Virus record (IMG/VR): IMGVR_UViG_3300018476_000036
Location: 1 to 27,687 of that record
DNA: 27,687 nt
Strand: one strand, 5' to 3'
DNA from: a virus
The notes beneath the pieces are model-generated. The model was not told where the DNA came from. It did not search any database and worked only from the letters and a program-made list of their open reading frames with translations. The translations under genes were made by a program, and so were the position numbers. Positions 1 to 27,687 of this stretch are shown here, in pieces (positions within the stretch are counted from its first letter, which is position 1; every line of letters starts with the position of its first letter).

Positions 1-450
1 CCCGTATTCCGCCCGCCATTGGTTCGTGGTCCACAGCGCCGACACTTCCGGGTTACTGGTTATCATCCCTTCATTGGCCCGCACGTCCGCTGGTAGTTTG
101 GCCTCGCGGTACTGGGCCGTGGGGATGGTCAGGAACGGGCAGCCCTTCACCGCGAACTTCGCGCATTCAATGTGGCTAGGTGGTTCCGCGCTGGTGTGGG
201 TCACAATGCACATCAGGCCAGCCACGAACGTGCCGAACTTCCCCAGCCCACCGCCGCACACCCAGCACCGCCGTTTGTCCATGCCCAGCTGCCATTTGTT
301 AGGGTCCATGATCCTGAAATCCGGCTTGCCATTGATCCACGCCACGAACCACGGCACCGGGTAGCCGCGATGGTCCACGGGTCTGCGGGCCAGTTTGTCC
401 GGCAGCAGTCCCACCAGATGTTTGCGCGTTTGCGTGCTGGGCAGGTACAT
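1..450 (-). CDS. Cysteine-rich phage protein, 3' end cut by window edge
   Basis: The open frame starts at ATG 450 and is still open at base 1, so the first 150 residues are visible and the C-terminus is missing. The N-terminal 60 residues are basic and tryptophan-rich. They are followed by a cysteine cluster: C62 and C65 (a CxxC within RCWVCGGGLG), C81, C96 and C104, with H93 in EPPSHIEC. The spacing suggests a structural zinc site, which is inference. Similar CWVCG...EPPSH..CA...CPFL proteins are, from memory, common hypothetical proteins in Pseudomonas, Burkholderia and Xanthomonas phages. It is the last visible gene of the leftward early operon and lies 2 bases after the preceding stop. 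Function unknown. Confidence 0.85.
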   Translation of the reverse strand, partial: MYLPSTQTRKHLVGLLPDKLARRPVDHRGYPVPWFVAWINGKPDFRIMDPNKWQLGMDKRRCWVCGGGLGKFGTFVAGLMCIVTHTSAEPPSHIECAKFAVKGCPFLTIPTAQYREAKLPADVRANEGMITSNPEVSALWTTNQWRAEYG

Positions 451-452
451 AG

Positions 453-641
453 TTAGACCCCTTCGCGTAAGACTTCGCGGGCGCGGTCCGCCACACTTTG
501 GGCAGACTCACGCACCGCCACGAATGCTTCCCGCAGGCGCGGGTCCGTCTGCTGGTCCAGCAGGCTTTCCGGTGTCGTGAATGCCAGCATGGATTCCACC
601 GCACGCAGCAGCCGCTTTTCCTGTTCCGTTGCATACGCCAT
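453..641 (-). CDS. Small helical protein, unknown function
   Basis: A 62-residue, mostly alpha-helical, charged protein without recognisable domain. Two starts are possible: GTG at 650, and ATG at 641 in MAYATEQEK. ATG 641 is preferred because GAGGGTG lies about 6 bases upstream, whereas the GTG has the GAGG directly against it. The stop of the upstream gene (643-645) overlaps this start region, so the two are probably translationally coupled. Only the context (early phage operon) says anything about its role. Confidence 0.7.
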   Translation of the reverse strand: MAYATEQEKRLLRAVESMLAFTTPESLLDQQTDPRLREAFVAVRESAQSVADRAREVLREGV

Positions 642-642
642 G

Positions 643-987
643 TTAGTCACCCTCGCGTGCGCTGCGAATGCTTCGGGCCACGGCCACCAGTTCGCGGTAT
701 TCCTTCACGGCTAGCATGGCGTATTCCGCCGCGCTGCCACTGTGGTGGCAGCAGCGCTCTAAGCGGTCTGCACATTCCGCCAGCGCTGCCGCCAGCCGGG
801 GCGCGCACGAAATCATCCGCGCGTCTTTGTACTTCACCGCCGTGGTGTCCGCGTCATCGAACAGGGACGGCTGGGTGGGGTCACCCAGCATGCACACGGT
901 GGGACCGGACGGCGCACGCCACACGCGGTGGCCGTCCGTGGTCCACCGTTCCGCATCGGGCCAGCGTGCCGCCTGCTTACTGGTCAT
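643..987 (-). CDS. Hypothetical early protein with Cys/His pair
   Basis: A 114-residue protein beginning MTSKQAARWPDAERW. The frame is open further upstream to 1179, but ATG 985-987 forms an ATGA overlap with the stop of the previous gene, the standard junction of this operon, so that start was chosen. The C-terminal half is helical and contains CADRLERCCHHSG, a cluster that could bind a metal; this is inference. No family recognised. Confidence 0.7.
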   Translation of the reverse strand: MTSKQAARWPDAERWTTDGHRVWRAPSGPTVCMLGDPTQPSLFDDADTTAVKYKDARMISCAPRLAAALAECADRLERCCHHSGSAAEYAMLAVKEYRELVAVARSIRSAREGD

Positions 988-1172
988 GGCTCCGCGTTCC
1001 AGATGATTAGAAACCGTTCGACTACTTCCGCGCATAGCGCCGCTTCCTCGTTGTTCAGTTCCACGCGTCCCACGGGTGGGCGGGCCCCCAGCGCTACCTG
1101 CGAACGGATGAACGCCGCAAGTGTTGATAGGCGTTCGAAGTCCAGCCCGCTGAAAAGTTGGGGCCCGTTCAT
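984..1172 (-). CDS. Small hypothetical early protein
   Basis: A 62-residue protein starting MNGPQLFSGLDFERL, predicted mostly helical with a hydrophobic C-terminal helix ending RFLIIWNAEP. It shares ATGA overlaps with both neighbours, which supports it as a real member of the leftward operon rather than a shadow frame. No domain recognised. Confidence 0.7.
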   Translation of the reverse strand: MNGPQLFSGLDFERLSTLAAFIRSQVALGARPPVGRVELNNEEAALCAEVVERFLIIWNAEP

Positions 1173-1402
1173 TCGTCATCCATCACGATGGCGCGCGAAT
1201 CGAAAAAATCCGCCACCTGCTGTTCCGGGGATGCATCGAAGTGGGTCAGGTCTTCCGGCCCGGGGTCATTCAACGCGCTGCGTTCAATGAAACGCCCGCG
1301 CGCGGGCTTGAATGGTTTGTTAGCCACCCGCTTGTTAGTCAGCGGCCCGGGCGCCTGCGCGGGCTTAATGGGTTTCGGGTTCCTTACCTTTTTACGTTTC
1401 AT
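1169..1402 (-). CDS. Bipolar basic/acidic small protein
   Basis: A 77-residue protein. The N-terminal half is very basic and proline-rich (MKRKKVRNPKP...), the C-terminal half acidic (HFDASPEQQVADFFDS). The frame is open back to an ATG at 1441, but the ATG at 1402 has AAGGGG about 7 bases upstream and overlaps the previous gene by only 11 bases. The basic tail suggests nucleic-acid contact, but this is inference and no family is recognised. Confidence 0.7.
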   Translation of the reverse strand: MKRKKVRNPKPIKPAQAPGPLTNKRVANKPFKPARGRFIERSALNDPGPEDLTHFDASPEQQVADFFDSRAIVMDDE

Positions 1403-1646
1403 CGTTGCCCCTTGTGTGCCTGTCATGGCGTGCGCATTCATCGGACCACAGTGTCAGCTGGCGGACGAACTGGAACGGCAGGGTTAAGCCCGCGTCATTC
1501 ATCCCCTGCATGTCATCCACCACCGATTCCGCGCCAGCGAAAAACGCGCGTTCCACTTCGGCGCGCGCGCACGCGTCCGGTGGATAGCGACCGCGCAGCC
1601 GCATCTGGTCACGGTGCAGGTGCCACGAATCGGAAAGGCTTTTCAT
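1392..1646 (-). CDS. Hypothetical early protein
   Basis: An 84-residue protein, MKSLSDSWHLHRDQMRLRG..., charged and probably helical. ATGA overlap at the start couples it to the upstream gene. The stretch YPPDACARAEVERAFFAGAE resembles small phage proteins that carry an AEVERAFFAGA-type helix, but no function is known to me. Part of the leftward early operon. Confidence 0.72.
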   Translation of the reverse strand: MKSLSDSWHLHRDQMRLRGRYPPDACARAEVERAFFAGAESVVDDMQGMNDAGLTLPFQFVRQLTLWSDECARHDRHTRGNDET

Positions 1647-1894
1647 GGCTGTGGTGTATCCCAGTTTTCGATCTGGCGCAGACGTTCGTCCGCTTCGCGC
1701 AGCAGTTCACCGGCCCGCGTCATCGCGGCGGGTCCGCCATCGCGTGACAGTTCCTTGCCCAGCTGCCCCAGCACCCAGTGCGCGCCCGCTATGAACGTCA
1801 TTTCCGCCAGCAGTTCCGGGGGCCCATCTACTGGGCCCACGTCGCGCGCGTGCCGCTTCAGATGTTTCCACGCCTGTGCCAGTGTTGGTTTCAT
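1643..1894 (-). CDS. Hypothetical early protein
   Basis: An 83-residue protein starting MKPTLAQAWKHLKRHARDV. The frame is open further upstream to 2041, but ATG 1892-1894 gives the ATGA overlap typical of this operon. The sequence looks like an alpha-helical bundle with an acidic C-terminus (ELLREADERLRQIENWD). No domain recognised. Confidence 0.72.
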   Translation of the reverse strand: MKPTLAQAWKHLKRHARDVGPVDGPPELLAEMTFIAGAHWVLGQLGKELSRDGGPAAMTRAGELLREADERLRQIENWDTPQP

Positions 1895-2112
1895 GGTTCC
1901 ATCCCCGGTAGCCGTTCCTGCTGTTCCGATTCGATCAGCGCCACCGCCAGCGCGTGTTCGCGGATCAGCTGCGCCTGCGTGTCCATCCACGTGCCCGGGT
2001 GTTCCTTCCCGTGGTACTGCCCGCCGCACCGGCACCGGCACACGCGCTGACGCGACTGCGCGCAGCGGCGCGCGTTGTATCGCATCAGGGCTATGGACTG
2101 GTTAGCCGTCAT
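1891..2112 (-). CDS. Small Cys-rich protein with CRCRCGG motif
   Basis: A 73-residue protein. The N-terminus MTANQSIALMRYNARR leads into C17, then C25, C27 and C29 in VCRCRCGGQYHGKEH, with H34 and H38 nearby: a plausible small zinc-binding knot. I recall similar MTANxS..LMRYNARRC...CRCGG..HG proteins in phages of GC-rich Pseudomonadota, without known function. ATG 2112 was chosen because it overlaps the previous stop by 11 bases; the in-frame ATG at 2127 is an alternative. Its C-terminal end overlaps the next gene as ATGA. Confidence 0.72.
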   Translation of the reverse strand: MTANQSIALMRYNARRCAQSRQRVCRCRCGGQYHGKEHPGTWMDTQAQLIREHALAVALIESEQQERLPGMEP

Positions 2113-2368
2113 GGGCTGGGTGTCCATCGGCGCCGAACAATTCCGCTTCCACCACGGGCACCATGCGGCGCACACATCCGCAGTGCAGCGCCAGCAGGTG
2201 CGCCCGCATCTGCGGTGGATGTCCGGCCAGATGCAGCGCCACCAGTTCCACCAGCGCAGCGCCCTGCACATCGGGCGGGTGGCCAGCCAGCAGCGGCGCC
2301 ACGCTTTTCACCACGCTGCACGCGCGCTGCACGCAGGCTTCCGAATCGCTGTAAGTGTCCGTGGCCAT
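2102..2368 (-). CDS. Hypothetical phage protein with repeated AGHPP motif
   Basis: An 88-residue protein, MATDTYSDSEACVQRACS.... It has two copies of LAGHPP (about residues 27 and 47), each followed by a helix, which suggests an internal helical duplication. Proteins with the pattern AGHPPxVQGAxLxxLLAxxLAGH are, from memory, frequent hypothetical proteins in early regions of Pseudomonas and Xanthomonas phages. Function unknown. Confidence 0.75.
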   Translation of the reverse strand: MATDTYSDSEACVQRACSVVKSVAPLLAGHPPDVQGAALVELVALHLAGHPPQMRAHLLALHCGCVRRMVPVVEAELFGADGHPAHDG

Positions 2369-2375
2369 GCGCTAC

Positions 2376-2621
2376 CTACTGCACTGAATCGAACCCGGTG
2401 GCCTGCGCATAGCGCAGCAGCGCCATGGCGTCACCCGCGCTGGTATCCGTCACCGCCTGCACGTCCAGCCGGTCACCCTTGTCCACCGCGATAACCAGCA
2501 CGTACCGCGTGCCCGCACCTAGCAGCTGGCGCAGCGTTTCTTCCAGCTGCGTGATGGCCGCACCAACACCGGGCCGGTGGCTAGGTGGCGTGTCGAATTC
2601 CGTGGCTTTTGCGTGCGTCAT
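2376..2621 (-). CDS. First gene of the leftward early operon, unknown
   Basis: An 81-residue protein starting MTHAKATEFDTPPSHRPGV, followed by a helix (AAITQLEETLRQLLG) and an alternating beta/alpha section (TRYVLVIAVDKGDRLDVQAV), so probably a small alpha/beta domain. ATG 2621 was chosen over GTG 2627 because AAGGG sits about 7 bases before it. The same AAGGGTGC leader occurs before the gene starting at 4422. It is the most 5' gene of its run, next to the divergent control region. Confidence 0.7.
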   Translation of the reverse strand: MTHAKATEFDTPPSHRPGVGAAITQLEETLRQLLGAGTRYVLVIAVDKGDRLDVQAVTDTSAGDAMALLRYAQATGFDSVQ

Positions 2622-2744
2622 TTGCACCCTTAGTTAGCTGTCCCTGCCGGTCCTATTGTGTGAACACACCCCTAGAGTTACCCTGCGCGCTTCTAGTCTC
2701 AGGGTGTCCCAGAATGTCCGCACGCTTAGGAAGGAATCGAAGCC
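2622..2744. promoter_or_regulatory. Divergent intergenic control region
   Basis: This 123-base gap separates a leftward operon from the rightward cysteine-rich and HTH genes, so it must hold promoters for both. No convincing sigma-70 pair was seen. The centre carries the palindrome described separately. The gene on the right has the leader AGGAAGGA before its ATG. Confidence 0.5.
2658..2669. promoter_or_regulatory. 12-bp palindrome GTGTGAACACAC, candidate operator
   Basis: GTGTG and CACAC are perfect inverted arms around AA. The site sits in the divergent promoter region, where a repressor could control both transcripts. The HTH protein at 3058-3726 is the obvious candidate ligand, but only position supports that. 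Confidence 0.45.
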
Positions 2745-3005
2745 ATGGCAAATAGGATGTGCAGCGTCGAATGGTGCAGCAACGAAATAACTGACGGCTG
2801 CGGGTCCAAAGGCGGGCTGCCCATCTGCGACACATGCCGTGGGTGGAACTACTCCAAAAAAGGCGTTTCAGATAAGCAGCTGCTGGAACGGCGCGAACGC
2901 TGGCGCTACTGGGAATCCCGGATGTCCTATCTACATCCGAAAGTCGAAAAGATGCTGGAAGAAACTGAACGCAAAGTGACCAGCATAAAGCGGCAGAACA
3001 AATAG
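2745..3005 (+). CDS. Small cysteine-rich, probably zinc-binding protein
   Basis: An 86-residue protein with C6, C11, C19, C28 and C31 in its first third; the CxxC at 28-31 (ICDTC) with C6 and C11 would make a four-cysteine zinc site. The rest is a long charged helix (about residues 42-86) rich in Arg, Glu and Lys. It has a strong SD (AGGAAGGA) upstream of ATG 2745. It lies 5' of, and is probably cotranscribed with, the HTH protein at 3058. It could be a small DNA- or RNA-binding regulator; an HNH-like origin is possible but no nuclease motif is visible. Confidence 0.75.
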   Translation: MANRMCSVEWCSNEITDGCGSKGGLPICDTCRGWNYSKKGVSDKQLLERRERWRYWESRMSYLHPKVEKMLEETERKVTSIKRQNK

Positions 3006-3031
3006 CCGTGCCGCGAACCGAATTCAGCAAA

Positions 3032-3045
3032 GCCCCTGACGGGGC
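3032..3045 (+). promoter_or_regulatory. Small hairpin just upstream of the HTH gene's SD
   Basis: GCCCC-TGAC-GGGGC forms a 5-bp GC stem with a 4-base loop. It ends only one base before the AAGGTGG SD of the gene starting at 3058. There is no U tract, so it is not an intrinsic terminator; it may affect translation or mark an mRNA end. Its role is inference. Confidence 0.3.
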
Positions 3046-3057
3046 AAGGTGGTTAGC

Positions 3058-3726
3058 ATGAGTCTTTATAAGGGCTGGGTGGATACGCACCCTGATAAGA
3101 GCCCACCGAAATCTAGCAAGGGTTTCGAATGGCCGGGACGTGGCGAAGCCACGGACGCGCAACGGCTTGCCTTCCGGAAACAGTTCGCCAATAACCTGCG
3201 CGCGCTGGGCATGAATCACCGCGAGTTCGCGCGCCGCTTTTTCGGTGAAGGAAAAAACGCGCTGGGCTACACGGCGCCAAAGAACCCGGGCACCATCCTG
3301 AAGTACGCGGATGGTGAAACGTGGGTCACGGAAGATAGGGCGCGCCAGCTGGCGGCCATCTTTAAGGTTCCCATGGAAGCGCTGCTGGTGGATGATGGCG
3401 CACCGTTCGAACCGCTGCCGCTTGTTAGGCCCCTCCGGGCCACTGCCGAAAGGCGCAAGAAAAACGGACACAAGGGGAACGGGTTTGACCACGCGGCTGC
3501 GGCTGCACGGCCAGCTGGTGGTAGCGCCCCCGCGCTGCAGCCCGCTGAACCCGTGCAGCTGCCACCGCGACCAGCGGACGCGAAGCCTGCGCAGCTGCAC
3601 GTGGACGCCTACCCGGATGCGCCTGACTACTGCCGCGTTCAAATCACCGGGACGGTGCGCTATGACACCGCCATGGCCATGGTGAACCTGATGGGCCGGG
3701 ACCAGCACGGGCACGGGCGCAAGTAG
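3058..3726 (+). CDS. HTH (XRE-like) protein, candidate repressor
   Basis: A 222-residue protein. Residues 39-112 have the helix pattern of a lambda-repressor-like HTH domain: FRKQFANNLRALGMNHREFA, then NPGTILKYADGETWVTEDRA, then RQLAAIFKVPMEALL. A long Ala/Pro linker (about 113-185) leads to a short C-terminal segment (VQITGTVRYDTAMAMVNLMG) that may be a dimerisation unit. No S24 peptidase Ser/Lys dyad is visible, so it would not self-cleave like CI. ATG 3058 was preferred over GTG 3049 because AAGGTGG is 5 bases upstream. Orientation opposite to the early operons, beside a palindrome, fits a lysogeny regulator (inference). Confidence 0.7.
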   Translation: MSLYKGWVDTHPDKSPPKSSKGFEWPGRGEATDAQRLAFRKQFANNLRALGMNHREFARRFFGEGKNALGYTAPKNPGTILKYADGETWVTEDRARQLAAIFKVPMEALLVDDGAPFEPLPLVRPLRATAERRKKNGHKGNGFDHAAAAARPAGGSAPALQPAEPVQLPPRPADAKPAQLHVDAYPDAPDYCRVQITGTVRYDTAMAMVNLMGRDQHGHGRK

Positions 3727-3736
3727 GGCCGCGAGA

Positions 3737-3772
3737 ATCACGGGCCCGTGTCCACGAACATGGGCCCGTGAT
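3737..3772. terminator. Inverted repeat between convergent genes
   Basis: ATCACGGGCCC (3737-3747) is repeated in perfect inverse as GGGCCCGTGAT (3762-3772) with a 14-base loop. The left arm also lies in a 12-bp palindrome, CACGGGCCCGTG. It lies just after the stop of the rightward HTH gene and overlaps the 3' end of the leftward gene. Position fits a bidirectional terminator, but there is no U tract; an operator role is the alternative. Confidence 0.5.
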
Positions 3773-4019
3773 CCAGCACGATGGGTTCCGCGCCTTCCGG
3801 TGGCGTGGCGAAGTCCGCCACTTCGCGTACCAGCGGCGCGATGTAGCGGTGGTCCTGCACGTTCGTGACGGCGCGAACGCGCGATGGCGCCACCTGTTCC
3901 CAGACCAGAATGCAGTAGGCATAGCGGGCGCCCATGTTCTGTTCCAGATAGGCGTCTAACAAACCGCCTTGCACCGTCAGCAGGTGCGCTAGCCGTTCAT
4001 TGATTGCCACGGGCGTCAT
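3738..4019 (-). CDS. Hypothetical phage protein
   Basis: A 93-residue protein starting MTPVAINERLAHLLTVQGG. The open frame extends to 4172, but ATG 4019 makes an ATGA overlap with the stop of the preceding gene. The sequence reads as two helices, a beta-rich middle (YAYCILVWEQV) and an acidic/proline C-terminus. No domain recognised. Last gene of a four-gene leftward operon, converging on the HTH gene. Confidence 0.7.
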   Translation of the reverse strand: MTPVAINERLAHLLTVQGGLLDAYLEQNMGARYAYCILVWEQVAPSRVRAVTNVQDHRYIAPLVREVADFATPPEGAEPIVLDHGPMFVDTGP

Positions 4020-4216
4020 GGTTCCACCTGATGCGCGCGCCTGCGTTCGCGGCGCGCCAGCGCGGCGAACCCGTAGCCCACCACCAGCGCCACGATGCCC
4101 GCGCGGCTGGGCCATGCGACCAGTGACAGCACCATGCACGTGCAGCAGGCCAGCCAATATTTGTAAGCCCATCGCAGGTGGTACACGTACCGGGTTTTAT
4201 ACGCCCGGACGTTCAT
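4016..4216 (-). CDS. Small two-helix inner-membrane protein
   Basis: A 66-residue protein with a basic N-terminus (MNVRAYKTRYVYHLRW), two hydrophobic segments at about residues 17-36 and 39-54, and a very basic tail (ARRERRRAHQVEP). The topology is most simply a hairpin with both ends cytoplasmic. ATGA overlaps link it to both neighbours. Candidate roles are superinfection exclusion or a holin-like function, but nothing in the sequence decides. Confidence 0.7.
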   Translation of the reverse strand: MNVRAYKTRYVYHLRWAYKYWLACCTCMVLSLVAWPSRAGIVALVVGYGFAALARRERRRAHQVEP

Positions 4217-4422
4217 GCGCGTTTCCGCGCGGCGCGTAGTTTGGCCAGTTCCACCAGCACGCCCTGCGCCAGAATGACGGCGGCCACCGTGTCCACGGGC
4301 ACGCCCGCCAGCTGCGCCACACGCTGCAGCACCTGCATTTCCGCGCGGCCCAGCCGCAGGCTGATGGCCTGCGATGACTTGTTAGGCCGTGGCGCGGCGC
4401 CTTTCCGTTTGCTTTTTGCCAT
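4213..4422 (-). CDS. Small basic ribbon-helix-helix-like protein
   Basis: A 69-residue basic protein. After a lysine-rich start (MAKSKRKGAAPRPNKSS) the segment AISLRLGRAEMQVLQRVAQL resembles a ribbon-helix-helix strand plus first helix, followed by a helix in DTVAAVILAQGVLVELAKLR. This would make it a small transcriptional regulator; the assignment is tentative. ATG 4422 has AAGGGTG about 8 bases upstream. The upstream gene ends inside it (41-base overlap). Confidence 0.6.
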   Translation of the reverse strand: MAKSKRKGAAPRPNKSSQAISLRLGRAEMQVLQRVAQLAGVPVDTVAAVILAQGVLVELAKLRAARKRA

Positions 4423-4891
4423 TGTGCGCACCCTTCGTTAGCGCTTTTTTCTTCCGGCTTTTGTCCGGCCCTGCATCGAAGTCCGGCCCCAGCTTCGCGC
4501 CGTCAAGGCGCGTGCGATGCCAGACCACAATCACTTCCCTGTCCCAGCGTTCGCGGCCATTCAGTTCCCCCAGCGGTGCGGGGAAGTCCGGGCGTTTCGC
4601 CAGCCTGCGCGCGGTGGGGATGGTGCTGTGAATCAGCGTGGCCACCTGCGTGATAGTTAGGCCATCGGCCATCTTGTTCCAGTTGATGGCGAAGTCCAGC
4701 AACCGCTGCGGGTTAATCCAGAACTTCCGCCCGATGTGCTGACGCTTCGGAAAATCTTCCTGCAGGGTCAGGCGGTGATATTGCTGCTGCGTCAGGCCCA
4801 GCACGGTGCGCACCTGATCCGTGCTGATGGCTTCGCCCACGGCGGCCAGCTGTTCCAGCTTCCGCATCAGCGCGTCCGGGAAAGTGTTCAC
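4382..4891 (-). CDS. Tandem excisionase/AlpA-like DNA-binding protein
   Basis: A 169-residue protein that appears to hold two winged-helix (MerR/AlpA/excisionase-like) units: residues about 21-71 (STDQVRTVLGLTQQQYHRL ... FWINPQRLLDFA) and about 77-128 (LTITQVATLIHSTIPTARRL ... RWDREVIVVWHRTR). Each has an HTH followed by a wing and terminal helix. The C-terminus (140-169) is strongly basic. GTG 4891 is preferred because GGGGGCAAC lies directly upstream, like the SD of the 1402 gene; ATG 4906 is the alternative. It lies next to the repeat-rich non-coding region 4892-5467 and could bind there as regulator or replication initiator (inference). Confidence 0.65.
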   Translation of the reverse strand: MNTFPDALMRKLEQLAAVGEAISTDQVRTVLGLTQQQYHRLTLQEDFPKRQHIGRKFWINPQRLLDFAINWNKMADGLTITQVATLIHSTIPTARRLAKRPDFPAPLGELNGRERWDREVIVVWHRTRLDGAKLGPDFDAGPDKSRKKKALTKGAHNGKKQTERRRATA

Positions 4892-4999
4892 CGTTGCCCC
4901 CAGCATCCATGACAGTGGCGTGAAGCGGTGATGACACAGCGTTCACGAATCCGGTGCGCAGTCTGCCCGGTCACGTGAACATGTCGCAAGTTTCCAATG

Positions 5000-5052
5000 T
5001 GATAAACAATGAAGTTAGATTGATAGTGCATCGCTGATTTTTGATAAACAAT
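5000..5052. repeat. Two direct repeats TGATAAACAAT, 42 bp apart
   Basis: Perfect 11-bp copies at 5000-5010 and 5042-5052 lie in the same orientation, in the most AT-rich part of the area. The 42-bp spacing equals about four helical turns, placing both on the same DNA face. Read on the minus strand they are ATTGTTTATCA upstream of the gene starting at 4891. Candidate iteron or operator pair. Confidence 0.55.
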
Positions 5053-5285
5053 CGCGGTGCCTAAGGTCTGTCGCGGACTATCTACAGGGTTTTTCCTAGA
5101 TGCGCAGCGCTGCGGTTTCTTCGGATTGACGCGGCGCGCGGTCCGTGTGGGCGGCAGCGGTGGCGTCCCTGTTTCGGACCTGCGTGCGCGGCGCTAGCGG
5201 TTTCCCGCAGCGTTTCGTTCAGCGTGGCGCGCTCCACCACGCAGAACACAATCCGTGGGGGCGGCGCCGATGGCACGGCGCGAAG

Positions 5286-5294
5286 TTATCCCCA
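5286..5294 (+). promoter_or_regulatory. DnaA-box-like site TTATCCCCA
   Basis: Differs from the consensus box TTATCCACA at one position. It is in the same orientation as the perfect box at 5429 in the same non-coding region. Confidence 0.35.
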
Positions 5295-5355
5295 CGCGCG
5301 CGCGTCCTGTAGGACTACAGCAGTTATTTCCTATGGTAATTCCTAGATTCCGGAA

Positions 5356-5390
5356 CGCGCGCGCGCGCTAGTCGATACGCGCGCGCGCGT
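5356..5390. repeat. Two alternating CG tracts, possible Z-DNA
   Basis: Uninterrupted CG alternation runs over 5356-5368 and again over 5378-5389, separated by TAGTCGATA. Similar tracts lie at 5296-5304 and 5483-5508. Alternating CG can adopt Z-form DNA under negative supercoiling; that property is established, its use here is inference. Confidence 0.5.
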
Positions 5391-5428
5391 GACCCGTGGC
5401 GGGCTATCTACGCAGGATGTCCACGGAA

Positions 5429-5437
5429 TTATCCACA
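5429..5437 (+). promoter_or_regulatory. Perfect DnaA box TTATCCACA
   Basis: An exact match to the host DnaA consensus, directly followed by the hairpin at 5440-5463. One perfect 9-mer can arise by chance, so weight comes from the neighbouring repeats. Confidence 0.45.
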
Positions 5438-5439
5438 GG

Positions 5440-5463
5440 TGTGTGTGCGGCGGCGCACACACA
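5440..5463. terminator. Perfect 10-bp hairpin downstream of XRE gene
   Basis: TGTGTGTGCG (5440-5449) and CGCACACACA (5454-5463) are perfect inverse arms around GCGG. It begins 5 bases past the stop of the leftward gene ending at 5468, so it could terminate that operon, although no U tract follows on the minus strand. It could equally be an origin element beside the DnaA box. Confidence 0.45.
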
Positions 5464-5467
5464 AGGG

Positions 5468-5722
5468 CTAGTGTTTTCCCGGTCGCGCACGCGCGCGCAC
5501 GCGCGCGGTCTTTAGCAGCCACAGTTCCCATATCGCGGGGGACATGGGTCTGCGTCCGTACTCCCACATTTCCCACGTGCGCCCGGTGGTGTAGACCACG
5601 GCACCCGCGCCCCGCTGCGTCAGCCCGGACTGCATGCGCGCGGCGCGGATCACGGCGGGCAGCGGCGAACGCGGGAACGCGGGAAGCGGTGGATTTCGTG
5701 GGCGGCCCGGGCCACGCGTCAT
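5468..5722 (-). CDS. Small XRE-type HTH regulator
   Basis: An 84-residue protein. After a basic, proline-rich N-terminus, residues 23-74 read IRAARMQSGLTQRGAGAVVY, TTGRTWEMWEYGRRPMSPAI, WELWLLK. This is a known phage XRE subfamily whose members share LTQ..AA.LV..T.RTWQ.WE.G.R.M.PA.WELF.LK. The alternating Arg-Ala tail is encoded by a CG-alternating tract. ATG 5722 overlaps the preceding stop as ATGA. In many phages this small regulator follows a gene like the one at 5719-5985; function is likely transcriptional control, direction unknown. Confidence 0.8.
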   Translation of the reverse strand: MTRGPGRPRNPPLPAFPRSPLPAVIRAARMQSGLTQRGAGAVVYTTGRTWEMWEYGRRPMSPAIWELWLLKTARVRARARPGKH

Positions 5723-5985
5723 AGCCACGATTCGCAGACCACGGGGTCATCCCCCTGCTGGCGTTCGAAGCGGACGCAGCCACCGTTCCGCTGGATGAAA
5801 CCGCGCGCCAGTTCCAGCGTGGCGAAACCGTAGCCGCGCGGTTCCGGGGTCATGCCCCACCACACGCGCACCGTCCAGCCGTCCGGGAAATCCAGCGGGC
5901 GTTCGCAGACCACCCACATGGGCGGGAACACCACGCGCGCCATGTGCAGCGGCAGCGCCTGCAAGTCCACCGGTTCGTCCGTCAT
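5719..5985 (-). CDS. Conserved phage hypothetical protein (DDPVVCESWL end)
   Basis: An 88-residue protein containing VVFPPMWVVCERPLDFPDGW, then a strand-rich middle, and ending GDDPVVCESWL. From memory this matches a widespread phage family with the signature PPMWT...RP.DFPD.F..R.W and C-terminal DDP.IVE.WL, found just before a small XRE protein, as here. Biochemical function is unknown. ATGA overlaps on both sides indicate translational coupling with the regulators. Confidence 0.75.
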   Translation of the reverse strand: MTDEPVDLQALPLHMARVVFPPMWVVCERPLDFPDGWTVRVWWGMTPEPRGYGFATLELARGFIQRNGGCVRFERQQGDDPVVCESWL

Positions 5986-6326
5986 GGTTCGATGATCTGC
6001 GGCACCATCCAGATGGTGCTGTCACACGGGCGGCACCACGTGACCCAGCGCCAGCGTTTTCCCTGCGCGCGCCATTCCGCCAGCGTGCGCGCAAGTTCAG
6101 GCGGCAGCGGCGCAATGACGGGCCGCATGCCTCGCGTGCGCATCGTCACCCAGTGATCCAGTTCGCTGCGCCAGATGTGCAGGCGTCCACCCACGTGGTG
6201 GAACTTCGGGCCGGTTCCATCCTGCTGGTAACGGCGCCACGTGTTCAGCGTGTAGCGCACCCCGTGTTCCCGTTCCAGATATCGCAGCGATTCTTTGAAC
6301 GTCAGCCGCTGGTCATTGGCGTCCAT
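5982..6326 (-). CDS. Excisionase/MerR-like HTH protein
   Basis: A 114-residue protein. Residues 8-61 fit a winged HTH of excisionase type: LTFKESLRYLEREHG, then TLNTWRRYQQDGTGPKFHHV, then GGRLHIWRSELDHWV, where GPKF...GRLHIWRSELDHW is the wing and closing helix. The C-terminal half is proline/tryptophan-rich with no domain. Good SD (GGGGGAAAGG) before ATG 6326. Could be an excisionase for the integrase at 7324 or a transcription factor. Confidence 0.65.
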   Translation of the reverse strand: MDANDQRLTFKESLRYLEREHGVRYTLNTWRRYQQDGTGPKFHHVGGRLHIWRSELDHWVTMRTRGMRPVIAPLPPELARTLAEWRAQGKRWRWVTWCRPCDSTIWMVPQIIEP

Positions 6327-6343
6327 GCCTTTCCCCCACGTAG

Positions 6344-6559
6344 TTAGACGGCCAGCGTGATTTTGACCGCGAACGGGACCACCTGCGGATAGTCACCGTC
6401 ACCAGCGGGCGCGGCCAGCGTGCGCACCGTGACAGCCTCAAGGTCCAGCCCGGTTTCCACGCACAGCCGTTTCAGCAGCTGCAAAATTTCCGCTTCGCAT
6501 CGTTCGCGGCGGGCGGTGGCTTCGGCGGTTCGATCAACGGGGGCAGTCATGGTGGGCAT
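6344..6559 (-). CDS. Small hypothetical protein
   Basis: A 71-residue protein with a charged helix (ATARRERCEAEILQLLKRLC) and a beta-strand C-terminus (YPQVVPFAVKITLAV). Starts at ATG 6559 with GGGA upstream, or at ATG 6550 three codons later; neither SD is strong. Position 17 bases upstream of the excisionase-like gene supports expression in the same operon. No family recognised. Confidence 0.6.
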   Translation of the reverse strand: MPTMTAPVDRTAEATARRERCEAEILQLLKRLCVETGLDLEAVTVRTLAAPAGDGDYPQVVPFAVKITLAV

Positions 6560-6575
6560 GGTGTGTGGTCCCGGG

Positions 6576-6776
6576 TTAATCGCGTTTCAGGCGCGCGGCG
6601 GCACGGCACAGCGCCGCCAGTTCTTCCCGGGTTAGCTCGCCCGGTTCATACCGCACCCCGTCTTTGGTGAATTCCACGTCCAGTTCCAGCTGGGTGGCAC
6701 CGATGCGCGCCCGCATTTCCACCACCACGTCAACACCGCGCAGCACGGTGGGGAACTTCGCGTGATGGTCCGACAT
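6576..6776 (-). CDS. Small hypothetical protein, head of operon
   Basis: A 66-residue protein starting MSDHHAKFPTVLRGVDVVVE: a beta-rich first half and a helical C-terminus (TREELAALCRAAARLKRD). The frame is open upstream to 6914, but ATG 6776 has AGGAAG about 9 bases before it and the upstream extension is Arg/Pro-rich shadow sequence. First gene of the leftward operon ending at 5468. Confidence 0.65.
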   Translation of the reverse strand: MSDHHAKFPTVLRGVDVVVEMRARIGATQLELDVEFTKDGVRYEPGELTREELAALCRAAARLKRD

Positions 6777-6979
6777 GGCCGTGGCTTCCTGCGGTGGCGT
6801 GGTGCGTAAAAGGGCGCAGGACGGCCAGCCCGTGGCGGGCGGTGCGCTGACCCTAGGGCGTGCGCCTTTGCCGCCCCAGCGCCGCCAGATTCGTTTCTGG
6901 CCGTCCATGCGCACCCCAGTGGCGGTTTCAGCTGGCCCGTTTCACCCGGGCCCACCAGCGGGGCGGTGCCATCGTACTG

Positions 6980-7008
6980 CTGGCCACGGCGCCCCCGCTA
7001 TATATAAT
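6980..7008 (+). promoter_or_regulatory. Candidate promoter with TATAAT -10
   Basis: A perfect TATAAT at 7003-7008 within CTATATATAATG. With 17-base spacing the -35 would be CTGGCC at 6980-6985, a poor match, so activity may need an activator. It points toward the integrase, whose start is 316 bases downstream. Confidence 0.4.
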
Positions 7009-7176
7009 GTGTACCTGCGCCCCACCCAGTCCGCACCAATTGCAGCCAGTCCCATTTCTATGTGATTCCGATGGGGCGCCAATCACAGGCGGCGCGGCTA
7101 TAACTTGTGACGGATCACGCAGTTAGGACAAGGCGCATTGCTATCCCCATAAGGGCTCTGTATCTTCGCGTCCATG

Positions 7177-7192
7177 ACATGCAGGTGCATGT
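7177..7192. promoter_or_regulatory. Palindrome ACATGCA-GG-TGCATGT
   Basis: Two perfect 7-bp inverted arms around GG, 131 bases before the integrase start. Suitable as a dimeric regulator operator or recombinase/excisionase arm site. The ligand is unknown. Confidence 0.4.
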
Positions 7193-7323
7193 TACGCGGG
7201 ATATCAGCCACTTAGCTAGACGCTGATTCGCAGATGGTCCCGCTGAATGTTAAATGAAAGGCTGCTGGTCCCACCATTTCCAGTGACTGCAGCCGGATCA
7301 ATCACAGCGAAGGAACCCAGACC

Positions 7324-8802
7324 ATGACGAACATGCAGACCCAGCAGATTGAAACCGCAGTGCAGAACGCGCTGCGCCCCGCCACCAAAGCCCCGCGCGC
7401 CCGCGTCAGCACGGACGAAGAAATCCGCGCGCTGCGCACCGAACTGAAAGGCTTCCGGACGTTCACCACGCTGCTGCCCGGGCTGCACGTGTGGACCAGC
7501 CCCACCGGTCACAAGTCATTCCGCTTCGAATACGAAAACGCGCAGGGCGTGGCGAAGACCCACACCGTGGGCCCCTTCGGAAAGTTCACGCTGGCCATGG
7601 CCGTGGCTGCCTGCGAAAAAGCCCGGGCGCAGCTGATGGCTGGCGAATGCCCGCGCGCCGCGCAGCTGATCCAGCGCGCGGCCACGCTGACCACGGTGGC
7701 CGATGAATTCGCCGCGTGGTTCCCGAACTATGCCGCCACCAAAGTGGGGGAAGCGGCGGCCACGCGCACGCAGAACCTGATGGACGCGCCCGAAATGAAA
7801 CCGATTGCCGCGCGCCGTCTAACTTCCGTGGAACGCTTCGAAGTGCTGGCGTTCGCGCAGGCGTGCGAAGTGACGCGCAGCCCGTCTTTTGCCCGGGACG
7901 CGGTGCGCCTGCTGGAAAAACTTTTTGAGAACGCGGCGCTGTATGGCCGTTACAAGGGCGCGAACCCTGCGGATGGCGTGGTGGAAAATCTCACGCAGCG
8001 TGACAGCCAGCCGTGGGAAGCGCTGCAGCTGGATCAGCTGCCGCTGTTCTTCGCGGACGTGGACGCCACGAACCGCGCGCAGAAAAAGAAACTGCAGACC
8101 ATGCTGGCCCTGCAGCTGCTGCCGTACATGACGGTGCGCCCGTCCGTGCTGCGGAATTCTGAATGGTCATGGATCAGCTGGGACGGCCCCATGGGCGCCA
8201 TGCTGACGGTGCCCGCGTTCGTGGAAGGCACGAAGCAGCGCCGCACCGAACAGCGCGCAGACAAGCGTGGCAAGGCATACGCGCCGTACCACGTGCCGCT
8301 GTCACGTCAGGTGGTGGCCATCCTGCGCAAACTGCAGGCGGAAACCGGTGCGGGCCGCTTCCTGTTCCCGGGATACAAGGGACGCGGCCACACGGCTGAA
8401 CGTCCGATCAGTGAAGGCCGGTGGCTGAACGCCATGCGGAAGATGGGCTGGGATGGCACCACGGCGGAACGCGGCAAAATCACCGTGCACGGTTTCCGTT
8501 CGCTGTTCGCCACCGCCGCGTACACCCGTTACGTGGTCACCCGGGTAGAGGAACACGCGCTGGAATTCCAGCAGGATCACAAGCTAACGGACGGGGTGCG
8601 CGCCCACTACACGCGTGACAAGTCCGGCAGCCATCGCGGTCTGCTGCTGACCCAGCGCGCTGCCATGCTGCAGTGGTGGGCGGACGAAGTGGACGCGGTG
8701 CGCGCGGGCACGGCGGCGAAGGAAGACCAGACGCGCGCGGCCATCGCTGCCGCGTTTGCTTCCCGTCAGTTCCACGCACAGTCAGCTGGGATGATTAGCT
8801 AA
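7324..8802 (+). CDS. int: Tyrosine recombinase integrase (P4-type)
   Basis: A 492-residue site-specific recombinase for phage integration. Residues about 48-110 form the N-terminal arm-binding domain (PGLHVWTSPTGHKSFRFEYE...). About 125-225 is the core-binding helical domain. The catalytic domain shows R272 (TVRPSVLRNSEW), a lysine in the beta-hairpin before YHVPLS (K314 or K317), H389-x-x-R392 (VHGFR) and nucleophile Y429 (AHYTR). The second box is unusual: the expected His in (Q/A)LAH appears as LEF (F415), with H411 and H419 nearby. SD GAAGGA precedes ATG 7324. Terminates at a strong hairpin at 8837. Confidence 0.93.
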   Translation: MTNMQTQQIETAVQNALRPATKAPRARVSTDEEIRALRTELKGFRTFTTLLPGLHVWTSPTGHKSFRFEYENAQGVAKTHTVGPFGKFTLAMAVAACEKARAQLMAGECPRAAQLIQRAATLTTVADEFAAWFPNYAATKVGEAAATRTQNLMDAPEMKPIAARRLTSVERFEVLAFAQACEVTRSPSFARDAVRLLEKLFENAALYGRYKGANPADGVVENLTQRDSQPWEALQLDQLPLFFADVDATNRAQKKKLQTMLALQLLPYMTVRPSVLRNSEWSWISWDGPMGAMLTVPAFVEGTKQRRTEQRADKRGKAYAPYHVPLSRQVVAILRKLQAETGAGRFLFPGYKGRGHTAERPISEGRWLNAMRKMGWDGTTAERGKITVHGFRSLFATAAYTRYVVTRVEEHALEFQQDHKLTDGVRAHYTRDKSGSHRGLLLTQRAAMLQWWADEVDAVRAGTAAKEDQTRAAIAAAFASRQFHAQSAGMIS

Positions 8803-8836
8803 CGCGCCCAGCTGATAGTCCATTCACGAATAGATA

Positions 8837-8858
8837 GGGCCCATGGATGGGCCCTTTT
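8837..8858 (+). terminator. Intrinsic terminator after integrase
   Basis: GGGCCC-ATGGAT-GGGCCC followed by TTTT. The stem can extend by ATGG pairing at the loop. It lies 34 bases after the integrase stop. Confidence 0.85.
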
Positions 8859-8883
8859 CATTTCCGGGACACGGCGCTATAAC
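8855..8883 (+). promoter_or_regulatory. Candidate promoter for AlpA-like gene
   Basis: TATAAC (8878-8883) with TTTTCA (8855-8860) at 17-base spacing. The -35 overlaps the U tract of the integrase terminator, so the next gene could restart transcription here. TTGACA at 8894 has no matching -10 and was not used. Confidence 0.35.
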
Positions 8884-8923
8884 CTGCGCCCCATTGACAC
8901 ATGCAGCCCAGCCGGGGGATGCC

Positions 8924-9247
8924 ATGAAACAGAAATCACCGAATGCACCGCCTAACAAACTGGCGGGCCGCGCCCACATCCACAGCCGCAGCTTTCCCCC
9001 AGACCTGCCCGCCACCGCGTGGCTGACGCTGGACGAAGTGCTGCAGTACGTTCCCATTAGCCGGTCCGCGTGGTTTCGCGGGATGCAATCCGGCCAGCTG
9101 CCCCGCCCGCAAAAGATTGGCCGCCTAGCGTTCTGGAAGGCGCGTGACATCCGTCTGCTGCTGGACATGGGCCCACGCAAGGCACGGAAGCCCGCGCCCG
9201 CCAGACGGCCTGAGAATTCGCCAGACGCGAAACCCGCAGCCGGGTGA
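8924..9247 (+). CDS. AlpA/excisionase-like transcriptional regulator
   Basis: A 107-residue protein with an AlpA-family winged HTH at about residues 33-82: WLTLDEVLQYVPISRSAWFR, then GMQSGQLPRPQKIGR, then LAFWKARDIRLLLDM. AlpA proteins regulate prophage integrase/excision genes, and the place right after the integrase supports this. Flanking segments are proline-, lysine- and arginine-rich. ATG 8924 has GGGGGAT just upstream; the frame is open earlier, to 8843, but across the terminator region. Confidence 0.8.
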   Translation: MKQKSPNAPPNKLAGRAHIHSRSFPPDLPATAWLTLDEVLQYVPISRSAWFRGMQSGQLPRPQKIGRLAFWKARDIRLLLDMGPRKARKPAPARRPENSPDAKPAAG

Positions 9248-9323
9248 ACGTCAGCTGAACGCGGACGCGGCGCGTGATGTACGTCGCAGCTGTGCGAAGT
9301 TTCCGGCAGCCCCGATGGCGCGC

Positions 9324-9366
9324 GCGGTGGGCGCTGGTAGGGTCACCGGTCACCGCCGTTTTTTTT
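9324..9366 (+). terminator. Possible terminator with T8 tract
   Basis: GCGGTG (9324-9329) can pair with CACCGC (9351-9356), with a second GGTCACC repeat between them, followed by eight T at 9359-9366. The stem is imperfect with a long loop. The T tract runs straight into the GGAG of the next gene's SD. Confidence 0.4.
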
Positions 9367-9379
9367 GGAGTTCGCTGCA

Positions 9380-9787
9380 ATGTCTAGCACCGCCCGCACC
9401 GTGGCCAAAGGCTTCGCCGCCGTGTTCGTCATCCTGTGCATGGCGGGCTGGTTGCGCCAGACCGCACCCCGCGCACCCGTGCCCGTCACCGCGCTGGGCA
9501 ACACCGAACTGTGTGAAGCGTGGCACGTGAACAAGTCCGCCGCGCTGACCACGGAACTTAAACGCCGTGGCCTGCTGTCGCACGCGGAACTGGCAGCGGC
9601 CAGCGGCGGGCGCGTCACCATCGGCATGTCATACATGGCCACCGTGTGTGCGCTGGGATACACGGACGAACACAGCACCGTGACCACCAGCCATGGCCTG
9701 ACATCCACGTCCGTTTACAGACGCGAAGGCGCGCGGCCCTTAATCGTGCGATTCGATAACGGCAGCGTGGACGCGGTGGCTGACTAA
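9380..9787 (+). CDS. Membrane-anchored BamE/SmpA-like protein, moron candidate
   Basis: A 135-residue protein with an uncleaved-looking signal anchor at about 10-25 (KGFAAVFVILCMAGW). The rest is probably periplasmic. Residues 40-73 (NTELCEAWHV ... LLSHAELAAA) and 77-134 (GRVTIGMSYMATVCALGYTD ... VYRREGARPLIVRFDNGSV) follow the pattern IxIGMSxxxVxxALGxP...VYR....(Y/V)ENGxV typical of BamE/SmpA-fold proteins often annotated as hypothetical. The gene sits between a T8 tract and an intrinsic terminator, a moron-like arrangement. Role in lysogenic conversion or superinfection exclusion is inference. Start ATG 9380 with upstream GGAG. Confidence 0.7.
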   Translation: MSSTARTVAKGFAAVFVILCMAGWLRQTAPRAPVPVTALGNTELCEAWHVNKSAALTTELKRRGLLSHAELAAASGGRVTIGMSYMATVCALGYTDEHSTVTTSHGLTSTSVYRREGARPLIVRFDNGSVDAVAD

Positions 9788-9816
9788 CTTCCCGCTGGCA
9801 GTTTCGATATCATCCG

Positions 9817-9844
9817 CCCGCGCCGAATGCGCGGGTTTTTTTTT
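9817..9844 (+). terminator. Intrinsic terminator after 9787 gene
   Basis: CCCGCGC-CGAAT-GCGCGGG (9817-9835) followed by nine T. A textbook rho-independent terminator on the plus strand. Confidence 0.92.
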
Positions 9845-9858
9845 GGACCTGAGACCAC

Positions 9859-10149
9859 ATGTTAGCCACGGCCATGACACTGGACACTGAAAGGGGGCGC
9901 GCCATCGCGGTGGCGGCGCGGATCAACGCAGCGGCAGCGGAAGCGCTGGCGGCGCGGGTATCCGTGAACCTGCTGGAACAGCAGGTGCTGGCGGCACGCG
10001 CCCGCGCGGACCGGCTGGCGAAGCGGCTGGCGCGCATCGAAGGCTACGCCCGCCGCGCGATGCACCACACGGGCTGCGAACACGCGCGCGCGGCGCTGGG
10101 TGACATCGTAGTCACGGCGCGCGAACGCGACGCGCCCGCGCTGGTCTAG
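9859..10149 (+). CDS. Small alanine-rich coiled-coil protein
   Basis: A 96-residue, alanine- and arginine-rich protein with almost continuous helix at about residues 10-68 (ARINAAAAEALAARVSVNLL ... ADRLAKRLARIEG), likely a coiled coil. C73 and the pair H68/H69 lie near the C-terminus. The SD is weak (GGA and GAG before ATG 9859); a second ATG at 9874 is possible. Its stop codon TAG shares the tetranucleotide CTAG with the stop of the convergent lipoprotein gene. It could be a spanin-like or regulatory protein; function unknown. Confidence 0.6.
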   Translation: MLATAMTLDTERGRAIAVAARINAAAAEALAARVSVNLLEQQVLAARARADRLAKRLARIEGYARRAMHHTGCEHARAALGDIVVTARERDAPALV

Positions 10150-10328
10150 TCATCCCCGTCTAGTTCGCTCGCCTGCGGGTGCAGGATGTGGTGGCAGCTG
10201 GCGAACACGCACACCACCAGCGTGACGTGGCGCGCCTGTTTCTTCCCCTTGTCATCCGGGTGCAGTGGCCTGTCCACGTGCGCGCAGCCACCCAGCAGCA
10301 GCAGCGCGCACGTGGCTGCACGGATCAC
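10146..10328 (-). CDS. Small lipoprotein, possible Rz1-like spanin
   Basis: A 60-residue protein with a signal sequence and lipobox at LLGGC (C15), then a hydrophilic segment, a hydrophobic patch (HVTLVVCVFASC) and an acidic end. Lipidation at C15 would place it in a membrane facing the periplasm. It is the last gene of the late operon and lies near a holin-like gene, so an Rz1-type outer-membrane spanin subunit is plausible, but the proline richness usual for Rz1 is missing. ATGA overlap with the upstream gene. Confidence 0.6.
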   Translation of the reverse strand: MIRAATCALLLLGGCAHVDRPLHPDDKGKKQARHVTLVVCVFASCHHILHPQASELDGDD

Positions 10329-10573
10329 TGGGCCGTGGCCCCGGGCGCATCGGGCGCCTTCGCATCCGTCACCTGCGGGGCCGGGGTCAGCATCACCTGA
10401 CCGCTAACAATGGCCTGCAGGAACATTTCCGCCGTGTCATACGCTTCGCGTTCCGCGCGCGTGGTGGGCGCCCGCGCCAGAAACTGCAGCGCAAACGCTG
10501 CCGCCTGCTGCGGGTTCACCTGCACGGTTTGCGGCGCGCCCGGGGCGGCGCCATTCACGTGACCATTCTGCAT
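10325..10573 (-). CDS. Hypothetical late protein
   Basis: An 82-residue protein: flexible N-terminus (MQNGHVNGAAPGAPQTVQVN), helical centre (QQAAAFALQFLARAPTTRAE ... TAEMFLQAIVSGQ) and flexible Pro/Ala C-terminus. Of two ATGs, 10573 was chosen over 10579 because AGAGGA is 7 bases from the former and only 1 from the latter. Lies between the holin-like and lipoprotein genes. Function unknown. Confidence 0.7.
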   Translation of the reverse strand: MQNGHVNGAAPGAPQTVQVNPQQAAAFALQFLARAPTTRAEREAYDTAEMFLQAIVSGQVMLTPAPQVTDAKAPDAPGATAQ

Positions 10574-10588
10574 GTTCATTTCCTCTAG

Positions 10589-10726
10589 TTAGTTGACCGG
10601 TACAAACTGCAATAGCTGCACGATGGCGACCAGAATCACGGCCACCCACAGTGGCGCCTTGCCCATCGCTGCGGCGATGGCCACGAAGAATGCGGCCAGC
10701 GCCAGAATTAACGAAACGGTAAGCAT
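10589..10726 (-). CDS. 45-residue two-helix membrane protein, holin-like
   Basis: MLTVSLILALAAFFVAIAAA forms a first membrane helix, MGKAP a short turn, and LWVAVILVAIVQLLQFV a second helix ending in PVN. An excellent SD (GAGGGG) precedes ATG 10726. Size and topology fit a small class II-like holin or pinholin, and the neighbour lipoprotein supports a lysis cassette, but comparable small membrane proteins of unknown role are common in phages. Confidence 0.7.
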   Translation of the reverse strand: MLTVSLILALAAFFVAIAAAMGKAPLWVAVILVAIVQLLQFVPVN

Positions 10727-10741
10727 ACGTTTCCCCTCTAG

Positions 10742-11368
10742 TTAGTAGTCGATTTCCACCGTGTAGTTATTCCCCAGAACAAATTTCCACGGGATGGTGT
10801 TCCATGACCAGCTGGCGAAAAAGCCACCGGACACCGGCGAGTTAAAATATCCCGCTGCGGAGCGCACCAGCGTCTTTGTCTGCGTCGCACCGGAATCCGT
10901 GAACACGCCCGTGATGCGCAGCCGCACGAACGCTGCGTCCGTGTTAGGCGCAGCGCCCACCACGTTAGAACCGAACAGCTGGAAATTGATGTCATCGAAA
11001 GTGCCGACGGACGCGAGATAGCAAACCTCCCACGTCTTCACCGCCAGTGGCGTGAATGTGGACCCGGGCATGGCAACCCCGCCGCGTCCATCGGAATATC
11101 CCACGTTTGCCGGGGACGATTCTGTGGACGTGTGCATGGTGTGCGTGGTGCTGGCGGTGATCCCCATGAACAGCTGCGCCAAGTCATTCGCCCCGGCTTT
11201 GAAATTGGTGGCGGCAATCGCCGCCGTTCCGCCGCGCGGTTCAAAGCGCTGCGCAAGGTCCGCGCCACCGTTAGATAGGAACCCCGTATTTGCGCCCGCC
11301 GCGCTGCTGCGCGGCTTGAACAACGCATCCAAGTCCCCGCGCCCGCTAACTAGGTAGCCCGTCGCCAT
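10742..11368 (-). CDS. Tail-associated protein with DLxxLF repeats
   Basis: A 208-residue protein. The N-terminal 75 residues hold three variants of one motif: GDLDALFKPR, ADLAQRFEPRG and NDLAQLFMG. The rest is rich in beta strands, Gly, Ser and Thr, ending NNYTVEIDY, as in receptor-facing or fibre-tip domains. Proteins with N-terminal DLDxLFxPR motifs often follow the tail fibre in phage operons, from memory. Lies 3 bases after the next upstream gene in the late operon; probably a virion component. Confidence 0.65.
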   Translation of the reverse strand: MATGYLVSGRGDLDALFKPRSSAAGANTGFLSNGGADLAQRFEPRGGTAAIAATNFKAGANDLAQLFMGITASTTHTMHTSTESSPANVGYSDGRGGVAMPGSTFTPLAVKTWEVCYLASVGTFDDINFQLFGSNVVGAAPNTDAAFVRLRITGVFTDSGATQTKTLVRSAAGYFNSPVSGGFFASWSWNTIPWKFVLGNNYTVEIDY

Positions 11369-11371
11369 GGC

Positions 11372-11578
11372 TTACGCTTCCGGTGGCGGAACTGGTGGCG
11401 TGTAGATTTCCGTCAGGACCGCGCTGACCGCATCCATGGTGGCGCAGTAGGTATCTATCATCTTCGATCCGCCCGGGAAGTTAGGCGCGGGAAACTGCCG
11501 CACCACAAACCCGCCACTTTCCACTGGGACCACTTGCGCTTCCTGACCCAGCAGTGGGTCATCATTTGTGATAGGCAT
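11372..11578 (-). CDS. Small late protein
   Basis: A 68-residue protein starting MPITNDDPLLGQEAQVVPVE, ending in a proline run (YTPPVPPPEA). ATG 11578 has GGAG 8 bases upstream; the longer frame to 11740 is shadow sequence overlapping another gene. Possibly a small virion or tail-fibre accessory protein; no family recognised. Confidence 0.65.
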   Translation of the reverse strand: MPITNDDPLLGQEAQVVPVESGGFVVRQFPAPNFPGGSKMIDTYCATMDAVSAVLTEIYTPPVPPPEA

Positions 11579-11615
11579 GCTAACTACTCCAATCAGTTGA
11601 CGATGGCGCCAGCGC

Positions 11616-11765
11616 TCACGCGGCGTATGGTTCGAAAATCTTGCCCAGCCAGAAAACCACCTCCGGGATGGTGGCCGCGTACAGCGTGGCGGGAACGGTG
11701 CCGTTCCCCTGCGATGTGATGACATACCCGTTAGCGACATAGCGAACGGTGGCGGTGGGGTTCAT
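11616..11765 (-). CDS. 49-residue small late protein
   Basis: Short gene MNPTATVRYVANGYVITSQG ... EVVFWLGKIFEPYAA with a strong SD (AAAGGAAAG) before ATG 11765. Beta-rich first half and a hydrophobic C-terminal segment. It fills the gap between the tail fibre and the 11578 gene. Function unknown; a fibre-associated or assembly protein is plausible. Confidence 0.65.
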   Translation of the reverse strand: MNPTATVRYVANGYVITSQGNGTVPATLYAATIPEVVFWLGKIFEPYAA

Positions 11766-11792
11766 GGTGCTTTCCTTTGGTGTGGTGAATGG

Positions 11793-14342
11793 TTAGGCCG
11801 CCGCGCGCTGGTCCTGCCAGTCCGCCAGCAGCAGCAATGCCAGCCGGTCATAGGAAACGGTTTTCCCATCGGACAACTGCGGGCACACTTCGTGGACTTC
11901 CTCAGCGATCAGCCCTAACTGTTCGCGGTCATCGTCCGCCAGCAGGCGGTAGAGAATCGGGCGCAGGCGCGCCAGCAATGTGGCCGCGCGTGTGGGCGCG
12001 CCTGTCTCGCGTTTGATGGTGCGCGAAGACGTGGTGGTAAAGCCGGGTGCGGAAACCACATAGCCGCTAGCGGCGGACGTGGCCCCGTCACGTTTCATCA
12101 GCCACTTGCCTTCTGAAACTATGTACACGCCTGCTTGATCGTTGTTACTCATAAACGTAGGTGTTAGGCCGCCATCCGCAATGGCGAAACCGTGGAATCC
12201 GGTTCCAGTCCCTTGGCAGTAGCAAGTCCCATAAGACAGCACGCCGTTGTTCATTTTGAAATACTGCGAACCCGCCAGATTCTGCAGGCGCGAATCCGTG
12301 ACGAAGCCCGCGTCCGCGCGGATACCGCCCGCTGTGTAAATGCCGTTCGCGTATTCGTTGTTATCGTTCATGCGTAGATAGCCGTCATTCAGATTGCGGA
12401 AAGTATTCCGGCCACCCAGCGTCAGCTTTCCCTGCGCCGCACTGGTGTTATGGGCGCTGATGTCTACTTCATCGGCGGCCAGTGTCATACCTAGATAGAG
12501 GGAAGTGGCGCGGTTGTATGCCTGCAGAAAGGCGCGCGTGCTCACCATGCCCAGTTCCACGCCAGCCTTTGAATTGAACCCGCCACCTAACCCGCCCGTG
12601 ACCTGCACGGCCCCCGCGCTGGTGATGCGTGCGCCTTCGCCCGTACCCACATTGAACGTGACAACGGAATTTACCCCGGACGCGCTCAGGTTTAGCAGCC
12701 CGTTAGCCAGTTCGTTCACCACGTTGAAATGCGCACCGCCTACGTGACCTAGATAGCCCGTGCGTGTGGGCAGGCCATTGCAGTAGTAGCCCGTGTAACA
12801 GCTAGGGGTGCCCGCGTCCCCGATCAGTTGAATGCTTTCGTCATTGCGCGCCACCTGCAGCTGGGTAGCTAGTCGCGCGAAAGCCGGAACACCGGCTGCG
12901 CGTGAGAACTGCCAGAAATTGGTGGGCACACCTGCGTCAGATACCGCCTGCAGGTACATGCTGCCGCCTATCCACTTCCACACCCAGCTTTGTGTGTTGG
13001 CGGGTGCGCTGACGTTCACCCATTCTTCGTTCATGCCATCGCCACCGTCTATGCGGACCCGCGTAGCGGTCAGCGCGTTGCGGCGGATGTACAGGAACAC
13101 TTCGCCCGCCGCGCCCCACGTCCAGCGGTGCGTTTCAATCGGACTGGCCGCCCCCGGTGGCGACAGGCGCACCAGCATTTCCGTGGGTGAACTGGTCGCA
13201 GTCCAGTCAGCCGTCGCAGTGAATTCCAGAAACGCGCCAGCGAACACGCCCGTACCGGGCTGCAATCCCTTCACGGTCACATTAGCTAGGATTTGTCCAC
13301 CTAGGATTCCGGTCGCGGCGGTGGCGGAACCGTTGATGCGCTGAAACGCCAGCACGGGCTGCGCGTCGAATCGTTCCAATCGCACGCGGATCAGCGCGTG
13401 CAGCGCATCGGACGGCGCGTCATACAGCTGCGGGTTCAGTTTGATATCTGCAATCTGCGCCGCGCTGTGTCCGAACCACTGCGTATTGTCGTAGTACCAG
13501 TCCCCGGTCACGTGGCTGTCATCGGACAGCACCGTCCCCGCATTGCCCGGTGGGCCCTGTATTCCCTGAATGCCCTGCGCGCCCGTGTCACCGCGCGGGA
13601 TTGTTAGGCTTAGGGTCTGGTTAGGGGGCGCGCCCGTTATCACCGCGTCCGCTGCACTTCCGGGCGCGCCCGTCTGCACTTCCCCGATGGTGAGACTATT
13701 AGCGGGACCGGCTGGACCGGTCGCGCCCGTGGCGCCCGTGGCGCCCGTGGGCAGCGTCAGGTTCAGCGTCTGGTTAGGTGGCGTGCCCGTGATGTCCGCC
13801 GCAGCTGCGCCGCCAGCGGGCCCGGTGGTCACCGTGCCGATGGTCAAACTATTCGCGGGGCCGGTCGCGCCAATCGGGCCCTGTATACCCTGAATGCCTT
13901 GCGCGCCCGTGTCGCCCTTGGGAATCGTCAGGTTCAGAATCTGGTTAGGCGGTGTGCCCGTGATGCTGGCGTCCGCGCCGCTGCCAGCGGGGCCAGTCAC
14001 CACGCTGCCGATGGCCAAACTATTCGCGGGGCCGGTCGCGCCAGCGGGCAGGCCAAACGAAATGGTGGGCGGGTCCACCGTGTTATCAATGTTCACCGTG
14101 GCGCTGCTGCCTGCGGGCAGCGTGGTGGTGGTGCCTACTATGTAATCGTTCGCCGCGACCACGGGCGCCATGAGGTTTGGCAGCGCGGACCATGGCCGCA
14201 CCCCGTCACCCACTTTCATCAGCGGCAGCGTGGCGCCCGGGTCACTGACTCCGAATTCACCCAGCAGCAGCACCGGGTTAGCGCCGGACCATTCGCTGGC
14301 GGGTTTCGCCAGCATCTGGAATCTGCCTTTGTACGTGGCCAT
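11793..14342 (-). CDS. Tail fibre with collagen-like repeats and S74-like chaperone
   Basis: An 849-residue host-recognition fibre. Residues 1-58 resemble the Mtd-type N-terminal attachment domain (FQMLAKPASEWSGANPVLLL ... MKVGDGVRPWSALPNL). About 100-270 is a collagen-like section with three copies of a GPANSLxIGxV...PPNQxLxLT module separated by GxxGxx triplets. The middle is Gly/Asn-rich beta structure. The last ~80 residues (from SSRTIKRETG) match an intramolecular chaperone of the endosialidase/peptidase S74 type: RLRPILYRLL ... QLGLIAEEVHEVCPQL ... YDRLALLLLADWQ. In that family the chaperone trims itself off after trimer folding. The gene follows the tail-tip genes. Confidence 0.88.
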   Translation of the reverse strand: MATYKGRFQMLAKPASEWSGANPVLLLGEFGVSDPGATLPLMKVGDGVRPWSALPNLMAPVVAANDYIVGTTTTLPAGSSATVNIDNTVDPPTISFGLPAGATGPANSLAIGSVVTGPAGSGADASITGTPPNQILNLTIPKGDTGAQGIQGIQGPIGATGPANSLTIGTVTTGPAGGAAAADITGTPPNQTLNLTLPTGATGATGATGPAGPANSLTIGEVQTGAPGSAADAVITGAPPNQTLSLTIPRGDTGAQGIQGIQGPPGNAGTVLSDDSHVTGDWYYDNTQWFGHSAAQIADIKLNPQLYDAPSDALHALIRVRLERFDAQPVLAFQRINGSATAATGILGGQILANVTVKGLQPGTGVFAGAFLEFTATADWTATSSPTEMLVRLSPPGAASPIETHRWTWGAAGEVFLYIRRNALTATRVRIDGGDGMNEEWVNVSAPANTQSWVWKWIGGSMYLQAVSDAGVPTNFWQFSRAAGVPAFARLATQLQVARNDESIQLIGDAGTPSCYTGYYCNGLPTRTGYLGHVGGAHFNVVNELANGLLNLSASGVNSVVTFNVGTGEGARITSAGAVQVTGGLGGGFNSKAGVELGMVSTRAFLQAYNRATSLYLGMTLAADEVDISAHNTSAAQGKLTLGGRNTFRNLNDGYLRMNDNNEYANGIYTAGGIRADAGFVTDSRLQNLAGSQYFKMNNGVLSYGTCYCQGTGTGFHGFAIADGGLTPTFMSNNDQAGVYIVSEGKWLMKRDGATSAASGYVVSAPGFTTTSSRTIKRETGAPTRAATLLARLRPILYRLLADDDREQLGLIAEEVHEVCPQLSDGKTVSYDRLALLLLADWQDQRAAA
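13539..14033 (-). repeat. Three tandem collagen-like modules in the fibre gene
   Basis: Protein modules start at residues 104, 161 and 212, each opening GPANSL and carrying TG.PPNQ.L.LT. The DNA is correspondingly repetitive. The first and third modules share GDTGAQGIQGIQGP, the second has GATGATGATGP instead. Such arrays can expand or contract by recombination. Confidence 0.8.
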
Positions 14343-14346
14343 GGTG

Positions 14347-14556
14347 TCATCCCTCCGATTCGATCAGCAGCCCACCCGCCAGCATGTCCGCGATGCGTTC
14401 GCGGATCACCGGTTCACTGCCTTCGCCACGCGCCACCGCGATGCGCACCACGTGTTCCAGTGGCATGCCCGCGTGCGCAATGGCGCAGATGCGGCCAGCC
14501 GGGTCACAGCAGGCGTGCGCCCCGGGCGCGCGTTGTATCTTCGTTCCGTTGTTCAT
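14347..14556 (-). CDS. Small late protein with Cys pair
   Basis: A 69-residue protein, MNNGTKIQRAPGAHACCDPA ..., with C16, C17 and C24, followed by helices (LEHVVRIAVARG and EPVIRERIADMLAGGLLIES). ATGA overlap with the tail-tip gene upstream supports coupled expression. No family recognised; possibly a fibre or tail-tip accessory protein. Confidence 0.65.
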   Translation of the reverse strand: MNNGTKIQRAPGAHACCDPAGRICAIAHAGMPLEHVVRIAVARGEGSEPVIRERIADMLAGGLLIESEG

Positions 14557-17462
14557 GGTGTGGGTTCCGGTGCCGCCAGCAGCGGCACGATAGGTGGCCA
14601 GACGGGCAGCGTGGCGCTGTCGCCTTGATAGACCAGCGGGCTGTAGTTAGTGCCTTCCAGTTTCACGTAGGGGCCGGACAGCGCCACGCTGGTCAGCAGC
14701 CAGCGCCGCACGTTCGCCGCCGCGTCATCGAAGAACGCGAACAGCGTCCCCATGGATGTGTCGCGGGGTTTAATGCTGATGACCGGCACACGCGACAGCT
14801 GCACCTTGTTAGGTGATCCGGCCACCGCAGTCACGGGCACGCTGTCCGTGGTTTGCCCCAGCACGTCACGCAGCAGGATGGTGTGCGTGTGGCCCGCCGT
14901 GAACACCACGTCCCGGTCCAGCGTATACACCAGCCCGGACACGTACAGAACTTCACCGGCCATGGCCGCAAGGTTCGCAATGTCATCGGTGATGTTCACC
15001 ACGTCCCCGGGGCGGCAGATGCGCCCGTCTTCCGTCACGTTGACTGTTAGCTGTTCGCGGCGATATCGAACGCGGTTCATTTCGTAGACGGCGCGGCGCC
15101 ACGCCTGCGGCCAGTTCGCAAGGAACGCACCCACGCGCAGCGGATTGATAGGCGTCCCGGTGGGCGGGTAGGTGAATTCCCGCACCTTGTAACCCGCCTG
15201 TTCGTCCAGCCACGTCACCGTCACCGCATCGTTTTCCCCGTCATTGGTCATGCGCACCGCCACGGATTCCGCATCGGGGGACTTCGTGCGCGCATTGAAC
15301 AGCGCCAGACTGGTGGCGTTCGCCTGATCCCGGGACACGTAAATCTTTTTCCCCACGCGATAGACCACGGCCCTAATAACGTCCGCGATCTGCGCCAGTT
15401 CCGCGTCCACGTCCTGCGGGATGTCCAGCGTCAGCGCTATCTGTCCCTGCGGCCCGCCCGTGATGGGGTCATGGCTGCCGCCTTCCATATTGTCCAGCTG
15501 ATCCTGCAGCGCGTAGATGCCCGCAAGGTCTATCTGTTCCGGGTGGTTAATCTTGTTAGCCCCATCCGGCTGGCGGCAGCGGTGCACGAAATTGTCAGCC
15601 CACTTGCGGGTGGCGCGTGGCGCAGTGAACGCACCGGCAGACCACCCGGGCAGCTTGCGCGTGGCCACGCAGTTGAAAACATTTTCCCCCAGTGACACGG
15701 CGCTGCGCGTGTTCGTCATGCCCAGCTTAAGCACCGTCACGTCCGGGTAGATAGCCAGAACATCCTTTACCGCCACCATACTTTCCCACCGGGTCTCATC
15801 GTTGTACTGCACGGTGGCGGTGTCAGGCGTGATGGGTGTCACCCGCGTGACGCGCACATCCACACCCACCCCGGCAGGCAGTCCCAGCCCGGTCAGTTCC
15901 GTGGCCAGCAGTTTGCTGGTGAATCGCAGCGGCGCGGCGGTGGCTTCCTGCCATGATGCGGGGAAGTTCGCCTGCGCCACGCTGGACCCGGGCCGCTTGA
16001 ATTCGAACAGCACCGCCACCGCTGTTTCCTCGCGGAAGCCCGTGTCATACCTAACTAGCCCCTGCGGGAAACTGATGTCTAACCACAGCGCGTCAAAGAT
16101 TTCCAGCGGTGCGCGGTACCACGGGGTGGGCACGGGATTGATGGGCCCGGGTGGGGGCGGTTCGCCCGTGCCCGCTTCGCCCTTGGGTTTGTAGAACCGA
16201 ATGTCCGCCGTGTCCTGCCCGGTGGTTAGCCCTATCAGCACATCCGCAATGTTCAGCGTTTGCCACGTGTGCTGATAAACGATGTACGGGGCGGGCGCCC
16301 CGGGTGGGTCGTAGCCGGTTTCAAACCACAGCCCAAAATTGCGAATGCGCCCGCGCGTGCGCGGCAGCGTGTCCGGTGCTGTATCGACTATCCACCCGTT
16401 TTCAATCAGCAGTGAAATAGAATCACCGTGCGCATCCATGGGCGCGCCGCTGGCCATGGCGTTCGTGAATTCCGCATCACCGTCATACAGGTTCACCACC
16501 GGATACCAGTCAATGCCCACCGCCGTGGTGCGCAGCCATTCCTGATCCAGTTCGTAAACCATCAGCTGCGGGATAACGGTTTCATTCACCACCGGCAGGT
16601 CCACCGTGTAGTCCCACGGGCCCACCGTCTGACTACCCGGGGGAACGCTTGTGACTTTTTGAAAGCCTGAGTTCAGCAGCGATATGGTTATCGCCAGCAT
16701 GTTCCCCACTTCCACGCCTTCTAACTTGTCCACCGTTCGCAAGGTGTTAGGCGCAATGAACTGCGTGGACGTGGACGGCAGCACCGGGCTTTCCGCTTCC
16801 ATCAGGGACATGCTGCGGATTTCCGGGGCGGACTTGCTGGCGCGTGCGGTAAACGCGCCGTAGTCGGATGGATACTCAGCGAGCCCCGCGCCCGATATCG
16901 CAGACAGTGGGGTCTCACCCAGTTTTGGGTACTCCACTAGATAGTCCCCCATGCCTAACACAAAGTGCTGTTCCAGCTGCTGCGTGCGTCCGGTCCACCA
17001 TTCCAGCGGTGCCGTCAGCAGGTCCGGATATGCGCGCACGCGGCCTAACAAGTCCGGCACCCGCGCGCCCGGGCGCAGCCGGTTCGATTGACCCGCCAGC
17101 TGGTTCCCGCCACTGGTGTCATCTTCGCCCGCCTGCGTGCGCGTCTTCGGTCGCGGGTTCAGCAGCGTGGCGATGTAAGACAGCGCCAGCGAAATGGCTA
17201 GGTTAATGAAAAACGAAACCGGGTCCGCAGCGGTGCCGCGCGTCAGGATGAACGTCTGGAACGGCGCCACCACCACGTGTGGAAGTTCCAGCGCGGCGAT
17301 TTCCATATCCGGGTGCACGTTGCCACGGTAGATGCGCCACGGGCCCGCGATCCCCCCGGGCCAGTGACGGCGCAAGTTAGACGCCAGCGATTCACCACAG
17401 TACAGGTCCAGCGTTTCCCGCTCGCCTATGATGGAATCGTTTATGACGATCAGCTGCGACAT
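14553..17462 (-). CDS. Tail-tip / host-specificity protein (J-like)
   Basis: A 969-residue central tail-tip protein. The first ~100 residues are compact; about 92-113 (SFFINLAISLALSYIATLL) is a membrane-helix-like segment, as seen in J proteins. Next comes the family signature GNQLAGQSNRLRPGARVPDL, then VRAYPDL. The rest is strand-rich with RPGDVVNITDDIA near residue 850, resembling the hub fold. It forms the tip ring and contacts the host during DNA entry. ATG 17462 was chosen because GGAA lies 9 bases upstream; it overlaps the NlpC/P60 gene by 13 bases. Confidence 0.85.
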   Translation of the reverse strand: MSQLIVINDSIIGERETLDLYCGESLASNLRRHWPGGIAGPWRIYRGNVHPDMEIAALELPHVVVAPFQTFILTRGTAADPVSFFINLAISLALSYIATLLNPRPKTRTQAGEDDTSGGNQLAGQSNRLRPGARVPDLLGRVRAYPDLLTAPLEWWTGRTQQLEQHFVLGMGDYLVEYPKLGETPLSAISGAGLAEYPSDYGAFTARASKSAPEIRSMSLMEAESPVLPSTSTQFIAPNTLRTVDKLEGVEVGNMLAITISLLNSGFQKVTSVPPGSQTVGPWDYTVDLPVVNETVIPQLMVYELDQEWLRTTAVGIDWYPVVNLYDGDAEFTNAMASGAPMDAHGDSISLLIENGWIVDTAPDTLPRTRGRIRNFGLWFETGYDPPGAPAPYIVYQHTWQTLNIADVLIGLTTGQDTADIRFYKPKGEAGTGEPPPPGPINPVPTPWYRAPLEIFDALWLDISFPQGLVRYDTGFREETAVAVLFEFKRPGSSVAQANFPASWQEATAAPLRFTSKLLATELTGLGLPAGVGVDVRVTRVTPITPDTATVQYNDETRWESMVAVKDVLAIYPDVTVLKLGMTNTRSAVSLGENVFNCVATRKLPGWSAGAFTAPRATRKWADNFVHRCRQPDGANKINHPEQIDLAGIYALQDQLDNMEGGSHDPITGGPQGQIALTLDIPQDVDAELAQIADVIRAVVYRVGKKIYVSRDQANATSLALFNARTKSPDAESVAVRMTNDGENDAVTVTWLDEQAGYKVREFTYPPTGTPINPLRVGAFLANWPQAWRRAVYEMNRVRYRREQLTVNVTEDGRICRPGDVVNITDDIANLAAMAGEVLYVSGLVYTLDRDVVFTAGHTHTILLRDVLGQTTDSVPVTAVAGSPNKVQLSRVPVISIKPRDTSMGTLFAFFDDAAANVRRWLLTSVALSGPYVKLEGTNYSPLVYQGDSATLPVWPPIVPLLAAPEPTP

Positions 17463-17878
17463 TCGAAACATTCCACGCGTGAGTACAGGTAAAAAATTCG
17501 TTCAATGGGGGACAGCACCACGCCCACCGATTCCATGGCGTGCAGCACGTCCCCGGCAATCAACACACCGCAGTGATGCAGGCGCCCGTTCAGCCTGCGG
17601 CCCAGCGCCACCGCGCAGCCGTCCGTGGGTTCGCAAGACACCCACGGCCCGGGCACATGTTCACGGCCACCCAGCACGCGGTAGATGCCCAGCGCCGCAG
17701 CCTGCATGGATGTCAGGTCAGCGGACGGGATGCCAGCCGTGGGCGTATCGCGGTTGTAGTAGACGCGGCGCACGTGGGCCAGCAGCGTGAAGCAGTCGAA
17801 GCCTTCCCCCGCGTGCGTGCCGCCGCGCTTGTACGGCGCGCCGACTAGACCAGCTGCAGGGTGCGGTGGGTGGGTCAT
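17450..17878 (-). CDS. NlpC/P60-like tail peptidase
   Basis: A 142-residue protein of the NlpC/P60 cysteine peptidase fold. C29 in EGFDCFTLL is the nucleophile, H102 in LHHCGVLIAG the expected base, and H113 in VLHAMESVGVV fits the family's HA..xGV segment. LVGAPYKRGG (11-20) matches the usual LIGxPYxxGG start. In phage tails this protein sits next to the tip protein and degrades peptidoglycan or processes tail parts. ATGA overlap with the upstream DUF1833-like gene gives the standard order. Confidence 0.87.
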   Translation of the reverse strand: MTHPPHPAAGLVGAPYKRGGTHAGEGFDCFTLLAHVRRVYYNRDTPTAGIPSADLTSMQAAALGIYRVLGGREHVPGPWVSCEPTDGCAVALGRRLNGRLHHCGVLIAGDVLHAMESVGVVLSPIERIFYLYSRVECFECRS

Positions 17879-18405
17879 AGGTAGGCCATCGGCGGGAACA
17901 GTTCCAGCGTGTAGCGGATGCCAGCGGACACGTTTGGCAGCACGTCCGCGCTGCCTTCCACTTCCAGAACCAGCCGGTTCATTTGCACATTGGTGACAAA
18001 CAAAGTCAGCGGATCAATGGCGGGCGCGGTGCGGTCCGTGTCTAGATAGGCGCGGTACACCACCTGCACTGCGGTCTGCAGGTCCGTGTCATCTAGGCTG
18101 CGCAGCTGCTGGGCCACCAGTCCGTTTGCATTGTCCAGCCGCAGCGTGACCCGTTGTTCCGTGCTGACGTTATCGGCGCCGATGTCCGCCGTGAACCCCA
18201 GCGGCTGCGCGTCAAAGGTGCGCACGGGTGCTTCCGTGGTGGCGGTGAACACGTCCCCGTAATCGCTGACCCAGATGGACCCGGGCACGCCACCGCCCGG
18301 GCCCCACTTCGGGTGGATGAATTCCAGCACGTTCACGGCCACGCTGCGTTCGCTGCCGTGCTGCGTCAGCCATAGTGCGAAATCATTGTCAAACGTGGCG
18401 GGCAT
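17875..18405 (-). CDS. DUF1833-like minor tail protein
   Basis: A 176-residue, beta-rich protein. VNVLEFIHPKW, then EAPVRTFDAQPLGFTADIGA, then TLRLDNANGLVAQQLRSLDD, and C-terminal YTLELFPPMAYL correspond to the sequence pattern of DUF1833 tail proteins, which precede the NlpC/P60 gene in many siphophages. Probably part of the distal tail or tip complex. Starts at ATG 18405, 3 bases after the previous stop. Confidence 0.75.
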   Translation of the reverse strand: MPATFDNDFALWLTQHGSERSVAVNVLEFIHPKWGPGGGVPGSIWVSDYGDVFTATTEAPVRTFDAQPLGFTADIGADNVSTEQRVTLRLDNANGLVAQQLRSLDDTDLQTAVQVVYRAYLDTDRTAPAIDPLTLFVTNVQMNRLVLEVEGSADVLPNVSAGIRYTLELFPPMAYL

Positions 18406-18408
18406 GGG

Positions 18409-18942
18409 CTAACACTCGTTGTCTGAAATGAGTTCCAGACTGAAGTCATCCTGATACAGGTCAGCGCTAGTTAGGTCCGCTTCGTAACGATCTGCGGACG
18501 CAAGGTCTGCGCGGTAGATGTTTTGGAAGACGGAACTGATAAAGGCGTCGCACGCGGTGTGGTCAATGCGCGTGCGGATGGCGGTGCACTGCAGAACCCA
18601 GCCGCTACCGAGCGGACTAAGCGTGTAGTTAGACGCGAACGCGACGATACGGCTGCCACCGATCCATCGCGCGTAGAATTCCCCGTCGTGGTTTTCGATG
18701 ACATCGCGATACCATCCTTCGAATATTTCCATTTCCGCGCGGGACAAAATCACCTGAAAGTTATAGGTCATCGGCGCCGTGCGTGCCTTGACGGCCAGCC
18801 GCGTGATGCCCGCCAGCACGTCCGCCACTTCCACGCGCGGCGGACCGGTCACCGCGAAGCTATCGGCCTGCGGGTTAGGCAGCGTGTCCGGCCACAGCGG
18901 TGGCGGGCCAGACGCGCGCGGCGCTGCAGCTGGTTCAGGCAC
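18409..18942 (-). CDS. Minor tail protein, GTG start
   Basis: About 177 residues. The frame extends to 19014, but the best start is GTG 18942 (or GTG 18948), which sits on the stop of the preceding gene with GGGGG upstream. The N-terminus is proline-rich; the core contains TYNFQVILSRAEMEIFEGWY and a beta section; the C-terminus has an acidic repeat (ADLASADRYE / ADLTSADLYQ). Position between tape measure and DUF1833 indicates a distal tail protein. Its family is not named with certainty. Confidence 0.65.
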   Translation of the reverse strand: MPEPAAAPRASGPPPLWPDTLPNPQADSFAVTGPPRVEVADVLAGITRLAVKARTAPMTYNFQVILSRAEMEIFEGWYRDVIENHDGEFYARWIGGSRIVAFASNYTLSPLGSGWVLQCTAIRTRIDHTACDAFISSVFQNIYRADLASADRYEADLTSADLYQDDFSLELISDNEC

Positions 18943-19333
18943 CGGCACCCCCGCTGAATCTGGGCAGCGTCCAGCGTTCCAGTTCCATGGCGCCCGTGAT
19001 GACCCAGCGCACACCCGTCCGCTGCGCCACCCATTCCCCCAGCAGGCGCGCCCGCACGCGCGGCTGCAGCGTTCCCCACGGTAGATAGATCGTGAACGAC
19101 AGGGCGCCGTCCGCTAGGTCATACGTGACCCACTGCTGCCATGCGCGGAACCCCGCGTCATCCACGTCTATGCCAAACGTCAATTCCAGCGGCGCGCTGG
19201 TATCCGCCTTGCGTGACGTGAACGGCTGCGGGGTGGACGCGCTGACGGACGTGCGCATCAGTGACACCACGCTGCAGCTATCGCGCGTGAGACAGCCGAA
19301 CAGCCGCTGGTCCCATGAGGGTAGGGCCGCCAT
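18935..19333 (-). CDS. Minor tail protein after tape measure
   Basis: A 132-residue beta-rich protein with the segment SAPLELTFGIDVDDAGFRAW followed by DGALSFTIYLPWG, a pattern seen in distal tail or tip components. It starts with a TGATG junction on the tape-measure stop, so translation is coupled. Most likely a distal-tail component; no exact family assigned. Confidence 0.7.
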   Translation of the reverse strand: MAALPSWDQRLFGCLTRDSCSVVSLMRTSVSASTPQPFTSRKADTSAPLELTFGIDVDDAGFRAWQQWVTYDLADGALSFTIYLPWGTLQPRVRARLLGEWVAQRTGVRWVITGAMELERWTLPRFSGGAGA

Positions 19334-21423
19334 CAGACCCGCCTGCGCAGGCCATACGTGCGCTGCACGGACTGCGCCGTGGCGCCGTAGCCGGAACGCA
19401 GGCTGCGATTCACCCGGGCTTCCGCCATGTTCGCGCCCATCTGCGCCGCTTCCAGAATCAGGGTCATGCGGTCCGTGCTGCGTTCCATGCGCGCCGCTGC
19501 CTGCACCCCGGTGCTGTTCACCACGGTGATGTTTGGCATGGCCCCAGTCACGCCTAACTTCCCGCTGCTGGTACGGCGCAGTGGCATGACCGCTTCCGGC
19601 CCAGCCTCACCCATCAGCCCGGTGCCACCGCCCGCCATGCCAAACGTGGTGGGCCCGCTGACCACGCCACCGCTGGCGAACGCCATGCGGTGCCCGTGAT
19701 CGAACGCGGCACCTTTCGCCGCGTAATTCCGGAACATGTCACCCAGACCGCTGCCCGCCTGCGTAGCGTCAGCGGGGCTGGTTCCCCCACGGAACGCGCC
19801 TATCGCAAGGTTCAGAAAATCCATCAGACCGCTGGCCGCTTGTTTCGCGGCCAGCTGCGCGAAAATGTTGGCGATGCCTTGCGCCAGCGTGGCGAAGAAT
19901 TCGCGCGCGTTCCTGATGGACCCATTGAACAAACCACCCAGCGTTTGTTCCAGCGTCTGGGTGACCTCGCCCATCTGTTCGAAGTTCGCTAGATAGTCTT
20001 CCTTCAGACCCGGGATGGTCACGTCACCCATGGTCAGGATGGCCGCATCTAAATCCTTCAGGTTCTGCGCGGCCAGTTGTTTGCCGATGTCATCCATGCC
20101 CTTGTTAGCGAAGTCATCCAGCCGCTTTGCGGAATTCTTTTCATTTTCCTCGCGCAGTTCCCAGATGTTGCGCTGGCGTTTTTCGCGTTCGCGCTCCGCC
20201 TTTTCTTCCGCTTCCGCAATTTTCTTCCGGGCTTCCGCCGCTTCCACCTGTCCCTTTTTCCAGATGGCCACGTAGCGGTCGAAGGAAGTGCCGAACGCGC
20301 CGCCCAGTGATTTCTGGAACCCCGTGTCCCGCGCCTGTTTCTCGCGGTCTTCCAAGTCTTTTTTTACTTTCGCGTTGTACTCATCCCATTCTTCTTGCGT
20401 GCCGTCGCGCGGGTCCAGTGCGCCGAAAAACTTTTTGGCGCCTTCCCACATTTCCAGCAGGTCCCTATCTACTTCCGCCGAGTAGTGTTCCCACAGTTCC
20501 GTCACCTTGTCAGGGTTCAGCAGGTTAAAGAACGATGTGATAGCCAGCGCGCCCACGTCGTACAGCCCCTGCAGGAAATTGTTCACCACCGCGATGGCGC
20601 CGCCGATTCCTTCGAACGCGCCGCGCACGCCTTCCAGAAACATCTGGAAACCGGTCTGCTGTGACTCGCCTATCTGCGCGTTGAACTTCGCGCCTTCGGC
20701 GGTGGCCTGCACCACCACCGTGCCCAGCGTCTTGATGGATTCCCACAGCCCGGTCACCGTGGCCTGCGCCGTTTTCTGTTCGCCTATCTTTTCCATGGCT
20801 AACACGATTTCCACCAGCTGCGCGGCGGTGATGTCACCCTCTTTGGCCATCGTCACCAGTTCTTCAGTGGTCTTCCCCAGCGCCTGCTGCGCCGCCTGCT
20901 GGAACGTGTTGGATTCCTTCAGCGCGTTAATAAATTCTTTGGACTTCAGCGTCCCCGATTCGATGGCGAACGCCAGCATTTGAATCTGGCGCGCAGCGTC
21001 CGTGGCTGTCTTGCCTTCGGATGCCGCGATCTTCACAAACGCTTCCGTGGTGCGCGAGGCGCTGGCGGTGCTGGTTCCCAGTATCTGCTGCAGTTCGATG
21101 GCTTCACCGTAGGCGGTGGCCACATCCTTCATGGACTGGCCGGTGACGAACGCCACGTCTTGCACGCTGTGCAGCGCCTGCGTGGCGGACTCGCCCGTGA
21201 CACCCAGCGTTTCCAGCTGCGCGTTAAACTTTGTTAGTTCATCCAGTGAAGACGCAATGCCTTTCAGCACGAAGCCCGCTGACAGAAACGCCAGCGCGGG
21301 TTTAGCGATGTTAAGCATGGACTGGAAGCCCTTGCCCATGGACCCTATCTGGTCATTCGCCTGCTGCGCGCCTTTGGCTTCCACCAGCAGTTCGTAGACT
21401 ATCCTGCGTTTTTCGTCAGCCAT
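19333..21423 (-). CDS. Tail tape measure protein
   Basis: A 696-residue protein that sets tail length and is ejected during infection. Residues about 60-210 fit the tape-measure N-terminal domain (FNAQLETLGVTGESATQALH ... GKTATDAARQIQMLAFAIES ... ALKESNTFQQAAQQALGKTT). A highly charged coiled coil follows at about 390-450 (EARKKIAEAEEKAEREREK). Near 581-615 is the glycine-rich signature FASGGVVSGPTTF ... GLMGEAGPEAVMPL. Located downstream of the G/GT chaperones and the 22266 gene. Its length predicts a tail of roughly 100 nm (0.15 nm per residue). Confidence 0.9.
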   Translation of the reverse strand: MADEKRRIVYELLVEAKGAQQANDQIGSMGKGFQSMLNIAKPALAFLSAGFVLKGIASSLDELTKFNAQLETLGVTGESATQALHSVQDVAFVTGQSMKDVATAYGEAIELQQILGTSTASASRTTEAFVKIAASEGKTATDAARQIQMLAFAIESGTLKSKEFINALKESNTFQQAAQQALGKTTEELVTMAKEGDITAAQLVEIVLAMEKIGEQKTAQATVTGLWESIKTLGTVVVQATAEGAKFNAQIGESQQTGFQMFLEGVRGAFEGIGGAIAVVNNFLQGLYDVGALAITSFFNLLNPDKVTELWEHYSAEVDRDLLEMWEGAKKFFGALDPRDGTQEEWDEYNAKVKKDLEDREKQARDTGFQKSLGGAFGTSFDRYVAIWKKGQVEAAEARKKIAEAEEKAEREREKRQRNIWELREENEKNSAKRLDDFANKGMDDIGKQLAAQNLKDLDAAILTMGDVTIPGLKEDYLANFEQMGEVTQTLEQTLGGLFNGSIRNAREFFATLAQGIANIFAQLAAKQAASGLMDFLNLAIGAFRGGTSPADATQAGSGLGDMFRNYAAKGAAFDHGHRMAFASGGVVSGPTTFGMAGGGTGLMGEAGPEAVMPLRRTSSGKLGVTGAMPNITVVNSTGVQAAARMERSTDRMTLILEAAQMGANMAEARVNRSLRSGYGATAQSVQRTYGLRRRV

Positions 21424-21438
21424 GGCAGCGCGTCCTAT

Positions 21439-22266
21439 CTAGTTGGTGACTGCATTGCGCAGCGGGTAGAACGCCACGCGAATGGCGGGCATGCGGCCCC
21501 TGTGTTTCTTCACACGTGAGGAGCTAGCGCCCATCGCGTCTTCTATAAACACGGCGGTGATGGCCACACCGGGCAGCCGTCGCCCGCGCATCGCATTCGC
21601 AGCGGTGGCCATGAACCCCTGCTGGCGCCGGTTGCGTTTCTCTTGCTTGCGCTGCGACCAGTGCACACGGGACCTGCGGTTAGTGGTTGCCTTGTGTTGG
21701 CCATGCTTCCCCAGCCAGTTCGCGAACCACGCATAGTCCGCTGGATACTTCCTGTCCGGCACTAGATAGAGCACGTCATAAACGCCAATCCCGCTGGTCA
21801 CAGAACCGCCCAGATATTCCGGGCCACCGCTCCCATCCAGCTGCCGGTCCCGCACCACGTACCACACCCAGTCGCGTTCCAGCCGTTTCATTTTCGAATT
21901 GGGGAAGCGCTGATGAATGGCGCTAGTTAGGATGGGGCGCAGGGTATTGGCCACCTTCGCCAGTTCGTCTGCCTGATACAGGATGCGCACGGATGTGCGC
22001 GCCATATCAATGCTGCCCGGTGCGAAGCCACGGCGCTGGTTCCCGGTCTTCCCGGTGGTGCCGTTCACTTCGGTGATATGAAACTTTGGATTGCCCGCCT
22101 TAACTATTTCGTCATGGCCACGGCGCGCGGTTTCCTGCACCCATGATTTTGCCTGTTCGTGCCAGAATTCCTGATCGTCCAGAATGAACTGCTGCAGGTC
22201 AGTGGCGTTTGTGGCGCGGCGCTGCGGGGGAATCTTGCTTACCTGCACGTTTGGAAGATTCAGCAT
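21439..22266 (-). CDS. Unknown basic protein between G/GT and tape measure
   Basis: A 275-residue basic protein, MLNLPNVQVSKIPPQRRATN.... It has a helical first part (DLQQFILDDQEFWHEQAKSW), a middle with RFPNSKMKRLERDWVWYVVR, and an extremely basic stretch (TTNRRSRVHWSQRKQEKRNR). Lambda-like phages usually have nothing between GT and the tape measure, so the position is unusual. It overlaps the 3' end of the GT frame and has AGGGA about 9 bases before ATG 22266. A tail completion or assembly factor is possible; function unknown. Confidence 0.75.
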   Translation of the reverse strand: MLNLPNVQVSKIPPQRRATNATDLQQFILDDQEFWHEQAKSWVQETARRGHDEIVKAGNPKFHITEVNGTTGKTGNQRRGFAPGSIDMARTSVRILYQADELAKVANTLRPILTSAIHQRFPNSKMKRLERDWVWYVVRDRQLDGSGGPEYLGGSVTSGIGVYDVLYLVPDRKYPADYAWFANWLGKHGQHKATTNRRSRVHWSQRKQEKRNRRQQGFMATAANAMRGRRLPGVAITAVFIEDAMGASSSRVKKHRGRMPAIRVAFYPLRNAVTN

Positions 22267-22941
22267 TGAGGTAGTCCCTATCTATTGCCTGCACTAATTC
22301 CACGAACGCTTCCAAGTCAGGCACCCGGTACCGGTCACACCATGCAGATATCGCGCGCCAGTAAATCGGCCCGATGAATTCGCTGGCCACCGCCCGTTCC
22401 CCTGACAGGTCCATGAATGCACGCATGGCCAGTGTCTGCCATTCCGTTAGCGGCGGTGGCGCCGCACTGATGGACGTGCGGATACCACGCGCCGCCAGCG
22501 CTTCTAACTGTTCGCGGTAGGCGCCTGCGCCGGTTCGCCATCGCGCGTGCCTTTTACCGCTTCGACATCCTCCTTAGCCTGCGTCACCGCGTAGTTAGCG
22601 CGGTTCATGGCGAAGCGGTTCAGGTCTTCCCAGATTTCATTCGCGTAGTTCAGCAGCGCCACGCACGCGTCCGGGCTGTACGGGATGGGGTCGCCGTGAA
22701 TGTCCACGATGCCCACCCAGCCCACCACCAGCAGGCGTGCGAATAGCGCCTGCACGGCTGCCGTATCCTTCGTGTCCACCGTTGCGAATTGCGCCTGTAT
22801 CTCGCGGTCATACAAGTTCGCGCGCCTAACTATCAGCGCGCGACCCTTGCCTAAATCGAATGGCACACCATTGCGGCATTTCTCCGGATCACTGCGCCAT
22901 TCATCCAGCCCGCCGAACTGATAGCCGCCACCGTTGTTCAT
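22199..22941 (-). CDS. Tail assembly chaperone GT, predicted -1 frameshift product
   Basis: The G frame (22504-22941) is followed by a second frame, -1 relative to it, open from about base 22573 to the stop at 22199. That frame reads REQLEALAARGIRTSISAAP, then LTEWQTLAMRAFMDLSGERA, and has no start codon with an SD before its conserved-looking part, so it must be reached by frameshifting, as in lambda G/GT. With slippage at A-AAA-GGC (22555-22549) the fusion would have 130 G residues plus 117 new ones, 247 in total. GT chaperones bind the tape measure and recruit tail-tube subunits. An internal start at ATG 22426 is the alternative. Confidence 0.72.
22504..22941 (-). CDS. Tail assembly chaperone G
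   Basis: A 145-residue protein, MNNGGGYQFGGLDEWRSDPE ..., with a beta/alpha N-terminal half and helical C-terminal half (ACVALLNYANEIWEDLNRFA). Place right after the tail-tube gene (ATGA overlap) and just before a -1 open frame identifies it as the short form of the tail chaperone pair. The main product ends at TAG 22504; a minority would shift into the GT frame. Confidence 0.8.
   Translation of the reverse strand: MNNGGGYQFGGLDEWRSDPEKCRNGVPFDLGKGRALIVRRANLYDREIQAQFATVDTKDTAAVQALFARLLVVGWVGIVDIHGDPIPYSPDACVALLNYANEIWEDLNRFAMNRANYAVTQAKEDVEAVKGTRDGEPAQAPTANS
22549..22575 (-). other. Predicted -1 ribosomal frameshift site with SD-like stimulator
   Basis: On the minus strand AAGGAGG (22575-22569) is followed 13 bases later by AAAA-GGC (22555-22549). 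The zero-frame codons are GTA AAA GGC; the lysine tRNA can re-pair on AAA one base back. An internal SD 10-14 bases before a slippery A-run stimulates -1 shifting in E. coli dnaX. The -1 frame is closed upstream by TAA at about 22576, so the shift must occur in this interval. Confidence 0.6.
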
Positions 22942-24029
22942 GCCGTCACCGCTTCAGGCGTTTCGAACTGCTGCGGCACGGGGAACGCTTCGCCCGCGCG
23001 CGCGGCGGGCGGGGCTGGCGGTGGCGGCGCGTCCGGGTCCGGCCATGGCGTGGTGACGTGCGTGCGGTGAATCAGGATGCAGGAATCTTCCGGCCCGCCC
23101 GCCGTGGTCACTTCGTCCACCAGCGCCTGCATGGTCACGGACATGATTACGTCCTGATTCGTGCCGCCCGCCACCTGCGTGCAGGCGGACACGCGCACGC
23201 GCGGGAACGTGAATTCATAGCCATTGCCCAGCGAATCTTTGACGGTGACCGCAAACGCAATTTCCTGCCGGTCTATGAACGCATCCATCAGCACGTCCGT
23301 GTCATGCGCGATGTAGATGTCCGCGCTGATCTCGCATTCAAAGCGGCCTAACACCACTTGGTTAGCCGCGTCCTGCCCTAGGCACGCAATGGCGCGCCCG
23401 TTGTTCCGCAGGTTTATCACCAGATTCGAAACGCACCACGCTTCATAGTCCACGCCTTCCACGGTGAACGTGACCGGCAGCACGCCCGCGCCGACGATGA
23501 CCGGCAGCTGGCCCGCTTCCACGAACGTGGCCCCGGGCAGGTCCGCGCTGTCACGTGTCATCGCGCCACCCAGAATGGTGGCACTACCCGTGGCCGCGCC
23601 CCCGGGTGAGAACGTCAGGACCATGGCGTCTACCAGTCCCCTAACAAAGCGGTTGAATTCGTAGCGGTTCGCGGGCACCGGGTCCGCTTCATCGAACGTG
23701 AAACGCTTTTCAATCGAATGCGTGAACAGGGACTGGCCCACCCACAATTCATCAGCGGTCCACGGGCTAGCTAGACACCCCTCTAACAAAAGTTCCAGCC
23801 CGGGGTTACTGGAAATTTCCATGGCGATATCACCACCGCTGGCGCCGCCGGTTATAATCACGTCAACTAACTGCCTGTGCTCGTTCAGTTCGTTAGACAA
23901 CGTGCTCTCAGGTGTGTACGACAGTGATTCACTGGTCACCCGCAGCAGCTGAAAAACAGGATTGGCGGGCGTCACACCCGCCGTGGCTTCCCGCACGATG
24001 GCAAGCCTTAACAGGTCTGCACTGGCCAT
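22938..24029 (-). CDS. Major tail tube protein
   Basis: A 363-residue protein starting MASADLLRLAIVREATAGVT, PANPVFQLLRVTSESLSY: the N-terminal pattern (REATxGVTPANPxFxxLRxTSESL) of the tail tube 2-type family. The centre is beta-rich; the last ~40 residues are a proline-rich tail (TPWPDPDAPPPPAPPAARAG), unusual in a tube subunit and perhaps exposed on the tail surface. SD AGGAG lies before ATG 24029. The gene precedes the chaperone pair, as expected. Confidence 0.85.
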   Translation of the reverse strand: MASADLLRLAIVREATAGVTPANPVFQLLRVTSESLSYTPESTLSNELNEHRQLVDVIITGGASGGDIAMEISSNPGLELLLEGCLASPWTADELWVGQSLFTHSIEKRFTFDEADPVPANRYEFNRFVRGLVDAMVLTFSPGGAATGSATILGGAMTRDSADLPGATFVEAGQLPVIVGAGVLPVTFTVEGVDYEAWCVSNLVINLRNNGRAIACLGQDAANQVVLGRFECEISADIYIAHDTDVLMDAFIDRQEIAFAVTVKDSLGNGYEFTFPRVRVSACTQVAGGTNQDVIMSVTMQALVDEVTTAGGPEDSCILIHRTHVTTPWPDPDAPPPPAPPAARAGEAFPVPQQFETPEAVTA

Positions 24030-24041
24030 GGCTATCTACTC

Positions 24042-24464
24042 CTATGCGAAGCGGTCATATGTGTAGGCAAGGTCCACGGTGATGCCGTAGAAACTGCCGC
24101 GAAAATCGCCGCCATCCATATCAGTGGGTGGCTGCGCGCTGTTCACGCGGATGTGTCCGGTGGGGTCAAACCAGTTCGCCATTTCGGTGCGAACAATTTC
24201 CGCAGCGTCCACTGCGTCTTCGTCTTCGATCTGCTGCGGGGTGAAGATGGCCACCGCCACGCGGCCCGTCTCGCGGAACAGCGCGGGCACGCCTAGGCTG
24301 ATGCGGTCATCAGACGCAGGCATAAAGTCCAGCGTGTACCAGTTGTCAGGTAAGTCCCGCGTGGCTTCCGCCTTGTTGATGGATTCCACGAACGCGAAAC
24401 CGAACGGGACTAACAACGTGTCCAGCTTCGTGCGGAACGCATCACGTACAGTGGCGGCGCTCAT
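24042..24464 (-). CDS. Tail terminator-like protein
   Basis: A 140-residue protein, MSAATVRDAFRTKLDTLLVP ..., with the alpha/beta layout of tail terminators or minor tail proteins: helix, strand, long central section RETGRVAVAIFTPQQIEDED, and FYGITVDLAYTYDRFA at the end. It would cap the tail tube at the head-proximal end. ATG 24464 overlaps the previous stop as ATGA; the frame to 24479 adds only five residues. Confidence 0.7.
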   Translation of the reverse strand: MSAATVRDAFRTKLDTLLVPFGFAFVESINKAEATRDLPDNWYTLDFMPASDDRISLGVPALFRETGRVAVAIFTPQQIEDEDAVDAAEIVRTEMANWFDPTGHIRVNSAQPPTDMDGGDFRGSFYGITVDLAYTYDRFA

Positions 24465-24787
24465 CCGCGCACCCCGCACACGTACTTCACCAGCGCATCA
24501 CCCATGTGCGATTCGCTCACCGCTTCGATGCCGCGCCGTGCGTTGTCAATGACGAACCAGTCACCCTTTTGCGGCGGGCGCGTGGTGAAGTCCCGCGCAT
24601 CCACGCTGACGCGCATGGGGTATTGTTCGATGCTGTTAGCCAGTTCCTGTGCGCCGCCGTAGCTGACGCGCGCGCGGATCGTGCGGCCCGTGGCGGCGCC
24701 CGCTTCGAAGAACTGCACGGACTTGCCCAGCTGCTGCACCACGTTCTGCAGGTCAGCGATGGCGCGATCTGTGAAGGCGGGCAGCAT
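24461..24787 (-). CDS. Head-tail stopper-like protein
   Basis: A 108-residue protein, MLPAFTDRAIADLQNVVQQL ..., then strands YPMRVSVDARDFTTRPPQKG, GDWFVIDNA and ALVKYVCGVRG, consistent with a small beta-barrel stopper or head-completion protein. ATG 24787 has GGGGG about 9 bases upstream; the frame to 24862 is inside the connector gene. Order connector, this gene, terminator, tube fits a siphophage head-tail interface. Confidence 0.7.
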   Translation of the reverse strand: MLPAFTDRAIADLQNVVQQLGKSVQFFEAGAATGRTIRARVSYGGAQELANSIEQYPMRVSVDARDFTTRPPQKGDWFVIDNARRGIEAVSESHMGDALVKYVCGVRG

Positions 24788-24789
24788 AG

Positions 24790-25515
24790 TTAGACCCCCG
24801 TGACCACACGCTGGCGGTAGGGTTCCAGAATCGCAATCACGCCCTGCAGTTCCGGGGGCCATGGCTTGCCGCCGAATTCCGCAGCGTCCACACCGGGTGT
24901 CCCATACATGACACTGGAACCGTCCACCGCAATCTGGGTGATGGGTCCCTGCGTGGACATGTCCGCCGTGTTCCCGGTGTCACCGGTCATGCGCCAGCGT
25001 GCGAAGAACGCACGCAAGATGGCGTCCATTAAATCGGCGGGCCATGCGTCATCTGCGTATCCGCCCGAATAGTCCACGCTGATAATGGGGTCATGCGAAC
25101 AGCACGCCCACGGCGCGCCGTGCCCGCAGCCAAAGCCCCATTCCAGAATCCCGGACGCAGCGAACAGGCGCCAGCCGGTGACGGGCTGGCCATCTACCGT
25201 GACGCTGCGGACTTCGCTGACGGGGAACCGATACAGCAGCAGGCGCGGGTTACGACTATCTACCGGTTCGAACGGCTGGACTTCCGCGCCGAACACCACA
25301 CCGCGCCCCAGATACCGTTCCACTATGGCGATGGTCGCGGCCATGGTGTCCGTGATTTCATCGTCCAGCGATGTGTCCCCGGGCGGGATGCCTAACATGT
25401 CTTTGATTTCGTCCAGCGTGGGCATGGTCGCGCCACGTGATCCAGCGCCAGCGTCCAGCTGGTCCCGGATGCGCTGCGTAATCGGGCGCGGGTCAGCTGC
25501 GGCGGGGCCGGTCAT
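24790..25515 (-). CDS. Head-tail connector (adaptor) protein
   Basis: A 241-residue protein. TLDEIKDMLGIPPGDTSLDD, EITDTMAATIAIVERYLGRG (about 33-73) is the helical core of HK97 gp6-like adaptors, followed by an insertion with LLYRFPVSEVRSVTVDGQPV and PADLMDAILRAFFARWRMTG. It binds the portal ring. ATG 25515 overlaps the preceding stop as ATGA; a second ATG (MPTLDEIK) would shorten it by 30 residues. Confidence 0.82.
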   Translation of the reverse strand: MTGPAAADPRPITQRIRDQLDAGAGSRGATMPTLDEIKDMLGIPPGDTSLDDEITDTMAATIAIVERYLGRGVVFGAEVQPFEPVDSRNPRLLLYRFPVSEVRSVTVDGQPVTGWRLFAASGILEWGFGCGHGAPWACCSHDPIISVDYSGGYADDAWPADLMDAILRAFFARWRMTGDTGNTADMSTQGPITQIAVDGSSVMYGTPGVDAAEFGGKPWPPELQGVIAILEPYRQRVVTGV

Positions 25516-26600
25516 GCCGTCACCCCGTTAGCCTTTCCCTTCGTGGGACGCGGCGGCGCCACGCCCGGTGGGCCCGGTTCACCGCGCGGACCTGCGGGCC
25601 CGGGCGCGCCGTCTTTGCCATCGCGCCCGGACTTGACCGCCAGCTGCCAGTGGCGCGCCGCTTCGTCCGTGCCCGGGCGGGACGCGGTGACGTGCACCGC
25701 CTTGCACATCCACATGCAGCCGTTAGCGGTCACCGCATCGTTCAGGTGGTAGGTAGTGGCGTGGTCATACACGCCCGCGTAGCGGAACGGACGCAAGCCC
25801 GTGGCCACGCGGTGTTCGCGCCCGCTGGCGTGGCGGTAGATAGCCAGCTGATACCCGCGTTCATCGTATTCATACGTGGCCAGTTCGTGGCCATCGAACA
25901 TCAGCGCATAGCCATCCACGCCCGTGCCCGGTTCCGCGCTGGTGTCCTGATTCGCAAACCACAATCCGCCCCGGTGCTGCACCACGCTGCCGCGCTGGAA
26001 CTGCTGGTCCGCCTTCCAGTGCACGGGCTGCACCATGGTGGCGTCGCGCCCGGGTGGTCCGGGTGGCCCCGCTGGTCCGACATGCGAAGGAATGCCAGCT
26101 ACAGCAGTGGCCACCCGTTCCACAATTGATTCGCGCAGCGCGTCCACCTGCCGCTGCCAGCCGTCCGTCAGTGCATCGCACTGGGCAATGCCACGCGTGG
26201 CAAAGTCCGCCTGCATGTCCGTGATGCGTTCCTGCACGCGGTCTTCCACGCGGTCCAGCGTGTCCTGCACTTTCGCCAGCGCGGGCGTCACCGTCTGCGC
26301 CACGCGCGCGTCCACCTGCTGGGCCACGGTCGCGGCGATCCCGTCAGCGCGCTGCTGCCAGCTGCTGGTCAGCCCTTCCTGCAGCGCCTGCGTGCGCGCC
26401 GCGAAGTCCGCCTGCAGGTCCGTGATGTTTTCCACCCGGATGTCCACACCCGCCAGCGCGTGGTCTAACTTCAGTAGCGCGGGCGTGATGGTGGCGGCCA
26501 CCACCGCTTCCACCTGCGTGGCCACCATGCGGGGCAACGCTTCGCGCACCGCGTCCACCACTGCGTCCGTGACCAGTTCCACCAGCTGCTGGGTGTTCAT
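25512..26600 (-). CDS. Coiled-coil, collagen-like structural protein
   Basis: A 362-residue protein. Residues 1-168 are a long helical coiled coil containing a duplication (39-104 and 105-168). Residues 175-186 are collagen-like (GPAGPPGPPGRD). Residues 191-325 hold two ~50-residue motifs of the type W/Y...Y..GD.V..G..W (VHWKADQQFQRGSVVQHRGG and AGVYDHATTYHLNDAVTANG), common in phage surface proteins and reminiscent of small carbohydrate-binding modules. A second collagen stretch follows (GRDGKDGAPGPAGPRGEPGP). It could be a head fibre or other decoration. It occupies the slot between portal and connector where protease and capsid genes usually lie. Confidence 0.75.
   Translation of the reverse strand: MNTQQLVELVTDAVVDAVREALPRMVATQVEAVVAATITPALLKLDHALAGVDIRVENITDLQADFAARTQALQEGLTSSWQQRADGIAATVAQQVDARVAQTVTPALAKVQDTLDRVEDRVQERITDMQADFATRGIAQCDALTDGWQRQVDALRESIVERVATAVAGIPSHVGPAGPPGPPGRDATMVQPVHWKADQQFQRGSVVQHRGGLWFANQDTSAEPGTGVDGYALMFDGHELATYEYDERGYQLAIYRHASGREHRVATGLRPFRYAGVYDHATTYHLNDAVTANGCMWMCKAVHVTASRPGTDEAARHWQLAVKSGRDGKDGAPGPAGPRGEPGPPGVAPPRPTKGKANGVTA
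26097..26486 (-). repeat. Internal duplication in the coiled-coil protein
   Basis: Residues 39-104 and 105-168 align: both start TPAL.K, then RV..ITD.QADFA.R (DIRVENITDLQADFAAR and EDRVQERITDMQADFATR), a WQ pair and a V-rich helix. Each unit is about 64-66 residues. A tandem duplication lengthening a coiled coil explains this. Confidence 0.75.
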
Positions 26601-27687
26601 GCGGCTAGCCTCACGCGCGCCCGCGCGCGCGTTGTGACACGCAGGCGCAGGGCGTTTAGTTCTTCGTCCGCGAGTTCTTCCGCGTCCGGGTCATCCGCTT
26701 CCGGGTCCGGTTCGTCCGGGTCCGTGGGCGGGGGCGGTTCAGCAGTGGGCGCCGCCGTGACCGGCTGGCCTGCCATGGATAGCGGGCGGTACTGCGCCTG
26801 CACTAGCGGTTCGTCCCCGCCTTCCTTCGGTTCCAGTTCTTCCAGCTTGCGGGCTTCGTTGATAGTTAGGACACCGGACTGGATGCCCGTCTGGTACGCG
26901 GCCATGCGCGCGTCCAGTTCCATGCGCAGCATCGCGGCTAAATCGAATTCGCAGAACGTGTTCCCGGTCAGGCCGAAAGCCTGATCTATCCGGGCTTCGA
27001 TACTTTCAATGTGATATTGCAGCGTCTGGCTGTAGTAGTTGCGCGCCAGCGTTTCCGCGTTCTTAAACGAAACTTTGCTGGCGTCCGTCAGCATGTAGGT
27101 AGGCACGCGGAAACAGCGGGCCACATCTTCCACGCTCCACCGCAGCTGTTCGATTAGCTGCGCGTCCGCCGCGCTGATGGTCAGCGGTTCCCATTTCATG
27201 CCTTCGCCTAGCACGGCGGTGCGGCCCATCTGGCCGCCTTTGAAATTCTGGTCCCATTCCGTTTTCAAACGGTTCGCCAGTTCCTGCGATATCTTGCCCG
27301 GGCTTGTTAGGACCCCGGACGCGCGGGACATGTTTGCGAAGAACGCGAACGAATTCTGCTGAATGGTCTGGCCCGTCATCGCGGACACGCCCGCCGCGTA
27401 CAGCGGAGTCAGCCCCACTAGCGGATGGTTCATTGTCAGCAGCCGGTGGTGCAGGATGTCCCGCGCGGGGATCACATCCGTGGCCAGCAGTTCCGCCAGC
27501 CGTTCCTGTCCGATGCGATAGAACACACTGCCGTCATCGGACAGCAGCACGCGCACCTGTCGCGGGTCCAGTATGTGCATGGACCTGATGATGTTGTTAG
27601 GGTCCCGCTGCAGGAACACGTAGACGTTTCCATTGAACAGCGCGGACGCCATGAACTGGCCCCAGAAATCCACGCGGGTCTGGTAGC
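26597..27687 (-). CDS. Portal protein (HK97 family), N-terminus cut by window edge
   Basis: The visible 362 residues lack the N-terminus; the frame continues past base 27687 (YQTRVDFWGQFMASALFNGN ...). Core portal features are present: NVYVFLQRDPNNIIRSMHIL, VIPARDILHHRLLTMNHPLV, GLTPLYAAGVSAMTGQTIQQ, RASGVLTSPGKISQELANRL, and GLTGNTFCEFDLAAMLRMEL. This is the dodecameric ring for DNA packaging and ejection. The C-terminus has an acidic proline-rich stretch (EPPPPTDPDEPDPEADDPDA) followed by a basic tail. ATGA overlap with the next gene. Confidence 0.93.
   Translation of the reverse strand, partial: YQTRVDFWGQFMASALFNGNVYVFLQRDPNNIIRSMHILDPRQVRVLLSDDGSVFYRIGQERLAELLATDVIPARDILHHRLLTMNHPLVGLTPLYAAGVSAMTGQTIQQNSFAFFANMSRASGVLTSPGKISQELANRLKTEWDQNFKGGQMGRTAVLGEGMKWEPLTISAADAQLIEQLRWSVEDVARCFRVPTYMLTDASKVSFKNAETLARNYYSQTLQYHIESIEARIDQAFGLTGNTFCEFDLAAMLRMELDARMAAYQTGIQSGVLTINEARKLEELEPKEGGDEPLVQAQYRPLSMAGQPVTAAPTAEPPPPTDPDEPDPEADDPDAEELADEELNALRLRVTTRARARVRLAA

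Follow-up and report, generated by a model that had tools for sequence, protein, structure and literature searches.

A predicted −1 frameshift on an A_AAA tetramer, probably Shine–Dalgarno-assisted in one subclade, in the tail assembly chaperone genes of a phage clade

Organization of the tail module and gene G

The window, by which we mean the whole 27.7 kb virus record analyzed here (G+C 63%), carries on its minus strand a tail module comprising portal, adaptor and terminator genes, the tail tube gene (PF18906), the chaperone frames G and T, one further ORF, the tape measure gene (PF20155) and tail tip genes. Gene G (22941–22504, minus strand), which follows the tail tube gene, begins with ATG, ends with TAG and encodes the 145-residue short form of the tail assembly chaperone, matching phrog_313 (E 6e-16) and phrog_8233. 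Together, G and T constitute two overlapping chaperone-domain frames placed between the tail tube and tape measure genes.

The portal region (25512–27685, minus strand) is occupied by two ORFs that overlap by 4 nt; positions 106–399 of the 859-position portal profile phrog_2271 match the first, and positions 677–857 match the second, which also contains collagen-like and CBM_5_12-like stretches. The ORF that separates T from the tape measure gene (21439–22266, minus strand, 275 residues) shares 68 nt with the end of T, read in a different frame. It matches no PHROG, and nothing in Pfam above cutoff; ORFs of similar appearance occupy the corresponding position in lineages L012 and L015. Additionally, a 25-base stretch at 9940–9964 (plus strand) is 96% identical to the G stop region at 22479–22504 (minus strand); the two places are unrelated, and the near-repeat is probably a coincidence of Ala-rich coding composition.

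The T frame lacks a start of its own

The T region (22573–22199, minus strand) extends for 124 codons in the −1 frame relative to G. It matches PF23812 (Phage_TAC_18) with 33.4 bits against a cutoff of 27 and the tail chaperonin PHROG phrog_3817 with an E value of 6e-13, and because of these Pfam and tail-chaperone PHROG matches the frame lies beyond chance. Moreover, phrog_8233 (271 positions) is a single profile that covers both halves, its positions 67–131 matching G and 178–251 matching T. Searched by fold, the model of T (mean pLDDT 75) has no significant match in the PDB; in BFVD it retrieves tape measure proteins and tail assembly chaperones, several of them 260–277 residues long, approximately the length of a G–T fusion.

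The first ATG, GTG or TTG of the frame is the ATG at 22426, corresponding to residue 44 counted from the slip. This bears out the initial annotation, which had described a startless −1 frame of more than 100 codons behind G. The ATG is not conserved, the aligned residues including L, Q and F, and it falls within a predicted helix spanning residues 38–53 of the T model. Across all 12 lineages that keep the T frame, the earliest potential start never precedes residue 17 from the slip. A separate start near 22426, which the initial annotation had named as a finding that would count against a frameshift, is absent from the homologues.

A twelve-lineage clade shares the G/T arrangement

Scans of viral-metagenome contigs recovered eleven further lineages that form one clade with the window (support 100/100), within which the backbone of the tree is unresolved. 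A nucleotide search of phage records and a plasmid protein search returned no match, and genome contigs contained no relatives, so that neither a host nor a cultured close relative was found. Relative to G, the T frame is −1 in 12/12 lineages. The comparison with related G/GT pairs, which the initial annotation had proposed, upholds both the −1 arrangement and the slip position.

The G-frame codons at the slip are GCG GTA AAA GGC in the window, GCG TTA AAA CAT in L016, GCT TTA AAA GGT in L017, GCG TTA AAA GGT in L018, GGC GTA AAA GCC in L019, CAG GTA AAA CTG in L020, GCG GTA AAA GCG in L022, GCG GTA AAA ACG in L023, AGT TTA AAA GGT in L024, GCG GTA AAA CAT in L038, GCC GTA AAA TAG in L039 and AAT GTA AAA ACC in L040. 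A canonical heptamer, TTTAAAA, arises only in L017 and L024; L017 is nested among non-heptamer lineages, so its heptamer looks derived. The usual, though not strictly defining, X_XXY_YYZ motif is missing from the other 10 of the 12 members, among them the window, where the equivalent positions read GGTAAAA. The departure from the usual lambda heptamer that had been noticed in this one phage is accordingly a trait of the clade.

Beyond the clade, a canonical −1 heptamer, either AAAAAAN or GGGAAAN, is present where G and T overlap in 24 of 25 more distant loci, some of which are near-duplicates of each other; in most it lies no more than 12 nt from the stop of G. The sole distant locus without one is L072, whose G ends near 1092 with GTG GGG GAA TCC TAA. 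A sister group (L027, L043, L044 and L045) has ATA AAA AAA, that is, the canonical A_AAA_AAA; here AAGGA to AAGGAGG, strongest in L044, stands a few nucleotides before the A run, at a spacing unlike that of −1 stimulators.

The predicted slip lies at a conserved codon pair

The slip tetramer A_AAA occupies 22552–22555 (minus strand) within the G-frame codons GTA AAA and allows −1 re-pairing of a single tRNA; TAAAA is invariant in the 12 lineages. In the pooled loci GTA accounts for 8% of the codons for Val, TTA for 8% of those for Leu and AAA for 41% of those for Lys, and the product of chances for the invariance of (G/T)TA AAA, calculated from the residues and the codon usage of each locus, is ~10^-17, a value that serves as an indication only because the lineages share kinship.

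Two kinds of boundary delimit the site. The T frame opens 2 codons before the tetramer in L038 and 3 codons before it in L017 and L022, while G stops immediately after AAA in L039; the L038 opening and the L039 stop pin the shift to the (G/T)TA-AAA pair, provided that the site is homologous, as the ungapped slip-site alignment of the clade suggests. The homologues thereby back the position of A-AAA-GGC, which had been singled out as the one good slippage point in the G/T overlap (about 22504–22573). Furthermore, among the G residues that do not vary in the five closest lineages, the codon is identical in 8/8 cases after the slip, in the dual-coded overlap (22504–22551, minus strand), versus 8/42 before it (Fisher p 2.4e-5), the pattern to be expected if both frames are translated.

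The base ahead of (G/T)TA differs among lineages, yielding GGTAAAA, CGTAAAA, TGTAAAA and GTTAAAA across the clade, so re-pairing of a second tRNA in the P site is not conserved. Judged from these sites, the common denominator is one tRNA-Lys on A_AAA. A_AA.A is a known weak −1 tetramer motif, common in IS1/IS3 elements (PMC4066793). Of the six tetramers that were active in E. coli it gave the least shifting; the six spanned 0.26 to 5.6% with an IS3 pseudoknot, and the constructs bore that pseudoknot rather than an SD (PMC4066793), so frameshift efficiency at the present site may be low.

An internal Shine–Dalgarno-like element precedes the slip tetramer

A perfect AAGGAGG (22569–22575, minus strand) lies 13 nt before the slip tetramer and 10 nt before the start of GGTAAAA, with a predicted anti-SD duplex of −12.0 kcal/mol; the reported spacing for −1 stimulatory SDs is 9–14 nt (PMC5009743). 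The initial coordinates all hold: AAGGAGG at 22575–22569, A_AAA_GGC from 22555, the spacing of 13 nt and a fusion of 247 residues. In-frame A_AAA occurs at just 7 sites in the 15 gene ORFs of the window, and only this one has a strong SD at the right distance (the next strongest reaches −7.1 kcal/mol). Equally strong elements appear in 0.5–0.9% of synonymous shuffles of the window.

AGGAGG or GGAGG is found at the same place in the window, L016–L019 and L038, which form a supported six-lineage subclade; perfect or near-perfect SDs are confined to this subclade and partly coincide with conserved Glu-Asp codons. In most of the subclade relatives, synonymous shuffles match the SD strength in ~10–35% of cases (single-locus p 0.1–0.35). 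Summed over the 12 lineages, SD strength amounts to −100.2 versus −62.0 ± 8.7 in synonymous shuffles, with 0/2000 shuffles as strong, and it is greater at 10 non-heptamer than at 27 heptamer sites (Mann–Whitney p 0.004, uncorrected for relatedness). Because it is conserved only in the six-lineage subclade, we regard the SD as an accessory feature with an inferred stimulatory role; AAGGAGG likely stimulates the predicted shift in the window.

Downstream of the slip, single-sequence folding of the window reveals no 3′ stem beyond shuffles (z +1.3), and the clade alignment, with a weak consensus and a covariation term of −0.21, supports no conserved stem; both analyses addressed stem-loops. The original term 'dnaX-like' is apt for the perfect AAGGAGG and its spacing alone: the window lacks the A_AAA_AAG heptamer, and a 3′ stem-loop is not supported.

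Proposed mechanism and alternative explanations

We have high confidence, on sequence grounds, in a programmed −1 frameshift of the lambda G/GT kind, based on a single tRNA-Lys slip on A_AAA and probably SD-assisted. Most ribosomes would stop at 22504 and release G, whereas a minority would slip back one base, as tRNA-Lys shifts from AAA in GCG GTA AAA GGC to the AAA that overlaps it, and read the T frame on to 22199. The slip would need the A_AAA tetramer alone, since one tRNA re-pairs and the preceding Val/Leu tRNA would re-pair poorly, and the elongating ribosome would pair with AAGGAGG through the tail of its 16S rRNA, probably raising the frequency of the event. The predicted GT fusion (22199–22941, minus strand; 247 residues, 27.7 kDa as computed) has, like phrog_8233, G followed by T. 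Its predicted junction is AVK / RHARW; the Glu-C peptide across the slip would be AVKRHARWRTGAGAYRE, trypsin cutting too finely there. By analogy with lambda, G would bind the tape measure protein and the T domain would recruit the tail tube subunit.

Among the alternatives, the one to be taken most seriously, although we consider it unlikely, accepts the frameshift and treats AAGGAGG as a by-product of Lys/Gln-Glu-Asp codons that stimulates nothing, A_AAA alone or with a downstream element being sufficient. L023 and other clade members do keep GTA AAA without a good SD, and amino acid constraint makes an SD-like sequence fairly likely at this place; against this, joint SD strength exceeds the synonymous null, the SD of the window has p 0.005–0.0085, and tetramers show hardly any shifting in E. 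coli when no stimulator is present (PMC4066793). A shift of two tRNAs in the manner of a heptamer, on G_GTA_AAA and with imperfect re-pairing in the P site, is rather improbable. The motif name 'twoonefour' is among those that PRFect gives as recurring at annotated phage shifts, and GGTAAAA would seem to fit that name, but the base that opens the heptamer may be G, C or T from one clade member to another, which leaves P-site re-pairing without conservation.

That T is a separate protein, produced from an independent or re-initiated start at ATG 22426 or a non-standard codon, is very unlikely. The ATG is present, and several relatives have a GTG at residues 25–27; initiation at the non-conserved ATG would nevertheless cut the predicted helix and lose the conserved residues 1–43, and T-frame conservation begins right at the slip, together with dual-coding constraint. 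Transcriptional slippage or a sequencing indel would give an apparent fusion of the same appearance, yet we give this reading hardly any credence: the A run has just four bases, which is short for polymerase slippage, and the same G/T frame relation in 12 lineages excludes an indel error.

Comparison with known systems

The tetramer-based frameshift proposed here belongs to a known kind, the lambda G/GT frameshift, of which the tetramer slip with an SD is an uncommon variant. It shares with lambda the gene order tail tube, G, T and tape measure, the −1 direction, the startless T and a shift near the end of G; it differs in having A_AAA behind an SD where lambda-type sites use an X_XXY_YYZ heptamer, and in the extra ORF that follows T ahead of the tape measure gene. 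E. coli dnaX resembles it in the upstream SD at a stimulatory distance and the tRNA-Lys slip, but combines A_AAA_AAG with a 3′ stem-loop and shifts to a shorter product, whereas in the window the predicted slip is on a tetramer, no stem is supported and the predicted product is longer. IS1/IS3-family transposase shifts likewise use single-tRNA Z_ZZN tetramers including A_AA.A (PMC4066793), and IS frameshifts commonly have an SD as stimulator (PMC5009743), although these shifts make transposase fusions and not a tail chaperone.

Stenotrophomonas phage AXL_3 and Pseudoxanthomonas phage PW916 show homology to the tail chaperone T, and Pseudomonas phage BL5 to the tail chaperone G, each at the same position and with the same −1 relation; all three carry a canonical GGGAAAC or AAAAAAC near the G stop, which the window lacks. 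A literature search, which did not cover Xu et al. 2004, brought up no tail chaperone described as using an SD-stimulated tetramer shift.

Implications for tail chaperone frameshifting

We see about an even chance that this siphophage clade replaced the heptamer by a conserved (G/U)UA_AAA single-tRNA-Lys slip, with the internal SD as the main stimulator setting the G:GT ratio in one subclade. Tail chaperone frameshifts are usually recognized by their slippery heptamer. In this clade a conserved predicted shift has persisted on a tetramer, and annotation that relies on heptamers would therefore miss it. Moreover, the members of the clade constitute a natural series at the same homologous codon pair, with and without an SD and with and without a heptamer, that would serve to test how far an SD replaces the second slipping tRNA.
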